DNA of 64,000 bases from Natrinema pellirubrum DSM 15624 (GTDB lineage Archaea > Halobacteriota > Halobacteria > Halobacteriales > Natrialbaceae). The notes under the pieces are model-generated. The model made no database searches, was not told the DNA's origin, and was given only the letters and a program-made list of their open reading frames with translations. This document shows positions 1 to 64,000 of this stretch, one piece after another (position 1 is the stretch's first letter; every line of letters begins with the position of its first letter). The stretch spans positions 2,604,001-2,668,000 of the forward strand of contig NC_019962.1 in NCBI RefSeq assembly GCF_000230735.2. Direction: 5' to 3'. The position numbers were made by a program, and so were the translations under genes.

Positions 1-2823
1 GGGTTTGTCGGCGGCTTCGCGCTCGGCGGGCGGTTCGACCCCGTGGTCGACGGCGTTGCGAACCAGGTGGATCAGCGGATCGCCGATGCGATCGAGGATA
101 CTTCGGTCGAGTTCGACGTCCTCACCGGTCATCTCGAAGGCGACCTCCTTGTCCTGTTCGCGGGCGATGTCGCGGACGACCCGCGGCAGGCGGTTCGTGA
201 CCGTCCGCAGCGGAACCAGTCGGATGTCCATCACCGTCTCCTGCAGGTCGGTCGTCAGGTCCGACAGCGCGTCGAGTTCCGTCTCGAGCGCGTCGTTGTC
301 GTCGTTGGCCTCGGCCGCGTGCCGGAGGCGAACGCGACTGGTCACCAGTCCCTCGACGAGGTTCAGCAGGGAGTCGACCTGTTCGACGTCGACTCGGACC
401 GACTGGATCTCGTCGGCCTCGTCGTCGGCATCCTGCTCGACGTCCGTGTCGGGAATCTCGATGTCCGGAATCTCGAACTCGGGTTCCTCGACGGTCCGGA
501 CGACATCGTCGCTCTCGTCGTCGTCGGCATCGTCTCCGAACGACGATTCGGATCCGGATTCCGACTCGTCGGTCGACGATCCGAAGTCGGTATCGACGTC
601 GAACGCGTCGGTGTCGTCGAACGCGTCGTCGTCGAGTCCGTCGTCGATGTCGTCATCGAAGCCGCCGAACCCGTCGTCCCCGTCCTCGAGGTCGACGGAG
701 TCGGCCGATACCTCGAACTCGTCGTCGGCACCGAACGAGTCGGCAGCGTCGTCGATCGGCTCATCGCCGAACGGATCCTCGTCGGCCGTCTCGAGGCCGT
801 CGTCGAATCCCGCCGACGGTTCGAAGCCGTCGTCGGTACCGAACGAGTCGTCGGCCGTGCCGGCTTCGATATCGGCGTCGGCAACGCTGCTATCGGCGGC
901 AGGGGTCTCGGCACCGTCGTCGGTCTCGACGTCGTCGACGGTATCGGCCCCAGCGGTGGCGGTATCGGCCTCCTCGAGGTCGGTCCCGTCATCGGTTTCC
1001 GTCTCGAGATCTGTCGGGGCTCCGTCGTCGGCGTCGACGGCGACACTCTCGTCAGTGGCGTCATCGATCGCGGGCTCGGTATCGGCGTCCGAGACGCCCG
1101 CCTCGTCGGCAGGCGCGTCGTCGACTACGATCGGGTCGTCGGCGGGACGGTCCGTTTCCGCCGCCCCGGGTTCGGTATCGTCGGCGTCGTCAGCGTCGGG
1201 CGCTGCCGTGCCATCGGGTTCCGTCGACTTCTCGAGTGCCGTCTCGGCTTCAGTGTCGGCGGACTCGGCGGTGGCCTCGGCCGACGCCGGCGAGCCCGCA
1301 GTATCGGACGTCGCTTCGGGTTCGTCGGCCGGCTCCGCCGTCGTGTCCGCCTCGATCCCGTCGGCCGGTTCGGTTTCGGGAGCATCGGTCGCCGGCTCGT
1401 CGCTTTCGGTCCCGCTCTCGCGGTCGTCGGAAGCGGGGGCAGCGACCACGTCGGTATCGGCCGTCTCCTCGGCGTCCGCGGAACCGCCGACCTCCGACTC
1501 GCCGGCCGCCAGTTCATCGGCTGCCGGTTCCGTCTCCGCGTCGACGAGCATGTCGTCGACAGCGCTCTCGGTAGGCTCTTCGCCCTCGAGGAACGCGTCG
1601 TCGTCGGCCTCCTCACCGAGGAGTTCGTCCATGTCGACTTCTTCGTCCTCGTCGAACTCGTCGAACTCGAGTTCCTCGAGTTCGTCCTGCAGTTCGTCGA
1701 AACCGACCATCTCGACCTCGTCTTTGAGTTCGTCGAAGACCGCGCTGGCGTCGTCGACCTCGTCGTCGCCGTCGTCGCCGTCGTCGGCCGCCGACCCACC
1801 GGCCGCAGCGTCGGCATTGGCGCCGCCGGACGCCGCGTCCGGCTCGCGGTGTTCGGCCGGCGGTTGGCCCGGCTCGGCCTCGAGTTCCTCGACATCCTCC
1901 TCGTCGAGCAGGTCGTCGAAGGACCCGGCCTCGCCCATGTCCTCGAAGGCGTCGAGTTCCTCGTCCTCGACGTCCTCGACCATCTCGTCTAGGTTGTCGA
2001 ACTCGTTGAACTCATCGAGCAACTCGTCGACCTCGAGGTCCTGTGCGTCGGCGGAGGTGATGTCTTCGGCCGCGACGTCACCGGGGTCGTCCGCCGGCGC
2101 GGCCTCGAACCGATCGTCGACGTCGACGATCTCGAAATCGTCGACCTCCTCGACGGGCTCGAGGCCGGAGGCGATCGCGGCCTCGCCGACCGCGGTCGCG
2201 AAGACGGCGTCGAAGCCGCGGTCGTACTCGTCGGCCTCGATTCGATCCCGAGACGGGGCGGTTCCCATCAGCTCGAAGGCGTCGATCAGCGCATCGACGA
2301 CCAGTTTGCCGTTGTTGACGCCCTCGCGTTCGGCGATGTCGAGACGGGCGAGGTAGACGTCCCGGTCGTCGTCGGTTGGGGGTGCGAACCGCGAACAGAT
2401 CTCGTCGATCTCCTCGGGCGTCGGCGATGCGAGCCCGGGCCGGGCTGTATCTCGCTCGAGGTACTCCCGAACCGCGTCGATCGTCGCCGACGGATCGGTG
2501 TCGATCTCGCCGTCGGCGGCGACCTCGTCGATCATCGTCTCGAGTTCGTCGACCGCGTCGAAGACGACGTCCATTAGCTCCGGCGTCACTTCGATGTCGC
2601 CCCCGCGGACGGCGTCGAGTAAGTCCTCGATCGCGTGTGCGAGATCGCTGGCCGACTCCAGCCCCATCGCCCCACAGTTGCCCTTGAGCGTGTGTGCGAT
2701 CCGGAAGATCTCTTCCATCGCCTCCTCGTCGTCCGGATCCCGCTCGAGGGTCAACAAGGCGTTGTTCAGCTCCGTGATTCGTTCTTCGCTCTCCTGCACG
2801 AAGTCCGTCAGATACTCAGTCAT
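1..2823 (-). CDS. cheA: Chemotaxis histidine kinase CheA (C-terminus cut by window edge)
   Basis: CheA autophosphorylates on histidine in response to receptor signals and passes the phosphate to CheY and CheB. The visible 941 residues start with an HPt domain (phospho-acceptor His44 in RIAHTLKGN), then a P2-like region (about residues 150-235), then an exceptionally long Asp/Glu/Ala/Ser-rich linker (about 240-800). The dimerisation domain starts near residue 805 and is followed by the start of the ATPase with its N-box (HLVRNAVDHG). The rest of the ATPase domain and the CheW-like domain lie outside the window. The ATG at 2823 overlaps the cheB stop by 8 nt, so cheY-cheB-cheA is one translationally coupled operon. 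The linker of more than 500 residues is unusual for CheA. Confidence 0.95.
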   Translation of the reverse strand, partial: MTEYLTDFVQESEERITELNNALLTLERDPDDEEAMEEIFRIAHTLKGNCGAMGLESASDLAHAIEDLLDAVRGGDIEVTPELMDVVFDAVDELETMIDEVAADGEIDTDPSATIDAVREYLERDTARPGLASPTPEEIDEICSRFAPPTDDDRDVYLARLDIAEREGVNNGKLVVDALIDAFELMGTAPSRDRIEADEYDRGFDAVFATAVGEAAIASGLEPVEEVDDFEIVDVDDRFEAAPADDPGDVAAEDITSADAQDLEVDELLDEFNEFDNLDEMVEDVEDEELDAFEDMGEAGSFDDLLDEEDVEELEAEPGQPPAEHREPDAASGGANADAAAGGSAADDGDDGDDEVDDASAVFDELKDEVEMVGFDELQDELEELEFDEFDEDEEVDMDELLGEEADDDAFLEGEEPTESAVDDMLVDAETEPAADELAAGESEVGGSADAEETADTDVVAAPASDDRESGTESDEPATDAPETEPADGIEADTTAEPADEPEATSDTAGSPASAEATAESADTEAETALEKSTEPDGTAAPDADDADDTEPGAAETDRPADDPIVVDDAPADEAGVSDADTEPAIDDATDESVAVDADDGAPTDLETETDDGTDLEEADTATAGADTVDDVETDDGAETPAADSSVADADIEAGTADDSFGTDDGFEPSAGFDDGLETADEDPFGDEPIDDAADSFGADDEFEVSADSVDLEDGDDGFGGFDDDIDDGLDDDAFDDTDAFDVDTDFGSSTDESESGSESSFGDDADDDESDDVVRTVEEPEFEIPDIEIPDTDVEQDADDEADEIQSVRVDVEQVDSLLNLVEGLVTSRVRLRHAAEANDDNDALETELDALSDLTTDLQETVMDIRLVPLRTVTNRLPRVVRDIAREQDKEVAFEMTGEDVELDRSILDRIGDPLIHLVRNAVDHGVEPPAEREAADKP

Positions 2824-4021
2824 CGTTCTCACCGTCCGTCGTGAACGCGTCGACGATCGCGTCGGCGATGCCGTCGGCGGGCGCGACCGTGTCCACGCAG
2901 CCAGTTTCGATTGCCTGACAGGGGATGCCAAAGACCGGGCTCGTCGCCTCGTCCTGTGCGATCGTGTGACCGCCAGCAGCGTCGATCGCCTCGATGCCGG
3001 CCGCGCCGTCGCGGCCCATCCCGGTCATGACGACGCCACAGATCGGGTCGGTGATCCGGGCGGCGACGCTTTCCATCGTCACGTCGATCGACGGCCGGAC
3101 GCCGTGGACCCGTTCGCCGTCGTCGAGTCGCAGACGGAGCCGGTCGCCGACGTTGCTCGCTACCTCGAGGTGGACGCCGCCCGGAGCGACGGCCGCTTCG
3201 CCGGGTGCCAGTCGCTCGCGATCCGCGGCCTCGCTTACGTCGTAGCCGCTGCGTGCGTCGAGTCGTTCGGCGAACCGCTCGGTAAACCCCGGCGGCATGT
3301 GCTGGACGACCAGTACTTTCGCCTCGAGGGCGGCCGGGAGTCGCTCGAACAGTCGTTCGATGAGCTTCGGGCCGCCGGTCGACGCGCCGATGACGACCGT
3401 CGGGGCGGTCTCGGTGTCGCCGTCGACGGTCACTGGCGCTGCGTCCTCGTCGATCCCGGACCCGGAACCGACGCTGGGGACGTCGGGGCCGACTGCGGAG
3501 CGATCGGATACCTGCGTCTCCGTACTCCCGCCGGCGACGGCGTTGCCGGTCGTAGCTTCACCCGCGCCGGCCCGCCCAGTGCGGGTCGCATGGGCTGTCG
3601 CGGCCGCTCGAGCCAGTGCCATCGAGGATACCTCCGCGGCGGCGAGGTCGTCGACGGCTTCGACGACCTCGTCGGTGAGGTGTGCGATGTTGCGCGAGCC
3701 CGAGCCGTCGGGCTTGTGGAGGAAGTCCGCGGCCCCGCGCTCTAACGCGTCGAGCGTGGCCGTCGTTCCCTCCTCCGTGTGGACGCTGAGCATGAGAATG
3801 GGTGTCGGATTCGTCGCCATGATTCGCTCGACGGCGTCGATCCCGTCCATCCCGGGCATCTCGACGTCCATCGTTACGACGTCCGGATCGATTGCGGCGG
3901 CGCGTTCGACGCCGGTCGCACCGTCTTCGGCCCGTTCGACCTCGTAACCGGCCTCCTCGAGCGCGTTGCCGATGACTGTCCGCATGAACTTCGAGTCGTC
4001 GACAACGAGTACTCGCGTCAT
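2816..4021 (-). CDS. cheB: Chemotaxis response regulator protein-glutamate methylesterase CheB
   Basis: CheB removes methyl groups from (and deamidates) glutamates of transducers, resetting receptor sensitivity. The 401-residue protein has an N-terminal receiver domain (acidic pocket DD8-9, phospho-acceptor Asp52, Lys103), a linker of about 80 residues, and a C-terminal methylesterase domain. The catalytic triad is visible as Ser214 (GASTGG), His241 (QHMPPG) and Asp338 (GMGRDG). The start codon overlaps the cheY stop by 4 nt (ATGA) and the end overlaps cheA, so it is co-translated with both. The length is slightly above that of bacterial CheB because of the linker. Confidence 0.97.
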   Translation of the reverse strand: MTRVLVVDDSKFMRTVIGNALEEAGYEVERAEDGATGVERAAAIDPDVVTMDVEMPGMDGIDAVERIMATNPTPILMLSVHTEEGTTATLDALERGAADFLHKPDGSGSRNIAHLTDEVVEAVDDLAAAEVSSMALARAAATAHATRTGRAGAGEATTGNAVAGGSTETQVSDRSAVGPDVPSVGSGSGIDEDAAPVTVDGDTETAPTVVIGASTGGPKLIERLFERLPAALEAKVLVVQHMPPGFTERFAERLDARSGYDVSEAADRERLAPGEAAVAPGGVHLEVASNVGDRLRLRLDDGERVHGVRPSIDVTMESVAARITDPICGVVMTGMGRDGAAGIEAIDAAGGHTIAQDEATSPVFGIPCQAIETGCVDTVAPADGIADAIVDAFTTDGENDD

Positions 4022-4380
4022 GCAGCGACGACGTCCGAGAGGGCCTTTCTGACGCTGGGTTCTTCGAACGGTTTCGTAACGTAGCCGTCCGCCCCAGCTT
4101 TCACGGCGAGTTTCATTTTCTCACGCTGTCCGACGCTCGTACACATGATGACGCGGGCATCCGGATCGATCTTCTTGATCGCCGCGGTCGCCTTGATGCC
4201 GTTGCATTTCGGCATCACGATGTCCATCATGACGATGTCGGGATCGTGTTCTTTGTACAGTTTGACGGCTTCAGCGCCGTTGGACGCCTCTCCGAGGATG
4301 CGGTAATCCTGTTCCAAGATCTGACGCAAGAGGTTCCGCATAAAATGAGAGTCGTCCACGATGAGCACCCCTGTCGACAT
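4018..4380 (-). CDS. cheY: Chemotaxis response regulator CheY
   Basis: Single-domain receiver of 120 residues that carries the CheA signal to the archaellum motor switch. Conserved residues are present: acidic pair Asp9/Asp10, phospho-acceptor Asp53 (MMDIVMP), Thr81 and Lys103 (TKPF). It is first in the cheY-cheB-cheA operon and its stop overlaps the cheB ATG by 4 nt. In archaea CheY reaches the archaellum through CheF/ArlCDE adaptors, which are not in this window. Coding composition is ordinary for the region. Confidence 0.97.
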   Translation of the reverse strand: MSTGVLIVDDSHFMRNLLRQILEQDYRILGEASNGAEAVKLYKEHDPDIVMMDIVMPKCNGIKATAAIKKIDPDARVIMCTSVGQREKMKLAVKAGADGYVTKPFEEPSVRKALSDVVAA

Positions 4381-4415
4381 TCAGTAGTACACCAAACTCT
4401 CGTTGAGATACAACT

Positions 4416-4426
4416 ACCATAAATGC
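4416..4426 (-). promoter_or_regulatory. TATA-like box upstream of cheY
   Basis: The minus strand reads gcatttatgg here, centred about 41 nt upstream of the cheY ATG. This would give a short leader of about 14 nt. The 139-nt gap between cheW and cheY (4381-4519) holds nothing else recognisable. Confidence 0.45.
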
Positions 4427-4519
4427 TGTCTCTCGATTATCAGTCATGATAAACGCCGAATACGGGACGCAGACCCGGGTCAGATCCCCTCTTAGCGAAC
4501 GGCGTGGGCTCGCCTTTCG

Positions 4520-5305
4520 TTACGAGCCACCGGACGCCAATAACAACCGCTCGATGTCGACCACGGCCGTCGCTTCGACGACGATCTCCGTCGTCGTCTC
4601 CTCCCCGTCGCCCTCATCGGGTTCGGCGGCCGACTCGTCGGTCGGCTCGACTTCGAACGTGTCGCCGATCGACTCCCCGAGCGCGCTGCCTGCCGACCCC
4701 ATGGACAGGGCCGCGGAGCCGCCGGCTTCGGTTCCGCCACCCATCTCGGCACCGGGGACAGCACCGATCCCGTCGTTGGTCGGTCGCTCGGAGCGGATAC
4801 CGCCGACGTCGACGCTCGGATCCCGCTCTTTGGTCACGATCGCGACGACCAGCGGATGCTCGAGGGCGTCACCCGTGAGGTCGCTGTCCGCGACCGACTC
4901 GGCGTCGACGATGTCGCTTTCCGGCACTGTCTCGACGCCGATGACCTCGTCGACCCGGATCGCGGCCGACTGCCGATCGCTCGGCCGGTCGAGAACGAGC
5001 AGGCGCTCGCGGCCCGACCGCTCCTCGGTGACCGGGAAGTGGACCCGCGGATCGATGACGGCCGTGATCTCCCCACGAAGGTCCATCAGCCCCTCGATTG
5101 CGGGCGGGGCACGCGGGACCCGTGTCAGTTCGTCCGGCGGTTCCGCGATGGTTCTGACCGCATCGACCGGGAGCGCGAGTCGATGTTCGCCGACGCCGAC
5201 GAAGACGAACTGGAACAATGTCTCCTGGTCGTCCTCGTCGCCGTCACCGGGCCGGTCGTCGTCGGTATCGATTCCGAGAAGCTTTTCCGAGAGATCCGGG
5301 GCCAT
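4520..5305 (-). CDS. cheW: Chemotaxis coupling protein CheW
   Basis: CheW bridges CheA to transducers in the signalling array. This 261-residue protein has the CheW fold from about residue 28 (FQFVFVGVGEHRLALPVDAV) through the typical RGEITAVIDP segment (about 75-85) and RLLVLD. A Gly/Ala/Glu-rich insertion of about 80 residues (roughly 165-245) precedes the last strand (VVDIERLL), making the protein longer than the usual 150-170 residues. The start at 5305 is supported by a TATA-like box 31 nt upstream. It lies upstream of cheY on the same strand with a 139-nt gap, so it may have its own transcript. Confidence 0.92.
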   Translation of the reverse strand: MAPDLSEKLLGIDTDDDRPGDGDEDDQETLFQFVFVGVGEHRLALPVDAVRTIAEPPDELTRVPRAPPAIEGLMDLRGEITAVIDPRVHFPVTEERSGRERLLVLDRPSDRQSAAIRVDEVIGVETVPESDIVDAESVADSDLTGDALEHPLVVAIVTKERDPSVDVGGIRSERPTNDGIGAVPGAEMGGGTEAGGSAALSMGSAGSALGESIGDTFEVEPTDESAAEPDEGDGEETTTEIVVEATAVVDIERLLLASGGS

Positions 5306-5332
5306 GGTCCTGTTCGTGTATCAGGTTCCACC

Positions 5333-5340
5333 AATAAAAC
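5333..5340 (-). promoter_or_regulatory. TATA box of cheW
   Basis: The minus strand reads gttttatt, centred about 31 nt upstream of the cheW ATG, which fits a leaderless haloarchaeal transcript. Confidence 0.6.
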
Positions 5341-5446
5341 GTTGACTCCACCGTGGGAGTCGTCGGAACTGACACGTCGCCGACCATCGATTACCGCTTC
5401 GGTTACCCCGTCCGTCATTTCGCCGAAAATTCAACCATCCGGAAGG

Positions 5447-5454
5447 CTTATTTT
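5447..5454 (+). promoter_or_regulatory. TATA box of the CheW-domain gene at 5479
   Basis: cttatttt is centred 28 nt upstream of the ATG at 5479. This supports that ATG over the in-frame upstream start at 5353 and implies a leaderless mRNA. Confidence 0.6.
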
Positions 5455-5478
5455 CCGAACGGACTTCGTCCAGTTCGA

Positions 5479-5940
5479 ATGGGCTCGGCTTCGAACCCCG
5501 ACGACCGGCAGGAGACGAACGACCCCGTCACCGTCCTCACGTTCGACCTCGAGGAGCGACGCTACTGTGTCGGCGCCGAATCGGTCGAATCGGTCCTTGG
5601 CGTGACGAACGACGAGCCCCTCGCGGACGCTGCGGACCCGTGGGACGCGGGAACGATCACGGTCGCCGGCGAGCGGGTCAGCGTCGTCGATCTCCCGCGG
5701 GCCTTCGGCTCGTCGCTTCGGACGACCGCCCGCGTCGACGAACCCAAACTGCTCGTCTTCAGCGTGACCGACGACGAGGACCGATACTACGGCTGGCTGG
5801 TCGACGACGTCGACGTGACGCGCTCGGTTCGACCCGGCACCCTCGAGCCGCCACGCGTCGAGACGACCCACGTCAAGGGCCGGATCGAGATCGACGGCGA
5901 CGAAGTCGTCTGGCTCGACGAGCGAACGATTCACGGCTGA
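5479..5940 (+). CDS. CheW-domain protein
   Basis: A 153-residue protein made almost entirely of a CheW fold: VTVLTFDLEERRYCVGAESV at the N-terminus, a GTITVAGERVSVVDL strand pair in the middle and LLVFSV later, ending DEVVWLDERTI. It is encoded opposite to the cheW-cheY-cheB-cheA genes and diverges from cheW. It is probably a second coupling protein linking CheA to a subset of transducers, or a CheW-like regulator. The start is fixed by the TATA box 28 nt upstream; an in-frame start at 5353 would lie upstream of that promoter. A different role for this divergent CheW cannot be excluded. Confidence 0.85.
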   Translation: MGSASNPDDRQETNDPVTVLTFDLEERRYCVGAESVESVLGVTNDEPLADAADPWDAGTITVAGERVSVVDLPRAFGSSLRTTARVDEPKLLVFSVTDDEDRYYGWLVDDVDVTRSVRPGTLEPPRVETTHVKGRIEIDGDEVVWLDERTIHG

Positions 5941-5995
5941 AAACAGCGCTTCGAACCCCTTCGGGCGGGATCGAGCCCGCGTATCGGCGAACTAA

Positions 5996-6766
5996 TTATA
6001 ACAGTCCCGGCGGCCCGTCGTCGGACTCGTCCTCGGTATCGACGTCGAGCCCGAACTCCTCGCGTTGCTCCCGAAGCCGTCTGATCTGCCGGTAGTAGTA
6101 GGCGATCCCGATCCCACCGAGCAGCGCGGTTACACCGATGAGTCCGAGGAACAGCGGGATGTCACGCGTGAGGTAGTACCGAAGCGAGATCGGACTGTCG
6201 ACTTCGTCCCACACGAGTCGTTCTCGGTCGTCGACGACCTCGCGCTCGTAGCCGTTCGGCGAGACATCCCCGAAGAAGAAATTCGATGTCCGATGGTTTT
6301 CGGGGACCGTCACCTCGTAGGAACCTTCGACGTAGGCCGGCAACTGGAAGGTTTTCCGGCCGGCGTCACCGGAGAATGCCAGCGTTCCGTTCCCGTCCGG
6401 AACCTGCACCGTCGTTTCGGACTGGCCCTGCTCGATCTCCAGATCCGAGCCGTTCACTTCGGTCCCGTTGGGATACCAGTAGCGGACGGCGCTGATATCG
6501 AGCGGTTCGTCCTGATAGAGCGAGGAGCGATACAGCGAGAGTTCGTCGGTGTCCTCGAGGTCGTAGACTGCGCGGAACTCGCCGTTGCTGATCACGTTGC
6601 CCCCCTCGATCTCGATCGCGACGTCGGCGTCGCTGTCGCGCAGATCGTCGTATTCGGCGTCCTGATCGAGTTGGTCGTCGGAGATCCCGCCGGAAAACGC
6701 CGAACAACCGGCCCCCATCGTCAACAGGGCGACTGCGACCATCGCGAAGAGGAGCCGTCGGTTCAT
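5996..6766 (-). CDS. DUF5803 family membrane-anchored lipoprotein
   Basis: Function unknown. The 256-residue protein begins with a lipoprotein-type signal (hydrophobic stretch ending LLTMGAGC, putative lipidated Cys). A beta-rich extracytoplasmic domain follows, with a WYPNGTEV segment. One transmembrane helix lies near residues 205-225 (FLGLIGVTALLGGIGIAYYY), and the tail is basic then acidic and presumably cytoplasmic. I recognise it as the haloarchaeal family usually found after tfe and DUF2110. The start at 6766 lies 1 nt after the upstream stop; an alternative ATG at 6781 overlaps that gene. Co-transcription with tfe is likely. Confidence 0.8.
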   Translation of the reverse strand: MNRRLLFAMVAVALLTMGAGCSAFSGGISDDQLDQDAEYDDLRDSDADVAIEIEGGNVISNGEFRAVYDLEDTDELSLYRSSLYQDEPLDISAVRYWYPNGTEVNGSDLEIEQGQSETTVQVPDGNGTLAFSGDAGRKTFQLPAYVEGSYEVTVPENHRTSNFFFGDVSPNGYEREVVDDRERLVWDEVDSPISLRYYLTRDIPLFLGLIGVTALLGGIGIAYYYRQIRRLREQREEFGLDVDTEDESDDGPPGLL

Positions 6767-6767
6767 G

Positions 6768-7445
6768 CTAGGGAACGACACAGCGGAGTTCGGCCGGGAG
6801 GTACTCGCCGACGCTCGCGAGCAACCCCGGCGGATCGGTGTCTTCGGGACAGATCACGCTCTGTTCGAGCAGGCCGAGCCGTTCGACGGTGACGTAGTCC
6901 TGGGCGTGGCCGGCGCGGTTGAGCGTGGCCCGTACTTCCGCTCGGGTCGCGCTGTTGACGTTGAGACGGCCGTCGCCGCGGGTCCACTCGTAGAGGCGAT
7001 CCTGTTCGGCGTCGGACAGACGGGACGGGTCATCGCCACCGTACACGAATCGGAGCGGGAGATGCTGGACCAGCCCGTACCGTTCGCGGATCTGCGTCGC
7101 CGACCCCGGGCCGAGCCCGAGTTCGTCGGTCGGGATCCGGACGCCGTCGCCCTGTCCCGCGTCGAGGACGAACCCGTCGTCGTCCCACGACTCGAGGGTG
7201 CCGACGTAGGTCTCGCCGGGCTCGAGATCGGGGACGATCTCGCCGAACTCCTCGCGGAGGACGTTGCGCGTGACCGTGGCGTCGTCGCCCTCGACCGTCA
7301 CCGAGGGGAAATCGTCGTGGCGCACGCCGATCTCGAACTCGACGTCGAGATCGGCTATCTCGTTGCCGACAAGCGATCGCAGCGAGTCCAGTGCCCGTTC
7401 GCGGGCCTCTCCTTCGACGTATAGCTTGGTTGCAAGTACGACCAT
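6768..7445 (-). CDS. DUF2110 family protein
   Basis: A 225-residue soluble protein of the archaeal DUF2110 family; its biochemical role is not known to me. It starts MVVLATKLYVEGEAR and contains a segment resembling a small beta-barrel (YVGTLESWDDDGFVLDAG). A helix-hairpin-like stretch follows (GRLNVNSATRAEVRATLNRAG). It overlaps the tfe stop by one base (TAATG) and is followed 1 nt later by the DUF5803 gene, so the three are translationally linked. Linkage to tfe suggests a transcription or nucleic-acid role, but that is inference. Confidence 0.85.
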   Translation of the reverse strand: MVVLATKLYVEGEARERALDSLRSLVGNEIADLDVEFEIGVRHDDFPSVTVEGDDATVTRNVLREEFGEIVPDLEPGETYVGTLESWDDDGFVLDAGQGDGVRIPTDELGLGPGSATQIRERYGLVQHLPLRFVYGGDDPSRLSDAEQDRLYEWTRGDGRLNVNSATRAEVRATLNRAGHAQDYVTVERLGLLEQSVICPEDTDPPGLLASVGEYLPAELRCVVP

Positions 7446-7969
7446 TAGGCGTCCGCGTCGATGTTGAGTTCGTCCTCGAGTGCGTCGAGGCGGTCGTCCA
7501 TCGCGTTGACCAGTCGGTCGTTGTCCATCGATTCCAGCGGCGAGCCGCATTCGGGGCACTCGAAGCCGAAGTCCATCGCCTCGCCGAACTCGAAGCGGAT
7601 GGAACAGATCTCACAGAGGTAGAACTCGTGGTTGCGCTCGTACTCCCGGCGCTCGTCCAAGGCCTCGCGCAGCCGGTACATCTCCTCCTCGAGATTTTCC
7701 GGGATGTTGTCGTACTCGAAGGTCCAGAGGTAGGTCAGCCACCCCGAGTCCTCGTCGCGCAGTCGCCGATACGTGGCGAGATCGTTCTCGTAGAGAATGA
7801 ACAGCGCGCGCCGCACGTCGTTCAACTCGAGGTCGAGTTCCTCGGCGAGTTCCTCGTCGGTCACTTCCCCGTCCGGCGGTGCCGCCGCGACGGGCATCCC
7901 CTTGGGACCGACCAGCTCGTGCAAATATTTCTGGATCACCGGGTCCTCGAGCAGGTCCTCAAAAGCCAT
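7445..7969 (-). CDS. tfe: Transcription initiation factor E, alpha subunit (TFE)
   Basis: TFE helps open promoter DNA and stabilises the RNA polymerase clamp, working with TBP and TFB. The 174-residue protein has an N-terminal winged helix (MAFEDLLEDPVIQKYLHELV to about residue 95). A zinc ribbon follows with two CxxC-type pairs (CEICS and CPECG), and the C-terminal tail is acidic. ATG at 7969 is preferred over 7978 because a TATA-like cttaat lies 28 nt upstream. It is first gene of the tfe-DUF2110-DUF5803 operon and diverges from the metallo-hydrolase gene at 8130. Confidence 0.95.
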   Translation of the reverse strand: MAFEDLLEDPVIQKYLHELVGPKGMPVAAAPPDGEVTDEELAEELDLELNDVRRALFILYENDLATYRRLRDEDSGWLTYLWTFEYDNIPENLEEEMYRLREALDERREYERNHEFYLCEICSIRFEFGEAMDFGFECPECGSPLESMDNDRLVNAMDDRLDALEDELNIDADA

Positions 7970-7994
7970 TACCTCCATGTAACGGCATGACGCC

Positions 7995-8000
7995 ATTAAG
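7995..8000 (-). promoter_or_regulatory. TATA box of tfe
   Basis: The minus strand reads cttaat, centred 28 nt upstream of the ATG at 7969. Confidence 0.5.
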
Positions 8001-8129
8001 TCTTGCCAACTGCCGCGCGCGACCGACCGGCCGAATCGCGGGACATTCCACTGCGACCGTGACGAATCCGAACGCCGGCGGCGTGTTCGGGCGCGACGTT
8101 TATGTGTCTGGGTGGCACTTCTCAGGACA

Positions 8130-9125
8130 ATGACTGCCGATGCCTCCTGCAGAGCCGTCCGAGCTGACCGCGCCCACGAACGGATCCATCGCCTCGAGTT
8201 CGACGTTCCCTGGCCACCCAAACACGTCGCCGCCTACCTGCTCGAGGGTGAGGAGCCGATCCTGTTCGACGCGGGCGCACCGGACGATGCCGGCGAGACG
8301 GAACTGCGCGAGGGGCTGGCGGAGATCGGCTACGAACCGGCCGACATCGACCACGTCGTCGTAACCCACGTCCACAGCGACCATATCGGCCAGTTGCCCG
8401 TCCTCCGGGCGGCCGGCGCGACCGTCCACGCGCCGGCGCGGTCGCTGTCGCGACTCGAGCGAGACCTCGAGACCGCCCGCGAGGGCTTTCGCGAGATGAC
8501 GACGGCGGCGGGCTACGAGGGCGACAGATACACGGAGATCGTCGAGGAGGAACTCGAGGAACTACGCCGCGATCGGCGACTGGTCGAGCCCGAGACCGCC
8601 CGCATGATCGAGCCCGACGCGACGGTCACGATCGGCGGTCGGGAGTTCGAGACGTTCGCGACGCCGGGTCACGCGGTCGATCACCTGTGTTTCGAGACGA
8701 CCGTCGAGGGGACGACGGTGTTGTTTTCGGGCGACGCGCTCATCGAGCCGTTCCGCGCCGGTGCCTTCCAGGTCGGCCTCGACTACGGTGCCGACGAAGC
8801 GGTCGACGCCTACTACGAGGCGATGGACCGACTGGCCGAGACGGACGCGACGGTTGTCTTCCCGGGCCACGGCCCCGTCTTCGAGGGGCCGCAAGCGGTC
8901 ATCGCGGCCACGCAGGATCGGCTGGACACGCTGCTCGAGGAAACCCGGGAGGCCGCCGCGGCCGTCGGACCCGCGAGCCCGCTGGCGATCGCCGAACAAC
9001 GCGTCGGGACGGTGCGGCACATGGCTCCGCTGCTCGATACCCTCGGCGCGCTCGGCACGCTCGAGCGAGAGGGCGCGGTAACCTACGAGACGGAAGATGG
9101 CGTCAGATACTACGAAATCGCGTGA
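8130..9125 (+). CDS. MBL-fold metallo-hydrolase
   Basis: A 331-residue metallo-beta-lactamase-fold enzyme. The metal-binding motif is HVHSDH (near residue 80), with further ligands in TPGHAVDH, SGDAL and FPGHG. These are the features of glyoxalase II-like, SoxH-type hydrolases that use two Zn or Fe ions. The C-terminal 60 residues (LAIAEQRVGTVRHMAPLLDTLGAL) form the helical, winged-helix-like extension common in this subfamily. The ATG at 8130 lies 29 nt after a TATA-like gtttatg, so it is preferred to 8112. It diverges from tfe. The substrate cannot be told from sequence. Confidence 0.88.
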   Translation: MTADASCRAVRADRAHERIHRLEFDVPWPPKHVAAYLLEGEEPILFDAGAPDDAGETELREGLAEIGYEPADIDHVVVTHVHSDHIGQLPVLRAAGATVHAPARSLSRLERDLETAREGFREMTTAAGYEGDRYTEIVEEELEELRRDRRLVEPETARMIEPDATVTIGGREFETFATPGHAVDHLCFETTVEGTTVLFSGDALIEPFRAGAFQVGLDYGADEAVDAYYEAMDRLAETDATVVFPGHGPVFEGPQAVIAATQDRLDTLLEETREAAAAVGPASPLAIAEQRVGTVRHMAPLLDTLGALGTLEREGAVTYETEDGVRYYEIA

Positions 9126-9140
9126 GGAGGGTGTCGGGAG

Positions 9141-10718
9141 TTACGCCGCGTCGTCCTCGAGTTTGTACTTCTGGATCTTCCCCGAGGTCGTGCGGGGCAG
9201 TTCCTCGATGAACTCGACCTCGCGGGGGTGTTTGTACTCGGCGACCTCGGCGAGACAGAACTCCTGTAACTCGTCGGCGGTCACGTCGCTGCCGGGGTCG
9301 ACGCCCTCGGTGGGGACGATGAAGGCCTTCGGCACCTCGTTGCGTCGCTCGTCCGGAATCCCGACGACGGCGGCGTCCGCGACGGCCTCGTGCTCGAGCA
9401 ACAGGTTCTCGAGTTCGCTGGGGTAGACGTTGTAGCCGGCGGTGTTGATCATGTGTTTCTTCCGATCGACGATCTCGTAGTAGTTGTTCCCGTCGCGGCG
9501 GGCGATGTCGCCGGTCCGGAAGTAGCCGTTCTCGGTAAAGGCCGCCTCGGTCGCCCGGGGCATGTTGAGATACCCTTTCATGACCTGGGGCCCGCGGACG
9601 ACGAGTTCGCCCTCCTCGCCGGGAGCGACCTCGTCGCCCGATCCGTCGACGATCTTGCAGTCGGTCATCCGGAGGGGCTGGCCGATTGTCCCGTGTTTCA
9701 GGCCGAATGTCGAGCCGCTCTGGGTGTGGGTTGCGCCGTGGGTCTCCGTGAGGCCGTACCCTTCCGAGATGTCGACGCCGGCGACCTCCTCGAACCGTTC
9801 CTGGACCGACGGCGAGAGCTTCGCGCCGCCCTCCGAAGCCGACTCGAGACTCGAGAGATCGTACTCGCCGAAGTCCTCGGACGCGACCATGTCGGCGTAC
9901 ATCGTCGTCACGCCGACGTAGTGGGTGATCCCCTCGTCCTCGATGAGCTGCATACACTCCTGGGCGTCCCACTCGAGGGCGCTGCGGAAGTAGAGCCGGC
10001 CGCCGCCGACCAGCGGCTGGAGGGCGGTGTGGGTGAAGCCGGTGATGTGGTAGAGCGGGAGCCAGGTCAGACTGCGGACGTTCTCGGGTTCGACGTCGAC
10101 GTTCGAGGCGGTCAGGGGCCACATGAGCTGGGCCCGCGTGTTCTCGTGGGTGAGCTGGACGCCCTTCGGGTCGCCGGTCGTCCCAGAGGTGTAGGGCAGC
10201 AGGGCGACGTCGTCGTCCGCGCGCTCGACCATGGTCGGCTCGCCGCGTAACTCCTCGAAGGCGTGGTCCTCGGGGTCGCGGGGCCAGTCCTCGCTTCGAA
10301 TCGTGATGATCTCCGGGTCCATCCCGGCGTCGTCGAGCGCCTCGTCGACGACCTCCCGCAGCGCCGGGTGGGTGACGATCGCGCCCGCGTCCGTGTCCTC
10401 GAGCTGGTAGGCTACTTCGCGACGCTTGTACTGGGGGTTGACCGGCGAGATCTCGACGCCGGCCTTGAACGCGCCGATCGAGGCGATCAGATACTGCGGA
10501 CAGTTCGGCAGGAAAAGCAGCGCACGATCCCCGGGCTCGAGGCCGAGATCGTGAAAGCCGCCGGCGAGTTCGGCGGTCCAGTCGCGGACCTCCGCGTGGG
10601 TCCAGCGCCGGCCGTGGTGTTCCATCGCCTGTGCGTCCCCGTGGTGGGCCGCCGTCTGGTCGAACAGCTTCGCGACGTTGCCCTCGAGGGCGGATTCGTC
10701 GACCGCTTCCAGGTCCAT
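9141..10718 (-). CDS. AMP-binding acyl-CoA ligase (long-chain fatty acid type)
   Basis: A 525-residue ANL-superfamily enzyme that adenylates a carboxylic acid and forms a CoA thioester. Motifs in order are the P-loop YTSGTTGDPKG (residues 176-186), GYGLTE near the middle, YFRTGD, the hinge DRKKHMI and the C-terminal catalytic lysine motif TSGKIQK. The domain order and length match medium/long-chain fatty acyl-CoA synthetases. A stretch of AT-rich sequence upstream of the ATG (10719-10765) could hold its promoter. It is a monocistronic gene on the minus strand. The exact chain length used is not predictable; an aromatic acid substrate is the main alternative. Confidence 0.88.
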   Translation of the reverse strand: MDLEAVDESALEGNVAKLFDQTAAHHGDAQAMEHHGRRWTHAEVRDWTAELAGGFHDLGLEPGDRALLFLPNCPQYLIASIGAFKAGVEISPVNPQYKRREVAYQLEDTDAGAIVTHPALREVVDEALDDAGMDPEIITIRSEDWPRDPEDHAFEELRGEPTMVERADDDVALLPYTSGTTGDPKGVQLTHENTRAQLMWPLTASNVDVEPENVRSLTWLPLYHITGFTHTALQPLVGGGRLYFRSALEWDAQECMQLIEDEGITHYVGVTTMYADMVASEDFGEYDLSSLESASEGGAKLSPSVQERFEEVAGVDISEGYGLTETHGATHTQSGSTFGLKHGTIGQPLRMTDCKIVDGSGDEVAPGEEGELVVRGPQVMKGYLNMPRATEAAFTENGYFRTGDIARRDGNNYYEIVDRKKHMINTAGYNVYPSELENLLLEHEAVADAAVVGIPDERRNEVPKAFIVPTEGVDPGSDVTADELQEFCLAEVAEYKHPREVEFIEELPRTTSGKIQKYKLEDDAA

Positions 10719-10847
10719 GAATCGTGATACCGAATCCCATGTTTAAAATTGTATCTCTCTTACAGTCGTGACTCGAGCGCAAGCCGGACCCCGTCCGGGC
10801 CGCCAAAAGCGCTAGATTTAGGAGCAGTAGTGTTGGACTCTCAATAA

Positions 10848-11501
10848 ATGGCCCTCGAGGAAGTCGCCCGTCTCGCCGACCGGATCGACTCCGGGGAGAT
10901 CGTCGCTACCGTCGTTGCCGCAGGAGCGGTCGTCGTTCTTGACGTCAATGCGAGCGTTCTCGGAGCGATCCTCGGAAGCGTGATCGGCGCGCCGCTGCTC
11001 GAGGCCGCGTTCGACAGGTACGACATCGACCCGGCGTTCGCCTGGATCGGTTTCGGTCTGGTCGCCGTCACCGCAGGTATCGTACAGTTACGAAAGGGGC
11101 ACCACTGGCTCGCTGGCGCGTTGCTGGCGGCCGGCTGTTGGCTCTGTCTCGACGGCCTGTCCGCGCGGCGGACCGACGGCGGTTCCGGGACCGACGAGGA
11201 CGAACTGACCGACGAGGAGTTCCACCTCGTCGCGCTCCACAGCCGCTGGCTGCTCGAGGAACTGCGCGAGGCCGACCGGCCGCTCACGAGGGCGGAGATC
11301 TGTGATCGGACCGGACTCATGGAACCCGATTTCGACCGGGTACTCGAGACCCACGACGGCTCGAGCCCGATCGAACGGGTCGGCAACGGCTACGTCCTGA
11401 ACGAGGACGAGACCGGCATCCTCGCGGCCGTCCGGACGACGCTGGGGCTGGTATGGGAGCGGCTCGTCCGACCGGTTCGGTTGCTCAACTCGAGCGGTTG
11501 A
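10848..11501 (+). CDS. Hypothetical membrane protein with C-terminal winged-helix-like domain
   Basis: I do not recognise the family. The 217-residue protein has three hydrophobic segments (about residues 18-35, 60-78 and 88-103), then an acidic linker. The cytoplasmic region looks like a winged helix (FHLVALHSRWLLEELREA, followed by a helix-turn-helix around AEICDRTGLMEPDFDRVLE). The layout suggests a membrane-tethered DNA-binding or regulatory protein, but no partner is linked. It is flanked by convergent trm56 and a divergent ligase gene, and appears monocistronic. Confidence 0.7.
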   Translation: MALEEVARLADRIDSGEIVATVVAAGAVVVLDVNASVLGAILGSVIGAPLLEAAFDRYDIDPAFAWIGFGLVAVTAGIVQLRKGHHWLAGALLAAGCWLCLDGLSARRTDGGSGTDEDELTDEEFHLVALHSRWLLEELREADRPLTRAEICDRTGLMEPDFDRVLETHDGSSPIERVGNGYVLNEDETGILAAVRTTLGLVWERLVRPVRLLNSSG

Positions 11502-11552
11502 GGCGGCAGCCAGGCGGTATCACTGCCTCCGGGGCGTCGGGGCGCGGCTCGC

Positions 11553-12110
11553 TTACTCTTCGGCGTCCGAATCCGCCGATTCGACGCGCTTGCCCGTTTC
11601 CTTGGGAATCACGCGCCGGTCAGCGTCGTCCCACTCCCGCTCGAGTTCCCGACCCTCGAACAGCCGGTCGAGAAAGACCGCCAGCCCGGCCACTTCGGAG
11701 TGGGGCTGGTTGGTGACGCCGACGTTCCAGTCGGCTTCCTCGTAGACGTCGAAGGGAACCTTCTCGGAGCCGACGACCAGCAACAGCGGCTCGCCCGCGT
11801 CGGCGTGGGCCGTCCTGATCTCGGCTTCGACGTCCTGGACGCGCTCGCCGTACATCGTGAGGTGGACGACCCGGCCCTCCCAGTTGCGGATGATCCCCTG
11901 TGGTCCCGCGGTGAGTTCGGCCTCGAAGGGGCCGCCAAAGCGGTCGGTGATGTCGGCGACCGTCTCGAGCGACTGGCCGGCGTTGTCGGGAAAGATCACG
12001 CGGTCGGCCCCCAGCGCCCGTGCGGTCAGACCGACGTGGGTGGTCATCCGGTCGTCCCGTCCCGGGCGGTGGCCGAGCCGGAGGACGGCGACCTCGCTGT
12101 CGTCGTGCAT
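11553..12110 (-). CDS. tRNA (cytidine(56)-2'-O)-methyltransferase Trm56
   Basis: A SPOUT-class methyltransferase that 2'-O-methylates C56 in the T-loop of archaeal tRNAs using S-adenosylmethionine. The 185-residue sequence has the family pattern: VLRLGHRPGRDDRMTTHVGL near the N-terminus, then LLLVVGSEKVP (the trefoil-knot SAM site) and WNVGVTNQPHSEVAGLAVFLDRL. The charged tail is typical of haloarchaea. The ATG at 12110 is preferred over an upstream GTG at 12122. It stands alone on the minus strand with a hairpin-rich region on its upstream side. Confidence 0.92.
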   Translation of the reverse strand: MHDDSEVAVLRLGHRPGRDDRMTTHVGLTARALGADRVIFPDNAGQSLETVADITDRFGGPFEAELTAGPQGIIRNWEGRVVHLTMYGERVQDVEAEIRTAHADAGEPLLLVVGSEKVPFDVYEEADWNVGVTNQPHSEVAGLAVFLDRLFEGRELEREWDDADRRVIPKETGKRVESADSDAEE

Positions 12111-12156
12111 GGCCGTTCCCACGCTCGGGCGGGGTTAGGGGGTTTCGTTTTCCCAC

Positions 12157-12217
12157 CAAACTTTTTGCGCGGAGTCCTCGCTCGCTCCGCTCGCTCGAAC
12201 CCCGCGCAAAAACTTTG
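12157..12217. repeat. Imperfect 16-bp inverted repeat upstream of trm56
   Basis: Arms 12157-12172 and 12202-12217 are complementary at 15 of 16 positions, around a 29-nt spacer rich in the word cgctcg. Each arm combines a T/A run with gcgcgg or its complement. It lies between the divergent trm56 and cupin starts. It resembles the dispersed palindromic intergenic elements of haloarchaea rather than a promoter. Confidence 0.6.
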
Positions 12218-12228
12218 ATGAAAAAAGG

Positions 12229-12253
12229 CCGAGCGCGCCGACAGCGCGCTCGG
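12229..12253. repeat. Perfect 10-bp hairpin
   Basis: ccgagcgcgc and its exact reverse complement flank a 5-nt loop (cgaca). It follows the preceding inverted repeat by 11 nt, and together they form a compact palindromic cluster in the 280-nt trm56-cupin gap. Confidence 0.6.
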
Positions 12254-12360
12254 TGAACCGCTCACTTCGTTCGCGGATGCTGGACTGCGTCTGACTATCG
12301 CCTCGTCCACCTCTCGAGCCCGGATCAGTACTCGCCCGAGACGGTTCGGGCCCCGGGAAA

Positions 12361-12367
12361 TATTATA
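12361..12367 (+). promoter_or_regulatory. TATA box of the cupin gene
   Basis: tattata lies about 30 nt upstream of the ATG at 12394, in an AT-rich patch that stands out from its GC-rich surroundings. This indicates a leaderless transcript. Confidence 0.6.
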
Positions 12368-12393
12368 CCGTTGATGAGCGTCGGTACCTGGAT

Positions 12394-12882
12394 ATGGAGA
12401 AGGTCAACGAGAGCGATGTCGACTGGAAGGAGTACGACCGCGAGGAAGCCACCTTCCGCCGAAAAGAACTCTCGAATGCCGTCGACGCCGACGACCTCGG
12501 CTGTAGTCTCTACGAACTCCCGCCCGGGGAGCGGTCGTGGCCCTACCACTATCACACGGCCAACGAGGAGGCGATCTACGTGCTGGCGGGCGACGGCCGA
12601 CTCAAGACCGAAGACGGCCTCGAGTCCCTCGAAGCCGGCGACTACGCGACCTTCCCGGCCGACGAGTCCGGCGGCCATCGGGTCGTCAACGACGGGTCGG
12701 AACCGCTGCGGTATCTGGCGATGTCGACGATGAACGAGCCCGACGTCACGGTCTACCCCGAGATGGAGAAGGTCGGCGTCTTCGTCGGCTCGCCGCCGGG
12801 CGGCCGCGACGAGCGGTCGCTCGAGGGGTACTACCGGCTCGCGGACGAGGTCGAGTACTGGGGGGCGGACGAGCGCCGATAG
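12394..12882 (+). CDS. Cupin-domain protein
   Basis: A 162-residue single-domain cupin. The first cupin motif gives a metal site (YHYHTANEEAIYVLAGDG, His-His-Glu), and the second motif follows (DYATFPADESGGHRVVND, third His). The rest is beta-barrel sequence and an acidic, Tyr-rich C-terminal tail (RSLEGYYRLADEVEYW). Cupins of this form include sugar isomerases, small dioxygenases and binding proteins; nothing nearby identifies the ligand. It may be co-transcribed with the small membrane protein 65 nt downstream. Confidence 0.85.
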   Translation: MEKVNESDVDWKEYDREEATFRRKELSNAVDADDLGCSLYELPPGERSWPYHYHTANEEAIYVLAGDGRLKTEDGLESLEAGDYATFPADESGGHRVVNDGSEPLRYLAMSTMNEPDVTVYPEMEKVGVFVGSPPGGRDERSLEGYYRLADEVEYWGADERR

Positions 12883-12947
12883 GCTTTTTCCGTGACCCTG
12901 CGAAAGTCCCACACGATGAACGGATCCGACCGTCGGGTGAGCGGCCG

Positions 12948-13166
12948 ATGACAGGGGCCGGCGAGTGGCTGCGGACCGCCCGCGAGGAGCGGTGGGGAAT
13001 CCTGACCGACCTCGCGTTCGCGGTCGTCTGGGTGACGCTGGTCGAGGTCGTCGCTTACTTCCTCGAGCCGCCGACCTGGGTGTACTACATGCTCATGCTC
13101 GCGGGAATCGTCGCCTACTTCGGGTTCATGTGGAACGCCGAACTGGCGGTCCGGCAAAACCAGTAG
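12948..13166 (+). CDS. Small two-helix membrane protein
   Basis: A 72-residue protein with two predicted transmembrane helices (about residues 19-38 and 43-61) separated by a PPTWVYY turn. Its N-terminus is charged and amphipathic (WLRTAREERW). The family is unknown to me. It follows the cupin gene by 65 nt on the same strand. The ATG at 12948 is chosen because in-frame starts further up would run through the cupin gene. Confidence 0.6.
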   Translation: MTGAGEWLRTAREERWGILTDLAFAVVWVTLVEVVAYFLEPPTWVYYMLMLAGIVAYFGFMWNAELAVRQNQ

Positions 13167-13270
13167 TCCCGCGAGCGGTCCCGGCACAGTCGCCCCTTCT
13201 TCTCGAGTCTCGACTCGCGGTCCTGTCGCCGCTGATCGATGGGGCGTGAAAAAACGAGCCTCGAGTCGCG

Positions 13271-13729
13271 TTATTCCTCGTCGGCGTCGATGACGAGTAC
13301 CGGCGCGCGGGTCGACCGGAGCGTCCGCTCGGTCACGCTGCCGAGCAGCGCCCGGCGGACGCCGGTGCGTCCGTGCGAGCCCATGACGACGAGGTCGATG
13401 TCGTTGTCGGCGACGTAGTTGCCGATCATGTCGTGAGGTCGGCCCGCCGAGACGTGTTCGACGGTGTCGATCCCTCGTTCGCGGGCGCGGTCGGCCACGT
13501 AGCCCGTGGCGCTTTCGGCGCGTTCCCGTACCTCGTCCATCTCGCCGTAGTGGCCCTGCTCGATGCGGTCGAGCTGTTCGCCACCGAGGCTAAGACTCAT
13601 CGCGTTGGTATCGACCACGTACAGGGCGTGTACAGTGGCCCCGTACTGTTCGGCGAGGTCGAGCGCGTGCTCGACCGCCAACTCGGCCGTATCGCTACCG
13701 TCGGTCGGAACGAGTATTCGATCGTACAT
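13271..13729 (-). CDS. Universal stress protein (UspA fold)
   Basis: A 152-residue UspA-type protein with the ATP-binding pattern: MYDRILVPTDGSD at the N-terminus and VVMGSHGRTGVRRALLGSVTE (G-2x-G-9x-G-S/T) near the C-terminus. Such proteins bind ATP and modulate stress responses or partner transporters. It is the last gene of the DUF4212-symporter-usp set, starting 4 nt after the symporter stop. An alternative ATG at 13741 would overlap that gene by 8 nt. Co-expression with an acetate-type symporter suggests it tunes uptake. Confidence 0.93.
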   Translation of the reverse strand: MYDRILVPTDGSDTAELAVEHALDLAEQYGATVHALYVVDTNAMSLSLGGEQLDRIEQGHYGEMDEVRERAESATGYVADRARERGIDTVEHVSAGRPHDMIGNYVADNDIDLVVMGSHGRTGVRRALLGSVTERTLRSTRAPVLVIDADEE

Positions 13730-13733
13730 GGAT

Positions 13734-15425
13734 TCAGTCATCCGCGGGGGTCTCGCCCCCGTCGGTCACGACGTCTTCGGCGGTCTGTTGCTGGCCCATC
13801 GGTTCGGGGCTGTGACACTGCCGGACGACCCGCTTGGTCTCGATGTCCGGCTCCTCGGTCATCAGCGAGACGGCGATAGTGACGATGAACACGACCGGCA
13901 GGGTGATCAGCGCCGAGCCGATCGCCGGCATCCACTGTGCCAGCCCCGCCGACAGCGGGGCCTCGAGCGAGGAGACGTAGGTCGGGACGATCTCGTTGAT
14001 CATCGGGATGGACCAGCCGACCAGCCCGGTGGTCATCCCCGCGAGTGCGCCGGGGCGGTTGGCGTTCTCCCACCACATGCCGAGGAAGAACATCGGGAAC
14101 AGCACGGAGCCGGCCAGCGCGAACGCGTAGCCGACGAGCGCGGCGATCGACGACGCGGGGTCGAGTGCGGCCAGCGTCGTCAGCACGCCGAGCGCGACGA
14201 TCGAGAGGCGGCCGACCAGGATCTGCTGGCGCTGGGTCGCGTCCTCGTTGATGATGTTCGTGTAGATGTCGTGACTGATCGCTGACGAGCCGGCGATGAA
14301 GAGGCCGGCGACCGTCGCGATTGCGGCGGCGATCCCGCCGGCGGCGACGATGCCGACGAACCACTGTGGCAGGGCCGACAGCTGGGCCGCCAGCACGACG
14401 ATGACCTCGCTGGCCGCACCGGTCATGCCGGGGTCACCGTAGGTCGCGCCGACGTTTTGCGTGTACAGGTCCGTCCCGAACGCCGCGAACGCGGGGGCGC
14501 TCCAGTACAGGATGCAGATGAAGAACAGCCCCCAGACGGTCGACCAGCGGGCCGTACGTTCGCTCTCGACCGTGTAGAACCGCACCAGCACGTGGGGCAG
14601 TCCGCAGGTCCCGACGATCAGCGAGAACGTCGTTGCGACCCACAGGTAGTAACTCGAGGTCGCGAACGGTTCGCTGAACTCGCTGCCGAGGTCGTCGATC
14701 AGCATGCCGTACTCGAGTTGGGGCAGCACGGTCGAGTAGCCGTTCGTGTAGCCGACGACGAACAGGCCGACCACGAACGCCAGGATGAGGATGACGTACT
14801 GGACCGCCTGATTCTTGGTCGCGCCCATCATGCCCGACAGCGTCAGGTAGCCGACGGTGATGACCATCATGGCGACGACCATCACCTGGTAGCCGTCCAG
14901 ACCGGGGATGAGGCCGCCGTAGTCACCGAAGATGTACAGGCCGACCAGGGCCATCCCCTTTGCCTGCCCGATGGCGTAGACGAACCCGATGAGGAACGTC
15001 GTCACGGCCGCGATGGCGCGTGCGCTGTCGGAGTTGAAGCGATCGCCGACGAAGTCCGGCGCGGTGTACTTCCCGAACCGGCGCAGCTGTGCGGCCATGA
15101 AGATCAGCAGGATGAAATAGCCCGTCGTCCAGCCGACGACGTACACCAGCCCGTAGAAGCCGGCCAGTGCGATCGAGGCCGCCATCCCGAGATAGGACGC
15201 CGCCGACATCCAGTTCGCGCCGATCGCCATTCCGTTCTCGACGTTCCCGATCGACCGGCCGGCGACCCACATGTCCTCGGTATCGGCCACGCGGAAGACG
15301 AAGCCGATCGCGAGGAACAGCCCCAGCATTCCGATCACCAGAATCGCCGGGATGATCTTGAACGAGATGTCAAGCGCCTCCGGCAGGAGGCTCTCCTGTA
15401 GCGGAACGGTCGCAGCGCTCGTCAT
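13734..15425 (-). CDS. Sodium:solute symporter (acetate permease-like, large subunit)
   Basis: A 563-residue SSS-family transporter with about 13 transmembrane helices. The signature lies early in the protein (DMWVAGRSIGNVENGMAIGANWMSAASYLG, within helices 2-3) and the core helices follow (for example GLPHVLVRFYTV). The C-terminal tail is soluble and acidic. It matches the VC_2705/ActP-like subclass, which works with a small DUF4212 subunit encoded just upstream; the two genes overlap by 4 nt (ATGA). With acs immediately upstream, sodium-coupled uptake of acetate or a similar short monocarboxylate is the likely role. Confidence 0.92.
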   Translation of the reverse strand: MTSAATVPLQESLLPEALDISFKIIPAILVIGMLGLFLAIGFVFRVADTEDMWVAGRSIGNVENGMAIGANWMSAASYLGMAASIALAGFYGLVYVVGWTTGYFILLIFMAAQLRRFGKYTAPDFVGDRFNSDSARAIAAVTTFLIGFVYAIGQAKGMALVGLYIFGDYGGLIPGLDGYQVMVVAMMVITVGYLTLSGMMGATKNQAVQYVILILAFVVGLFVVGYTNGYSTVLPQLEYGMLIDDLGSEFSEPFATSSYYLWVATTFSLIVGTCGLPHVLVRFYTVESERTARWSTVWGLFFICILYWSAPAFAAFGTDLYTQNVGATYGDPGMTGAASEVIVVLAAQLSALPQWFVGIVAAGGIAAAIATVAGLFIAGSSAISHDIYTNIINEDATQRQQILVGRLSIVALGVLTTLAALDPASSIAALVGYAFALAGSVLFPMFFLGMWWENANRPGALAGMTTGLVGWSIPMINEIVPTYVSSLEAPLSAGLAQWMPAIGSALITLPVVFIVTIAVSLMTEEPDIETKRVVRQCHSPEPMGQQQTAEDVVTDGGETPADD

Positions 15426-15868
15426 TCGTCGATCCCCCCGTCGGCGGCCGTCGCATCACCGCTCTCGTGGCCGGCGCTCTCGACGGACGCGTGGTCGATG
15501 CCGTACTTCTCGTCTAGCGCGTCACGCTTGCGCGAGTACCAGAACGACAGGAGCAAGGCGCTGGTCGGCGCGCCAAAGGCGACCAGGAAGTAGTGCAGCG
15601 GGAAGCCGAGTACCGGCATCTGGGTCGTCATCGTATCGGTCGCCAGGTACGTTGCCGTTACCGGGCCCCACACCGCGAGAACCCAGATGACAAAGCCCGT
15701 CCAGACGATGCGTAGGTGGTCACGCATGAACTGGGTACTCGGGTTCAGCAGGTTCACCTCCGCGTTGAGGTAGTCGGTGTTTCGGTGGGCTTGGCCGGCC
15801 TGTCCGGCCACGCCACCGTCCGTTGCGGCTTGTCTATCGGTCGAGTCCTGAGTGTTATTATCTGGCAT
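15422..15868 (-). CDS. DUF4212 small subunit of sodium/substrate symporter
   Basis: A 148-residue protein with a hydrophilic N-terminus and two transmembrane helices (about residues 53-75 and 87-110). The DUF4212 pattern is clear: NLLNPSTQFMRDHLRIVWTG and FPLHYFLVAFGAP followed by FWYSRKRDALDEKYG. It is the small partner of the downstream symporter, whose ATG overlaps its stop by 4 nt. It begins 55 nt after the acs stop on the same strand, separated by a putative terminator. Confidence 0.92.
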   Translation of the reverse strand: MPDNNTQDSTDRQAATDGGVAGQAGQAHRNTDYLNAEVNLLNPSTQFMRDHLRIVWTGFVIWVLAVWGPVTATYLATDTMTTQMPVLGFPLHYFLVAFGAPTSALLLSFWYSRKRDALDEKYGIDHASVESAGHESGDATAADGGIDE

Positions 15869-15892
15869 ATGTGTGCGAGTCGTGTGTCAGTC

Positions 15893-15911
15893 GTTTTTTG
15901 TTCGAAAAAAC
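15893..15911 (-). terminator. Putative terminator of acs
   Basis: A hairpin with 7-bp arms (gtttttt / aaaaaac) and a 5-nt loop lies 13 nt after the acs stop and places runs of six T on the transcript, as in archaeal U-rich termination. It could equally be a symmetrical AT-rich element upstream of the DUF4212 gene. Confidence 0.5.
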
Positions 15912-15923
15912 CGTCTCAGTGGG

Positions 15924-17903
<1,980 letters not shown>

Positions 17904-17968
17904 GGTACAGACACTCAATCACGTACCTCCATAGTAAAGAGCCCCTCTAGTTGTGCAAAATCGACCCC

Positions 17969-18048
17969 ATTCACCCCGGCTGCCCTAGCATATATTGACT
18001 ATATTAGGACGTGATAGGCCGCCGCGACGGGCTCACGACGGGGTGAAT
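17969..18048. promoter_or_regulatory. 10-bp inverted repeat framing an AT-rich box upstream of acs
   Basis: attcaccccg (17969-17978) is repeated as its exact reverse complement at 18039-18048. Between them a tandem tatatt (17991-17996 and 18000-18005) stands in GC-rich sequence. The element lies 66-145 nt upstream of the acs start, between acs and the Bat-like regulator gene. It is a candidate regulator-binding site; function is inferred only from symmetry and position. Confidence 0.4.
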
Positions 18049-18171
18049 CGGCGGCGCGACGAATCGACCGCACCGTCGGAGCCGCACCGTCGGCACCGAC
18101 GGTCGTCGGCTCGAGGCGAGCCTCTAGGTATGTAGCCTTCTGCGTGTCGCCCCGTGACGGAGGCTTCGTGC

Positions 18172-20391
18172 CTACCCGTCCGGATCGTCGAAAAAGGTCC
18201 GCAACAGCTCGTGTTGCCCCTTCCGCAGGTGGTTGTGCAGCGTCGGCGAAGAGACCCCCATCGCGTCGGCGACCTCCTCGGCCGTACTCTCCCGGGGCCA
18301 GTCGTAGTAGCCGCCGAAATAGGCCGCCCGGAGCGCGGCCTCCTGGCGGTCGGTCAGCCGGTCCTCGAGGCCCTCGCGGAACTCGCGGGCCGTCTGGACG
18401 GCCCGTTCGGTCTCGCGTTTGCCGACCAGTTCGGAGTCGGGAAACGCCGACCGCAGGCCGTCGAGGATCGTCCGGAGATCGGCGTCGGCTGCACATTCGG
18501 CAGTGATCGTCGCCGTACCGCTGTCGAAGATCGCCTCGTGGACGGTCGCACCGTACTCGGTCAGCGTGCCGATCGGACACGAGCCCTCGACGACGATTTC
18601 GATCCGCCAGCCGTCCTCGTCGGTCTCGACCAGCCGGCAGTCCTCGATCGCGGGGTCGTCCGCCGCGAGGTCGAAGACGTCGCCGGGCGAGCCGTCCGCG
18701 AGCCGGACGTAGTAGAGCCGAGTGGACTCGTCGATCGGCACCAGCGAGTCGAGTTCGAGCCGGCAGTCGAGCCGCCCCGAGGCGTCGACGAAAAAGGAGC
18801 GGTCGTCCCGGCAGGCGACCTCGAGTTCGATCACACGATCGGACAACAGGAGGTTGCGCCGCCGGATCGCGGCGATGGCGTAGCCGACCTGTCGGCCGAT
18901 CGTCGCGAGCCACGTTCGTTCGTCGTCCGCGAACGCTGCCGGCCGGTCGGTCGCGACCGCGAGCGTCCCGTAGACGGTATCGCCGTAAGCCAGCGGCACC
19001 CTCGCGAGCGTGCCCTCGAAAGACTCCCCACCGACGGTTGCCGCGACGTCGTCGGCCACGGTGACCGGCGGCTCACCGCCATCGGCCCCAGTGTCGGGGA
19101 CGAACGCGGTACTCTCGAGGTCGACCGTCGGGTCGTCGCCGTCCCACTCTTCGGGGACGAGCCGGGAAACGGCGTCGGGTTCGATCCCGCTGGCGGCGCG
19201 CCACTCGCGGCGGCGATCGGAGAACGTCGCCCGATCGATCCAGGCGAACCGGTAGGCCCGGCCGTCGGTCAGGGTCGCGCAGGTGGCCGTCTCGACCTCC
19301 TCGTGGTCGGTCGCCTCGAGCAGCGCGTGGGTGACAGCCCGGTGTCGCCGGGCGACGGCGTACACACTCTCGAGTTCGTCGCGTCGGTCGCGGGCGGCCG
19401 CGAGTTCCTCGTGGGCGGCGGTGACGTCGCGGACGAAGACGGCGAAGCCGCGGTGGTGGCCCTGATCGTCCCGGAGCGGCGAGACGACCTCGGTCGCGCG
19501 GAACTGCGAGCCGTCCTTGTGGACGCGCCAGCCGTCGGTCTCGCAGCCGGATTCGTCGAGGGCGGTCGAGAGGGCCCGCTCGGGCGCGCCGTCGGCGACG
19601 GCGTCGTCGGTGTAAAACGTCGAGACGTGGGTGCCGACGATCTCGCCGGCCCGGTAGCCGAACATCGCGGCTGCGCTCCGGTTCCAGCGTTCGACGTAGC
19701 CGTCCGCGTCCAGCCGCAGGAGGGCGTACCGATCGCTTGCGGCCAACAGCAGCCGGATCACGCTGTCGTCGCTCACCGCGGGCCCGGACCCGTGGTCGCC
19801 GGACCGGGGGCCGGCCGGCCCCTCAACCGGGTCGAAGGCGTCGACGATCTCGGCGTCGGTCGGCTCGGGGAGATAGGTCTCGAGGGCTTCGAAACTGCGC
19901 CAGCCGCCGGCGGTCTTGACGACGCGGGGGTTGACGTCGTGGTCGACGAGGGCGGTGTGGGCGAAGTACTGCCGGAGGTCGCTGGTGGAGACGTCCGCGA
20001 GGGCGGGGTCGTCGAACAGCTCGCCGGCCCGGTCGGCGACGTCTGAGACGAGCATCTGGAGCCGCCGCGGCGTGACCGAGAAGATCCGATCCTCGGGCGA
20101 GAGATCGTTACTGCGGGCGTAGCGTCGGAGTTCGCGCTCGACGCGAGTCGGCAGGTAGGCGGTCCGTTCGTCCCGCTCGTCGTCGGTCGGTACCCGCACC
20201 AGATACCGGGGCGGGTCGATCCGGACCTGGTCGACGTGGTCGATGGTCAGCCGGGTCAGTTCGGCCGGCCGCAGCCCCACGTCGCCACAGAGTCGGATCA
20301 CCAGCGCCTCGCGGTAGGTCTCCGCGGCGTCGAGGAGCGATTCGTACTCCCGCCGCCTGAGTACCGCCCCCGTGGTCCCCTCGAGACTCAT
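18172..20391 (-). CDS. Bat-type transcriptional regulator: integrase-like, PAS, GAF and HTH_10 domains
   Basis: A 739-residue regulator of the haloarchaeal bacterio-opsin-activator class. Residues about 10-170 resemble a tyrosine recombinase catalytic domain (GLRPAELTRL; LRQYFAHT; GGWRSFEALETYL), but the usual LRH histidine is Gln. Then come a PAS domain (about 210-340; GYVERWNRSAAAMFGY), a GAF domain (about 360-510), the Bat-specific beta domain and a C-terminal HTH_10 (LTDRQEAALRAAYFGGYYDWPR). The ATG at 20391 fits the first conserved residues. It lies between two acs genes, so control of acetate or carbon genes is a reasonable guess; redox, light or oxygen sensing are other options. Confidence 0.88.
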   Translation of the reverse strand: MSLEGTTGAVLRRREYESLLDAAETYREALVIRLCGDVGLRPAELTRLTIDHVDQVRIDPPRYLVRVPTDDERDERTAYLPTRVERELRRYARSNDLSPEDRIFSVTPRRLQMLVSDVADRAGELFDDPALADVSTSDLRQYFAHTALVDHDVNPRVVKTAGGWRSFEALETYLPEPTDAEIVDAFDPVEGPAGPRSGDHGSGPAVSDDSVIRLLLAASDRYALLRLDADGYVERWNRSAAAMFGYRAGEIVGTHVSTFYTDDAVADGAPERALSTALDESGCETDGWRVHKDGSQFRATEVVSPLRDDQGHHRGFAVFVRDVTAAHEELAAARDRRDELESVYAVARRHRAVTHALLEATDHEEVETATCATLTDGRAYRFAWIDRATFSDRRREWRAASGIEPDAVSRLVPEEWDGDDPTVDLESTAFVPDTGADGGEPPVTVADDVAATVGGESFEGTLARVPLAYGDTVYGTLAVATDRPAAFADDERTWLATIGRQVGYAIAAIRRRNLLLSDRVIELEVACRDDRSFFVDASGRLDCRLELDSLVPIDESTRLYYVRLADGSPGDVFDLAADDPAIEDCRLVETDEDGWRIEIVVEGSCPIGTLTEYGATVHEAIFDSGTATITAECAADADLRTILDGLRSAFPDSELVGKRETERAVQTAREFREGLEDRLTDRQEAALRAAYFGGYYDWPRESTAEEVADAMGVSSPTLHNHLRKGQHELLRTFFDDPDG

Positions 20392-20525
20392 GGCGTCTGG
20401 TTCGCCTATTCTGGCGACCCGAACATAATTGTATCGCCGATTCGGCGGCGCCACGAACGAGGCGGAGTCTACGGGACTGAATCGCGCACCAATCGCGTTT
20501 CGCGGTCGCTGAAAAGCCGAAATAG

Positions 20526-22526
<2,001 letters not shown>

Positions 22527-22692
22527 TTCGTCCGAACCGTCGTCGGTCAACGGAATAAACGTTCCTCCGAATCGCCAGCCGGTGGCCGGTTCCGACGGGG
22601 GTCACCGTTGCACAGACGGTTCCTGTCGGCCATTGTCAGAAGGGGCCAGGTCGGGCCGCGGTCCCAGCGGTAAATCGGTCCAACGGACCGTC

Positions 22693-23193
22693 TCAGAGGT
22701 CGTCCTGCGTCGAGTCGATGTCCGCGAGGTCCTCGGGGTCGACCTCGTGGCCGGGCTCGCGGACGACGTAGACGTCGTAGCGGTGGTCGCTCGCGACCGG
22801 GCTCCCGACGCTTGACTGGGGCGCGATCACCGAGCCGGCGTTCTCGGAGCCGATGAAGACCACGCTGGCCTCGATCTCGGCGGCGACCCGGCGGATCTCG
22901 CGGACGACGTTGGTCGTCGACGTCGCGGTCGGCTCGTCCGAGTCGACGCGCTCGGTCCGGACCGTCGCCTCGGGCGCGACCTCGTTGGCCCGATCCCCGA
23001 TCCCCGCGGCGATCGCGTCCACGTCGAACGGTTCGCCCTGCGTGATCCAGCCCCGGTCCCGCGCGTACTCGGGGTCGTCCGGAATCACCGTCAGCGCGAC
23101 GACTTCCTCGTCGAGCAAGTCGCCGAACGTCGACGCGCGCTCGAGCGCACGCGTCGCCAACGCCGAGCCGTCGAAGGGAACGAGCAGTGACAT
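22693..23193 (-). CDS. Universal stress protein (divergent UspA)
   Basis: A 166-residue UspA-fold protein beginning MSLLVPFDGSALATRALERA. The usual C-terminal ATP loop is altered: VVFIGSENAGSVIAPQSSVGSP replaces the G-2x-G-9x-G pattern, so ATP binding is doubtful. It ends with an acidic tail. It lies 166 nt beyond the second acs start on the same strand and is followed upstream by another usp gene. Confidence 0.85.
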   Translation of the reverse strand: MSLLVPFDGSALATRALERASTFGDLLDEEVVALTVIPDDPEYARDRGWITQGEPFDVDAIAAGIGDRANEVAPEATVRTERVDSDEPTATSTTNVVREIRRVAAEIEASVVFIGSENAGSVIAPQSSVGSPVASDHRYDVYVVREPGHEVDPEDLADIDSTQDDL

Positions 23194-23244
23194 GGCGCTA
23201 GGTCATACGACAGCGAAGGTAAATGTTCGCCCCAATAGTGGGAC

Positions 23245-23730
23245 CTACGTCCGTTCCCCGTCCGCGCCTCGAGTCGGCTCGTTGGCCACCCCGTCGGCGT
23301 CTTCGCCCCCGCCGACGACCAGGACCGATCGGGCCGTGGTCCTGACGATCCTGTCGACAGTGCTGCCGAGCAGCGCGCCCTTGAACGACGAGCGTCCGCG
23401 GGAGCCGATCACGATCGGATCGGCCCCGACCTCGTCGGCGTACCCGAGGATCTCCTCGTGGGGCACGCCCGATCGAACCGCCGTCTCGGCCTCGATCCCG
23501 TCCTCGAGCGCCCGTGTTTCGAGGTCCGCGAGCCAGCCGGCCGCCCGCTCCTCGAGGTGCTGGCGGGCCTCCTCAGGATCGACGATACCGGTATCGTAGT
23601 CGGTTCGTTCGTCGACGACGGCGACGCCGAACAGCGCTGCGTCGAACCGGTCGGCGAGCGCAACGGCGTGGTCGACCGCCGTCGCCGCCGCCTCGCTGCC
23701 GTCGGTCGCAACCAGAATCGAGTCGTACAT
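23245..23730 (-). CDS. Universal stress protein (UspA fold)
   Basis: A 161-residue UspA-type protein with MYDSILVATDGSEAA at the N-terminus and a complete nucleotide loop (VIGSRGRSSFKGALLGSTVD). It is likely an ATP-binding Usp, unlike its neighbour downstream. The two usp genes lie 51 nt apart in tandem and may share a transcript. With the usp at 13271 there are three such genes around the acetate genes. Confidence 0.93.
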   Translation of the reverse strand: MYDSILVATDGSEAAATAVDHAVALADRFDAALFGVAVVDERTDYDTGIVDPEEARQHLEERAAGWLADLETRALEDGIEAETAVRSGVPHEEILGYADEVGADPIVIGSRGRSSFKGALLGSTVDRIVRTTARSVLVVGGGEDADGVANEPTRGADGERT

Positions 23731-23894
23731 GGGCGTCGATACGGTCCCCCTCGAGAAAGGTCTACGGCTCGCTCATGATCGTTGAGTGTGTACCCGGACC
23801 TGCTGTCGTGTATGACTGGGACGTTCGCCTGCCGCGATAGCAGCCAAGATCGCCACCCCAAATAAAAGAGAGAACGTGTCTAATATAGACCGTG

Positions 23895-24017
23895 TTAGTC
23901 TTCGTCGTCGGTGTCGTCGTCGCCGGTTACTTTATCAACGGCCTTTGAGAGCAGTTCTCTCCCTTTCCCACTCTTTTGACCTTTCTCCTCGGCTTTCTTT
24001 CGACTCTCAGCACTCAT
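23895..24017 (-). CDS. 40-residue charged microprotein
   Basis: A short reading frame starting with ATG at 24017 encodes 40 residues: a basic, Lys/Arg-rich first half (SRKKAEEKGQKSGKGRE), a short hydrophobic patch (LLSKAVDKV) and an acidic tail (DDDTDDED). The acidic end and codon bias (GAC, GAA) are haloarchaeal in style. It begins 23 nt after the stop of the membrane protein gene upstream, so the two are probably one transcript. Function unknown. Confidence 0.5.
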   Translation of the reverse strand: MSAESRKKAEEKGQKSGKGRELLSKAVDKVTGDDDTDDED

Positions 24018-24040
24018 GTCTGGACATACTTCCCTTAGCA

Positions 24041-24511
24041 TTAAATAGCTACGGCCGTGACGGCTCCGATGATACCAAGAACCAACGTCGCCTGTGTGGC
24101 GGTCAGCAGTCCGGAGTTCCGTCGAATGTCGTCGTAGTTCTCAGCGATCATACCCGCCATCGTTTCGAGCAAATCTTCCTCCCATGGCGGATCGGGAAAA
24201 TCGTCTTCGGCGAGATCTTCAATATATTCGCCCCGCGGTCCGACGTACAGGTTCGATTCGTTGTACGTTATGACGCCACACAACGTCGAGAGGATGAGGA
24301 AACCGAACGCCGCTTGAAGGCCACCCATATGGAACATTCCCGGTGCAAACTGAAGTCCCGTAACTAGTAGGCCGAGTAAAATCGTATTCAGACGCACAGT
24401 CCGCATCGCCTTATCATCAATATCGGCCATTGTGGTATTCTGCGCGTCGATGACTGCCCGTGCCTCTGTATAGGCGGTTTCCCGACGCTTATCTGGCCAG
24501 TCATTACTCAT
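24041..24511 (-). CDS. Small hypothetical membrane protein
   Basis: A 156-residue protein of unknown family. An N-terminal soluble helix (RETAYTEARAVIDAQ) is followed by two closely spaced membrane helices (about residues 42-60 and 64-82). A soluble acidic loop comes next (EDLAEDDFPDPPWEEDLLETMAGMI), then a third helix at the C-terminus (about 137-155). The layout resembles small accessory-region membrane proteins. The GC content is lower than in neighbouring genes, suggesting recent acquisition. An AT-rich promoter region (24512-24545; ttttaattctata on the minus strand) precedes it. Confidence 0.7.
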   Translation of the reverse strand: MSNDWPDKRRETAYTEARAVIDAQNTTMADIDDKAMRTVRLNTILLGLLVTGLQFAPGMFHMGGLQAAFGFLILSTLCGVITYNESNLYVGPRGEYIEDLAEDDFPDPPWEEDLLETMAGMIAENYDDIRRNSGLLTATQATLVLGIIGAVTAVAI

Positions 24512-24649
24512 GAAACTATGTGTTTTCTATAGAATTAAAACGGTTCGGGTACAACGCCTGCATACTCTTCCCCTCTCGTTTTCGAGCGAACGTTCGAGAC
24601 ACGAAGGGGACTTTCGGCGCCGTTTCCGGCGATTCCCTTCCCTGCACCG

Positions 24650-25360
24650 TTATGTATCCCTCGCGACGCCGCGGACCGCCGTCGCCTTCACCGAGGCGAC
24701 GATCGACCGGCCGGGCTCGAGCCCCAGCGCATCGACGCTGCGGCGCGTAACCAGCGCCACGAGTTCGGCGTCGTCCGCGTCGTCGCCGTCCTCGGCGGCC
24801 TCGAGGGCGATCCCGACCCGAGCGACCGCGTCGCCGGCCTCAAGCCACGAGACGGTCCCGGGGAATCGGTTACGGACGCTGGTGCCCTCGGCCCGTGGCA
24901 CGTCTTCGGGAGCGTGCAGACTCACGGCGTCGGAGCGGATCGTCACCGACACGGTCGCGGCCTCGCCCGGAACGACCGCCAGCACCTCGCCGGCGGCGGT
25001 CGCGACCGTCGCGAGTTCCCCGTCCCGGTCGACGACCGGTCCGGACAACACCGTCTCGTCGACGCGGGCGACCCCCTCGTAGGCTGCGACCAGCCGGTCG
25101 AACCGCGCCAGCAGGTCCCGGGCCCGCTCGGTCAAGGAACTCCCGCCACCGCCGGCACCACCGCGGGTGCGCTCGACCAGCGGGCCGATCGCGTCCTCGA
25201 GTTCGACCACGCGCTGCTGGAGGCGGGGATAGGACCGCTCGAGGGCCTCGGCGGCCCCGGACAGCGAGCCCCGATCGTCGATCGCGCGCAACATTGCGAC
25301 GTCGCTCCGATCGACGGTCACGTCGTCGATCCGCAGGTAGGGGTCGAACTCCTTCTCCAT
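24650..25360 (-). CDS. ModE-like regulator with TOBE (molybdate/tungstate-binding) domain
   Basis: A 236-residue transcription factor. Residues about 15-90 form a LysR/ModE-type winged helix (MLRAIDDRGSLSGAAEALERSYPRLQQRV). The C-terminal half has a Mop/TOBE-like fold in two parts (ATAAGEVLAVVPGEAATVSVTIRSDAV and LVTRRSVDALGLEPGRSIVASVKATAV), which binds oxyanions in ModE. It is 18 nt downstream of the ABC ATPase gene and is the last gene of the transporter operon. Autoregulation of tungstate or molybdate uptake is the likely role. Confidence 0.88.
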   Translation of the reverse strand: MEKEFDPYLRIDDVTVDRSDVAMLRAIDDRGSLSGAAEALERSYPRLQQRVVELEDAIGPLVERTRGGAGGGGSSLTERARDLLARFDRLVAAYEGVARVDETVLSGPVVDRDGELATVATAAGEVLAVVPGEAATVSVTIRSDAVSLHAPEDVPRAEGTSVRNRFPGTVSWLEAGDAVARVGIALEAAEDGDDADDAELVALVTRRSVDALGLEPGRSIVASVKATAVRGVARDT

Positions 25361-25378
25361 TCGACTCGCCTTTGGCCG

Positions 25379-26182
25379 TCACGCGAGAAGTTCGTTTTCA
25401 TCGTACAGCAGATCGCCGCGGACGAACCGCGCGGTCCGCTCGTCGCGTGGGTTCTCGAAGACCCGCGCGGCCGGCCCGGTCTCGACCAGTTCGCCCTCGA
25501 GCAGGAACGCGACCCGATCGGAGATCCGCTCGGCCTGGTGCATGTCGTGGGTCGCGAGCAGGACGCCGTGACCGCGTTCGCGCGCGCGGTCGATCGCTCG
25601 CTCGAGGATGGCCGTGTTCCGCGGGTCGAGATCGGAGGTCGGCTCGTCGAGGACGAGCAGGTCCGGCTCGGTCGCGAGCGCGCGGGCGAACGACACCCGC
25701 TGGGCCTCGCCGCCGGACAGCGACCCCGCGTCGCGGTCCCACGCGTTCCCGAGCCCGACGAGTTCGAGGGCCTCGAGGGCGCGGTCGTCGACGGTCGGCC
25801 CGTCGCGAAGCCACCGATCCACGAGCCGCCGTCCGAACGCGCGCAGCCGCCGGGACCAGGGCCGGCGGATCCGCTGGCCGACGTCGACGTTGCGGGCCAC
25901 CGAGGTCTCGAAGAGGCTCGCCCGCTGGAACACTATCCCGATCCGCCGGCGGAGCGTGAGCCGCTCGTCTCGGGACAGCGACCACGGATCGGTTCCGTCA
26001 CAGCGAACGGTCCCGGCCGTGGGCCGCTCGAACAGGGCAGCCAGCCGCAACAGCGTCGTCTTGCCGGCTCCCGAGGGGCCGATGACCGACACGACTTCGC
26101 CCGCACCGACCGACAGCGAGACGTCCGTCAGGATCGCCGTCTCGTCGACCCCGTAGGCGGCGTTCGCGAACTCGAGGTTCAT
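25379..26182 (-). CDS. ABC transporter ATP-binding protein (tungstate type, TupC)
   Basis: The 267-residue ATPase of an importer. It has Walker A GPSGAGKT (about residue 35), a Q-loop (VFQRASLF), the signature LSGGEAQR, Walker B LLVLDEP, the D-loop and the switch His (LATHD). An extra basic stretch (RRPWSRRLRAFGRRLVDRWL) sits in the helical domain. It follows the permease gene by 49 nt. With the permease and a TupA-like binding protein it forms a complete tungstate/molybdate ABC importer at the cytoplasmic membrane. Confidence 0.93.
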   Translation of the reverse strand: MNLEFANAAYGVDETAILTDVSLSVGAGEVVSVIGPSGAGKTTLLRLAALFERPTAGTVRCDGTDPWSLSRDERLTLRRRIGIVFQRASLFETSVARNVDVGQRIRRPWSRRLRAFGRRLVDRWLRDGPTVDDRALEALELVGLGNAWDRDAGSLSGGEAQRVSFARALATEPDLLVLDEPTSDLDPRNTAILERAIDRARERGHGVLLATHDMHQAERISDRVAFLLEGELVETGPAARVFENPRDERTARFVRGDLLYDENELLA

Positions 26183-26231
26183 CCGTCACCCACCCCGTTT
26201 GCGAGCCGTCCGGGTTCGGTCCCCGGCATGG

Positions 26232-26903
26232 TCATCGCCCCCCGAGCCGCAGGACGAGTCCGTTGACGAGCAAGACGAGGACGAGCAACACCGCACCGAG
26301 TATCAGGGCCACCTCGAACTCGCCCTTTCGCACTTCGAACTGGATCGCGGTCGTCAGGGTACGTGTCTTCGAGGTGCCGTCGGCGTAGGCGATGTTGCCG
26401 CCGACGATCAGGACGGAGCCGACCTCGCTGATCGCCCGGCCGAAGCCGGCGAGGATGCCGGTGATGACGCCGTAGCGGGCCTCCTTGAGCGTGATCAGGG
26501 CGACGTCGGCCCGCGTCCCGCCGACGCCGTAGGCGGCGTCCCGAACGGCGTCGTCGACGCTCTCGACCGCCGACAGCGCGACGCCGGTGATCACCGGCGC
26601 GGCCAGCACGCACTGGGAGATGATCATCGCTTCGGGCGTGTAAATGAGGTTCAGCGTCCCCAGCGGCCCCTGATTCGAGAGGACGTACCAGACGAGCAAG
26701 CCGACGACGACGCTCGGGAACCCCATACCGGTGTTGATGACGGCGGTGACGAACCGCTTGCCCCGGAAGTCCGCGAACCCGACGGCAAAGGCGATCGGGA
26801 GGCTCAGGACGGTACTGACCAGAACGGCGACGAGACTGACCGTCAACGAGAGCCGGATGATACTCCGGAGATACGTCGGATCCGAGAGCGCGTCGAGTGG
26901 CAT
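26232..26903 (-). CDS. ABC transporter permease (tungstate type, TupB)
   Basis: A 223-residue inner-membrane permease with five to six transmembrane helices. The EAA-like cytoplasmic loop that docks on the ATPase is visible ([41 protein letters not shown]). The overall form matches TupB/WtpB-type permeases. The permease lies between the binding-protein gene (39 nt upstream) and the ATPase gene, so tupA-tupB-tupC order is kept. Confidence 0.92.
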
Positions 26904-26942
26904 CTGTAGTGGTGGTGTCCGTCCGTGTTCACGGGCCGAGGG

Positions 26943-27863
26943 TTACTCTTCCGATCCGTCCGGCTGCCAGCCCGCCGGGACGTACTGCCGGAAGTTCGGG
27001 TCCTCCGACAGCGCTTCCGGGAAGAACAACTGCTCGCCGTTCGCGGTGAAGTCCTCGATGACCGCCTGTCCCTCGGGGCTCGTGACGAAGCCGATGTAGG
27101 CCATCGCGAGCTGGTAGTTGACGTCGTCGTGGATCTCGGGGTTGACCGCCATGATCCCGTAGGGGTTCGCGAGCAGTTCGGGCCCGCCCTCGATCGGCCC
27201 CTGCAACAGGATCTCGAGGTCGAGGTCGTCCCGGGAGAGGTACGTGCCCCGGTCCGAGAGGGTGTAGGCACCCGACTCGTTCGCGTTGGTCAGCGTCTCG
27301 CCCATCCCCTGTCCGAGTTGCTGGTACCACTCGCCGCCGGGCTCGAGACCCGCTTCCGACCAGATCGCCAGCTCCTTGGTGTGGGTTCCGGACTCGTCCC
27401 CGCGGGAGACGAACGTCGCCTCGGCGTCCGCGATCGCTTCGAACGCCGCGGTCGCCTGCCCGGTGTCGCCGACGCCCGCGGGATCGTCGCTCGGTCCGAC
27501 GACGACGAAGTCGTTGAACATCAGGTCACGCCGGTTGACGCCGTACCCGTCCCGCATGAACTCGTCTTCCTGGGAGCGGGCGTGGACCAGAATGACGTCG
27601 GCGTTGCCGTCCCGCGCCGACCGGATCGCGGCACCGGTTCCGTTCGCGTTGGCCGCCACGCGCGTGCCGAACCGCTCCCTGAAGGCGGCGTTGAGTTCGT
27701 CGAGCAACCCCGTCGCCTCCGTGCTGGTCGTCGTCGCCATCGCCAGTTCCTCGCCGGCGATCGACCCCTCGCCGTCGTCGCCGCTGTCGCCGAGACAGCC
27801 GCCGACCGCCGCGGCGATCCCCGCCGCGCTCGCTCCCAGTACCTCCCGACGTCGATATTCCAT
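26943..27863 (-). CDS. Tungstate ABC transporter substrate-binding lipoprotein (TupA-like)
   Basis: A 306-residue periplasm-side binding protein. The N-terminus has a Tat-type signal (RRREVLG) and lipobox with Cys23 (VGGC). The mature part carries the TupA oxyanion motifs: TTTS (residues 44-47), the [13 protein letters not shown] segment and [14 protein letters not shown]. These favour tungstate, with molybdate or sulfate as alternatives. The ATG at 27863 is preferred over 27917 because it places the Tat signal at the start and a TATA-like box lies 31 nt upstream (27891-27898). Confidence 0.92.
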
Positions 27864-27922
27864 ACTGGGAATAACGATGGAACACAATCTCATAAACGTA
27901 CCGCCAGTCGAACCCACTGGCA

Positions 27923-27979
27923 GTTACGTGGCGCGCTCGAGAGTCGTCAATCGACGCTAACGTAACCTCAATCGGTTAC
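27923..27979. promoter_or_regulatory. Three gttac/gtaac half-sites upstream of the tup operon
   Basis: Half-sites lie at 27923-27929 (gttacgt), 27960-27966 (acgtaac) and 27974-27979 (ggttac). The first two form a 7-bp perfect inverted repeat with a 30-nt spacer. The second pair, gtaacc at 27962-27967 and ggttac at 27974-27979, has a 6-nt loop. They lie just upstream of the tupA TATA box, where the ModE-like regulator or another factor could bind. The rest of the tupA to acidic-cluster gap holds nothing else. Confidence 0.4.
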
Positions 27980-28060
27980 CCGTGGTGGAGCCGATACGTC
28001 TCGGATCGGAGCCACCGAAAAAGGAGTCGCCGCGAGCGAGGTGGGTCGGAAAACGATCGC

Positions 28061-28873
28061 TTACCCGCGTTTGTCCGGCATCGTCGAGTGGCAGGCAGTG
28101 CCGCGCATGTCCGCCCGCTGTGACGGCGGCGGCGCCATCGTCGAGTGGCGACTCGGCCCGCCCGAGGCCGTGCCGCGCTCCCCATCACCACCGAGTCCCG
28201 ATCCCAGCAGCCCCTCGTCGTCCTCATTGGCTGCCTCGTCGTCGGCCGCCGTCTCGCCGTCCGCGTCTCCGCCGGCGCTCCCGGCGCTTCGCTCCTCGAG
28301 TCGCGCCTTCAGTTGCGACACCTCGTCGCCGAAGTCGGCAAGCGAGTCACTCATCGCCGACCGGAGCCTGTCGCCGAAGTCGTCGGTCGTCGACTCGGCC
28401 TCGTCGGCCGCCGAGTCGTCCCCGTCGGACTCGGCCGGCGTCTCACCGTCGGCCGCCCCTTCACTATCGTCCGCGTCGACTGCGCTCTCTGCGGTGTCGG
28501 CTGCCGACCCGGCCCGTTCGCCGATAGCGTCCTGCAGGTCGTCGACGGCGTCCCCGAGTCCCCCGTCGTCCGCCCGGTCGGCGAGCCTCGAGAGCCGGAG
28601 CAATCGCTGGAGGTCCGCGACACGCTCCTGCTCGCCCCGGGCGATCGCCTCGGGGATCGAGTCCGGCTCCGAGCCGTCCTTGAGCGTGTCCAGTCCGAGC
28701 GCTCCAAGCAGGTCGTCGGGGTCGGCCGACTCGAGGATATCGTCGGCTTCGCGTGCGGTCTCGAGCAGGTCGGAGTCGGCGTCCCCGTCGTCGCCGGAGA
28801 CGAGCGAGCCGCCGCGCTCGTCGGCGTCGTGCAGTACCTCGCGGACGCGGTCCCGTAGTGATGAGTCGCTCAT
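28061..28873 (-). CDS. Acidic cluster protein 4 (hypothetical)
   Basis: Family not recognised. Of the 270 residues, the first 110 are helical and soluble (LRDRVREVLHDADE; LQRLLRLSRLADRAD). A long Asp/Glu/Ala-rich low-complexity segment follows, with one amphipathic helix (SDSLADFGDEVSQLKARLEERS). The tail is basic and Ser/Thr/Pro/Met-rich with two Cys-free/His-rich HSTM repeats. The tail is encoded over a 14-bp direct repeat (28079-28092 and 28136-28149). It is the last gene of the four-gene acidic cluster, 63 nt after the upstream stop. Confidence 0.65.
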   Translation of the reverse strand: MSDSSLRDRVREVLHDADERGGSLVSGDDGDADSDLLETAREADDILESADPDDLLGALGLDTLKDGSEPDSIPEAIARGEQERVADLQRLLRLSRLADRADDGGLGDAVDDLQDAIGERAGSAADTAESAVDADDSEGAADGETPAESDGDDSAADEAESTTDDFGDRLRSAMSDSLADFGDEVSQLKARLEERSAGSAGGDADGETAADDEAANEDDEGLLGSGLGGDGERGTASGGPSRHSTMAPPPSQRADMRGTACHSTMPDKRG

Positions 28874-28936
28874 GGATGTCTAGACCGTTCGTTCTCGCTG
28901 GTCGTCCCCGCGGACGGGACACGATGGGGCGATCGA

Positions 28937-29722
28937 CTACTCGGCTTCGGCCGCTTCCGTCTCCGAGTCGTCCGATCCCTCGTCGGTCACCGTCTCGACG
29001 ATCTCCGTGGTCATCTCTTCCCGGCTGAGGTTGGCCTTCACGCCGACGTCTTTCGCGACCGACTGCAGGTCGCTGTAGGACAACACCCCGAGGAAGTCCT
29101 CGAGGGTGTCTTCCCGCAGGTCTTCGATCTCTTCGACGGACGGCTCGGTGTCTCCGTCCGAATCCGCCGTTTCGTCGGTTTCCTCGCCGCCCTCGGTTTC
29201 CGACTCGGTCTCGGCACTGTCCTCGACCTCCTCGTCAGCCTCGTCGGAGTCCGCCTCCTCGTCGACCGACGGTTCGTCCGTGTCCGACTCCGCCTCGCCC
29301 TCCGATTCCGCGTCGTCGGTATCCCCGCCTTCGTCGCTGCCTCCCTCGAGCAGGCCCTCGACGCCGCCACCTTCGGTGACGCCTTTCGCCATCGACTCGA
29401 GGGAGTCACGGCCCTCGATCTCCGAGATCGATTCCCGAACGGCGTCCGTGACCGCCGTCCGAACCTCGGCCGGCAGGTCGCCGAGTTCCTTGCCCTCCTC
29501 GAGGCCCTCGGCGACCGTCTCGTGGACCTCGCGACCGACGGCGGTCCCCAGTTGCCGCCCGAACTGCTCGCCGAACTGGCGGCCGACCGCGGCCCCGACC
29601 TCGCCGCCGTCGATACTGTCCTCGAGGCTGCCGTCGCCGAGCAAGTCGGCCACGTCGACCTGTTCTTTTACCTCGTCGGCGACCATCCCCTTCAGCCCGG
29701 ACTCGTCACTCACGCCGATCAC
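28937..29722 (-). CDS. Acidic cluster protein 3: glycine-zipper plus SAP-like domain
   Basis: A 261-residue protein of unknown family. Glycines recur every fourth residue at 39, 43, 47, 51, 55, 59 and 63 (for example VGAAVGRQFGEQFGRQLG), forming a seven-glycine zipper. A helical part follows (about 70-115), then a Glu/Asp/Ser-rich region (about 125-195). The C-terminal 50 residues resemble a SAP or Rho-N type helix-extended-loop-helix (YSDLQSVAKDVGVKANLSRE). The zipper is paralogous to that of the gene upstream, 41 nt away. It could be an oligomeric scaffold with a nucleic-acid or protein-binding end. Confidence 0.68.
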   Translation of the reverse strand: MIGVSDESGLKGMVADEVKEQVDVADLLGDGSLEDSIDGGEVGAAVGRQFGEQFGRQLGTAVGREVHETVAEGLEEGKELGDLPAEVRTAVTDAVRESISEIEGRDSLESMAKGVTEGGGVEGLLEGGSDEGGDTDDAESEGEAESDTDEPSVDEEADSDEADEEVEDSAETESETEGGEETDETADSDGDTEPSVEEIEDLREDTLEDFLGVLSYSDLQSVAKDVGVKANLSREEMTTEIVETVTDEGSDDSETEAAEAE

Positions 29723-29763
29723 CGCCGCTCAAGCGGGCGTCGTAGCGAAGCCGGCTCACGGGC

Positions 29764-30261
29764 TTACTCTTCCTCCTCGGCTTCGGCTTCCATTTCGTTC
29801 TCGGCGTCCTCGTCGGCCGCGTCGTCGCCCTCCGCCGACTCCTCGTCGCCGGCATCGGCGTCGCTTTCGGCCTCGTCTTCCGCCTCGGTTTCTTTTTCGG
29901 TGGCTTCGTCTTCGGACTCGGTACTCTCCTCGTCGGGCGACTCCTCGCCCTCGGATTCCGACTCATCGGACTCCGCTTCGGTGGCTTCCTCCTCGGAGGC
30001 GCCGCTTTCCTCCTCGGCTTCCGACTCGGACTCGTCGCTGCTGAGCAGTTCCTCGACGACCATGCTCCCGATCGTCCGGCCGAGCGATTCGCCGACTTTG
30101 CGACCGACGAGCGCACCGATCTGCCCGCCGAGTGCCGCGCCGAGGGGCATGTCCTCGTCGATCTCGTCTTCCCACTGGGTCCCTTCGACGAGCTGGTCGA
30201 CGTCGATGTTCTCCGTGATCGCTTCCGTGTCGATCCGCTGTGTGATGGATTCGTCGCTCAT
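29764..30261 (-). CDS. Acidic cluster protein 2: glycine-zipper protein
   Basis: A 165-residue protein of unknown family. An N-terminal Ile/Asp-rich segment (QRIDTEAITENIDVDQLVEG) precedes a seven-glycine zipper with glycines at 41, 45, 49, 53, 57, 61 and 65 (LGGQIGALVGRKVGESLG). The last 90 residues are almost only Glu, Asp, Ser and Ala. The zipper region is charged, so an oligomerising helix is as likely as a membrane helix. The ATG overlaps the stop of the 462-residue gene upstream by 4 nt, indicating translational coupling. Confidence 0.68.
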   Translation of the reverse strand: MSDESITQRIDTEAITENIDVDQLVEGTQWEDEIDEDMPLGAALGGQIGALVGRKVGESLGRTIGSMVVEELLSSDESESEAEEESGASEEEATEAESDESESEGEESPDEESTESEDEATEKETEAEDEAESDADAGDEESAEGDDAADEDAENEMEAEAEEEE

Positions 30262-31646
30262 GATGTCGCCTCCGTTTCCGCTGCCGATTCCGGCTCGCCG
30301 CCGGACGCCGTTTCCTCGCTCTCGGGCTCGAGTTGCTCGATCAGTTGTTCGATCACCTGCGAGACGACGGCCGCGACGATCTCCTCGACGGGCAGACTGG
30401 GGACGAGCCCGGACAGCTTCTCGCGCAGCCAGCCGCCCACTCTGGCGAGCGGGCCGGGTGACTCCTCGCCCGCATCCACCTCGTCGGTCTCGTCCGCGGT
30501 TTCCTCGCCGGTCGTCTCGTCGGCCGCTTCATCCGCTTCCTCGCCCTCGTCCGCAGCAGCCTCGCTTTCCTCGGGACCGCCGCCGAAGAGCCCGCGGAGC
30601 CACGCCACGGGCTTCCTGAGGATCGCTTTGAGCCAGCCGCCGAGCGACGAGAGCGGGCCGCCGGACTCGCCCTCGGACTCCTCGCCTTCGGCTTCCCCGC
30701 CGCCGATACCGAGGAGCGCGGTCAGCCACTCTTTGGGCTTGCTCACTAACCCGCTGAGGAACTCCTTGGGCTTCTCGAGGAGGCCGCTGAGAAGCTCTTT
30801 GGCCTTCCCCGGGACCTTCTTGAGCAACTCGAGCGGCTTTTTCAGCAGCGATTTCGCCTTGTCCAGCATGGCACCGGGACCGTCGAGCAGCCCCGTCACC
30901 GCCGACAGCAGGTTCCCGAGCAGGTTGTTCGACCCCGGCCGCGCCGAGACGTCCAACTGCACCGGGTTCAGGTTCACCTCGAGGCCGAGCAGGTCGAGAA
31001 AGAGCCCGTCGAGATCGAGGTGGAGGACGCCGGCGGCGTCGTCGCCCTCGTAGACGTCCTCGGCGTCCGCAGCGTGGCCCTCTTCGCGATCGTCCTCGAC
31101 GAGGTCGCCGGTATCGGCCCGTTCGTCCTCGTCTTCGTCCTCCCCTGCTGAGTCCTCGTCTTCGGCGTCCGCGTCCGCGGGCTCTTCGTCGGTTTCCGCC
31201 TCGGAGGATTCCGCCGCCGGCCCTTCGTCAGTGTCTGCGTCCGACTGTTCCTCCTCGGCTTCCGCCGTTTCATCGTCCTCGGTTTCCTCTGCCTCGCTCT
31301 CCGACGACTCCTCGTCTTCTGTCGCTTCTTCGTCCGCAGCGTCCTCTTGCTCGTCCTCCGCGACCGTTTCGTCTTCGGCACCTTCCTCGTCCTCGGCTTC
31401 CGCTTCCGACCCCTCATCGCCGTCTTCGGCCGACTCGTCTTGCTCCGCTCCCGAGGCGTCTTCGTCGCCCTCGGGGCCGTCACCCTCGTCGTCCGGTTCT
31501 TCCATCTCCGCTTGGCCGCCATCGGTCAGCACCCGGTGTGGCGGCCCCGTCGGCCGCTTCCCCTCGTCGGGACGGCCCGCGGAGCGCTCGCCCCGCTCGA
31601 GGGCCGAACGCTCTCTCGAGCCGTCACGGTCGAACTCTGCGGTCAT
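30258..31646 (-). CDS. Acidic cluster protein 1: amphipathic 11-residue repeat protein
   Basis: Of its 462 residues, 50-200 are an acidic low-complexity arm. A conserved-looking core (about 207-256) combines short hydrophobic strands with GNLLGNLL-type helix motifs (LDLLGLEVNLNPVQLDV; NNLLGNLLSAVTGLLDG), a pattern I have seen in secreted bacterial and archaeal hypotheticals. Four in-phase 11-residue amphipathic repeats follow (270-280, 281-291, 292-302, 303-313: K-P/A-K/L-E-hydrophobic-L type). Then come a further helix, a second acidic arm and a C-terminal amphipathic helix (about 418-440). It is first in the cluster. A start at 31505 (Met48) is an alternative, because a TATA-like motif directly abuts 31646. 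Confidence 0.68.
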   Translation of the reverse strand: MTAEFDRDGSRERSALERGERSAGRPDEGKRPTGPPHRVLTDGGQAEMEEPDDEGDGPEGDEDASGAEQDESAEDGDEGSEAEAEDEEGAEDETVAEDEQEDAADEEATEDEESSESEAEETEDDETAEAEEEQSDADTDEGPAAESSEAETDEEPADADAEDEDSAGEDEDEDERADTGDLVEDDREEGHAADAEDVYEGDDAAGVLHLDLDGLFLDLLGLEVNLNPVQLDVSARPGSNNLLGNLLSAVTGLLDGPGAMLDKAKSLLKKPLELLKKVPGKAKELLSGLLEKPKEFLSGLVSKPKEWLTALLGIGGGEAEGEESEGESGGPLSSLGGWLKAILRKPVAWLRGLFGGGPEESEAAADEGEEADEAADETTGEETADETDEVDAGEESPGPLARVGGWLREKLSGLVPSLPVEEIVAAVVSQVIEQLIEQLEPESEETASGGEPESAAETEATS

Positions 31647-31749
31647 TATACGACAAAACGGACGGTAGTGAGCGTTGTGGGGGTTGGCCTTGCGTATGCG
31701 ACAGGCTCGGCCCAGCGGACAACGAACGTCGAAAACAAGTACCGATCCG

Positions 31750-33132
31750 CTACTCGAGCGAGCTGACTCGGAGCGCGTACTCGCCGCGGGTCTCGCCGTC
31801 GTCGTGGTAGGCGACGGGCTCCTCGATCGCGGCGATCGTTCCGTCGCCGACGGCCGCAGCCGTGGCGATTCCCTCGAGCCGTTCGACCCCGGCCGGACCG
31901 GACTCGAGGTCGAACCGGCGAACGGCGTGGGTGTCGGGATCGCGAACGCGGAAGTTCTGGGCACAGGGGGCAACCAGCTGGCCGCCGGCAGCGGCCAGGC
32001 CGTGGACGAAGCCCCGGACTTCGGCGTCCCACAGCGGGTCGCCGTCGGCGTCGAACGCCGCGACGCGGTGTTCGTTCGGGTGGCGGCTGTCGGTCTCGCG
32101 GCTCTCGACGGCGTAGGTGTTGCCGGTCACGAACGCGACCCGGCCATCGTCGGCGTAGACGTGGTTCGGATAGGCGTACAGGGTCTCGCCGTCGATTGCC
32201 GTTTCGACGGCGAGATCGACGCTCCAGCGCTCTGCCCCGCCGGGTCCGAGCAGGTAGCCCCGTTTGTCGCCGTGACTCGAGACTGCGATGGCGTCGCCGT
32301 CGAACGAGACGTCACCGACGCGGCGGTCGCCCTCGGTGCCGGGGTCCCACGTCCACTCGAGGTCGCCACCTTCGGCGGTTTCACCGTCTTCTCGCGGGCT
32401 TTGCCCGCTCGAACGTTCCGCGGAACTCCGTTCCGCGCGACCTCCGTTTCGCGACGACTCAGTCGTCGCGCCCGTCCCGAGGACGACGAGCCCGGTGTCG
32501 TGGTCGCCCATGCAGCGGTTGTAGCCGACCGCCAGCCGCTCGCCGTCGGCAGAGGGATCGAGCGCGATCGGCGAGGCGTCGGTCTCGTAGGTCCAGCAGA
32601 CAGCGCCGTCGGGGGCGAACGCATAGACGGTGCTGTGCCACTGTCGGGTCTCGCCGTCGCGTTCGTACCGCCGCGCGGCGGCGTAGAGCCGTTCGTTGCC
32701 GTCCGCGTCGGTCCCCGTCTCGAGCGCCACGACGTAGGGCAGGTAGAAGACGGTGTCCTTGACCGGCTCACCGACGTCGTCGGCAGTGTCGTAGCGCCAC
32801 CGGCGTTCGCCCGTCGCGGCATCGTAGGCCGCGATCGTTCCGGTCTCACCGCGGCCGGCGACGACGATCGTCTCGTCGTCTTCGAATGATGTGACCCCGA
32901 CCGCGTGGTCCGGATGAGCGACCGTCCACCGGGCCTCGAGCGAGTCGACATCGCGGGCGGTGACGGTGCCGTCCCACTCGCCGGTGACGACGAGATCGCC
33001 GGACTCGGCGAGTCCGACCGCCGAGCGGGTCCACATGTGGCGGCTGCGGGCGGGCTCGATCTCGCCCAGCGAGGCGGTCCGAAAGTCGAGGCCGTCCTCG
33101 CGTTCGGTGTCGACAGTCTCGGTCATCGTCAT
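31750..33132 (-). CDS. PQQ-type beta-propeller repeat protein of the cobalamin operon
   Basis: A 460-residue cytoplasmic (no signal peptide) beta-propeller. Blades show the WD/PQQ-like pattern (TIAAYDAATGERRWRYDT; HRVAAFDADGDPLWDAEV). It is the last gene of the cbiT-started operon, overlapping the DUF3209 stop by 4 nt. Family members sit in haloarchaeal cobalamin clusters, but their role is unknown to me; a scaffolding or substrate-channelling role is a guess. Between two blades a 35-residue Ser/Arg/Glu-rich insert is encoded by a three-hairpin element (see 32394-32469). Confidence 0.82.
   Translation of the reverse strand: MTMTETVDTEREDGLDFRTASLGEIEPARSRHMWTRSAVGLAESGDLVVTGEWDGTVTARDVDSLEARWTVAHPDHAVGVTSFEDDETIVVAGRGETGTIAAYDAATGERRWRYDTADDVGEPVKDTVFYLPYVVALETGTDADGNERLYAAARRYERDGETRQWHSTVYAFAPDGAVCWTYETDASPIALDPSADGERLAVGYNRCMGDHDTGLVVLGTGATTESSRNGGRAERSSAERSSGQSPREDGETAEGGDLEWTWDPGTEGDRRVGDVSFDGDAIAVSSHGDKRGYLLGPGGAERWSVDLAVETAIDGETLYAYPNHVYADDGRVAFVTGNTYAVESRETDSRHPNEHRVAAFDADGDPLWDAEVRGFVHGLAAAGGQLVAPCAQNFRVRDPDTHAVRRFDLESGPAGVERLEGIATAAAVGDGTIAAIEEPVAYHDDGETRGEYALRVSSLE
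32394..32469. repeat. Triple-hairpin palindromic element inside the beta-propeller gene
   Basis: Three perfect short palindromes in a row: gcgggc-ttt-gcccgc (32394-32408), gcggaac-tcc-gttccgc (32420-32436) and gcgacgact-c-agtcgtcgc (32451-32469). They lie in coding sequence, in frame, in a linker that is Ser/Arg/Glu-rich and unlike its surroundings. This is what an intergenic-type palindromic repeat looks like after insertion into a gene without breaking the frame. Confidence 0.65.
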
Positions 33133-33500
33133 TCCTCTACCGGAAAGGTCTCGTGGAGGGTGTCGTGGGCGTCGCCGAGCCCATCGACGATGCTCGATCC
33201 CTGTGTACGAAGCCGCTGGATCGCTCGCTCGGCGTTCCGGACCTCGAGCAGCCGGCCGCGCGTGTAGTCGAATTCGGGGTCCTCGCTATCCAGCGCGGCG
33301 ACCTCTTCCTCGAGGTCGACCAGCGCCGCGTCGAGGTGGCGTTCGATCTCCGTGAGGCTCTCGGCCTCCGCGAGGCCCTTGATCGGCCCCTCGAGGTGGC
33401 CCTCGAGTTCCTTCTCCGCGTGATCGCGGGTGCTGTCGTCCCCGACGCCGAGGACGTTCATCAGTCCGAGTCGTAGTGCTTCGATTTCGTGGCAGCTCAT
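33129..33500 (-). CDS. DUF3209 family protein
   Basis: A 123-residue helical protein that begins MSCHEIEALRLGLMNVLG and is helical throughout, with Glu-rich amphipathic helices. The family is known from haloarchaeal cobalamin clusters, typically beside cbiX. The conserved Cys3/His4 pair near the N-terminus could hold a metal, but no function has been shown to my knowledge. It lies 41 nt after the cbiX stop and overlaps the propeller gene by 4 nt. Confidence 0.85.
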   Translation of the reverse strand: MSCHEIEALRLGLMNVLGVGDDSTRDHAEKELEGHLEGPIKGLAEAESLTEIERHLDAALVDLEEEVAALDSEDPEFDYTRGRLLEVRNAERAIQRLRTQGSSIVDGLGDAHDTLHETFPVEE

Positions 33501-33541
33501 GGGTGTGTCGTGAAGTATCGGATTCGTGTGTTCGAACGGCG

Positions 33542-34774
33542 TTACAGCGTCTGATCGACGAGGTCGCTCACGATGCGGTCCCGGTCTAAGTGGTCCGAGA
33601 CGATCCGTTCGGCGTCGCCGTCGTCGACGCCGCCGTACCAGACCCCGTCCGGATAGACCGCGACCATCGGCCCGTCGCCACAGCGGCCGAGACAGGACGA
33701 CCGCGTGATGCGGGCATCGCAGTGATCCGAATCCCGGACCTCCTGTCGGAGTCGCTCGAGGACCGCCGGCGACCCCATCTTCGCGCAGGTCTGGTTGGTA
33801 CAGACCGCGACGTGTTTCTCGGGCGCATCGTGGCTGTCCGGCTCCGCGTCGACGTCGTCGCGGTCGGCGTGGGCCTCCTGGTGGGCAAGCGCCCGCAGCA
33901 TGGCCCGCGCACCGCCGACGTCTTCCTCGTAGCCCTCGAGGTCGACCTTGTACTTGCAGGTGTCACAGGACATCTCGACGCTGTCGGTCCGGGCCTCCTC
34001 CCAGCGGTCGGCGAATACGTCAAGCAGCCGGGAGTCGGTCCCGAGTGGATCGCCGGCCAGCGCGTCGACGTAGGGGTAGTCCTCGTCGAACTCGGCGGTC
34101 CAATCGCGCACCCGCTGGGTGAGGACGCCGTCACCGAGCATATACGGCAGGACGACGACCGCGTCGGGCCGGTGCTTCGAGAGCCCGTGGAGGGTGTCCT
34201 CGAGCGTCGGCTCGGTGACGCCGATGAAGGAGGCCTCGACGCGGTCGAACGCGCGGCCCTCGTAGAGCAGCCGGGCCAGTTTGTGGACGTCGCCGTTGGC
34301 GTCCGGATCGCTCGAGCCGCGGCCGCAGACGACGACGGCCACGTCGTCGTCCGCGCGGTCGACGCCGAGTTCGGCCTCGATGGCGGCGGCGCGGTCGTCC
34401 AGCAGATCGAGGATCGCGGGATGGACCCCCAGATGCGAGCCGTTGTTGATCTCGATGTCGTGTTCGGCCCGGGCCTGCTCGATCGCCAGGGGCACGTCGT
34501 TTTTGACGTGGCTCGCGGCGAACAGCGAGCAGTGGACGACCGTCACCTGCGAGGTGACAGGCGCGAGCTGGGCGAATGCCTCGTCGATCGCCGGCTCCGC
34601 GAGTTCGAGGAAAGCGGCGTCGACCGGGATGCCCAGCCGGGACTCGAGGTCGGCGGCCAGTTCGCGGACCTGTTCGTTGGACTTCTCGCGTCTGGAGCCG
34701 TGGCCGATCAGGAGGACGGCCTCGTCGTCGAAGCCGGCAGCGGGCGCGGCCGTGGTGTCGTCGGGTGTACTCAT
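33542..34774 (-). CDS. cbiX: Sirohydrochlorin cobaltochelatase CbiX with C-terminal [2Fe-2S] domain
   Basis: Inserts Co2+ into sirohydrochlorin, the first step of the early-cobalt B12 route. Residues about 15-265 hold two CbiX chelatase domains in tandem (LLIGHGSRREKSNEQ in the first; VVVCGRGSSDPDANGDVHKLAR in the second). After a CDTCKYKV motif and a His/Asp-rich linker, the last 100 residues form a thioredoxin-like [2Fe-2S] ferredoxin (C-x4-C in CTNQTC; C-x3-C in SSCLGRCGDGP). This long form is about three times the size of archaeal CbiXS. The start follows the upstream stop by 1 nt. Confidence 0.92.
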   Translation of the reverse strand: MSTPDDTTAAPAAGFDDEAVLLIGHGSRREKSNEQVRELAADLESRLGIPVDAAFLELAEPAIDEAFAQLAPVTSQVTVVHCSLFAASHVKNDVPLAIEQARAEHDIEINNGSHLGVHPAILDLLDDRAAAIEAELGVDRADDDVAVVVCGRGSSDPDANGDVHKLARLLYEGRAFDRVEASFIGVTEPTLEDTLHGLSKHRPDAVVVLPYMLGDGVLTQRVRDWTAEFDEDYPYVDALAGDPLGTDSRLLDVFADRWEEARTDSVEMSCDTCKYKVDLEGYEEDVGGARAMLRALAHQEAHADRDDVDAEPDSHDAPEKHVAVCTNQTCAKMGSPAVLERLRQEVRDSDHCDARITRSSCLGRCGDGPMVAVYPDGVWYGGVDDGDAERIVSDHLDRDRIVSDLVDQTL

Positions 34775-34775
34775 A

Positions 34776-35486
34776 TTACTCGTCGTAGGCGTCAGCCTGC
34801 TCGAGACTGCGCTCTAGCTTGCGTCGACGACTCGGCGCGAACAGACCCGTTTCCTCGCAGTCCTCGTAGAGCCACGTACCGAAGTCGGGTGCGGCGGCGT
34901 CGTCGACGCCGAACCAGTAGCCCCCCGAGGAGGTCTCCGAGAGGTCGCCCGTCGGCGCATCGACCGGACAGTCGGCGATCAACTCCCGTGCGAACGCGAG
35001 CAGGTCCCGATCGTCGTGGACGAACGAGATCCCGACGGTGCCACTCGAGGACTTGAAACAGACGGTGCCACAGCCCTCGAGCAGCCCCCGCAGGAGTTCG
35101 CGCTCGTGGCCCGCAAAGGCACCGAACCGGTAGTTGCCGCGGCCGTCGACGGGCAGCCCGAGCGCACCGCTGCGGCCGAGCAGCCCCGACTCGCCGTCGT
35201 CGGCGTCGATCGTCAGGACGTACTCGTCCTCGGTGCGCGTGATCGACGTGTCGTGGGCGTAGTCCCTGGTCGTCGTCTCGCGCTCGAGGTCGCCGCCCGC
35301 GACGGCGGCCAGCACCCCTGCGGACGCTTCATCGTTGGCGACGACTTCGATCCGGTCGTCGGACACGTCGCCGCTGCCGGCGACGTGACCCCAGAAGTAC
35401 GCCGTCGCGGCGTGGCCGGCCAGCGGGTCAGACGGAACCGATACCTCGAGTGCGTCGCCGTCGGCCGACGACTGGGCGTCGCTCAT
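34776..35486 (-). CDS. Cobalamin-operon protein with LAGLIDADG-like fold
   Basis: A 236-residue protein, not a known B12 enzyme. Two motifs 80-90 residues apart look like the paired helices of LAGLIDADG/WhiA proteins (AYFWGHVAGSGDV, about residue 29; LLRGLLEGCGTV, about 131). The second is followed by the usual beta-sheet and helix (VGISFVHDDRDLLAFARELI). The C-terminus ends in an RRRKLERS helix. The acidic active-site residue of each motif is replaced (Ser and Cys), so nuclease activity is unlikely. It overlaps the ferredoxin gene by 4 nt. A DNA-binding regulator or a ligand-binding fold are both possible. Confidence 0.7.
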   Translation of the reverse strand: MSDAQSSADGDALEVSVPSDPLAGHAATAYFWGHVAGSGDVSDDRIEVVANDEASAGVLAAVAGGDLERETTTRDYAHDTSITRTEDEYVLTIDADDGESGLLGRSGALGLPVDGRGNYRFGAFAGHERELLRGLLEGCGTVCFKSSSGTVGISFVHDDRDLLAFARELIADCPVDAPTGDLSETSSGGYWFGVDDAAAPDFGTWLYEDCEETGLFAPSRRRKLERSLEQADAYDE

Positions 35487-35749
35487 TCGCCCACCTCCTC
35501 GACGATGATGGCGTCCGTCGGGCAGGCCGCCGCGGCCTGCTGGGCCTCGTCGATGCGGTCGTCGTCGAACGTCGCGACGACGCGCTCGGCATTGTCGGTG
35601 ACCTCGCCCTCGCAGTCGTAGACCGGGTCCGCGTCCGGGTCGACGGTCGCGAGGCCGTCCTCGCCCTCGACGAATCGCGGGTCGCGGGTCAGACAGGCGA
35701 AGATGCCGTCGCAGGCGTCTTTCTCGATTGTGACTTCGTATCGTGGCAT
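35483..35749 (-). CDS. [3Fe-4S]/[4Fe-4S] monocluster ferredoxin
   Basis: An 88-residue small ferredoxin with C-x5-C (Cys13, Cys19) and a C-terminal Cys-Pro (Cys76), plus Cys46. The spacing without a second CxxC fits a [3Fe-4S] type, as in actinobacterial ferredoxins. It could supply electrons to B12 enzymes. It lies 29 nt after the upstream cbiH stop and overlaps the next gene by 4 nt. Confidence 0.85.
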   Translation of the reverse strand: MPRYEVTIEKDACDGIFACLTRDPRFVEGEDGLATVDPDADPVYDCEGEVTDNAERVVATFDDDRIDEAQQAAAACPTDAIIVEEVGE

Positions 35750-35778
35750 GATGATGTAGGTCGCTGGTGGGTCGTCGC

Positions 35779-36813
35779 TCAGTAGTCGTACTTCGTCTCG
35801 TAGCCCCGGGGCGTGACCATCCGGTCGTCCCAGACGTAGGTGTCCTCGGTGCCGACGACGATCGTCGTCGTCATGTCGATGATCTCGCTCTCGCCGAGGT
35901 CCTCGAGCTCGCCGAGTTCGGTGATCATCACTTCCTCGTCCTCGCGGCCGGCGCCGTGGACGATACCGACCGGCGTGTCGGGCTCGCGGTGGGTCAGCAG
36001 AATCTCACAGGCCTTCTCGAAGTTCTCGCGGCGCTTGCGGCTCCAGGGGTTGTAGATGGTGATCGTGAAGTTCTCGCTGGCGACGGAGTGCAGTCGGGAC
36101 TCGATCTCGGGCATCGGGACGAGGTGGTCCGACAGCGACACCGAGACGGTGTCGTTGACCAGCGGTGCGCCCAGACGGGCCGCACAGGACTGTGCCGCGG
36201 GGACGCCCGGCACCACTTCGAAGTCGACCATCGAGGCCGTCGCGCCCTTGGACTCGAGGATCTCGAGTGCGAGTCCGGACAGCGCGTAGACGTTGGGATC
36301 GCCGCTGCCGACGATCGCCACGTCGTTGCCCGCCAGCGCGCGGTCGATCGACTCCTCGGTGCGGGAGACCTCGCCGCACATCGGCGTGTCGTAGATGTCG
36401 TCGGCCTCGTCGGTGATCTCGTCCGGGATCAGGTCGATGTAGGTCGTGTAGCCGACGATGTGGTCGGCCTCGAGCAGCGCGGCCTTCGCGCGGTCGGTCA
36501 TCCCCTCGGGATGGCCGGGACCGAGGCCGACGGCGATCAGCTGGCCGGGCTCGGCGTCGAAGTCGTCGACCGTCGCGCCGACCTCCTGCTCGTTACTGTT
36601 CGAGTCGTCGGAACTCGAGGCACCGCAACTCGAGGACGAGGAACTCGAACTCGAGGACCCACCGCACGTGGAGCCGCTCGAGTCGTCGGTACTGCTCGAG
36701 GCACCGCATTTCGAACTCGAGCTGTCGGTGCTGGCCTCGCTACTGTCGCTCGAGGAGGCACCGCAGTTGGAAGTCGATTCCGCGTCAGCGTCGGCGTTGG
36801 TGTCAGTACTCAT
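35779..36813 (-). CDS. cbiH: Precorrin-3B/cobalt-factor III C17-methyltransferase with Cys/Ser-rich N-terminus
   Basis: Contracts and methylates the macrocycle at C17 using SAM. After residue 90 the SAM-dependent tetrapyrrole methylase fold is clear (IAVGLGPGHPEGMT; GSGDPNVYAL; VPGVPAAQSCAARLGAPL; YNPWSRKR). The first 85 residues are low-complexity Ser/Asp with four Cys-Gly-(Ala/Gly)-Ser-Ser motifs at Cys17, 36, 50 and 63, which is unusual. Start at 36813 follows the upstream stop by 10 nt; 36843 would overlap that gene. A second cbiH-type gene lies directly upstream. Confidence 0.9.
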   Translation of the reverse strand: MSTDTNADADAESTSNCGASSSDSSEASTDSSSSKCGASSSTDDSSGSTCGGSSSSSSSSSSCGASSSDDSNSNEQEVGATVDDFDAEPGQLIAVGLGPGHPEGMTDRAKAALLEADHIVGYTTYIDLIPDEITDEADDIYDTPMCGEVSRTEESIDRALAGNDVAIVGSGDPNVYALSGLALEILESKGATASMVDFEVVPGVPAAQSCAARLGAPLVNDTVSVSLSDHLVPMPEIESRLHSVASENFTITIYNPWSRKRRENFEKACEILLTHREPDTPVGIVHGAGREDEEVMITELGELEDLGESEIIDMTTTIVVGTEDTYVWDDRMVTPRGYETKYDY

Positions 36814-36823
36814 GGTTGTGGGT

Positions 36824-37696
36824 TCAAAAGTCGTCGACGTCACGCCCGCCGCGCGGGGTGACGAGGTACGTTCGGTCGTCGTTGCGCCAGGTCTCGGTCT
36901 CGTGGTTGCCGATGATCAGCGAGGTGCCCATACCGGAGACCTTGTCGTCGTGGTCGGCGGCCTCGCCCAGCGTGGTGATGAACTGGCTCTCGCCGTTGCG
37001 GCCGGCGTCTTCCCGGCCGGCGTCGTTGACGATGGCTACGTAGGCGTCGTCGGTCCGCTCCTCGCGGACGATCTCGACGGCCTCCTCGTAGTTGCGCCAG
37101 CAGTTGTAGAGGACGATCACGAAATCGGAGATCGCCGCCGCCCGGAGCTTCTCCTCGATCTCGTCCCAGCCGCGCCACTTGTCCGACAGCGAGACCGTAC
37201 AGAAGTCGTTACACAGCGGCGCCCCGACGTTCGCGGAGCCGCCCAGTGCTGCCGTCAAGCCGGGGACGATTTCGATCGGAATATCCGTCGCATCGTCCTC
37301 CTCTGCCATCTTGAAGATGAGGTCGGACTTGCCGTAGACCGACGGATCGCCGCCGGAGACGTGGGCCACGTCTTTCCCCTCGCGGACGTGATCGAACGCC
37401 GCGCGGGCGAGTTCGATCTGTCGGCCCATCGTCGAGCGGACGATCTCCTGTTCGAAGCCGTCCTCACGGGTCGCGGTGCCGTCCTCGTCGGTTCGGTCCT
37501 CCGAGGGAATCGTGCCGTCGTCCCGCAGGAACTCCTGATAGAGGCTCGAGGCGATGACCACGTCCGCGGACTCGATGACCTCCTTGGCTCGCTTGGTCAT
37601 GTGGTCGGGCAGGCCGGGGCCAATACCGACGACGTAGAGGGTGCCGTGGTCGTCGGGCGTGCCGTCGCCGCTGGGAGCTGCGTCCTCCACGCTCAT
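36824..37696 (-). CDS. cbiH: Precorrin-3B/cobalt-factor III C17-methyltransferase (second copy)
   Basis: A 290-residue SAM-dependent methylase of the same fold as its neighbour (VVGIGPGLPDHMT; SGGDPSVYGK; VPGLTAALGGSANVGAPL; YNCWRNY). It probably catalyses the C17 reaction or a related ring-contraction step; which of the two paralogues is the true CbiH cannot be decided here. The ATG overlaps the cbiG stop by 4 nt, and the gene is co-transcribed with the cbiT-started operon. It lacks the Cys-rich N-terminal extension. Confidence 0.88.
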   Translation of the reverse strand: MSVEDAAPSGDGTPDDHGTLYVVGIGPGLPDHMTKRAKEVIESADVVIASSLYQEFLRDDGTIPSEDRTDEDGTATREDGFEQEIVRSTMGRQIELARAAFDHVREGKDVAHVSGGDPSVYGKSDLIFKMAEEDDATDIPIEIVPGLTAALGGSANVGAPLCNDFCTVSLSDKWRGWDEIEEKLRAAAISDFVIVLYNCWRNYEEAVEIVREERTDDAYVAIVNDAGREDAGRNGESQFITTLGEAADHDDKVSGMGTSLIIGNHETETWRNDDRTYLVTPRGGRDVDDF

Positions 37697-38682
37697 CGGC
37701 CGATCGCCACCGTGACCTCGTTCTCGTAGCCAATCTTCTCGAGGACCAGTTCCTGCTCGCGGCCGCCGGCGATCGCGCTGGCCTCGGAGACGCCCGGCCA
37801 GCCGATCAGTTCCTTGGACTTCGAGGGGGTCGGCCCCTCGTGTTCGAGCAGTGTCTCCTTGTCGAAGGCGACGACGCCCAGATCGAGTTCCTGGGCCGCC
37901 TCGAGCAGTCCCTCCTCGTCTTCTTTCCGGGTTGCGGTCCCGACGAACTCGATGTCGTCGAAGTCGTAGTCAGTTTGCTCGAGGGCTTCCTCCCACGCTG
38001 CGAGGAAGGCCTCCTTGCTGGCCCCCGAAACGCTACCGGTCCCGAGGACGACGCCGTCGTCCTTGTTCCGTTTGAGGACCGTCACGTCGTCACCGACGAG
38101 GACGGCCTTCGGCCCGTCGAGTCGGGCGACGGGCCCGAGGTTCTCGTCCAGTACGGCGAGGTTCGTCTTCACGGTCGAGTCGCCGTTGACGACGTGGGTG
38201 TCCATCGCCTTCGCGCGGGACTCGACGCCCTGCTTGCCCGCGGCCTCGCTGGCGGTGGTCATCGCCGGCACGGCACCCATCGTCGCCAAGTCCTGTGCGA
38301 CCTGGTTCGCGCCGTGGTGGCCGCCCGTGATCGGGATGGCCCACGTTAGCTCCTCGTCGACGACACAGATCGCGGGGTCGTCCCACTTGTCGTCGAGCAG
38401 GTGGGCCGTCTTCCGCATCGCGATCCCCGAGGCCATGAGGCCGATAAAGCAGTCGTACTCGCCCCAGTGTTCCTCGAAGACGTCGCCGTGGTACTCGATG
38501 ATGTCGATCGCCTCGTAGCGATCGCCGATCTCGGCTTTGATCTCCTCGGCGGTGTCCATTTTCCGGCCGAAGGAGATGATCGCGATCTCCTCGGCGACCT
38601 CGCCGTCCGAGTCCGCGGTCGAACAGTGGCCGCCGTCGGATCCCGACTCGTCGTTCGCGTTGTCAGCGTTGTCCGTACTCAT
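37693..38682 (-). CDS. cbiG: Cobalt-precorrin 5A hydrolase CbiG
   Basis: Opens the C20-derived delta-lactone, releasing acetaldehyde, in the early-cobalt pathway. The 329-residue protein has an acidic N-terminal extension (about 1-30), the central CbiG motif (FIGLMASGIAMR; WAIPITGGHHGANQVAQDLA) and the C-terminal CbiG domain (VVLGTGSVSGASKEAFLAAW; GWPGVSEASAIAGG). The presence of CbiG supports use of the anaerobic-type route. The start is 1 nt after the cbiF stop, so the genes are tightly packed. Confidence 0.93.
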   Translation of the reverse strand: MSTDNADNANDESGSDGGHCSTADSDGEVAEEIAIISFGRKMDTAEEIKAEIGDRYEAIDIIEYHGDVFEEHWGEYDCFIGLMASGIAMRKTAHLLDDKWDDPAICVVDEELTWAIPITGGHHGANQVAQDLATMGAVPAMTTASEAAGKQGVESRAKAMDTHVVNGDSTVKTNLAVLDENLGPVARLDGPKAVLVGDDVTVLKRNKDDGVVLGTGSVSGASKEAFLAAWEEALEQTDYDFDDIEFVGTATRKEDEEGLLEAAQELDLGVVAFDKETLLEHEGPTPSKSKELIGWPGVSEASAIAGGREQELVLEKIGYENEVTVAIGR

Positions 38683-38683
38683 A

Positions 38684-39604
38684 TCAATCGTCTCCCGCTT
38701 GCGTTTCGTTCGCCTGTGCGTCCGATTCGTTCCCGTCGCTCGAGTCGGGGCCCCGATTGGCCCAGTCGCCGTAGAGGAAGGAGCGCTCGTAGCCCGCGCC
38801 GGTCACCGCGTCGCCGATGACGACCAGCGCCGAGGCGCGGTAGCCCGCGTCCTCGACCTTGTCGGCGATGTCGCCGATCGAGCCGATAATAACGTCCTCG
38901 TCCGGCCACGAAGCGTGGTAGATCACCGCGACCGGCGTCTCGGGGTCGTGGTCGGCCTCGAGCAGCCGGTCCATCGTATCGCGAACGGCGTGAGTCCCGA
39001 GGTAGATGCAGGTCGTCACGTCGCCCATCTCGACGAAGTCGGAGATGTGGTCCTCCTCCGGCGTCAGGGTCTTGCCCTGTGGCCGGGTGAACGCGACGTG
39101 ATTCGACACTTCGTTGAGCGTCAGTTGGGTCCGCAGCGTCGCGCTGGCCGCGAAGGCAGACGTGACGCCGGGCACGAAGTAGGTCGGCACGCCCTCGTGT
39201 TCCAGCGCGTCCATCTGCTCGAGGGCCGCGCCGTAGATGGCGGGGTCGCCGCTGTGGAGCCGGACGACGTTGTCACCGTCCTCGTAGGCGTCCCGCATCA
39301 GCGGGATCAGTTCCTCGAGGTCCTTGCCGACCGAATTCACGAGTTCGGCGTGGCCGCAGTACTCGTCCAGCAGTTCGCTGTTGACCAGCGAGCCCGCGTG
39401 GACGACGAGGTCGGCCTCCTCGAGCAGTTCCTTGCCCGCGACGGTCAGCAGTCGCGGGTTGCCGGGGCCGGCACCGACGAAGGGGACTCCCTCCTGGTCG
39501 TCGCCGGCGCTGTGGTCGAAAATTCGGTCGTCCAGTTCCTCACGGCGGCGCTCGCCCTCGGAGTCGATCGCGTCCTGCGGGTCGTTCGGTGTGTCGTCAG
39601 TCAT
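38684..39604 (-). CDS. cbiF: Cobalt-precorrin-4/precorrin-4 C11-methyltransferase CbiF
   Basis: A 306-residue SAM-dependent methylase acting at C11. Motifs: FVGAGPGNPRLLTVAGKELL, RLHSGDPAIYGA, VPGVTSAFAASATL and IYLGTHAVRDTMDRL. The N-terminus (about 1-35) and C-terminus (after about 280) are acidic, as expected for a halophile. The start overlaps the cbiL stop by 4 nt. Order in the operon is cbiT-cbiL-cbiF-cbiG-cbiH. Confidence 0.94.
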   Translation of the reverse strand: MTDDTPNDPQDAIDSEGERRREELDDRIFDHSAGDDQEGVPFVGAGPGNPRLLTVAGKELLEEADLVVHAGSLVNSELLDEYCGHAELVNSVGKDLEELIPLMRDAYEDGDNVVRLHSGDPAIYGAALEQMDALEHEGVPTYFVPGVTSAFAASATLRTQLTLNEVSNHVAFTRPQGKTLTPEEDHISDFVEMGDVTTCIYLGTHAVRDTMDRLLEADHDPETPVAVIYHASWPDEDVIIGSIGDIADKVEDAGYRASALVVIGDAVTGAGYERSFLYGDWANRGPDSSDGNESDAQANETQAGDD

Positions 39605-40404
39605 CGGTGTCCTCCACAGTCGCCGCCCTCACGGCCCTCGGCGCGCTCGAGGTCGACCAGCGTTCCGCCGTCGGTCACCGGCTCCCCGTCCGTCGTCGCG
39701 TCCTCCGATCCGGACTCGTCGTCGGCAAAGGCGGCCGTCGCCTGTTCGACCTCGAGGTCTTCCTTCTCGGCGTAGGCGAGCGTGTAGTAGTCACGCTCGT
39801 CGATGTCTTCGGGGTCATCGGTGACGATCGTCTCACCCTGTTCCATGAACAGCCGGCGGCCGTAGGTCACGTCGTAGCCGGCCTCGACGAGTCCCTCGTG
39901 GGTTGCCGGTGCGTCGGTGACCTTGAACAGGATCATCCGATCCGGTCCCGTCGGGCTCGCGCCGCTCGCGGCCTCTCGCAGCGAGAGGCCCGCGCCGGCC
40001 TCGATCTCGACCCCCATCGCGGTCGCGAAGGCCGTCACCGCGCTCACGCCGGGGACGATCTCCAACTCGACCTCGGGGTGGAACGCGTCGATCGTCCGGC
40101 GCAGGTGGCCGAACGTCGAGTAGACGTTGGGGTCGCCCAACGTGACGAAGGCGACGTCACCGTCGCGGGCGTTCGGGGCGATCTCCGCGGCGGCCTCCTT
40201 CCAGGCCGCCCGGAGCTTTTCCTCGTCTTTCGTCATCGGGAAGTCCAGGTCCCCGATCTTCGACTCGTCGACGTGGTTCAAGGCGACGGTCCGGGAGAGC
40301 CGGCCCGGCGAGTAGACCACGTCGGCGTTCTCGAGGACTTCCTTCCCGCGAACGGTCACGAGGTCGGCCTCGCCGGGACCGAGCCCGACGCCGTAGAGCG
40401 TCAT
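39601..40404 (-). CDS. cbiL: Cobalt-factor II C20-methyltransferase CbiL
   Basis: Methylates C20 of cobalt-factor II with SAM. The 267-residue protein starts with MTLYGVGLGPGEADLVTVRG and continues through TLGDPNVYSTFGHL, VPGVSAVTAFATAMG and the ILFKV segment. The last 50 residues are acidic and Gly/Asp-rich, ending in a GGDCGGHR tail. It overlaps both neighbours by 4 nt, indicating coupled translation. Confidence 0.94.
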   Translation of the reverse strand: MTLYGVGLGPGEADLVTVRGKEVLENADVVYSPGRLSRTVALNHVDESKIGDLDFPMTKDEEKLRAAWKEAAAEIAPNARDGDVAFVTLGDPNVYSTFGHLRRTIDAFHPEVELEIVPGVSAVTAFATAMGVEIEAGAGLSLREAASGASPTGPDRMILFKVTDAPATHEGLVEAGYDVTYGRRLFMEQGETIVTDDPEDIDERDYYTLAYAEKEDLEVEQATAAFADDESGSEDATTDGEPVTDGGTLVDLERAEGREGGDCGGHR

Positions 40405-41009
40405 CGGTCCACCTCGCCGCCGTCCGCTGCGATCTCGTCGTCGTTTTCGTCCGTCTCCGGCGTTGCACTCCCGACCAGCATGTACACCGGGTTGTCCGAG
40501 TTGAAACTCGTCGCCCCGGCGAGTTCATAGCCGTGACTCACCTGGAACTGGACGACTTCCTCGAGCAGGTCTCGCTCGCGGAAGGCCTCCGTCGCTCGGC
40601 CAGCGACCTCGAGCCGCGAGACGTTCATGACGACGCGGTCGATCTCGGTCTCGACGGCGTGGTCGAGTACTTCTTCGAAGTTCCGACTCCCGCCTAGGAA
40701 GAGGGCGTCGGCGTCATCGGGCAGTCCCTCGGGCGCTTCCGCGTTGCGCAGTTCGACATCGGCGCGGACGGACGCCTCGTTTGCCGCGAGGTTTTTCTCC
40801 GTCGTCTCGAGGCGTTCGGGTTTCCGTTCGAGGGCGGTCACCCGCCCGGCTCGCTGTGCGGCGTCGATGGTGACGGCCCCCGTACAGGAGCCGACCTCCG
40901 CGAAGTGGTCGTCCGGCCCGAGCGCGAGCTTCGAGCCGACGACGGCCCGGACCTCCGACTTGGTCGGGCCGGCCTTCGCGTCGTGTGGAAGCGCGATGGG
41001 TGGCATCAT
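40401..41009 (-). CDS. cbiT: Cobalt-precorrin-6B C15-methyltransferase (decarboxylating) CbiT
   Basis: Decarboxylates ring C acetate and methylates C15. The 202-residue protein is a Rossmann methyltransferase (VGSKLALGPDDHFAEVGSCTGAVTIDAA with motif I; ALFLGGSRNFEEVLDHAV). The first two codons are both ATG (41009 and 41006); 41009 fits a TATA-like box about 25 nt upstream, so a leaderless transcript is likely. It is the first gene of an 11-gene operon. A direct repeat lies upstream. Confidence 0.93.
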   Translation of the reverse strand: MMPPIALPHDAKAGPTKSEVRAVVGSKLALGPDDHFAEVGSCTGAVTIDAAQRAGRVTALERKPERLETTEKNLAANEASVRADVELRNAEAPEGLPDDADALFLGGSRNFEEVLDHAVETEIDRVVMNVSRLEVAGRATEAFRERDLLEEVVQFQVSHGYELAGATSFNSDNPVYMLVGSATPETDENDDEIAADGGEVDR

Positions 41010-41030
41010 CCGTTGGAACAGAGTCCGCCC

Positions 41031-41094
41031 CTAAAACAATTTTGTTTGGGGTAGGACAACTGCGCTTGCCCAGTTGGAGTTGTAGTAGGACAAC
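41031..41094 (-). promoter_or_regulatory. cbiT operon promoter with gtaggacaac direct repeat
   Basis: A TATA-like box (minus-strand gttttag at 41031-41037) is centred about 25 nt upstream of the cbiT ATG. Above it, gtaggacaac occurs twice, at 41051-41060 and 41085-41094, 34 nt apart. The repeat is upstream of the box, where an activator or repressor could act. No cobalamin-riboswitch B12 box is visible. The remainder of the 181-nt cbiT-reductase gap shows nothing else. Confidence 0.45.
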
Positions 41095-41190
41095 GAAAAT
41101 TGTCGACGGTGAGTGGAGTATCCACTCGTCGTGAACGCGACCGAAAACGGATGGTCTCGAGAACCGACCGTCAGTGACGACCCGCCGTCC

Positions 41191-41973
41191 TTACCATTCC
41201 ATCCCGCCGTTGATGCCGAGTACCTGCCCGGTCATGTAGTCGGCCTGGTCGCTGGCGAGGTAGCGAACCATGCCGACGATGTCCTCGGGTTCGGCGAACC
41301 GATCGAGCGGGATGTCCTCACGGATCTTCTCCTGAACGCGCTCCGGCACCTCATCGAGCATGTCCGTCTCGGTAAAGCCCGGTGCGATGCAGTTGGCGGT
41401 CGACCCCGTACTGGCCAGTTCCAGCGCCAGCGTCCGGGTAAACGCGAAGAGTCCGCCCTTCGAGGTGGCGTAATTGGCCTGCCCGTAGTTGCCCTGTTGG
41501 CCGACCACGCTCGAGATGTTGATCAGGCGACCGTGATCTGACGTTTTGATGTCCTCGTAGAAGGCCTTCGTGCAGTTGAACGCGCCGTGAAGGTTGACGT
41601 CGATGACGGTCCGCCAGTCCTCGTAGGTCATGTCCTCGAAGGTGCGATCGATGGTGATCCCCGCGTTGTTGACGAGGACGTCGATCTCGCCGAGATCCTC
41701 GCGGACCTCAGCGGCCATCCGTTCGACGGCCGCCGGATCCGAAACGTCGGCCTGTACCGGGATGGCCGTCTCGCCGTTGTCCTCGATCGTCTCGGTCACT
41801 GCCAGCGCTCGCTCCTCCGAGGACCGGTAGTTGACCGCCACGTCGGCACCACACCGGGCGAGTTCGAACGCGATCTCGCGACCGATCCCCCGCGAGGACC
41901 CGGTGACGAGACAGGTTCGATCGGTCAGCGGGCGACGCTCCAGGGGCTCGAGGCGCTGGACTGTTTCGGCCAT
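41191..41973 (-). CDS. Short-chain dehydrogenase/reductase (acetoacetyl-CoA/3-oxoacyl reductase type)
   Basis: A 260-residue SDR of the FabG/PhaB class. Cofactor motif TGSSRGIG (24-31), NNAG (102-105) and the catalytic Ser155, Tyr168 and Lys172 (SSVVGQQG; YATSK) are all present; the tail ends GGMEW. NADPH-dependent reduction of acetoacetyl-CoA for polyhydroxyalkanoate is plausible. A haloarchaeal PhaB is the best match in style, but fatty-acid or other SDR substrates remain possible. It is monocistronic with a TATA-like aaattacta about 27 nt upstream. It separates cbiA from the cbi operon. Confidence 0.85.
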   Translation of the reverse strand: MAETVQRLEPLERRPLTDRTCLVTGSSRGIGREIAFELARCGADVAVNYRSSEERALAVTETIEDNGETAIPVQADVSDPAAVERMAAEVREDLGEIDVLVNNAGITIDRTFEDMTYEDWRTVIDVNLHGAFNCTKAFYEDIKTSDHGRLINISSVVGQQGNYGQANYATSKGGLFAFTRTLALELASTGSTANCIAPGFTETDMLDEVPERVQEKIREDIPLDRFAEPEDIVGMVRYLASDQADYMTGQVLGINGGMEW

Positions 41974-42045
41974 ACTCGCCCCTACGCGACCGTTCGTGTT
42001 AGTAATTTGACCCCGTTTCAGCTCTCGTGAAAGACGGGTAGATTG

Positions 42046-43416
42046 TTATATCTCGTTCGACTCGACGGCCTCGAGGAACCGATCGAACGCCCCGCTTTCG
42101 GGGTGGACGTGGACGTACGTGCCCAGTGACTCGTACTCGGTCAGGCCGTCATGATCGCCGTCGATGCCGTCGCCCCGGACCGTCTCGAAGGCGAAGCGAG
42201 CGTCGCCATCGACGTCGGCGCTCGAGTAGTGGAACTCGTGACCGCGGATCCGTTCGCCGGTGTCGGCCGTCAGCGTGTCGTCGACGGCCTCGAGTTCGAC
42301 GTGATCGAGGGCCTGATAGCGGTCGTGCATCGTCACGTCGGCGGGGAGGATTCCGGCCATCTCGTGGCGCTCGCCCGCGGCCGTCGTCAGCGACTGACTC
42401 ATCGCCATCAGGCCGCCGCACTCGCCGAGGACGGGCAGTCCATCCGCAGCTAGAGCGCCCAGTTCCGCGAGGGTGCCGGCGGACTCGAGTGTGTCGGCGT
42501 GAAGTTCCGGATAGCCGCCGGGCAGATAGACCCCGTCGCAGTCCGGCACGGGATCGCCAGCGACCGGCGAGAACGTGACCAGTTCGGCGCGCTCGCGGAA
42601 CCGCTCGAGGGTCGCCGGATACCGGAAACAGAAGGCGGCGTCGCTGGCGACGGCGACGGTAGCGTCGACCGGCCCGGCCGGGTCGGCCGCGGATGCGGCT
42701 GCGTCGGGGGCCGGCGGCTCGCTTGCGACGGCGGCGAGCCGCTCGGCCTCGAGTGACTCGGCGGCCTCTCGTAAGGCTTCTCTCGGTAACGCGGCCTCCC
42801 CGCCCATCTCGAGCCCCAGATGCCGGTCGGGAATCTCGAGGTCGTCGTTCGGCGGGATCCGGCCGAAGTACCCGAGGTCGTCGGGTAAGGCGTCGCGGAT
42901 CCCCTGCTCGTGGCGGCCGCCGTGGGCCCGCTGGGCGACCACACCGGCCACATCGATATCGCGGCCGATCTCGGCGGCATACTCCCGGAAGCCCAGCGCG
43001 GTCGCCGCGACGCTTTCCATCCCCGCCTTGGCGTCGACGACGAGGACGACCGGGAGGTCGAGCGCCTCGGCGACCATCGCGGTACTCGAGCCGTCACCGT
43101 CGTAGAGCCCCATCACGCCCTCGACGACGCAGATGTCGGGGGACGACGTCCCCCGAACAGACGGGTGTGACCCGTCGATGTCGCCCTCGCCGCGGCGGTA
43201 GTTCCGCCGGAGGCCGTCCTCGCCACAGAGCCACAGGTCGAGGGTGCGGGAGGGCCGGCCCGCGATCGCTTCGTGGTGGCTCGGATCGATGAAGTCCGGC
43301 CCCGCCTTGGCGGGCTGGACCTCGTGGCCGGCGTCCTCGAGTGCTTGGATGATCGACAGCGTCGCGACCGTCTTCCCGACGCCGGAGCTGACGCCGCCGA
43401 GGACGAATCCGTTCAT
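42046..43416 (-). CDS. cbiA: Cobyrinate a,c-diamide synthase CbiA
   Basis: Amidates the a and c side chains of cobyrinic acid with ATP and glutamine. The 456-residue protein starts with the P-loop GVSSGVGKT (8-16), then DFIDPSHHE and the VVEGVMGLYDG dethiobiotin synthase-like core. The C-terminal half is a class-I glutamine amidotransferase (YLPGGYPEL; GECGGLMAM with the nucleophilic Cys; VHVHPE). Start at 43416 places the P-loop correctly; longer readings start far upstream and are unlikely. It is monocistronic. Confidence 0.94.
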   Translation of the reverse strand: MNGFVLGGVSSGVGKTVATLSIIQALEDAGHEVQPAKAGPDFIDPSHHEAIAGRPSRTLDLWLCGEDGLRRNYRRGEGDIDGSHPSVRGTSSPDICVVEGVMGLYDGDGSSTAMVAEALDLPVVLVVDAKAGMESVAATALGFREYAAEIGRDIDVAGVVAQRAHGGRHEQGIRDALPDDLGYFGRIPPNDDLEIPDRHLGLEMGGEAALPREALREAAESLEAERLAAVASEPPAPDAAASAADPAGPVDATVAVASDAAFCFRYPATLERFRERAELVTFSPVAGDPVPDCDGVYLPGGYPELHADTLESAGTLAELGALAADGLPVLGECGGLMAMSQSLTTAAGERHEMAGILPADVTMHDRYQALDHVELEAVDDTLTADTGERIRGHEFHYSSADVDGDARFAFETVRGDGIDGDHDGLTEYESLGTYVHVHPESGAFDRFLEAVESNEI

Positions 43417-43527
43417 CGTCAGTTTCGTTCGCACAACTGTACTTGAATCCGTCGGTGAGGGAGGCGTCCGGCCACGAGCGACCGAAACCGAATTGGGGTC
43501 GCCACGACGATCGAGTACTCGAGACCG

Positions 43528-44094
43528 ATGCGCGACCACACTACTGCGACCGCCGCGGAGTCGGGACCGGCGCTGAAGGAACGCGCCGGCGTCGTCAACG
43601 CCCTGCTCGATGGCGCACAGACCGTCCTCGTCCGCCACCCCACGCTCGATCCGGGGACGATCGACGAGCGGTTCGCGCTCTATCCCGCGTACAGCCATCA
43701 GGAGCCGAGCCGGTACCGGTCCCGGTACGAGGGATACTACCACCGCTCGAGTGCGAAGCCCGAGGCGGGCGTCCCGATCCGCGCCGTCGCCGACATCCGC
43801 GAGGAATACGCCGTCTCGACGGACGACCTCGAGGCCCTCGCCGACCACTACGTCTACACGCCCGACGGGCTGCGGGACAAGTACGACCCCGACGGGGAGT
43901 TGCGGGTGCTGTTGCTCCGCGTCGCCGAACTCGACTCGCCGGCACTGATCACCGAACGCGGCAGTTACCGGGGCTGTCGCGCCTGGATCGACCTCGCCGA
44001 CGACGCACCGATCGAGCCCGACGCGGCGACGCCGGTCCTCGACGACGCGACGTTCGCTGAACGCCGCGCGGCCGTCCGAGATGCCCTCGAGTGA
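43528..44094 (+). CDS. DUF1802 family protein
   Basis: A 188-residue soluble protein beginning MRDHTTATAAESGPALKERAGVVNALLDG and containing VLVRHPTLDP, YHRSSAKPEAGVPIRAVADI and ITERGSYRGCRAWIDL, characteristic of the DUF1802 family. No function is known to me. It diverges from cbiA (112-nt gap, no strong promoter seen) and is followed by a 55-residue protein on the same strand. Confidence 0.8.
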   Translation: MRDHTTATAAESGPALKERAGVVNALLDGAQTVLVRHPTLDPGTIDERFALYPAYSHQEPSRYRSRYEGYYHRSSAKPEAGVPIRAVADIREEYAVSTDDLEALADHYVYTPDGLRDKYDPDGELRVLLLRVAELDSPALITERGSYRGCRAWIDLADDAPIEPDAATPVLDDATFAERRAAVRDALE

Positions 44095-44151
44095 GTGCGT
44101 ACCACCGACGAACTTAACCGCTCGAGTCAGTTACGCTTCGGCGCTCGAATC

Positions 44152-44319
44152 ATGAGTGACAACCCAGGATCCGACACCGAACGGCACCTCCGCGAGGCGC
44201 TTCGTCACCTCGGCGCGGCACAGGACGACGACGACCTCCGGAAGACCCACGCCGTCGCGCTCGAGGAAGTGTCGAACACCGTCTCGTCGGTGCTGCGGGA
44301 GTACGAAGGCGACGAGTGA
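44152..44319 (+). CDS. 55-residue hypothetical protein
   Basis: A small soluble helical protein (SDTERHLREALRHLGAA; THAVALEEVSNTVSSVLREYEG). The family is not recognised. The ATG is 57 nt after the DUF1802 stop, and a possible TATA box (acttaacc) is centred about 38 nt upstream, so it may have its own transcript. Its Glu/Asp content and codon use are normal for the region. Confidence 0.6.
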   Translation: MSDNPGSDTERHLREALRHLGAAQDDDDLRKTHAVALEEVSNTVSSVLREYEGDE

Positions 44320-44347
44320 GAGACGTAGCGTTTCCGGTAGCGGACCG

Positions 44348-44938
44348 TCACCAGAGCCCTGGAACGAGTCGATACCGCGTCCGTTCCGCGTACGCTTCGT
44401 AGGAGGCGCCTAGTTTCTCCCGCAGGACGCGCTCTTCGATATGAATACGATACCCATAGCCGGCTACTCCGGCGAGAGCCATAACTCCGAGACTCAGCCA
44501 GTTACCGGTCGCGACTCCAATCCCGACCATGGTCGTCAGTCCGCCGGTATACGACGGGTGACGGACCCACCTGTACGGTCCCGAAGTGACCACCGTATCG
44601 GCCTCGTCGACCGAGACGGCGAGCGAAAAGTATTCGCCGAGCGTCCTGACGGCGTACTGGCGGAACAGGACGCCAAGTACCACGAGTCCGATCCCGATCC
44701 AGAACGCTGCCCGCTGACGCGGGAGTGCAGGGACGGCCACCAGCTCGGGAAGGAGTGCAGCGCCCGCGGTACCCCCGCTCACGGCGATTCCGATCACGCG
44801 TTTCGATCCACGATCCCGCGGGCCGACGACTCCGTCGCGATGTCGAACCGCGATACTCAGGTCCGAGACGATCCAGACGGCGAGCGCCCCGACGAAGACG
44901 TACAGGTGCGGCTCCGCCGAAAAAATCGGTGCCGACAT
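44348..44938 (-). CDS. Isoprenylcysteine carboxyl methyltransferase-like membrane protein
   Basis: A 196-residue membrane protein with about five helices. The C-terminal ICMT/phospholipid methyltransferase motif is clear: GPYRWVRHPSYTGGL, then a helix and the cytosolic HIEERVLREKLGASYEAYAERTRYRLVP segment. It likely uses SAM to methylate a prenylated or lipid substrate; which one is unknown. A TATA-like stretch (gaatataaatag on the minus strand) lies about 35 nt upstream. It is convergent with the small gene at 44152. Confidence 0.85.
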   Translation of the reverse strand: MSAPIFSAEPHLYVFVGALAVWIVSDLSIAVRHRDGVVGPRDRGSKRVIGIAVSGGTAGAALLPELVAVPALPRQRAAFWIGIGLVVLGVLFRQYAVRTLGEYFSLAVSVDEADTVVTSGPYRWVRHPSYTGGLTTMVGIGVATGNWLSLGVMALAGVAGYGYRIHIEERVLREKLGASYEAYAERTRYRLVPGLW

Positions 44939-45056
44939 AGTCGCCTGCTCGAGTCGATCGGCGATAACTATTTATATTCTATCCATTTCGAGGCAGTCGT
45001 ATCGGTCCGGTAAAGACGAGAGCCGCCTCGAGTGCCGTCCGAGACTGCGGGGGTCG

Positions 45057-45866
45057 TTACGCGGACTGATCAACGACGACCGGCTGCCGGACCGCGAGGA
45101 CGACCAGATCGGAGAACGGCGTGTCCTCCGTCCCGTTTCCGCCGGCGTGATCCGCTAACTCCTCGAGCGTGAACCGGTGAATCGCTTCGTCGTCGTGGGT
45201 CAGCTTCTCACAGACCAGCGCTTCAAGATCGGGGTCGGCCCCCTCCTCGAGCAGGAAGGCAGCGAGATCGCCGGGCATCCGGTCGTACGGTCGGGGGAGG
45301 ACGAGCAGATGTCGCTCGTCGGTCGTTGCCGCGGCCACGAGGCGGTCCATGTCCGACTCGAGGTCGCCGCTTTTGTGCAGCGTGACGAACTCGGTGTCCT
45401 CCATGGGCGTCCGGGCGCGGCTGGCGGCCAGTTGGATCGAGGAGATGCCGGGGATCACGCGGACCGGCACGTCAGGGGCCGCTTGCTCGACGGCGTCCTG
45501 TACCTTGCCGACGAACTGATACCCCGAGTGGTTCGGATCGCCCATCGCGACGGCAGTTCCGGACTCGCCGGCTGCGACGCGCTCGCCGAATTCCTCGAGC
45601 GCCTCGGCCTCGTCCTTGTAGCCGCAGGTCAGCAGGTCGGCGTCGGTCAGGTCCGCGACGAACTCGACGACGGTCGTAAAGCCGACGACGACGTCGGCCT
45701 CCCGGATCGCCCGCTCGCCGCGAGGGGTGAGATACTCCTGATTGCCGGGACCGACGCCGACGGCATACACCGGGTCGTCGGCGTCCGCATCGATGTCCGG
45801 CTCCGCCGCTCCCGCGGCGAACGTCGCCGGGTCCGGCCCCGCGTCGAGGTCGTACTCACCGCTCAT
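45057..45866 (-). CDS. cbiE: Cobalt-precorrin-7 C5-methyltransferase CbiE
   Basis: A 269-residue SAM-dependent methylase of the CbiE type: AVGVGPGNQEYLTPRGERAI, AMGDPNHSGYQFVGKV, VIPGISSIQLAASRARTP and LLVLPRPYDRMPGDLAAFLLEEG. The N-terminal 30 residues are acidic. It overlaps the cbiC stop by 4 nt, is last in the cobN-cbiC-cbiE operon, and acts with CbiT (encoded in the other operon) on the late corrin intermediates. Confidence 0.9.
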   Translation of the reverse strand: MSGEYDLDAGPDPATFAAGAAEPDIDADADDPVYAVGVGPGNQEYLTPRGERAIREADVVVGFTTVVEFVADLTDADLLTCGYKDEAEALEEFGERVAAGESGTAVAMGDPNHSGYQFVGKVQDAVEQAAPDVPVRVIPGISSIQLAASRARTPMEDTEFVTLHKSGDLESDMDRLVAAATTDERHLLVLPRPYDRMPGDLAAFLLEEGADPDLEALVCEKLTHDDEAIHRFTLEELADHAGGNGTEDTPFSDLVVLAVRQPVVVDQSA

Positions 45867-46612
45867 CGGTTCTTGCCGGTTTCGGCCCGCGTCTCGGCGT
45901 CGATCTCGAGGTCGATCTCGTCGGTCCGGACGTCCTTCGCGACGTGGATCAGTTCGTTCGTCAGCGCGGCGGCGAGGCCGCTCCCGCCCCGGCGACCGAC
46001 GTGGGTGATCGCCGGCACGCCGAAATCCTCGCTGACCTCGCGAATTCGCCCGCGGCTCTCCTCGGCCTTGACGAAGCCGACCGGGTTCGCGACGACGACC
46101 GCCGGCCGGGTCCCCTGCTCGATGCAGTCCGCAAGCGCCAATGCGGCCGTCGGCGCGTTCCCGATCGTGACGATCGATCCCTCGAAGGCGTCTTCCTTGT
46201 CGAGTTCGAGCATCGCCGCGGCGGTTCGGGTCATCCCGGTCTCGGCGGCGAGTTCCTTGCCGTGACCGATGGCCTTCGAGACCTCGCAGTCGTGGCCCCG
46301 GCCCGTGACGCCGGCTTTCACCATCGTGATATCGGTGAAGATATCGGCCTCCTCGAGGACGGCCCGCGCGCCGGCCCGAACTGGCGCGTCCTCGTCGTCG
46401 CCGAGGTCGTCGCTGCCGGTGAACTCGACGAGGTGCTGGAACTCGATGTCGCCCATCGAGTGGACCGACTTCTGGCGGACGCGATCGGCCAGCGTCTCGT
46501 CCGGCGTGAACTGCCTGACGATATCGAGGCTCGTCTCGGCGATGTCCATGGCGTTCTGTGTCGTTGCTCCCAGATCGGCGTACTCCTCCTCGAACTCTTG
46601 GCTATCGCTCAT
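45863..46612 (-). CDS. cbiC: Precorrin-8X/cobalt-precorrin-8 methylmutase CbiC
   Basis: Moves the C11 methyl to C12, giving (cobalt-)hydrogenobyrinate. The 249-residue protein has the family motifs: RQKSVHSMGDIEFQHLVEF, IFTDITMVKAGVTGRG, TRTAAAMLEL and IGNAPTAALALADCIEQGTRPAVVVANPVGFV. It starts 60 nt after the cobN stop and overlaps cbiE by 4 nt. Alternative starts inside the N-terminus are unlikely given the conserved first helix. Confidence 0.93.
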   Translation of the reverse strand: MSDSQEFEEEYADLGATTQNAMDIAETSLDIVRQFTPDETLADRVRQKSVHSMGDIEFQHLVEFTGSDDLGDDEDAPVRAGARAVLEEADIFTDITMVKAGVTGRGHDCEVSKAIGHGKELAAETGMTRTAAAMLELDKEDAFEGSIVTIGNAPTAALALADCIEQGTRPAVVVANPVGFVKAEESRGRIREVSEDFGVPAITHVGRRGGSGLAAALTNELIHVAKDVRTDEIDLEIDAETRAETGKNR

Positions 46613-46672
46613 TTGACATCACACTCCGGGCGCCGACGATCGATCGTCGGGCGAACCCGTTCGCTCCCGTCG

Positions 46673-49600
46673 TCAGTCATCGGTCGATACCTCCGCACCG
46701 ACGGCCTCGTTGGTCGTCCGCGCCTCGAGGTCACCCTCGACCGCGAGGTTCAGATCGCGCAGGCGGTCGACCGTCTCGTCGTCGGCGTCCCACAGATTGC
46801 GGTCGATCGCCTCGAGTAGGGTGTCCGTGATCGACTCCAGCGCCCACGGGTTCACGTCGCGCATCCAGTCCTGACGGTCCTCGTCGAAGGCGAACTTCTC
46901 GGCGACCTCCTCCCAGAGGGTGTCACTGACGACGCCCGTCGTGGCGTCCCAGCCCAAGGTCACGTCGACCGTCGTCGAGAGGTCACCCGCCCCCTTGTAA
47001 CCGTGGTCCTCCATGGACTCGAGCCAGTCGGGGTTCAACACCCGCGAACGCATGGCCTTGCGGACCTTCTCCTCGTTCGTGTAGACGTCGACGTTGTCGG
47101 GATCCGAGGAGTCGCCGACGTAGGAGGCGGGCTCCGCGCCCGAAATCTCGCTCACGGCGGAGATGAACCCGCCGTGGAACGCGTACCAGTCCGAGGAGTC
47201 GAACTCGTCCTGTTCCATCGTGTCCTCGATCTTCACGGTGGCGTCGACGGACGAAAGGCGGCGCTCGAAGGCGTCGTGGGCGTCGGAGACGCGCCCCCTC
47301 GAGCCCATTGCGTAGCCGCCCCACTGGACGTAGACGGAGGCGAGATCCGAGCGGTCGTCCCAGTTGCCCTCGTCGACGGCCTTGTTCGTCCCGGCACCGT
47401 AGCCGCCGGGCTTGGTCGTGAAGACCCGATGCTTTGCTGCCTTCCGAGCGTCCGACTCGTCGAGGCCTTCTTCCTCCTCGAGTTCCGCCTGCTCTTCCTC
47501 GACGTGCTTTTTCACGTAGTTCATTTCGTGGGGCTCGTCGAGGTCGACGACGGCGTCGACGGCGTCGTGAATGACCCCCGCCGCGGCCGGGAACGCGTCG
47601 CGGAACAGTCCCGAGACGCGTGTCGTCACGTCGACTCGCGGCCGGTCGAGTTCCTCGAGCGGAATCGGCTCCACGTCATCGATCCGGCCGGCATCGGTCC
47701 ACTGCGGTTCGACGCCCATCATGGCAAGCACCTGGGCGATCGTCTCGCCGCGAGTCCGCACCGTCGGGGTCCCCCACGCGACGACGCCGATCTCCTCGGG
47801 GTACTCGTCGTTCTCCGAATGGTGGCGTTCGAGGACCCCCTCGGCGACCTCGCTGCCGACCTGCCAGGCGGCCTTCGCGGGCACCTTGCGCGGATCGAGC
47901 GTGTAGAAGTTCCGCGCCGTCGGCAGCAGGTCGACGCCGCCGCGGGTCGGCGCGCCCGATCCTCCGGGGGGCACGTATTCGCCAGAGAGGGCGTCCGCAG
48001 TCCGAGGAATCTCGTCTTCGGCCCCCTGCACGCGGGGCTGGGCCTCCTCGCAGACGTAGGCCAGCGCCTCCCGGAGGTCGTCGTGGGCCCGCGATTTGGC
48101 CCGCGCGTCGCCGATCGTCTCGAGGTCGACCACGAGCAGGTTCATATTGACCTCGTCCTCGGGGCCGCCCTCGAGTTCCGAAACCGGGATGTCGAAGTCG
48201 TGTTCGGCAAGCGTCTCGATCAGTTCGACGTTGGTCTCGTAGACCTCGTCGGCCGCCTCGGCGTAGGTCATTCCCAGCGCCTCGTCGTACTCGCCGGGCG
48301 CGTTCAGCATTTTCTCGTAGTCGACGCCCAGCACGCCGGCGACGCTCTCGCGCAGGCTCGGCGCGCCGGGGTTCTCGAGGCGCGTGAGGGCAACGAGATA
48401 CTCCACCAGCCGTTCGTCGGCCGGCGGCTCGGACATCGTATGGAGCCCGAGCCGGATCTGGGTCGTCTTGACGTCGGTGAGGTACTCGTGGATCCGCTCG
48501 ACGAGTTCGTCGACATCGACCTCGTCACCTGCGACGTCGCCTTCCGCGAAGGTCGACCCCGCCTCGTCCGGACCGCGGACATCGGCCTGCTCGTCGATGG
48601 TGCCCTCGATACCCAACTCGACGGCGAGGTCGAGTTCCGCGACCTTCTCGCGCATGAGGTCCTCGAGGTGCTGGCCGTCGTCCGCGCGGGCGTCTTCCAT
48701 CCCCGCCTCGCGGTACTGGTTCGCGAGTTCCTCGAGTTCCGAGAGTTCGTCGTAGGTGCCCGCGTTGCGCATCACGGGTGTCAGATAGTCCACGATGGCG
48801 GCGTAGGAGCGGCGTTTGGCCTGGGTCCCTTCGCCGGGGTTGTTGACGATGTAGGGGTAGACGTTCGGGATGTCGTCGATCAACTGGTCGGGCGCGCTCT
48901 CGCCGTTCAGGCCGACGGTCTTCCCGGGGAGCCACTCGAGGCTGCCGTGGGTGCCCAGATGGACCACGGCGTCGGTCTCGAACGTATTCCGGAGCCAGCC
49001 GTAGAACGCGAAGTAGTCGTGTGGCGGCTGCAGATCGGAGTCGTGGTAGACCTTCGAGGGGTCCATCCCGAACCCGCGCGGGGGCTGGACGGTGACGAGG
49101 ACGTTCCCGAACTCGACACCCGGAATCGCGAACGGGCGGTCGGGGACCTCGCCCCACTCCTCGATGATATTCTCCTGAAAGCGCTCGTCAGTGTCGGCGA
49201 ACCACCCCGCGTAGGTGTCCGGTGAGACCACGTCAACGGAGAGGTCGCGGACGTCCTCGGGCGCGACCCAGCGGTCCTCGAGCGTGAGCTGGGCGGTTAA
49301 TTTCTCCACCAGGGACTGCCCGCTGTCCGGCATGTCGTCGCCCAGATCGTAGCCGCGGGCCTCGAGTTCCTCGAGCAGGTTCACCGTCGACTCGGGCGAA
49401 TCGAGGCCGAACGCGGTACCGATCCCGTCGTCGCTGGGCGGGTAGTTGTGCAGGACGACGGCGACCTGCTTGTCCTCGTTCGGCGTATGCCGAAGCTCGG
49501 CCCAGTTGACCGCCAGTCGGGTCGCGTGGTCGATCCGGTCCTCGATCGGGAAGTGGTGTTTCGGCGCGGAGCCGATGCCGGCCTCGTCGTCGGTACGCTC

Positions 49601-50569
49601 TTTGCCGGAAATCGGGTGCGTGATCACGTTGCCGTCGAACTCCGGCAGCGCGACCGAGAGCGCGAGTTCGAAGCCCATCACGCCCGTGTCGCTGGACTCG
49701 TACCGCGAGCGCGAGCGCATCGTCGTGACCGTCTGGAGGACCGGGACCCCGAGACGGTCGAGGAAGACGTCCTCCGCGGAACTGCCCTCGTCGTCGGCGC
49801 TGCGGCCGCGCTCGTCCATCGAGAGCGAGAACATGAACGAGGAGAGGACGGCGTCGACCACCGGGTTCCCGGTGTCGTCGAGTAACCAGTTGTCGGTGAC
49901 CCATTCGGCGTCCTCTTGCTCGTCGGTATCGGTCGCGGGGTTACAGAAGATCGGCAGCGCGTTCGCACCCTGTTCCTCGAGCGCCCGGACCTGTGCGTCC
50001 ACGTATCTGGTGTTCTCGTGGGTCCAGTGGGACTCGTAGAACCAGACCGCGACCGTCGGCTTGTCCGGATCGTGGGTCTCGAGGAGGCCCTCGTACTCTA
50101 TCCCCGGGTGGTCGGGGTGGTAGACCCCCTCGGTGGGGAGTTCCGTCGGTTCGTCGAACTCGATATCGCGGCCCTCGTACTCGGCGGCGAGGAACCGACA
50201 GAGGTTCGCGACGTTGATCGTGCCGCCCTTCTCGAGGTAGTCGTAGACCCGGTCCCGGTGGGCGTCCGAGACCGTCGTGTCCTCGAGGGCGAAGGCGTCG
50301 CCGGTCGCCTTGACGATCAGCGGCACGCCCGCCTCCGCGAGCGCGCCCGTCGCGTAGTCGTAGCCCGGCATGCTGTCTTCGGCTCCGTGCAGCCAGAAGA
50401 TCGCCGCCGCGGCGTCGTCCAATTCGTCGACGAACGACTCGACGTCGGCCTCCTCGTCGAGATCGCTCTCCGAGCGCACCACGAGGTCGATGTCCTCGAG
50501 GCGCTCGGCGGCCCGCCCGATCGAGCCGAGTTCGTTCTCCGTCGCAGTATAGATCCCGATGCGTGTCAT
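46673..50569 (-). CDS. cobN: Cobaltochelatase large subunit CobN
   Basis: Large subunit of the ATP-dependent aerobic-type cobalt (or magnesium) chelatase, 1,298 residues. Recognised by the CobN/ChlH segments IFWLHGAEDSMPGYDY, LAVNWAELRHTPNEDKQVAVVLHNYPP, PPRGFGMDPSKVYHDSDLQPPHDYFAFY and VHLGTHGSLEWLPGK, and by GWDATTGVVSD at the end. The ATG at 50569 precedes MTRIGIYTATENELGS; longer upstream reading lacks homology. It diverges from the chlD-type gene with only 34 nt between starts. Co-transcription with cbiC and cbiE is likely. Confidence 0.94.
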   Translation of the reverse strand: MTRIGIYTATENELGSIGRAAERLEDIDLVVRSESDLDEEADVESFVDELDDAAAAIFWLHGAEDSMPGYDYATGALAEAGVPLIVKATGDAFALEDTTVSDAHRDRVYDYLEKGGTINVANLCRFLAAEYEGRDIEFDEPTELPTEGVYHPDHPGIEYEGLLETHDPDKPTVAVWFYESHWTHENTRYVDAQVRALEEQGANALPIFCNPATDTDEQEDAEWVTDNWLLDDTGNPVVDAVLSSFMFSLSMDERGRSADDEGSSAEDVFLDRLGVPVLQTVTTMRSRSRYESSDTGVMGFELALSVALPEFDGNVITHPISGKERTDDEAGIGSAPKHHFPIEDRIDHATRLAVNWAELRHTPNEDKQVAVVLHNYPPSDDGIGTAFGLDSPESTVNLLEELEARGYDLGDDMPDSGQSLVEKLTAQLTLEDRWVAPEDVRDLSVDVVSPDTYAGWFADTDERFQENIIEEWGEVPDRPFAIPGVEFGNVLVTVQPPRGFGMDPSKVYHDSDLQPPHDYFAFYGWLRNTFETDAVVHLGTHGSLEWLPGKTVGLNGESAPDQLIDDIPNVYPYIVNNPGEGTQAKRRSYAAIVDYLTPVMRNAGTYDELSELEELANQYREAGMEDARADDGQHLEDLMREKVAELDLAVELGIEGTIDEQADVRGPDEAGSTFAEGDVAGDEVDVDELVERIHEYLTDVKTTQIRLGLHTMSEPPADERLVEYLVALTRLENPGAPSLRESVAGVLGVDYEKMLNAPGEYDEALGMTYAEAADEVYETNVELIETLAEHDFDIPVSELEGGPEDEVNMNLLVVDLETIGDARAKSRAHDDLREALAYVCEEAQPRVQGAEDEIPRTADALSGEYVPPGGSGAPTRGGVDLLPTARNFYTLDPRKVPAKAAWQVGSEVAEGVLERHHSENDEYPEEIGVVAWGTPTVRTRGETIAQVLAMMGVEPQWTDAGRIDDVEPIPLEELDRPRVDVTTRVSGLFRDAFPAAAGVIHDAVDAVVDLDEPHEMNYVKKHVEEEQAELEEEEGLDESDARKAAKHRVFTTKPGGYGAGTNKAVDEGNWDDRSDLASVYVQWGGYAMGSRGRVSDAHDAFERRLSSVDATVKIEDTMEQDEFDSSDWYAFHGGFISAVSEISGAEPASYVGDSSDPDNVDVYTNEEKVRKAMRSRVLNPDWLESMEDHGYKGAGDLSTTVDVTLGWDATTGVVSDTLWEEVAEKFAFDEDRQDWMRDVNPWALESITDTLLEAIDRNLWDADDETVDRLRDLNLAVEGDLEARTTNEAVGAEVSTDD

Positions 50570-50603
50570 CGTGTTTTTAAACCTCTGTTGTATTAGCTCA
50601 AAT
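50570..50603. promoter_or_regulatory. 34-nt divergent promoter between cobN and the chlD-type gene
   Basis: Only 34 nt separate the two start codons. A tttttaaa stretch sits about 27 nt upstream of the plus-strand ATG at 50604. On the minus strand, gctaatac lies 19-26 nt upstream of the ATG at 50569. Both would be leaderless with overlapping core promoters, so the two chelatase genes could be co-regulated or mutually exclusive. Confidence 0.5.
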
Positions 50604-52844
50604 ATGGTTGCAAACGCCGGGGGCAAAAAGCTGTCGTCACTCCCTTTTCCGGCGATCGTCGGACAGGAGGAGTTAAAGCGCGTACTGCTTTCCGTCGCGG
50701 CCAACGACGGCCTCGACGGGGCCCTGATCGTCGGCGAGAAAGGCACCGCGAAGTCGACCGCCGTCCGGGCGCTCGTCGATCTCCTGCCAGAGCAGCGGGC
50801 GGTCGCCGACTGCCCGTACGGCTGTTCGCCCGACGACCCCGACCTGCAGTGTGCCGACTGTCGCGACCGCGATCCGGACGATCTACCGGTCGAAACCCGG
50901 CCCGTACCGCTCGTAACCCTTCCGCTCGGTGCGACGCGGGACCGCGTCGTCGGAACCCTCTCCGTCGAGGACGCGCTGGCGGGCGAGGCCGACTTCGACC
51001 CCGGCCTGCTGGCCCGCGCTCACCGGGGGATCCTCTACGTCGACGAGGTCAATCTGCTCGACGACCACCTCGTGGACGTCATTCTCGATGCGGCCGCCAG
51101 CGGCGTCAACACCGTCGAGCGCGACGGGATCAGTGTCTCCCACCCCGCCGACTTTACCCTGATCGGGACGATGAACCCCGAAGAGGGCGATCTGCGCCCG
51201 CAGTTGCGGGACCGCTTCGCCCTGCAGGCCAGCGTCGAGGGCTGCCGGGAGATCGACGACCGGGTCGAGATCATCGACCGCGCGCTCGAGGCCGACGGCG
51301 GCGAGTCCGATCCGCGGACCGAGTACGCCGACGAAGTCGACGCCCTGCGTGAGGACCTGACCGCGGCGCGGGACCGCCTCTCGCGGGTCGACCTTCCGAC
51401 CGAGTTCAAGGCCGAGATCGCCGACCTCTGCCTCGAGGCCGGCGTCGACGGCCACCGGGGCGACGTGGCGACGGCCCGCACCGCGATGACCATCGCGGCG
51501 CTCGAGGGCCGCGAGACGGTCATTGAGTCCGACGTCCACGAGGCCGCGACCTACACGCTTCCCCACCGACTCCGGAGTACGCCCTTCGAGGACGAACCCG
51601 ACCTCGACGATCTGCTCGAGGACCGGTTCGACGAGGAGTCGCCGGACGCGGAAGACAGCGACGCCGAGAGCGACGCGGACGACGGTGACGGCACGGAAGG
51701 GGCGGACGGCGAGGACGGCGACGCCGAGTCCGAACCCGGCGACGGAGACGAAGGCGGTGATCGCGGCGAGGGAAACGGGCGCGACGGGGACGACAACGCG
51801 GATGATGAGGACTCGAGCGACGGCGCAGGTTCCGACGGGGACGAGGACAGCGCCGACACTGACGACGGCCCCGAACGTCGCCCCGACGACGGTGACCGAC
51901 CCGAATCGGCGAACCAGTCGCCCGCCGAAGCCGGCGACGGCGGGTCCGACGACGGCTCGAGCGACGGGGAGTCGGACTCGGAGGGGTCGCCGGACGACGG
52001 GGACGGAGACGACGAGACCGCCCAGCCGCTCGTCCCCGGCCAGCAGCGGGCCGAAATCGGCGAGGCGGCCGCGCCCGACCTCGAGTCGCCGACCGTCGAC
52101 GGCGGCGAGACGGCGGCCGCGACGGGGTCGCGTGCGAGTACGTCGCCGAGTACGGACAACCGGGGCGCTCGCGTCCGCACCGAACCCGCCTCGGGCGAGG
52201 GCTCGATCGACGCCGCGGCGTCGGTCCGGTCGGCTGCCGCCCGTGGGGGGTCCCGCGTCGGCGAGGACGACCTCCGGCAGTCGGTCCGGACCGGCGACAC
52301 CTCGGTGACGATCGTCTTCGCCGTCGACGCCAGCGCCTCGATGCGGCCCGCGATGCGCACTGCGAAAGGCGTCGTCCTCGAGCTGTTGCGGGACAGCTAC
52401 GAACACCGCGATCGGGTCGCGTTCGTCGCCTTCGCCGGCGAGGACGCCGACGTCTTGCTCCCGCCGACCGACAGCGTCTCGCTGGCCGCCCGCCACCTCA
52501 AGGACCTCCCCTCCGGCGACCGGACGCCGTTGCCGGCCGGCCTCGAGACCTCGCGCCGAGTCATAGAACGGGCCGAGACTGATGCTTCAGTGGTCGTCCT
52601 CGTCACGGACGGCCGGGCGAACGTCGCCGACGGGAGCCCGACGGAGGCGACGCGGCGAGCCGCTCGAGCCCTCGGCGACGGTGACACCCGCGTGGTCGTC
52701 GTCGACGCAGGGGACGACTCCCGGGCCGGCCTCTCGGAACTGGTCGCCGGCGAGACCGAGGGTGAACTGGTCGCCCTCGAGTCGCTGTCGGTCGAGACGG
52801 TCCGGGCTGCCGCGGAGCGGGCGGCCGACGAGACGCGGCGATAG
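50604..52844 (+). CDS. ChlD/BchD-like AAA+ and VWA chelatase subunit
   Basis: A 746-residue chelatase ATPase-activator. Residues about 12-340 are an AAA+ module (Walker A GEKGTAKS; LYVDEVNLLDD). A cluster of Cys near 68-90 (CPYGC; CADC) could bind zinc. The middle (about 355-560) is a long Asp/Glu/Gly-rich linker. The C-terminus is a VWA domain with MIDAS DASAS and TDGRANVADG. It fuses the roles of ChlI and ChlD and is the partner expected for CobN, in place of CobS/CobT. ATG at 50604 is chosen because of the TATA box and the conserved MVANAGGKKLSSLPFPAIVG start. Confidence 0.92.
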   Translation: MVANAGGKKLSSLPFPAIVGQEELKRVLLSVAANDGLDGALIVGEKGTAKSTAVRALVDLLPEQRAVADCPYGCSPDDPDLQCADCRDRDPDDLPVETRPVPLVTLPLGATRDRVVGTLSVEDALAGEADFDPGLLARAHRGILYVDEVNLLDDHLVDVILDAAASGVNTVERDGISVSHPADFTLIGTMNPEEGDLRPQLRDRFALQASVEGCREIDDRVEIIDRALEADGGESDPRTEYADEVDALREDLTAARDRLSRVDLPTEFKAEIADLCLEAGVDGHRGDVATARTAMTIAALEGRETVIESDVHEAATYTLPHRLRSTPFEDEPDLDDLLEDRFDEESPDAEDSDAESDADDGDGTEGADGEDGDAESEPGDGDEGGDRGEGNGRDGDDNADDEDSSDGAGSDGDEDSADTDDGPERRPDDGDRPESANQSPAEAGDGGSDDGSSDGESDSEGSPDDGDGDDETAQPLVPGQQRAEIGEAAAPDLESPTVDGGETAAATGSRASTSPSTDNRGARVRTEPASGEGSIDAAASVRSAAARGGSRVGEDDLRQSVRTGDTSVTIVFAVDASASMRPAMRTAKGVVLELLRDSYEHRDRVAFVAFAGEDADVLLPPTDSVSLAARHLKDLPSGDRTPLPAGLETSRRVIERAETDASVVVLVTDGRANVADGSPTEATRRAARALGDGDTRVVVVDAGDDSRAGLSELVAGETEGELVALESLSVETVRAAAERAADETRR

Positions 52845-52965
52845 GGCGGGCTCGAGTGTGACGGGCGACAGCGGAGACGCCGACCTACGACGGGACGGCG
52901 AGCGCGTTGTGAATTCAAGATCAACACCCCTTTGAGCCCCCTCGCGTGTTATCCGACGAGAATCG

Positions 52966-54525
52966 ATGACGGGGGACGAGGCAGTCGCCGACGAGGCCGT
53001 CGGCGACGACATCGAATACGGAATCGACGAACAGCCGCCGCTGGGCGAGTCGGTGGTGCTGGGGATCCAGCACTACCTGACGATGGTCGGCGCGAACATC
53101 GCCGTGCCGTTGATACTGGCCGACGCGATGGGAATGACGGACTATCCCGGCGTCACCGCACGGTTCATCGGGACGTTCTTCGTCGTCTCGGGGATCGCGA
53201 CGCTGGCCCAGACGACGTTCGGGAACCGGTATCCGATCGTGCAGGGCGCGCCGTTCTCGATGCTCGCCCCCGCACTAGCGATCATCGGCGTCGTCACCGC
53301 CGGCGGCGTCTCGGGCCAGCCGAGTTGGGAGGCCGCGCTGTTACAGCTACAGGGGGCGATCATCGTCGCCGCGATCGTCGAGGTCGCGATGGGCTACTTC
53401 GGACTGGTCGGGAAACTCCGCCGGTTCCTCTCACCGGTGGTCGTCGCACCCACGATCGCGCTGATCGGGCTGTCGCTGTTCAGCGCCCCGCAGATCACCG
53501 CGGAAAACCAGAGCTGGCCGCTGCTTGCGCTCACGCTCGGATTGATCCTCCTGTTCTCGCAGTATCTCGACGTCAAACACAGGGCGTTTCGACTCTACCC
53601 GGTCATTCTGGCCCTGGTCATCGCCTGGGTCGCCGCCGCAGCGCTGTCGGTACTCGGTGTGATCGGCAGCGGTCATCCGGGATTCGTCGATCTCGGAGCG
53701 GTCGCAAACACGCAGCCGATCATGCCGATCTACCCCTTCCAGTGGGGCATGCCACAGGTGACGACCGCGTTCGTCGTCGGGATGTTCGCCGGCGTGCTGG
53801 CCTCGATCGTCGAGAGCATCGGCGACTACTACGCGGTGGCTAACATCACCGGCTCGGGCGCACCCAGCGAGCGCCGGATCAACCACGGCATCGGCATGGA
53901 GGGGCTCATGAACGTCTTCGCCGGCATCATGGGCACCGGCGGCTCGACCTCCTACTCCGAGAACATCGGCGCGATCGGGCTGACCGGCGTCGCCTCGCGA
54001 TACGTCGTCCAGATCGGGGCCGCCGTCATGCTCGTCGTCGGCTTCGTCGGCTACTTCGGCCAGCTGATCGCGACGATCCCCGACCCGATCGTCGGCGGCC
54101 TCTTCATCGCCATGTTCGGCCAGATCGTCGCCGTCGGGATCTCGAACCTACGCCACGTCGATCTCGACTCCTCGCGCAACACCTTCGTCATCGGCTTCGC
54201 GCTCTTCGTCGGGCTGGCGATCCCGGCCTACATGGGCAACTTCGAGAGTACGATCGCGTTCCGCGAAGCCGTCGGGCTCGAGGCCTTCCTCGCGGAGGCG
54301 GGCGTCGCGACGCCGATCGAAGCCGCCGCACAGGCCGTCGTCGACACCGTCTACATCATCGGCTCGACGGGCATGGCCGTCGGCGGTCTCGCCGCACTCA
54401 TCTTGGACAACACCATCCCGGGCTCCCGGGAGGAACGCGGCCTCGCGGCGTGGGACCGTATCACCGAGGACGACGCTGACTTCGAATCGTTCCGGGACCG
54501 CTGGCTCGCCCGCGACGACGACTGA
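52966..54525 (+). CDS. Xanthine/uracil permease (NCS2/NAT family)
   Basis: A 519-residue transporter with about 14 membrane helices. Family features: LGIQHYLTMVGANIAVPLIL (helix 1), the VIQGAPF-like YPIVQGAPFSML, GMFAGVLASIVESIGDYYAVANI, and GLMNVFAGIMGTGGSTSYSENIGAIG, the core nucleobase motif in helices 8-10. It imports purines or uracil with a cation. The gene follows the chlD-type gene by 121 nt, and a promoter in that gap is possible. It is followed by an unrelated hydrolase. Confidence 0.92.
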   Translation: MTGDEAVADEAVGDDIEYGIDEQPPLGESVVLGIQHYLTMVGANIAVPLILADAMGMTDYPGVTARFIGTFFVVSGIATLAQTTFGNRYPIVQGAPFSMLAPALAIIGVVTAGGVSGQPSWEAALLQLQGAIIVAAIVEVAMGYFGLVGKLRRFLSPVVVAPTIALIGLSLFSAPQITAENQSWPLLALTLGLILLFSQYLDVKHRAFRLYPVILALVIAWVAAAALSVLGVIGSGHPGFVDLGAVANTQPIMPIYPFQWGMPQVTTAFVVGMFAGVLASIVESIGDYYAVANITGSGAPSERRINHGIGMEGLMNVFAGIMGTGGSTSYSENIGAIGLTGVASRYVVQIGAAVMLVVGFVGYFGQLIATIPDPIVGGLFIAMFGQIVAVGISNLRHVDLDSSRNTFVIGFALFVGLAIPAYMGNFESTIAFREAVGLEAFLAEAGVATPIEAAAQAVVDTVYIIGSTGMAVGGLAALILDNTIPGSREERGLAAWDRITEDDADFESFRDRWLARDDD

Positions 54526-54635
54526 CCGTCCGTCCGCGGACTGACCGCTCACCGTTTCCCGGTTTTGGACCCCCGTTCACAGCCCGTGCCAACGCAACCC
54601 GGCGTTCTAATAGCTGCCGAGCCCCAATGGGATGC

Positions 54636-55460
54636 ATGGCGGAACTCCGACTCGCGGACGGGGAGATCTGGTACGAAACGACGGGTGTGACCGACGGCGA
54701 CCCGCTGGTGTTCATCCACGGCGGCTGGATGACCGGCGACGCCTGGGCCCCCCAGATCGAGCGCTTCGCCGAGGACTACCGCGTCGTCACGCTCGACGTT
54801 CGGGGCCACGGCCGGACCGGCGCGACCGACGTCGACGAGTACTCGATCGAACTCTTCACCGACGATCTCGAGGCCTTGCTCGCCGCCCTCGAGATCGAGC
54901 GGCCGGTCCTCTGTGGGCTCTCGCTGGGGTCGATGGTCGTCCAGGAGTACATGGACCGCCATCCCGACGGTGCGAGGGCGGCGGTTCTCGGCGGCGCGGT
55001 CCGCTCGATGCCGCCGGTCGATATCCCCGGCGGCCTGAAGTCGTTCTGGTCGCCGCTGCCGGCCCTGTCGGCGACGCTGTCGGTCTCCGGCTCGGCGGGG
55101 ACCTTCCGGTCGATGCTGTACTCGATTCGGGCGACGACTGGCGAGCAGTGGCTATCGGTCGACGCCGAAACCAGGGCCGCGGCGATCGACGATGCCGGCG
55201 AGATCCCCACCGGCGAGTTCCGCAAGATCTTCGACGCGCTCTATCGGTACGACCCACCCGCGCTGACCGGCCTCGAGGTTCCGACGCTCGTGGTCCACGG
55301 AGACCAGGAGGCCCCGCTCGTCAAACGACAGGGGGAACAGATCGTCTCGGCGGTCACCGACGGCGAGCGCCTGTTGCTGTCCGATTCGGGCCACCTCGTC
55401 AATCAGGACCGCCCGAGTGCGTTCAACGCGGCGACGGCCGAGTTCATTCCCGCCGCGTAG
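54636..55460 (+). CDS. Alpha/beta-hydrolase
   Basis: A 274-residue alpha/beta-hydrolase fold enzyme. The oxyanion HGGWMTGDAW, nucleophile elbow GLSLGS (Ser near residue 96), the acid in VVHGDQEAP, and the catalytic His in DSGHLVNQDRP are all seen. Substrate is unknown (esterase, lactonase or peroxidase-like). The ATG at 54636 is 28 nt after a TATA-like ttctaata, giving a leaderless transcript; the ATG at 54627 is less likely. Confidence 0.87.
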   Translation: MAELRLADGEIWYETTGVTDGDPLVFIHGGWMTGDAWAPQIERFAEDYRVVTLDVRGHGRTGATDVDEYSIELFTDDLEALLAALEIERPVLCGLSLGSMVVQEYMDRHPDGARAAVLGGAVRSMPPVDIPGGLKSFWSPLPALSATLSVSGSAGTFRSMLYSIRATTGEQWLSVDAETRAAAIDDAGEIPTGEFRKIFDALYRYDPPALTGLEVPTLVVHGDQEAPLVKRQGEQIVSAVTDGERLLLSDSGHLVNQDRPSAFNAATAEFIPAA

Positions 55461-55602
55461 GTTCGATCGGTCGGGGCGCCACGTCGACGACCTCCACTGT
55501 CGGCGCCGGTTCCCAACGTGCTTTGGCGATACCCCGAAGGGGATCTCCGTTCTAGGTACGTCCGGAATCGACCGACCGATCGGACCCCTGCTATCCAAAC
55601 CA

Positions 55603-56256
55603 ATGAGTAGTCACCCTTCCGACGTCGACGACGCTCGCTCCGCCCCGCCGGACGACCACTGGTCCAGCGTCTCGAGACACGTTCTCAACAGCTACCGCGA
55701 GGCGAACAACGCATTGCTGGCCGCGATGGGCTTTCGGCCCACGGCCGGTTCGGACGCGGCGCGTCCGACCGCGGGTACGACGGTCGAAACCGCTGCCGCC
55801 GAGGTCGCGTTCGGCGACGAGGCCTGGGTCATGGAGCGCTCGACCGACGATCACGACTCGCTCGGTGTCGGCGACTACGTCCGCTTTAGCAAGCCGATCG
55901 CCGACACCGACGTCACTGCCTTCGCGCAGGTCTCCGGCGATACCAACCGACTCCACCTCGAGAGCGAGTTCGCCGACGACACTCAGTTCGGCGGCCGGAT
56001 CGCCCACGGCACCCTCGTCGCCGGGACGATCAGCGCCGCACTGGCCCGCCTCCCCGGACTGACCGTCTATCTCTCGCAGACCCTCGAGTTCACCGGCCCG
56101 GTCGAGATCGGCGAGACGGTCACCGCCGAGTGCGAGATCGTCGAGGACCTCGGGGGCGATCGCTACCGCCTGCACACGACGGTCGTCGACGAGGACGACG
56201 ACCCCGTCATCGACGGCGAGGCCGTCGTCATCATCAACGACCATCCCGACGAGTAG
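55603..56256 (+). CDS. MaoC-type (R)-specific enoyl-CoA hydratase
   Basis: A 217-residue protein: an N-terminal helical segment (WSSVSRHVLNSYREANNALLAAMGF) followed by a hot-dog fold MaoC domain with the hydratase motif (FAQVSGDTNRLHLESEFADDTQFGGRIAHG, carrying catalytic Asp and His). It would convert trans-2-enoyl-CoA to (R)-3-hydroxyacyl-CoA, as PhaJ does for polyhydroxyalkanoate. ATG at 55603 precedes MSSHPSDVDD; the reading upstream is not conserved in style. It stands alone, so its pathway link is inferred. Confidence 0.85.
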   Translation: MSSHPSDVDDARSAPPDDHWSSVSRHVLNSYREANNALLAAMGFRPTAGSDAARPTAGTTVETAAAEVAFGDEAWVMERSTDDHDSLGVGDYVRFSKPIADTDVTAFAQVSGDTNRLHLESEFADDTQFGGRIAHGTLVAGTISAALARLPGLTVYLSQTLEFTGPVEIGETVTAECEIVEDLGGDRYRLHTTVVDEDDDPVIDGEAVVIINDHPDE

Positions 56257-56383
56257 TCGGAGTTGACACACCGACGGTGGCGTCTCCCGGCGGGACGTGA
56301 CGGACGATCGGCATCGCCCGCTAGCTCGATCGGTACGCTTGCTAACACAAAGCCTGTATCGCTCGAGCGCAAGCGTCGGGACG

Positions 56384-57709
56384 ATGACTGACGACTCGCA
56401 CCCCGCCCGCGACCACCGAACGTACGGACGGCGCCGAGTACTGCGGACGGTCGGAGGCGCGACGGCGGCGACGGTCGCCCTCGCGGGCTGTCTCGGTGAC
56501 GGCGAAGACGACCTGATTCCCGAGACGGAGACCGATCGCGAAGGGACCGTACCGGACGGCGTCGCCCAGTTCAGACGCTCGCTCGAGCGGTGGGGCTACT
56601 ATCCGGACGCGTCGGTTCCCGACGCCGTCGAGCAGGACTGGCGGCTCGACCGACTCAACACGGGCACCCACAGCGCGGCCAAGGCCAGTGCCGCCCCCCT
56701 TCCCGACGGCGGCGTCGTCTTTCCGGGCGACACCGGCTATCTCGTGGCACTCGACGCGGACGGCGAAGAGCGATGGCGAACCGGGACCGACACCGGCCCC
56801 GATGCCCGGGGAATCCACGGGACGCCGGCAGTCGCCGACGGCCGAGTCTACGTCGGCGCGTACGACGGCGTCCTCTACGCCGTCGACGCCGAGACCGGCG
56901 ATATCGACTGGGAGACGAAACTCGGCGGTTCCATCGGCTCGAGCCCGCTCTATCACGACGGTCGACTCGTCATGGCCGTCGAATACCCCGATCCGGAGGG
57001 GAGTACCTTCGTCGTGAACGCGGAAGACGGCGAGATCGTCTGGGAGGACCCCGAGGGCCGGCCGACCGACCACCCACACTCGACGCCTGCCGTCGACCTC
57101 GAGGCCGGCCGCCTCGTCTGCGGGTCGAACGACGGACTCCTCTACGGCTGGTCGTACCCCGACCTCGAGTTCGAATGGTCGTTCGAGACCGAGAGCAACG
57201 ACAACGACGGCGAGATCAAGGGCCCGGTCGCGACCTACGACGGCGGCGCGTACTTCGGCTCGTGGGATCACCACGTGTATCGGGTGAACCTCGAGGACGG
57301 CAGCGAGGACTGGTCGTTCGAGACCGGCAGTCTAGTGATGTCCGGGCCCGCGATCGACCCGACGCTCGATACCGTCTTCGTCGGCAGCCACGACGGGAAC
57401 CTCTACGCGCTCGACGCGCAGTCGGGCGACCGCCACTGGTCGTTCCCGACCGACCGCCCGATCACCGGCTGTCCGACGGTCTACGACGATCGCGTCCTCG
57501 TCGGCTCGAAGGACGGCGGCCTCTACGCGCTCGAGAAACGCAGCGGCGATCTCGTCTGGGAGGTCGACAACGACGGCGTGGTCACGAGTACGCCGCGGGT
57601 CATCGACGGGGCCATCTATTACGCCGAACGGGCACCGAACCCGGACCCGGAGGACGGCGGCGAGACCGACACCGACGGCGGCGGCTACAAGCTCGTCGCT
57701 GCCGAGTAG
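56384..57709 (+). CDS. Tat lipoprotein with PQQ-like beta-propeller
   Basis: A 441-residue extracytoplasmic protein. Signal: twin-arginine RRRVLR (17-22) with lipobox Cys36 (LAGC), so it is probably Tat-exported and lipid-anchored. The mature part is a seven-to-eight blade PQQ/WD-type propeller (VSGT/GDIDWETKLGGSIGSSPL; GNLYALDAQSGDRHWSF; GGLYALEKRSGDLVWEV). The role is unknown; such lipoproteins can act in redox, scaffolding or binding. ATG at 56384 is the first one that places the Tat motif correctly; 56297 would put it too far inside. Confidence 0.86.
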   Translation: MTDDSHPARDHRTYGRRRVLRTVGGATAATVALAGCLGDGEDDLIPETETDREGTVPDGVAQFRRSLERWGYYPDASVPDAVEQDWRLDRLNTGTHSAAKASAAPLPDGGVVFPGDTGYLVALDADGEERWRTGTDTGPDARGIHGTPAVADGRVYVGAYDGVLYAVDAETGDIDWETKLGGSIGSSPLYHDGRLVMAVEYPDPEGSTFVVNAEDGEIVWEDPEGRPTDHPHSTPAVDLEAGRLVCGSNDGLLYGWSYPDLEFEWSFETESNDNDGEIKGPVATYDGGAYFGSWDHHVYRVNLEDGSEDWSFETGSLVMSGPAIDPTLDTVFVGSHDGNLYALDAQSGDRHWSFPTDRPITGCPTVYDDRVLVGSKDGGLYALEKRSGDLVWEVDNDGVVTSTPRVIDGAIYYAERAPNPDPEDGGETDTDGGGYKLVAAE

Positions 57710-57790
57710 GACGGCCGCTCGCCGATACCGTCCCGCGTCTGCGACTACCACCAAACCTATTACGTCCCCACTCACACCCAGCGGTCGACG

Positions 57791-58102
57791 ATGACTGATC
57801 GGCCGCCCTCGCCGCCGAACCCCACTCCCGCACGCGACGATCCCCTCGAGGACCGCGTCGTCGCCACGACCGCACAGCTCTCCGAATCGATCGCGGACGC
57901 GCTCGGCTGTCGGCTCGCCGACGCCACCCTCGAGACGCTCCTCCTCGAACTGGACCGCCACGGGTTCGTCGACTGGGTGACCGTCACCCGAACCGGCGAC
58001 TACGTCTGGGACCTCTCCGAGACGCCCGACCGGCTCGGCGATGCCGTGGCCGACGCTCTCGTCGCTCGGCTCGAGGCCTGGCTCGCGTCGTCCGACGGGT
58101 GA
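57791..58102 (+). CDS. 103-residue hypothetical protein
   Basis: A small soluble protein with a Pro-rich start (TDRPPSPPNPTPARDD) and two helical parts (VVATTAQLSESIADAL; TLETLLLELDRHG) before a beta strand pair and a final helix (RLGDAVADALVARLEAWL). A winged-helix-like order is possible but not proven. A TATA-like cctatta lies about 34 nt upstream. The next 160 nt (58103-58261) contain only decayed remnants of the Orc1 gene's end on the minus strand. Confidence 0.65.
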   Translation: MTDRPPSPPNPTPARDDPLEDRVVATTAQLSESIADALGCRLADATLETLLLELDRHGFVDWVTVTRTGDYVWDLSETPDRLGDAVADALVARLEAWLASSDG

Positions 58103-58261
58103 TTGTCGATAGCGGATGCCGACGGCGGTGTCGGCATCATCACGTTCCGTTCGACTCGTCCCCTCCGAAACGACGCCTATCAGTCGACGATGCTGATCTC
58201 GTCGGCGTCCTCCTCGTTCTCGAGTCCGCGGCTCGTTCCTCGTAGGTTACGTGCAGTTCGG

Positions 58262-59120
58262 TTACGCCGTTCTCGCCGGGTCCGCAACGATATCAAACAG
58301 GAGTCGCTTGTGTGTCCCCAGTGATTCGATGTGATCCTGTTGGAGATCGCGGCGCGCTTCGTCGTGAACCGTGTCTATGTCCTCGAGCGTGATCTGAGAC
58401 CGGTCCGAGCGATCGACTCGTCGCGTCGCCTTCTCGAGTAGCTTGATCCCCTTGCGGACGTCCCCCACAGCGAGATCGGCGATGTACTCGACAGCGTCTC
58501 GCCCGATCACACCGGGTCGGAGCCCGGCATCGATCCGCGCTAAGAGGATATCGATCAACTCGTCGTTGGTGAACTTCCGCAACCGGATCATCTCGGCGCT
58601 CGAGAAACGATATTTGACGCGCCCATTCAACCGGTGGTTCGCGAAAAAGTCGTCCTCGTCGATCGTAATCGCGACGATCGTTATGTTCGGGAGATCCCCG
58701 AGTCCCAGGAGAAGCGTTTCGTCCTCGAGCGCGTCACCTCGTCGAGGATCGCGACGATGTGATCGTCAGTCTCTCGGAACTCGTCGATGAACGTACTGGC
58801 AGCGGTCCCGTCCTTCGATAGGTGGTTCCCTATCCTGGAGTCCTGAGCGAGCCCATGGGGACCTCAGTTTTCGAAGAGCCGGACATACAGTCCCAATATG
58901 CTCGTCGGACACCAAACGATTCCTCACGGAGTTTCCGAACGACAAACTTCGCGAGGGTCGTTTTCCCTAACCCCGACGGACCGAATATGAGGCTGTGTTC
59001 GCCGCCGACACCGTGTGTCAGCGGTTCCAACGCCGTCGCAAACTGACTGATTTTCCCGTCCCGGTGTTCGAGATCCTTGGGGACGTAGGTGGTCTCAAGG
59101 GCTCGAGCATTAGTAATCAT
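58262..59120 (-). pseudogene. Orc1/Cdc6-type replication initiator, frameshifted remnant
   Basis: Read on the minus strand from ATG at 59120: MITNARALETTYVPKD, Walker A GPSGLGKTTLAK and the RRAYWDC segment are intact in the first 75-80 codons. A one-base loss (near 58850) moves the frame, after which HLSKDGTAASTFIDEFRE and the Walker B AILDEV read in a second frame. A second one-base loss (near 58738) shifts again, and the rest reads in the frame used by 58630-58262 (SAEMIRLRKFTNDELIDILLARI; GDVRKGIKLLEKA). It ends early in the winged-helix part, so it cannot give a full Cdc6. It was once an accessory-replicon or paralogue initiator. Confidence 0.85.
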
Positions 59121-59174
59121 TAGACTTACTGGAAGTTAGTTAGAGGAAGATAAAAAAGTCATCATAAGATGAAA

Positions 59175-59182
59175 GTTAAATA
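59175..59182 (+). promoter_or_regulatory. TATA-like box upstream of the AT-rich cassette
   Basis: gttaaata is centred about 49 nt upstream of the ATG at 59228, in the 107-nt AT-rich gap between the Orc1 remnant and the cassette. The gap shows no long repeats or Orc-box pattern. Confidence 0.4.
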
Positions 59183-59227
59183 GGTTACTAGAATGATCAA
59201 GGATTCATGTCACAGAGGCCGATCTAA

Positions 59228-59839
59228 ATGAACGAGTTCATTAATAATCTCCGAGATAGCAGACAAATTGCTGCCGCAGCATTAGCAGTTATTTATGGGA
59301 TCTATGTGTTATTTACTCTGTCCGGTGATCCATCCAGCACACAATTGACAGTCACCCTTCTTGTAGCCTCAGCAATTTCGTATATAATACCGCACTTATC
59401 AACATCTATCATAGTAGGCAGGTTGGCAAGTGAGAGTCAATCAAAAACCTACCTTGATATTCTGGAAAGGGAGTCCGAATCCTTGGACGAAGTATACCTA
59501 GAGATACCGGATGAGTATATCGTAGAAGAACTCCCAGACAAAATATCTGATTTTGATTCTGCAAAAATGGTCGATAAACAACTCTTTGATCAGGTAGATG
59601 GAAGCCAGTTTGATAAAATTGATTCACGGCTTCGTGGAGCAGTAGCACTATTAGTTGTGATTATCCTCACATCAATTACTAGCCCAATATTCAGCCATAT
59701 ATTCTACGCAAACAGAGAGGTATTTTTAGTGAATGTTCTCTGTTCAATTATTATTCTAGGAGTAGGTTTAATTGTCTATCAGGATATACTCGAGATTGTC
59801 GAGTACACCCCGGTTGACATCAAAGATGAAAATCAATAA
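59228..59839 (+). CDS. Membrane protein of AT-rich cassette (gene 1)
   Basis: A 203-residue protein with two N-terminal helices (about 14-32 and 38-56) and two C-terminal helices (about 137-157 and 165-185). They flank a soluble acidic domain of about 80 residues (YLDILERESESLDEVYLEIPDEY; MVDKQLFDQVDGSQFDKIDSRLRG). The family is not recognised. Codon use is AT-rich, unlike the surrounding chromosome. It overlaps the SMC-like gene by 14 nt, so they are expressed together. It could anchor the system in the membrane or act as the effector. Confidence 0.7.
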   Translation: MNEFINNLRDSRQIAAAALAVIYGIYVLFTLSGDPSSTQLTVTLLVASAISYIIPHLSTSIIVGRLASESQSKTYLDILERESESLDEVYLEIPDEYIVEELPDKISDFDSAKMVDKQLFDQVDGSQFDKIDSRLRGAVALLVVIILTSITSPIFSHIFYANREVFLVNVLCSIIILGVGLIVYQDILEIVEYTPVDIKDENQ

Positions 59840-61547
59840 AGTTCTCATCGAAGAGTTTGCACGACCAGAGCTGACCTACACAGGGCCATTGAAAATTGAA
59901 GAGATAGAAGGTGGCGATGTTCTTATTAACGGGCAAAATCAAAGCGGTAAGACTCTTTGTTTTAATGCTATACTATATTGTATAGCTGATAGAGTTATCG
60001 AACTTCAGCGTGGCCACGGAAATTCGGTAGAAATCGAACTTGGAGATAGTATGACTGTATTTAGGGGAGAGACTGGTCATAAAGTAACCTATCAGAATGA
60101 AAGTTATGGACCTGAGATCGCCGATGAGGTACAGAAAGAACAGCTTGGAGAATACCAATTAATCGAACGGCAGTTCCTACATTCACATCTACGTCAACTT
60201 CCACTTGAGAGGTTATCAGAACCAGAACGTATCGAGTTGCTACTTGCAGCTACTGGAGATAGCCTAAGTAAAGAAATCCAAGAACTACGAGAAAAAATTG
60301 AAGAGACAGATCGAGGACTTGATGAAATCAAGGCAGAGGTAAACACACTAAATGGGAAAATCTCGAGAAGAAAATCTCAACTCACTCAGTTGGAGAACCA
60401 AATAGAAGACTGGGAATCCCTACAACAATCAATCCAAGAGGGAGAAATCGAAAACATAAGCGAGCGGCTTAGACAAAAACCTGAAATCGAATCTGAGCTA
60501 AATGATCTTATATCTAAGAAAAGAAGCTTATTCATCAATATCAAAGAACTAAGGAATGACAAGAGTAGGTTAGAGGAGTTAAACCAAGATACTCAAGATA
60601 TTATCGTAGACGCTCTTGAAGAATTTATCTGTCCAGTTTGTGAGGGTAGAGTTGGTGAGGGTGAAGTAATATCTAGGTTGAATGATGGATGTTGTCCATT
60701 CTGTTCTGTTTCTCGAGATATAAGTGATATAGAAGACCATCTCAACCAGGAGAGAGATGGATTAGAGGACGATCTTGAGGAAATAGAAGACCAAATAGAG
60801 GAGGTAGAAAACGAACGTGCGGAAGTGAAGAATAAAATAAGAGAATTAAAAGACGATAGACTGAATGAAGATAGAATACCGGACATAATAATAGATAAAC
60901 TATCTGATCATAATCATCAGATAGATCTAGTAGATCAAGAAGTCAGAGAAAAGGTACCAGAACTGTATGACGAACGCGAGAAATACGAAAAGAAATTAGA
61001 GGATCTAAGAACGGAACTCTCGAATACCACCGAAAAGCGCATGGAAACCGCTGATAGATTAGAGGAGTTAACTAACAAGAAAGAGGATCTCCAGGAAAGC
61101 ACCATTTCAAATCTGATTTCTGACTTCGAGTCAATCTGGAAAGATCACTACCAACAAATAGCACCAGAATTAGAACGAAAGTTGAATTTCAATGAGGATG
61201 GTACCGTAGTTTTGAATGATGATTCTGGACTATCTCGTGAATATCAACGGCGGGGAGACTTGAGCGATGCCGAGATAACACTCCTGAATATCTCATTTGC
61301 ACTGGCAATTAATGATTGGGGGGTGGAAAATAACACTACAACATTGGAGACGATCGTATTAGATGAACCGTTCGTGAGATTCGATGATGATATTCAGAAT
61401 GATGCTCTTTCCTATCTGAATCAAATAGACAAGCAGGTTATTCTCACTTCTTCAGCACAATCTGTCGCAGAAGCATTTGAACCCAAACAAACACTTGAAC
61501 TTCAACGAAATAGTCAATCTGAACTGGGTGATTTTATCAATGAGTGA
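59826..61547 (+). CDS. SMC/Rad50-like ATPase with zinc ribbon (gene 2)
   Basis: A 573-residue ATPase of SMC/Rad50 layout. Walker A GQNQSGKT (36-43); N-terminal coiled coil (about 148-265); two CxxC pairs at 269-272 and 290-293 (CPVC; CPFC) at the hairpin tip; second coiled coil (about 300-430); a degenerate signature (RRGDLSDAEITLLNISF, 475-491); Walker B with Asp513/Glu514 (IVLDEPF). The single-chain double CxxC suggests an internal zinc ribbon rather than a dimeric Rad50 hook. Similar archaeal SMC-related proteins exist; their roles are poorly known. It overlaps both neighbours (14 and 8 nt). Confidence 0.85.
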   Translation: MKINKVLIEEFARPELTYTGPLKIEEIEGGDVLINGQNQSGKTLCFNAILYCIADRVIELQRGHGNSVEIELGDSMTVFRGETGHKVTYQNESYGPEIADEVQKEQLGEYQLIERQFLHSHLRQLPLERLSEPERIELLLAATGDSLSKEIQELREKIEETDRGLDEIKAEVNTLNGKISRRKSQLTQLENQIEDWESLQQSIQEGEIENISERLRQKPEIESELNDLISKKRSLFINIKELRNDKSRLEELNQDTQDIIVDALEEFICPVCEGRVGEGEVISRLNDGCCPFCSVSRDISDIEDHLNQERDGLEDDLEEIEDQIEEVENERAEVKNKIRELKDDRLNEDRIPDIIIDKLSDHNHQIDLVDQEVREKVPELYDEREKYEKKLEDLRTELSNTTEKRMETADRLEELTNKKEDLQESTISNLISDFESIWKDHYQQIAPELERKLNFNEDGTVVLNDDSGLSREYQRRGDLSDAEITLLNISFALAINDWGVENNTTTLETIVLDEPFVRFDDDIQNDALSYLNQIDKQVILTSSAQSVAEAFEPKQTLELQRNSQSELGDFINE

Positions 61548-62010
61548 CGACGAGACCGAACCACTCGATAAGAAAGAGGGAAAATTCCACCCACGACTAT
61601 TATTATTGGATGAGTTTGGTGGAGAACTGCATGGGAAGAAGAAGTTCCACAAATGTCTATACCACTTTCGAGAAGATTCAGAAGATATCAGCGTTGATGA
61701 TTGGACGTTTACTCATGACCATTTTGGACCCACTGAAGAGGGACTTTCTAAAAACTTACTAGCTCTTGACAACCTGAATTTGATAGTGATTGAAAAAGAC
61801 GGTAAGAAATATATTTACAAAGAAACCGAAAAAGGGAGCAGTTTTACTCAGGGGTTGAGAAACGGTTTGAGAAAACTATGGGGTGACGAAATTCAGGAGA
61901 GAGAAAAATCGTTAGAATTGGTGGCAGAAGTCAACAAGGATAGATCTGCAAGTGAGATCATTGATGATTGGAAAGAACAAAAAGAAGAACCGTATGGTAT
62001 CGATCAGTAA
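61540..62010 (+). CDS. Small protein of AT-rich cassette, winged-helix/YwgA-like (gene 3)
   Basis: A 156-residue soluble protein. Its core (RLLLLDEFGGELHGKKKFHKCLYHF, then WTFTHDHFGPTEEGLSKNLLALDNLNLI and a KYIYKETEKG strand pair) resembles the YwgA/SocA-type helical fold seen in toxin-antitoxin and defence genes; this is a pattern-level match. The C-terminal third is charged and helical. The ATG at 61540 has a GGTGA-like ribosome site about 8 nt before it and overlaps the ATPase stop by 8 nt. It completes a three-gene operon; a T-run follows the stop. Confidence 0.7.
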   Translation: MSDDETEPLDKKEGKFHPRLLLLDEFGGELHGKKKFHKCLYHFREDSEDISVDDWTFTHDHFGPTEEGLSKNLLALDNLNLIVIEKDGKKYIYKETEKGSSFTQGLRNGLRKLWGDEIQEREKSLELVAEVNKDRSASEIIDDWKEQKEEPYGIDQ

Positions 62011-62020
62011 CCAGAGTATG

Positions 62021-62030
62021 TTTTTTGTTT
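62021..62030 (+). terminator. T-rich terminator after the AT-rich cassette
   Basis: ttttttgttt begins 11 nt after the stop at 62010, fitting archaeal oligo-T termination and marking the end of the three-gene operon. Confidence 0.5.
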
Positions 62031-62328
62031 GTTGAACCCAAGGTTTGTACGCCAATATAATCTCCACTTCGATCTTGCACAGCAAGAGCAGTTTTGAGTG
62101 TGCAAAGTATCCTCAAGTGCGATCATCTCTTGCGATAGTTATGTCAGTTTCAGACCTGAACTGTCCTGTTTATATCTTAGTAGGAGTATCGCGATCGCGT
62201 AGAACGATAATTCTGGGGAGTTGTGCAAAAGAGGACTGCCTACACCTGATCTCAGAGCAAGACCTAAACTAGTTATCACTCCCGATAATGTCCATCAATT
62301 AGAAGTTCAATCACTCTAAGAGAACTAT
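62031..62328. other. AT-rich spacer with no convincing gene
   Basis: About 300 nt of intermediate base composition between the cassette terminator and the lipoprotein remnant. A 75-codon open frame on the plus strand (62045-62272) and short fragments on the other strand exist, but none shows haloarchaeal composition or a recognisable motif. The sequence may hold decayed mobile-element remnants; nothing else is seen. Confidence 0.5.
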
Positions 62329-62701
62329 ATGGTTAACCGACGGGACTTTATAGGAACTGCAGGGGTTCTCACAATGGGTTCTTTTGCTGGGTGTCTCGGT
62401 AGCGAAAATGGTGGGGATGAGGAGAAAGACACTGGCCAGAATACCGGCGTAGACCAACTTGAAGAGGACGCGACTCGCCGAGACATCTCGCAGCAATATC
62501 AATTGGGGACCACGAGCGTAGAAGGGGGGGAAGGCAGGGATTCAGAACGGAATCATCGACTTCAACATCGATAGATATAGTTCAGCAATTGATAGCTTCG
62601 AAAGTGCTATAGAGTCCTTTGAACGAGCTGAAGAACAGTTTTCAGAGGGAGTTGAGCTAACCTATGAAGTCGAAAATTCAGTACATCACAAAGCCGCTTA
62701 G
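62329..62701 (+). pseudogene. Frameshifted and truncated Tat/lipoprotein gene
   Basis: Begins VNRRDFIGTAG with a twin-arginine-type signal and lipobox (FAGC, Cys22), as in small secreted haloarchaeal lipoproteins. After about 65 codons a run of seven G (62524-62530) carries one G too many. The natural sequence continues in the next frame (KAGIQNGIIDFNIDRYSSAIDSFESAIESF), running to a TAG at 62699-62701. That stop abuts the start of the ISH3-type element, so the gene looks both frameshifted and cut by the insertion. The frameshift could also be a sequencing error in the G tract. Confidence 0.7.
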
Positions 62702-62708
62702 TTAGAAC

Positions 62709-62749
62709 GTCTGCTTGCTGAAGGTGTGTCTACGACCCAGCAAGCAGAC
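62709..62749 (+). repeat. 12-bp stem-loop spanning the transposase start codon
   Basis: gtctgcttgctg (62709-62720) and its exact reverse complement (62738-62749) flank a 17-nt loop that contains the GTG start at 62726. In RNA this hairpin would hide the initiation site, and in DNA it lies near the element's left end where transposase may bind. Confidence 0.6.
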
Positions 62750-63892
62750 AGTGAGATTCACGAGGACCAGCTCCTTAACTTCCTCGTCAACTGCCTTGAC
62801 GAGGAAGTTTCTCTCAACCTCGCCAACAACGCTGAAATCGGTGCAGAGGACATCTACGAGGTCCTCGTCGGCGCGACCGCCGACGGGACCTCGATCTCGA
62901 CGCTGTGCAACTCCAGTGAAGACTCCCCATCGGCGAACACGATTCTCTATCATCTACGGACGAAGTTCGAGCCGGAACGGCTCGAACGCGTCGCTAACAC
63001 GCTTCTTCGCCGAGACATCGTCGAACTGCTCCCCGAGCAGGTGGAGGTCTGCGCAGACCTCCACCTGCGGCCCTACTACGGTGATGAAGACGACACGGAG
63101 AACCTCTATCACTCGGAAGCCAAGCGTGGAACCACCGCATTCCACGCCTACGCCACACTCTACGCGCGTGTGAAGAACAAACGCTACACGCTGGCGGTGC
63201 GCCGTCTCGAAGACGGCGACACCGCCAGCAGCGTCCTCGCTGAGTTCCTCGGTGTCCTCGACGGCCTTGACACCGACGTCAAGGCCGTCTATCTTGATCG
63301 CGGATTCTACGACAGCAAGTGTCTCACGCTGTTACAGACGCACAACTACGCCTACGTTGTCCCGATCATCCGGTGGGGTGAAGCGATTCAGCAGGAACTC
63401 TCGGAAGGGTGGAGTCGCGTCATCCAACACGATCTGACGGGGAAACTCGACGGTCACAGCTGGACCGTCGAGTTTCCCGTCTACATCGACTGTACGTACC
63501 TGAACGGACGGTACGACGAGCACGGCGTGGCGCGTCACGGCTACGCCGCTGACGCGCCGTTCATCGAGAATCCACGCGACGCTCGATACCACTACTCGAA
63601 ACGGTTCGGTATCGAGTCGAGCTATCGGTTGTCTGAGCAAGCGATAGCGACGACAACGACGCGAGACTCCACGGTGAGACTGCTGTACGTCGTGGTGAGT
63701 CTGCTGTTGCAGAACACGTGGCGGTATCTGCACTACGAATACGTGGCGACGCCGCGCCGAGGCGGGCGTCGCCTCTGGTGGTGGCCGTACAAGGAGTTCG
63801 TGAATATGGTTCGACGGGCAGCGTGGACGGCCCTCGCGGTGCGTCGGGCCGTCCCCGCGAACCGGCCACCAGACGACCGGTTCCACCGGTAG
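62726..63892 (+). CDS. ISH3-family transposase
   Basis: A 388-residue transposase with a DDE-type core: the acidic YYGDEDD region, KAVYLDRGFYDSKC and RFGIESSYR (DxD-E like order) are visible. A C-terminal basic, Trp-rich region (RRGGRRLWWWPYKEFVNMVRRAAW) ends in RPPDDRFHR. The length matches intact ISH3-type transposases (about 389), so it may be active. The start is GTG, taken because of the conserved first residues STTQQADSEIHEDQLLNFL. Base composition resembles the chromosome, not the AT-rich cassette beside it. Confidence 0.9.
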   Translation: MSTTQQADSEIHEDQLLNFLVNCLDEEVSLNLANNAEIGAEDIYEVLVGATADGTSISTLCNSSEDSPSANTILYHLRTKFEPERLERVANTLLRRDIVELLPEQVEVCADLHLRPYYGDEDDTENLYHSEAKRGTTAFHAYATLYARVKNKRYTLAVRRLEDGDTASSVLAEFLGVLDGLDTDVKAVYLDRGFYDSKCLTLLQTHNYAYVVPIIRWGEAIQQELSEGWSRVIQHDLTGKLDGHSWTVEFPVYIDCTYLNGRYDEHGVARHGYAADAPFIENPRDARYHYSKRFGIESSYRLSEQAIATTTTRDSTVRLLYVVVSLLLQNTWRYLHYEYVATPRRGGRRLWWWPYKEFVNMVRRAAWTALAVRRAVPANRPPDDRFHR

Positions 63893-63928
63893 TCACCCAC
63901 CGAGTACGGCGTCTCCGCAAGTGGCAAC

Positions 63929-63968
63929 GCTGTCGCGTCGGCGGCTGAGCGCCGCCGACAGCGACAGC
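63929..63968. repeat. Long hairpin downstream of the transposase
   Basis: Two stacked stems: gctgtcgc / gcgacagc (8 bp) outside and gtcggcggc / gccgccgac (9 bp) inside, with a single bulged base and a 5-nt loop. It lies 37 nt after the transposase stop, within the element's right part, and could terminate transcription or serve as a subterminal site. Confidence 0.6.
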
Positions 63969-64000
63969 TCCGCCTTCGATCAGCGTTGCTCAACCGTGAT

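Follow-up and report, generated by a model that had tools for sequence, protein, structure and literature searches.

Based on genome comparisons, four genes of Natrinema pellirubrum DSM 15624 most probably form an operon that is accessory to the gas-vesicle system of this archaeon and unlinked to its gvp cluster. The operon would shape or reinforce the shell of vesicles devoid of GvpC; a probability of about 0.85 was assigned to this reading. The connection of the cassette with gas vesicles is a genomic observation: the module requires the presence of a gvp cluster and disappears with it. Gas vesicles serve as a standard model of protein self-assembly and as a tool of biomedical ultrasound, and the genes that they require had been considered known. 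The cassette is a set of gas-vesicle genes that had gone unrecognised, and no paper describing it was found in the open-licence literature.

The window, a 64,000-nucleotide stretch of contig NC_019962.1, contained the cassette as four co-directional minus-strand ORFs in the order g1-g2-g3-g4 (Table 1). When the coordinates were re-read, the gene lengths and the spacing reported in the initial annotation were reproduced, with a 4-nt overlap of g1 and g2 followed by gaps of 41 nt (g2/g3) and 63 nt (g3/g4). The acidic character noted there was borne out as well: Asp and Glu together accounted for 31.8, 41.2, 33.3 and 27.0% of g1, g2, g3 and g4, respectively, against a median of ~20% for the other genes here. 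The acidic arms had been described as alternating with short ordered cores, and family alignments revealed strongly conserved cores between the arms of all four proteins; in g1 the conserved parts were the N-terminal (V/M)(L/M)TDGG motif, the hydrophobic core and the C-terminal helix. No Pfam or NCBIfam model was matched at cut-off by any of g1-g4. The earlier claim that the proteins resemble nothing known failed for g4, which is a homologue of GvpI. Since acidic arms produce false matches, the searches beyond the organism's own family were restricted to ordered cores, and raw Asp/Glu similarity was not counted as homology.

Table 1. Features of the four-gene cassette and of its upstream region (positions in the window).
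Feature	Position	Strand	Description
32-bp element GTCGCAYACGCAAGGNNAAYCNCCACAACGCT	31671..31702	-	~25 nt upstream of the g1 start
g1	30258..31646	-	462 aa; (V/M)(L/M)TDGG N-terminal motif, long acidic arm, hydrophobic core, 11-mer amphipathic repeats, C-terminal helix
g1 core HLDLDGLFLDLLGLEVNLNPVQLDVSARPGSNNLLGNLLSAVTGLLDG	30879..31022	-	diagnostic for the module
Three consecutive 11-residue amphipathic repeats KAKELLSGLLE/KPKEFLSGLVS/KPKEWLTALLG	30708..30806	-	after the g1 core
g2	29764..30261	-	165 aa; N-terminal glycine-zipper domain and acidic tail
g2 glycine zipper	30067-30144	-	
g3	28937..29722	-	261 aa, GTG start; glycine zipper, acidic linker, C-terminal three-helix SAP-like domain
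g3 glycine zipper	29534-29599	-	paralogous to g2
g3 C-terminal three-helix SAP-like domain	28979-29125	-	
g4	28061..28873	-	270 aa; assigned to the GvpI family as a paralogue
g4 C-terminal motif RHSTMAPPPSQRADMRGTACHSTMPDK	28070..28150	-	paired ST(M/V)P, common to g4 and GvpI

The distribution of the cassette followed that of the gas-vesicle genes. Within the family, a genome was scored as gvp+ when it had a PF00741 match, which was the case for 112 of the 125 genomes. The g1-g2 cassette was present in 110 of the 112 gvp+ genomes and in none of the 13 gvp- ones. Across the class (292 genomes), the g1 core was detected in 95/119 gvp+ and 0/173 gvp- genomes (Fisher p ~2e-54, uncorrected for phylogeny). 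Two genomes, G001 and G013, possessed gvp genes and lacked the cassette. A partial cassette was met at a contig edge in G090, and in G065 the genes g2-g4 were retained and g1 was shortened to 88 aa.

Physical linkage of cassette genes to gvp genes was observed in some haloarchaeal genomes. When named genomes were scanned with the g1 core, relatives were detected in other haloarchaea, and they lay within or beside gvp clusters. The order in Halocatena was gvpF-G-H-[g1]-[g2]-[g4-like GvpI]-J-K-L-M, and g1-g2-g4 held the same position between gvpF-G-H and J-K-L-M in genome G180. A complete cassette abutted gvpO-gvpA in G237, and gvp genes adjoined the cassette in G113 and G115. Cassette genes stood beside gvpA/gvpO or gvpM in Halococcus and Halalkalicoccus and 12 kb from the gvp cluster, on one plasmid, in Haladaptatus halobius. 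In the N. pellirubrum genome the distance between the cassette and the gvp cluster (L196), the Gvp identities of which were confirmed with Pfam/NCBIfam, was ~1.0 Mb.

The g4 protein is, judging by its homology, a paralogue of the GvpI family. The C-terminal motif of the g4 family, RHSTMAPPPSxRADM...RHSTMPDR, has the counterpart NPAAHSTMPP...HSTVP in GvpI of H. salinarum, and the paired ST(M/V)P arrangement was recovered by both alignment and profile search. A profile of in-cluster GvpI proteins matched H. salinarum GvpI at E 1e-15 and also most g4 proteins (best 4e-15; 1.2e-7 for g4 of N. pellirubrum). The homology extended beyond the motif, as the N-domain of g4 matched the in-cluster protein at the GvpI position of the same genome (hhalign 98%, E 2e-13), a protein found in gvp clusters of Natrialbaceae. 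The gene of g4 does not lie between gvpH and gvpJ; that place is held by another protein in L196, and therefore g4 was called a paralogue. The position between gvpH and gvpJ is customary for GvpI and is not part of the definition of the protein.

Several features distinguish g4 from GvpI of Halobacterium and Haloferax. The latter has a basic N-terminus (pI ~10.8), whereas g4 is acidic, with a net charge of -49; it lacks the R(I/L)YG(R/Q)RF tail, is a second copy outside the gvp cluster, and has an N-domain that is missing from H. salinarum GvpI. An acidic N-terminal extension was, by sequence, also present in the in-cluster GvpI of N. pellirubrum, and the in-cluster protein of Natrialba magadii was described earlier as a remote GvpI whose N-terminus carries a long extension (PMC3403918). 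GvpI and GvpH bind each other, and the deletion of GvpI results in extremely long vesicles (PMC7688916).

The g1 core contained 22 invariant columns in a 60-column alignment of 20 diverse homologues. The repeats behind it gave a lag-11 identity of z = 5.4, and a hydropathy period of 11 was retained on average across 39 g1 orthologues. The repeat part was predicted by AlphaFold to be helical at modest confidence, and the core was of low confidence and not resolved. Cyanobacterial GvpC, an amphipathic helix of 33-residue (3 x 11) repeats, sits on the ribs formed by GvpA (PMC10185304); g1 thus shares with GvpC the amphipathic helical repeats of an 11-residue period and an acidic region. In contrast, sequence homology between the two was not detected, no Pfam match was obtained for g1, and the g1 core is unrelated to GvpC. 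The two proteins were mutually exclusive in their occurrence: strong Halo_GVPC matches were found in 11 genomes of the class, and the g1 core in 0/11 of them (p 6e-6 for the exclusion outside the family, uncorrected for phylogeny). PF05465 gave no match in N. pellirubrum or in the other cassette genomes except for a weak one in G301. In sequence g1 is not a GvpC, but it may resemble it in function. Besides G001 and G013, ~10 other gvp+ genomes had neither g1 nor a clear GvpC.

A hairpin of the GvpA/J/M type was considered for the g1 core from a by-eye similarity of LLGLEV to LVGIEI, and was rejected at an hhalign probability of < 1%. A sequence search of the PDB with the core gave no meaningful match to solved structures. 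The core is also shared by secreted-looking bacterial proteins; gvp genes were present in 2/8 of those genomes, and a gas-vesicle role of the bacterial homologues was unsupported.

The g2 and g3 proteins were paralogous in their N-terminal glycine-zipper domains (hhalign probability 98%, E 6e-14), which, together with the repeats of g1, agreed with the repeated structural parts proposed by the initial annotation. In the AlphaFold model of g3 a long glycine-zipper helix (pLDDT > 90) was accompanied by the SAP-like C-terminal domain. Foldseek searches with the latter gave hits on Rho, SAP and DEK domains that were weak, with E-values > 1, and a PDB sequence search returned no meaningful match to solved structures.

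From the genomic association and homology, we infer the following functional steps. The g4 protein would use its conserved ST(M/V)P C-terminus to dock, as GvpI does, on the GvpH/GvpL complex of accessory proteins, and would thereby influence the length and shape of the vesicle. The g1 protein would lie on the GvpA shell by its 11-residue amphipathic helices, with the acidic arm directed toward the cytoplasm, and would substitute for the absent GvpC by stiffening or solubilising the vesicle. The two glycine-zipper proteins, g2 and g3, may serve g1 as a helical, oligomeric partner or as its anchor, and the SAP-like domain of g3 may be a further binding module.

Haloarchaeal gvp clusters of the 11-gene type are devoid of gvpC and gvpDE (PMC4390858, PMC3403918); the cassette co-occurs with such clusters, and L196 is one of them. 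They were described as complete, and the description did not include the four unlinked genes (PMC4390858, PMC3403918). Species with these clusters were reported to be Vac- in the laboratory (PMC4390858), and therefore the module may act under particular conditions only. It is tentatively proposed, at somewhat less than even odds, that haloarchaea possess a second reinforcement unrelated to GvpC, in which g1, the zipper proteins g2 and g3 and a dedicated GvpI paralogue replace GvpC in >100 species, the 'Vac-' clusters of which were thought complete or silent. If the gas-vesicle reading is true, the working of GvpC-less clusters would be explained by a conserved, unlinked module of four genes that includes three new protein families. 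The cassette would make the puzzle of the Vac- species directly testable and would offer new parts for the engineering of vesicle strength and shape.

A serious contender, though with the balance tilted slightly against it, keeps the same gas-vesicle assignment and makes the module a regulator of vesicle length, shape, number or clustering instead of a mechanical replacement of GvpC, either by GvpI-like control or through the SAP-like domain of g3. The resemblance of g4 to GvpI, which limits vesicle length, speaks for such a role, as do the C-terminal three-helix domain of g3 with its weak Foldseek matches and the gvp clusters accompanied by neither g1 nor GvpC. That g1 and GvpC exclude each other, and that g1 has 11-mer amphipathic repeats, points rather to a role on the surface, and the Foldseek E-values detract from the regulatory use of the g3 domain.

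The initial annotation had proposed a self-assembling scaffold, granule coat or stress-protective matrix. The structural or assembly character of this proposal was retained, and acidic low-complexity arms lacking any curated domain are compatible with it; its generic form, without a tie to gas vesicles, gave way and is now very improbable. It is countered by the presence and absence of the cassette along with gvpA, by the lack of the g1 core in all gvp- genomes of the class, by the joint losses described below, the homologues within gvp clusters and the homology of g4 to GvpI.

The co-occurrence could also mirror a common ecology or lineage history of buoyant species, as both the cassette and gvp genes are nearly universal in the family and the Fisher tests ignore phylogeny. 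This explanation was judged equally improbable. In a tree of an rpoB segment from 60 family genomes, at least four separate joint losses of the cassette and gvp were placed in near-complete genomes (G054, G063, G069 and G110), and three of these losses fell within the organism's own genus. Such independent losses at unlinked loci disfavour a mere coincidence of lineages, as do the nesting of cassette genes in gvp clusters of other families and the relationship of g4 to GvpI.

The four genes also behaved as a unit of their own. Searches of the 125 family genomes recovered g1 from 110 of them, the core of g2 from 109 and the N-domain of g4 from 107, and the coordinates were adjacent; the genes thus stayed together in core searches rather than being scattered. 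At 39 loci from nearly all genera, the g1-g2-g3-g4 order and tight spacing were kept and the flanks differed, which upheld the earlier view of a single coupled unit. Since the order was fixed while the neighbours varied, the cassette was regarded as an autonomous module, and its preservation in nearly all relatives despite changing flanks identified g1-g4 as real genes. A function tied to the cobalamin (cbi) or tungstate genes next to the cassette, suggested by their adjacency in the window and by cobalamin genes upstream of the cassette in about half of the examined loci, was refuted by synteny and is the least credible explanation of all, as the intact cassette stood beside quite different, unrelated genes in the other half; the initial annotation had likewise seen no obvious link to these neighbours.

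Further, the region upstream of g1 was inspected for regulatory features. No Rfam match indicated an RNA element at the locus. The pattern CTTGCN4GC preceded 30/39 g1 genes, 17/18 gvpA genes and 7/574 control promoters; it was not counted as evidence because it was picked with both sets in view and because a motif common to g1 and gvpA was not significant when tested with a full-width PWM (p 0.05-0.4), and the idea of a common promoter motif was dropped. The 32-bp element was absent from the gvp- congener G063, and a search that allowed 3 mismatches found no further copy of it in this genome or in the 11 other matching relatives scanned. Its resemblance to the motif of the gvpA promoter did not reach significance. 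It was nearly invariant across genera and is probably the promoter or operator of the cassette operon.

A single copy of the 32-bp element preceding g1, the 462-residue gene of the acidic cassette, was found in every genome with a match, and its conservation exceeded that of the flanking sequence. The beta-propeller and DUF3209 genes accompanied the cobalamin genes rather than the cassette. In the family genome G065 the conserved g1 core was gone from a shortened g1, yet the cassette and the gas-vesicle (gvp) cluster were retained.

The GCTTGCANNNGCAG motif was found in gvp clusters without GvpE, several genomes carrying a second copy farther upstream of gvpA, and it was considered a candidate site for a gvp regulator. 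In several gvp clusters, a small LPWIDEP... gene was located between gvpO and the g1 homologue. Its predicted product contained a zinc-finger-like CPxC motif, and the gene is possibly an additional gas-vesicle gene.

Table. Coordinates of the features
Feature	Location	Strand	Remark
PQQ/BamB-like beta-propeller and DUF3209 genes	window 31750-33500	-	between cassette and cbiX
32-bp element	window 31671-31702	-	before g1
Shortened g1 of G065	L223:3432-3698		88 aa
Repeated motif GCTTGCANNNGCAG	gvp loci L196-L215		~53 nt upstream of gvpA
Small LPWIDEP... gene	L185:5244-5606; L142:4193-4531; L183:5138-5473; L231:8339-8692		between gvpO and g1 homologue

The g1 core is an uncharacterised domain spanning Bacteria and Archaea. 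Short bacterial proteins with this core (loci L152, L156, L166-L169, L175 and L182) were also observed. The bacterial carriers were Nocardioides, Mycobacterium, Virgisporangium, Phycicoccus and Chloroflexi; most genomes encoding such proteins lacked gas vesicles, and the proteins share a pair of conserved Cys residues and appear to carry signal peptides.

Follow-up and report, generated by a model that had tools for sequence, protein, structure and literature searches.

A lysine-rich 11-residue repeat protein of Natrinema pellirubrum as a candidate gas-vesicle coat protein

Analysis of a 64 000-nucleotide stretch of Natrinema pellirubrum DSM 15624 (contig NC_019962.1, positions 2 604 001–2 668 000 of the forward strand; 'the window', the numbering of which is used throughout) indicates that a 462-residue acidic protein with in-phase 11-residue amphipathic repeats is very probably a gas-vesicle accessory protein. 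Its gene (30258–31646, minus strand, by translation) is the first of a four-gene cassette and is referred to here as gene 1. The sequence comparisons lean towards the protein being an accessory factor that braces the GvpA shell in haloarchaeal gas-vesicle clusters lacking gvpC, with its gene heading a four-gene operon, and make it a candidate for an undescribed gas-vesicle coat protein.

Sequence features and predicted structure

The gene 1 protein matches no Pfam family, and no relative of solved structure was found by sequence. Its parts, all encoded on the minus strand, are a family-conserved motif RVLTDGG (residues 38–44, 31515–31535), a long low-complexity region of acidic composition (residues 46–205, 31032–31511), a conserved core domain (residues 206–257, 30876–31031, VLHLDLDGLFLDLLGLEVNLNPVQLDVSARPGSNNLLGNLLSAVTGLLDG) that occurs in 63 of 195 Halobacteria genomes and at 74 named loci, the four 11-residue repeats (residues 270–313, 30708–30839), a second basic amphipathic helix (residues 334–355, 30582–30647) seen in the AlphaFold2 model and a C-terminal amphipathic helix (residues 412–441, 30324–30413, SGLVPSLPVEEIVAAVVSQVIEQLIEQLEP) that is kept in haloarchaeal homologs. 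The N-terminal motif, with the family form R(V/L)(L/M)xDGG, is present in 59 of 67 haloarchaeal homologs compared with 88 of 2067 background proteins.

The four repeats had been pointed out in an earlier note on this DNA, and translation and lag-11 self-similarity bear them out, with the correction that the array ends at 30839 and not one base further at 30840. They read KPLELLKKVPG (residues 270–280), KAKELLSGLLE (281–291), KPKEFLSGLVS (292–302) and KPKEWLTALLG (303–313), with no slippage. Lys at position 1, Glu at position 4 and Leu at position 6 are found in all four units and Pro at position 2 in three, while position 5 is Leu, Phe or Trp and position 9 is aliphatic, in agreement with the Lys start and Leu/Phe/Trp centre that had been described. 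Among lags of 3–24 the strongest self-similarity of the array is at 11 (mean BLOSUM62 score 1.63) and the second strongest at 22, a multiple of 11; only one of 5000 same-residue shuffles equalled the lag-11 score at any lag. The proposed analysis as an 11/3 helix placed the maximum of the hydrophobic moment at 99° per residue, a value matched by none of 5000 shuffles, so that the segment has both the in-phase period and the moment near 98–100° of 11-residue amphipathic helix proteins. The array carries a net basic charge within a protein that is itself strongly acidic (96 Asp or Glu among the first 205 residues), again as noted earlier. An additional KP 11-mer that had been overlooked, KPVAWLRGLFG (residues 345–355, 30614–30582), forms the last part of the second basic helix and is directly preceded by SLGGWLKAILR. 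Tandem Repeats Finder identified no 33-bp DNA array at the repeats, which rules out a recent DNA tandem duplication as their origin; the period is therefore maintained at the protein level.

AlphaFold2 prediction for residues 201–462 (40 rows) produced helices at residues 242–254, 257–276, 281–301, 304–311, 333–353, 399–412 and 420–439, with a pLDDT of about 70–79 over the repeats, about 78 for the C-terminal helix and a pTM of 0.25. The model thus supports a helical array with no confident globular packing and no sign of its burial in a globular fold. The core domain alone was modeled as four short strands followed by two helices (pLDDT 69.6, pTM 0.33), and a fold search of the PDB with this moderately confident model gave no match below an E value of 2.7.

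Binding to a surface is the natural reading of such an array. The earlier note likened it to perilipins, synuclein and apolipoproteins and proposed an anionic lipid or polymer-granule surface. Gene 1 has in common with apolipoprotein A-I, perilipin and synuclein the 11-residue period and the 11/3 amphipathic helix, and with apolipoprotein A-I also the punctuation by proline. However, no homology to these proteins was detected, none of the phasin, perilipin, synuclein and apolipoprotein Pfam models matching the gene 1 protein even at E ≤ 10, and gene 1 encodes a gas-vesicle-linked archaeal protein with a protein shell as its presumed target. The idea of a basic, helical, surface-binding array is therefore retained, but the surface is probably not lipid or polyhydroxyalkanoate (PHA), as the genomic evidence favors the gas-vesicle shell.

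Variation within the family

The constant features of the family are the N-terminal motif, the acidic region, the core of about 52 residues and the C-terminal amphipathic helix, and the variable array lies between the core and the C-terminus. Orthologs had been named as a place to look for the period. It is conserved in Natrialbaceae, a lag of 11 scoring best in 35 of the 52 homologs with a sufficiently long segment (median z 4.8), and the number of 11-mers in this family (Natrinema, Haloterrigena, Natronorubrum, Natrialba and relatives) ranges from 0 to about 6. In other families the array is missing or gives way to 18-mers. In Haladaptatus, Halocatena, Halohasta and others the homologs keep the core but carry no 11-mers, so that the array is dispensable for the basic role of the protein family. 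In Halococcus-type homologs (L137, L143 and L145) the 11-mers are replaced by 18-residue amphipathic repeats, T(S/A)PxxALRxxASRVWxVL; 11/3 and 18/5 alike are periods of an α-helix.

The core domain is also homologous to that of bacterial proteins with an LGNLL(C/S)AVxGLLDG domain (L148, L149, L151 and L158; Nocardioides, Salipaludibacillus and Planobispora), two of which were scanned and gave no Pfam match. Unlike gene 1, these have secreted-looking N-termini resembling signal peptides, no long acidic region, no 11-mers and no gvp genes within 10 kb.

Association with gas-vesicle genes

Among the 195 Halobacteria genomes the core is found in 63, GvpA-family genes (PF00741) in 82 and both in 62. 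The single core-bearing genome without a GvpA-family gene is a 70%-complete assembly that has GvpN, and gvp genes of some kind are present in all 63. The co-occurrence is significant by genome (Fisher p = 6 × 10−32) and by genus (p = 8 × 10−12), in tests that ignore the tree. An artefact of genomic neighborhood is ruled out, since DUF3209, which adjoins the cassette, does not track gvp (35/83 versus 49/112, p = 0.88). A dependence on GvpN is likewise ruled out, with 31 of the 63 core-bearing genomes having no GvpN over the cut-off. Within Natrinema, two of the sampled genomes have no gvp genes, and neither has an intact cassette: in G055 it is gone from between intact, syntenic flanks, and in G154 a 124-residue remnant of gene 1 and a fragment of gene 3 are left.

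That the array might instead anchor the protein peripherally to the membrane or to polymer granules, either directing a gas-vesicle component to the membrane or acting apart from gas vesicles, is improbable. The chemistry of the amphipathic 11-mers is suited to this, and the core is weakly associated with PHA synthase (odds ratio 3.3, p = 2 × 10−4). However, the association with gvp genes, with an odds ratio of about 350, is much stronger, 18 of the 63 core-bearing genomes have no PHA synthase, whereas the gvp-less congeners G055 and G154, and also G100, possess the enzyme but not the cassette, and the negative profile searches point the same way. On these grounds a lipid-droplet or PHA-granule protein was judged unlikely.

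The arrangement of gvp clusters was inspected in a sample of genomes. In other families, at three loci (L070–L072) the homolog lies between gvpH and gvpI in the order gvpFGH-X-Y-IJKLM and at two others (L050 and L051) it lies downstream of gvpA–gvpO, and gvp genes occur within 10 kb of the homolog at 12 of the 74 named loci; in some lineages the protein is thus encoded within the gvp operon or next to it. In N. pellirubrum itself about 1 Mb separates the cassette from the gvp cluster. The L070–L072 position, among the accessory genes gvpF–M and not adjoining gvpA, would suit an assembly or nucleation factor, the core and C-terminal helix of which act early with GvpF–L while the 11-mers form a helical, flexible linker or an arm that docks onto GvpL, GvpI or GvpA. 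This alternative is rather unlikely although far from negligible; the position after gvpA–gvpO in L050 and L051 goes against it. A conserved zinc-finger-like protein of 112–117 residues with the pattern LPWIDEP...CPxCGS...CLDC is encoded between gvpO and the core protein at these two loci (L050, 6111–6449; L051, 8339–8692).

The four-gene cassette

In N. pellirubrum and its relatives the cassette forms a separate locus adjoining cobalamin genes, and no plasmid-borne copies were found. All four genes are on the minus strand. Gene 2 (29764–30261, assigned by synteny), the start of which overlaps the stop of gene 1 by 4 bp (30258–30261), encodes an acidic protein with a Gly-zipper-like segment, the Gly-zipper matches being weak and below the cut-off. 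Gene 3 (28937–29722, assigned by synteny) encodes a Gly-zipper-like N-terminal part and a C-terminal segment labeled HeH/SAP-like by eye; proteins resembling it adjoin gvp genes in L050, L157 and L159. Gene 4 (28061–28873) ends in a GvpI-type tail (RHSTMAPPPSQRADMRGTACHSTMPD), identified with a GvpI-tail profile. In a search of 2429 proteins, the listed matches below the annotated GvpI proteins were the last genes of this cassette, with best E values of 9.6 × 10−7 (L048) and 1.9 × 10−5 (L131). The similarity to GvpI, a haloarchaeal accessory gas-vesicle protein, is to the tail alone: the C-terminal STMP motif pattern is common to both, but gene 4 is without the final RIYGxRF part. The tail could also be taken in favor of the assembly-factor alternative. 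Also in the window, a precorrin-methylase-like protein (35779–36843) has a Ser-rich start with repeated CGASSS units (36600–36843, minus strand).

Comparison with GvpC

The gvp cluster of N. pellirubrum comprises gvpMLKJIHGF and gvpA-N-O, and nine of the ten genes scanned have the expected Pfam domain; gvpN has an AAA ATPase domain, gvpH a weak HSP20 match, gvpI was assigned by its tail motif and gvpM by a GvpA-family search. GvpO of this cluster (L068, 12536–13069) is fused to an N-terminal DUF5763 (Cys/His) domain. Searches with PF05465 and with GvpC proteins found no gvpC in this genome. The gene is reported to be missing in related genera (PMC4390858, PMC3403918), and a table assigning gvpACNO to related genera (PMC9501494) is not borne out by the present searches.

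Of the 20 gvp genomes that lack the core, 8 have multi-repeat GvpC; no core-bearing genome has it. One core-bearing congener, G024, has a single divergent GvpC (protein search, E = 1.8 × 10−4) and two gvp clusters (L169 and L170), one with and one without gvpC. With G024 included, the core and GvpC exclude each other with p = 2.5 × 10−5; across genomes it is almost complete, and within G024 it applies at the level of the cluster. The remaining 12 gvp genomes have neither. The divergent GvpC of G024 has, in place of the zinc finger, an HeH/SAP-like C-terminus (LRELQYGKLKQAANRVGYDGNLNAAKKDELVAFL) that by eye is similar to the end of cassette gene 3.

The C-terminal tail of GvpA, measured from the HYA of helix 2 onward, is 17–24 residues long with 5–7 acidic residues in clusters with gvpC, compared with 25–60 residues and 7–20 acidic residues in clusters without it. 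The two clusters of G024 have tails of 18 residues (5 acidic) and 35 residues (13 acidic). Acidic GvpA tails are found also in the absence of the 11-mers or of the core.

GvpC (cyanobacterial 33-residue repeats; haloarchaeal Halo_GVPC, PF05465) and the gene 1 protein are both gas-vesicle-linked repeated amphipathic helices that occur almost exclusively of each other, and three 11-mers equal the length of one 33-residue GvpC repeat. Nevertheless, the gene 1 protein does not belong to GvpC, differing in every feature compared: it matches neither the Halo_GVPC nor the GvpC profile and shows no similarity in sequence, its period is 11 and not that of 32–40-residue helical repeats, and its gene lies elsewhere than between gvpA and gvpN, where the N. 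pellirubrum cluster has no gene. Unlike GvpC, it is also proline-punctuated and Lys-rich and has an unrelated core domain. It may nonetheless work like GvpC.

Proposed function

The GvpC of Anabaena sits over hydrophobic pockets and over the C-terminus of GvpA, which is negatively charged, with one 33-residue repeat for about four GvpA subunits (PMC10185304, PMC9994262). By analogy, a Lys-rich array of 3 × 11 residues could fit the GvpC site on GvpA. The core domain and C-terminal helix are the conserved part of the protein; in the mechanism suggested here, the 11-mers would form a Lys-rich, proline-punctuated amphipathic array lying with its hydrophobic face down on the outside of the GvpA ribs. 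The basic array would pair with the acidic GvpA tails, three 11-mers corresponding to one GvpC repeat and about four GvpA subunits, and would brace the shell as GvpC does elsewhere. The shell location, the mode of GvpA binding and the bracing are all presumed from sequence, and the specific proposal that the proline-punctuated Lys-rich helices brace the shell in replacement of GvpC has something short of an even chance of being correct.

The 12 gvp genomes with neither GvpC nor the core argue against this explanation, as do the distance of the cassette from the gvp cluster in N. pellirubrum, the secreted-looking bacterial core homologs without gvp genes close by, the missing sequence similarity to GvpC and the reported absence of visible gas vesicles in these genera, and the lineage-specific occurrence of the 11-mers, together with acidic GvpA tails that occur without them, argues against a general role as a brace. 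The constant core and variable number of 11-mers would suit an assembly factor; however, the near-exclusion with GvpC fits better with a protein that has taken over the role of GvpC, and an assembly factor would leave the combination of a basic array and acidic GvpA tails as a coincidence. It is least probable of all that the gvp-like clusters of Natrialbaceae, with the cassette, now make some other GvpA-based structure and no gas vesicles. Strains of these genera have been reported as Vac−, with no visible gas vesicles (PMC4390858), and these clusters encode extended GvpA and GvpI proteins, but gvpA, F, G, H, I, J, K, L, M, N and O are all present with open reading frames, a set that is deemed sufficient for gas vesicles by review.

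Taking the brace proposal further, these clusters may tentatively represent a second haloarchaeal gas-vesicle type, in which GvpC is replaced by a non-homologous basic 11-mer brace that is encoded in a separate four-gene operon and clamps lengthened acidic GvpA tails. The four genes seem to make up a gas-vesicle cassette not described before, with no mention found in the searchable literature, a search mostly outside subscription papers. According to reviews, gvp clusters that are nearly complete but lack gvpC occur in many haloarchaea, which show no gas vesicles, and no replacement for gvpC is named there. A specific candidate operon can now be named, which experiments with the gvp cluster alone would miss. 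If the bracing role is true, the protein would represent a convergent, modular and charge-tunable gas-vesicle coat, useful for engineered vesicles, and the chemistry of the GvpA tail would be tied to the type of coat.

Follow-up and report, generated by a model that had tools for sequence, protein, structure and literature searches.

The cobalt-early B12 operon within the window (the whole 64,000-nucleotide stretch of DNA analyzed here) codes for a small protein that, judging from predicted structures and profile alignments, almost certainly adopts a LAGLIDADG fold, and the acid pair of the nuclease centre is lost from it. The LAGLIDADG family concerned is real, widespread and haloarchaea-specific, and there is little room for doubt that it is tied to the cobalt-early B12 pathway. 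A tentative reading, which we judge plausible if somewhat short of probable, is that this nuclease-dead protein handles cobalt for the cobaltochelatase CbiX, perhaps via Cys143.

A preliminary description of this DNA had placed a LAGLIDADG-type ORF inside a B12 operon, and both the ORF and its coordinates (Table 1) are confirmed. The ORF runs from an ATG start to a TAA stop and codes for a 236-residue protein of 25 kDa with a pI of 4.2. It lies between the ferredoxin gene, which it overlaps by 4 bp, and cbiX, which starts 1 bp after it. The cluster has the haloarchaeal cobalt-early order cbiT-L-F-G-H1-H2-ferredoxin-LAGLIDADG-cbiX-DUF3209-PQQ, with the names cbiT and cbiL taken from homology and from gene order relative to annotated records. 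Comparison of the LAGLIDADG gene with 10 relatives yields dN/dS values of 0.06–0.21, reflecting purifying selection, and thus it is a working gene. Some plasmid-borne copies carry the annotation 'cobalamin biosynthesis protein'.

Table 1. Features of the cobalt-early B12 cluster and of its LAGLIDADG protein; coordinates are positions in the window.
Feature	Coordinates	Strand	Remarks
PQQ-type beta-propeller protein gene	31750..33132	-	final gene of the cluster
DUF3209 gene	33129..33500	-	in Thermus too, neighbour of Fe-S CbiX
cbiX, cobaltochelatase with C-terminal [2Fe-2S] thioredoxin-like domain	33542..34774	-	directly downstream of the LAGLIDADG gene
LAGLIDADG protein gene, 236 aa	34776..35486	-	HVO_B0055 by synteny; predicted nuclease-dead LAGLIDADG fold
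LAGLIDADG motif 2 (LLRGLLEGCGTV), residues 131-142	35061..35096	-	acid position = Cys139
LAGLIDADG motif 1 (AYFWGHVAGSGDV), residues 29-41	35364..35402	-	acid position = Ser38
ferredoxin gene (Fer4_15, 88 aa)	35483..35749	-	directly upstream of the LAGLIDADG gene
corrin-ring genes cbiT-cbiL-cbiF-cbiG-cbiH1-cbiH2	35779..41009	-	part of the same operon
operator-like site CAAACAAAATTGTTTTAG before cbiT	41031..41048	-	from upstream-sequence comparison

Single-sequence searches with the LAGLIDADG protein give no hit in Pfam and nothing over a cut-off in NCBIfam, and PDB sequences searched with a profile built from the family alignment likewise yield nothing at E <= 10; naive annotation therefore overlooks the protein. 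The AlphaFold model (pLDDT 83.3, pTM 0.81) consists of two alpha-beta-beta-alpha-beta-beta repeats, and its top Foldseek match is WhiA (3hyj, E 2.3e-6). It matches both WhiA (VIA Z 15.3, rmsd 3.2 over 183 residues) and I-DmoI (VIA Z 14.5, rmsd 3.3, 166 residues), the two comparisons that the preliminary description had proposed. A second model, of a Halorientalis relative (L042; pLDDT 87.8, pTM 0.86), is also LAGLIDADG, with Z scores of 15.8 to I-Tsp061I and 15.4 to I-DmoI. Aligned by hhalign with 28 haloarchaeal LAGLIDADG_3 (intein) repeats, the N and C halves score 33.9 and 34.2, compared with maxima of 13.9 and 14.3, respectively, in column-shuffle controls (30 per half); the profiles of the two halves do not match when aligned directly to each other. 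Two repeats with paired motif helices, the marks of the LAGLIDADG fold superfamily, are found across the two AlphaFold models, the PDB comparison and the half-profiles. Because both models and the profile alignments versus shuffles agree, the original observation of a LAGLIDADG-type fold, like those of homing endonucleases and WhiA, is right and beyond chance. The literature searched, which covered few subscription papers, yielded no earlier report of such a fold for a cob-cluster protein.

The two motifs and a terminal RRRKLERS segment had also been pointed out before, and they are located at residues 29, 131 and 220 of the window protein. Residue counts refer to 77 distinct sequences out of 92 rows, with the partial L050 excluded. 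Position 38 is S in 56 of these relatives, D in 15, N in 3 and G in 3; position 139 is C in 75, S in 1 and T in 1, and is acidic in 0/77. Halorubrum lacusprofundi has Ala139 together with Asp38 and Cys143. Thus, the nuclease acid pair is never complete, and the acidic metal-binding residue that homing endonucleases have in both motifs is not found in both here. The inactivated nuclease centre suggested earlier is borne out by Ser38 and Cys139 in the window protein, but absence of the catalytic acids does not extend to the whole family, given the relatives with Asp38. Cys143 closely follows motif 2 and is invariant (77/77), as are His78, Arg133, Glu137, Arg220 and Lys223, and Arg74 and Arg120 are each present in 75/77. 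Possible conserved ligands are Cys143, His78, Cys139 (75/77) and His157 (73/77). The sheet regions are acidic by composition (K+R 5.8%, D+E 18.9%), unlike those of the 28 haloarchaeal homing repeats (K+R 13.5%, D+E 12.1%).

The survey included 292 genomes of the class and 85 genomes from other classes of the same phylum. LAGLIDADG family members are present in 145/292 and 0/85, respectively, and CbiG in 150/292, including all 145 genomes that have the LAGLIDADG protein. The protein is missing from the other five CbiG+ genomes, namely G001, G007, G052, G128 and G268. Up to nine candidates per genome were scored, such that an absence is in principle a possible miss; in G001 and G007 every candidate was scored with no family match, and the cluster regions of all five contain no copy. 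The gene is flanked by ferredoxin upstream and cbiX downstream at 67/67 loci, and at one of these (L045) it overlaps cbiX by about 30 bp. Carriage by an intron, intein or mobile element, as expected of a homing endonuclease, is not seen at these loci, all of which share one operon slot. None of 28 candidate stretches on viral contigs is related to the protein, and phage records give no match.

Comparison of the five exceptions reveals a recurrent difference in CbiX. G001, G007, G128 and G268, which group as a single clade in a phylogeny built from five concatenated Cbi proteins, have clusters reduced to cbiT-L-F-G-H1-H2-X, without the ferredoxin, DUF3209 and PQQ genes and without the CbiX Fe-S domain; in a genome-wide search, DUF3209 is absent from G001, G007 and G128 and below the cut-off in G268. 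G052 is the cleanest exception. It retains the ferredoxin, Fe-S CbiX, DUF3209 and PQQ genes, and only the LAGLIDADG gene is replaced, its exact slot being occupied by a His-tailed second CbiX (L081:11703-12644) beside the normal Fe-S CbiX. All five genomes carry a CbiX that lacks the 2Fe-2S domain and ends in a His-rich C-terminal tail (12–24 His among the final 70 residues), and since four of them are one clade, they represent about two independent losses. At the 67 loci with the LAGLIDADG protein, CbiX is of the Fe-S form in 65; L018 is truncated by the end of its contig, and L046 combines the LAGLIDADG protein with a His-tailed CbiX and lacks DUF3209. The swap of LAGLIDADG protein for His tail is therefore not strict. 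In the CbiX tree, the His-tailed forms are separated from the haloarchaeal Fe-S forms; support is weak at some nodes, and the Thermus outgroup is very distant. The cob cluster of Thermus thermophilus pTT27 contains an Fe-S CbiX–DUF3209 pair (L187:7897-9363) and cbiD, and no LAGLIDADG protein; because the pair recurs there, DUF3209 seems to accompany Fe-S CbiX. The cluster is scattered in G021, and the sole LAGLIDADG copy of this genome is divergent, unlinked to the cluster, and part of an operon-like row (L086:6445-9454) of CDF efflux, LAGLIDADG, rhodanese and CDF efflux genes.

Among CbiG+ genomes, the protein is also strongly associated, by count, with COX1 (heme-copper oxidase). COX1 is missing from 4/292 genomes. 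The LAGLIDADG protein is absent from all three of these that are CbiG+, versus 2/147 CbiG+ genomes with COX1 (G052 and G268); the Fisher p over the 150 CbiG+ genomes is 1.8e-5, a value that ignores kinship and rests on one clade. The reduced cob clusters L082, L083, L084 and L085 have a His-tailed CbiX, and three of the four genomes that carry them lack COX1; these genomes may be anaerobic haloarchaea.

The explanation that we favour, as plausible though short of probable, is that haloarchaea domesticated a LAGLIDADG protein of the homing-endonuclease type, which lost its catalytic acid pair and took on a dedicated accessory role in the cobalt-early B12 pathway. Such a protein would act at cobalt insertion, handling cobalt or presenting it, or a cobalt-loading complex, to CbiX. 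The former nuclease metal centre, with Cys139 and the invariant Cys143, may have been reused as a softer candidate metal site; the protein would then bind cobalt through some of these residues, contact CbiX and pass the metal in its direction. The reading is suggested by the strict tie to the pathway, by the fixed slot between ferredoxin and cbiX, by the His-rich CbiX tail in 5/5 CbiG+ genomes without the protein, by the G021 copy standing between CDF efflux genes, and by the conserved possible ligands Cys143, His78, Cys139 and His157. For Bacillus CbiX-L, PMC7689651 gives the proposal that the His-rich tail stores metal and delivers it.

Several observations count against cobalt supply. L046 carries both proteins, and G021 is a single case. 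The four exception genomes of one clade have lost the ferredoxin, DUF3209, PQQ and Fe-S domain as well, and Thermus has Fe-S CbiX and DUF3209 without the LAGLIDADG protein. Cys139 is dispensable, since three sequences have S, T or A at this position, and the early pathway is described as metallochaperone-independent in the abstract of PMC10206600. With approximately two independent losses and one relocated copy as its basis, the cobalt reading is kept tentative. A bolder form of it takes the protein off nucleic acids entirely, as a cysteine-rebuilt cobalt site serving as cobalt donor or cobalt-gated helper of CbiX in aerobic haloarchaea, with the His-rich tail doing the same job elsewhere; we regard this as rather unlikely. 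If true, this would give the cobalt-early B12 route its first protein dedicated to cobalt supply. To our knowledge, domesticated LAGLIDADG proteins have DNA or RNA as their targets, and one acting on a metal or a chelatase would broaden the range of this fold.

Known LAGLIDADG relatives work on nucleic acids, and the preliminary description had proposed a DNA-binding regulator of cobalamin synthesis. Such a protein might be, for example, a cobalt- or B12-sensing repressor at the CAA-N6-TTG-N3-TA sites before cbiT and cbiM. In the window, these sites are in tandem before cbiT, from the site listed in Table 1 upstream to about 41100. A usable 250-bp region upstream of cbiT was available from 57/67 sources, and all 57 contain a site with no more than four mismatches from CAAACAAAATTGTTTTA; at 54/57 loci the main site has a satellite CAA-N6-TTG-N3-TA-like unit ahead of it (shuffles: mean 1.1, maximum 5). 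The 16-mer CAANCRWWATTGTTTT is present in 118/292 class genomes, all of them CbiG+ (0/142 CbiG-) and 114 with the LAGLIDADG protein. Additional copies precede cbiM, a gene identified from the MHIMEGFLP start of its protein, which we take to be that of CbiM. From sequence comparison, the tandem sites before cbiT and cbiM look like operator sites for a cobalt/B12 regulon of haloarchaea, of which no earlier report was found in the literature searched (few subscription papers covered).

The protein and the operator do not co-vary, however, because 4/5 CbiG+ genomes without the LAGLIDADG protein retain the cbiT site, and the odd operator of G052, TTGATTTT, recurs in G166, a genome with the protein. 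CGTAA-type variants are likewise found in genomes with the protein, and assignment of a regulator by protein-operator co-variation was ruled out. Unlike WhiA, the window protein has no HTH and ends with the last LAGLIDADG-domain helix (218-235); its sheet regions are acidic relative to the homing repeats, and its gene is mid-operon, coupled to ferredoxin and cbiX. NikR-family proteins, which could bind such a site, occur in 80/80 genomes examined, with and without the pathway, so that NikR cannot be distinguished as the operator reader. Taken with the absence of an HTH, the acidic sheets and the operator in genomes without the protein, the regulator proposal is not supported and we consider it improbable; the site before cbiT is probably read by some other regulator. 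If the LAGLIDADG protein senses a ligand, the gene context points to cobalt, not B12.

The fixed slot, with ferredoxin and Fe-S CbiX as neighbours, would suit a scaffold or escort that serves the chelatase step without handling metal; it would bind CbiX, ferredoxin, or the carboxylate-rich sirohydrochlorin or cobalt-factor II and protect or channel its partner, mainly under oxygen. The protein, although acidic overall, has conserved basic residues (Arg133, Arg220 and Lys223 as invariant positions, Arg74 and Arg120 nearly so), which is consistent with this, as is the absence of the protein from all three CbiG+ genomes without COX1. This oxygen link, though, is that of one clade, and G052 and G268 lack the protein despite having COX1; a scaffold role is regarded as unlikely. 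More doubtful still is that the LAGLIDADG protein is the missing enzyme CbiD (EC 2.1.1.195) or CbiJ (EC 1.3.1.106) in a new fold. The CbiD and CbiJ families are found in 0/292 class genomes, and PMC8305020 (section 3.3) calls the four unassigned cluster genes obvious candidates for this gap. However, the five CbiG+ genomes without the protein are likewise without CbiD and CbiJ, and four of the five clusters also lack the ferredoxin, DUF3209 and PQQ genes; given these genomes, none of the four genes seems required for the ring itself, unless other proteins substitute. The LAGLIDADG protein has no Pfam hit to PF01888 or PF02571 (CbiD/CbiJ), and we know of no LAGLIDADG protein that acts as a CbiD- or CbiJ-type enzyme. 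A selfish homing endonuclease, active or recently dead and parked in the operon, would explain the fold and the similarity to archaeal homing enzymes, but the incomplete acid pair in all 77 distinct sequences, the purifying selection, the identical slot at 67/67 loci and the lack of related viral stretches (0/28) or phage record matches make it extremely improbable.

The cobalt-supply reading can be set beside known systems. In Haloferax volcanii, HVO_B0055 is a cobalamin-cluster gene of 'function unassigned' located between cbiX (HVO_B0054) and HVO_B0056/cbiH2 (HVO_B0057), and synteny of the unassigned cluster genes is kept in most haloarchaea; the parts of PMC8305020 that report this contain nothing on the fold or mechanism of HVO_B0055. 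The window LAGLIDADG gene has the same place by cbiX, an equivalence by gene order alone. The available portions of PMC2667541 and PMC11050368 contain nothing about the LAGLIDADG gene. WhiA (DUF199), a domesticated bacterial regulator, has a degenerate two-repeat LAGLIDADG domain as in the window protein; in the sections of PMC3781837 consulted, site-specific DNA binding is attributed to its C-terminal HTH, and the DNA surface of its LAGLIDADG domain is altered. The window protein differs in being archaeal, in lacking the C-terminal HTH, in belonging to a biosynthetic operon and in having Cys for the second acid. The archaeal monomeric homing endonucleases I-DmoI and I-Tsp061I share the two-repeat fold and motif register (Z 14-16), whereas the window protein has lost the acid pair, has acidic sheet regions and is not mobile. 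Bacillus-type CbiX-L (PMC7689651) has a His-rich tail like that of the CbiX found in clusters without the LAGLIDADG protein, but it is itself a chelatase, unrelated to that protein in sequence and fold. The proposed supply of cobalt to a chelatase would be analogous to that by the cobalt-late metallochaperone CobW, which, according to the passages available from PMC10206600 and PMC7689651, is a G3E GTPase serving CobNST; no nucleotide-binding family was found in the LAGLIDADG protein.

Four haloarchaeal cob-cluster genes constitute a published open problem, and one of them now has a predicted fold. The LAGLIDADG protein does not seem to be needed for ring synthesis as such, and the lead points to the cobalt-insertion step; together with the fold, this makes the question testable in Haloferax volcanii. 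Elsewhere in the cluster, CbiH2 has an N-terminal extension (window 36559-36843, minus strand) with Ser-rich CGASS-like repeats and spaced cysteines directly before the methyltransferase domain, and the extension is present in L081 as well. Directly downstream of the cob cluster is a row of highly acidic low-complexity ORFs with Glu/Asp/Ser repeats (window 28937-31973, minus strand).
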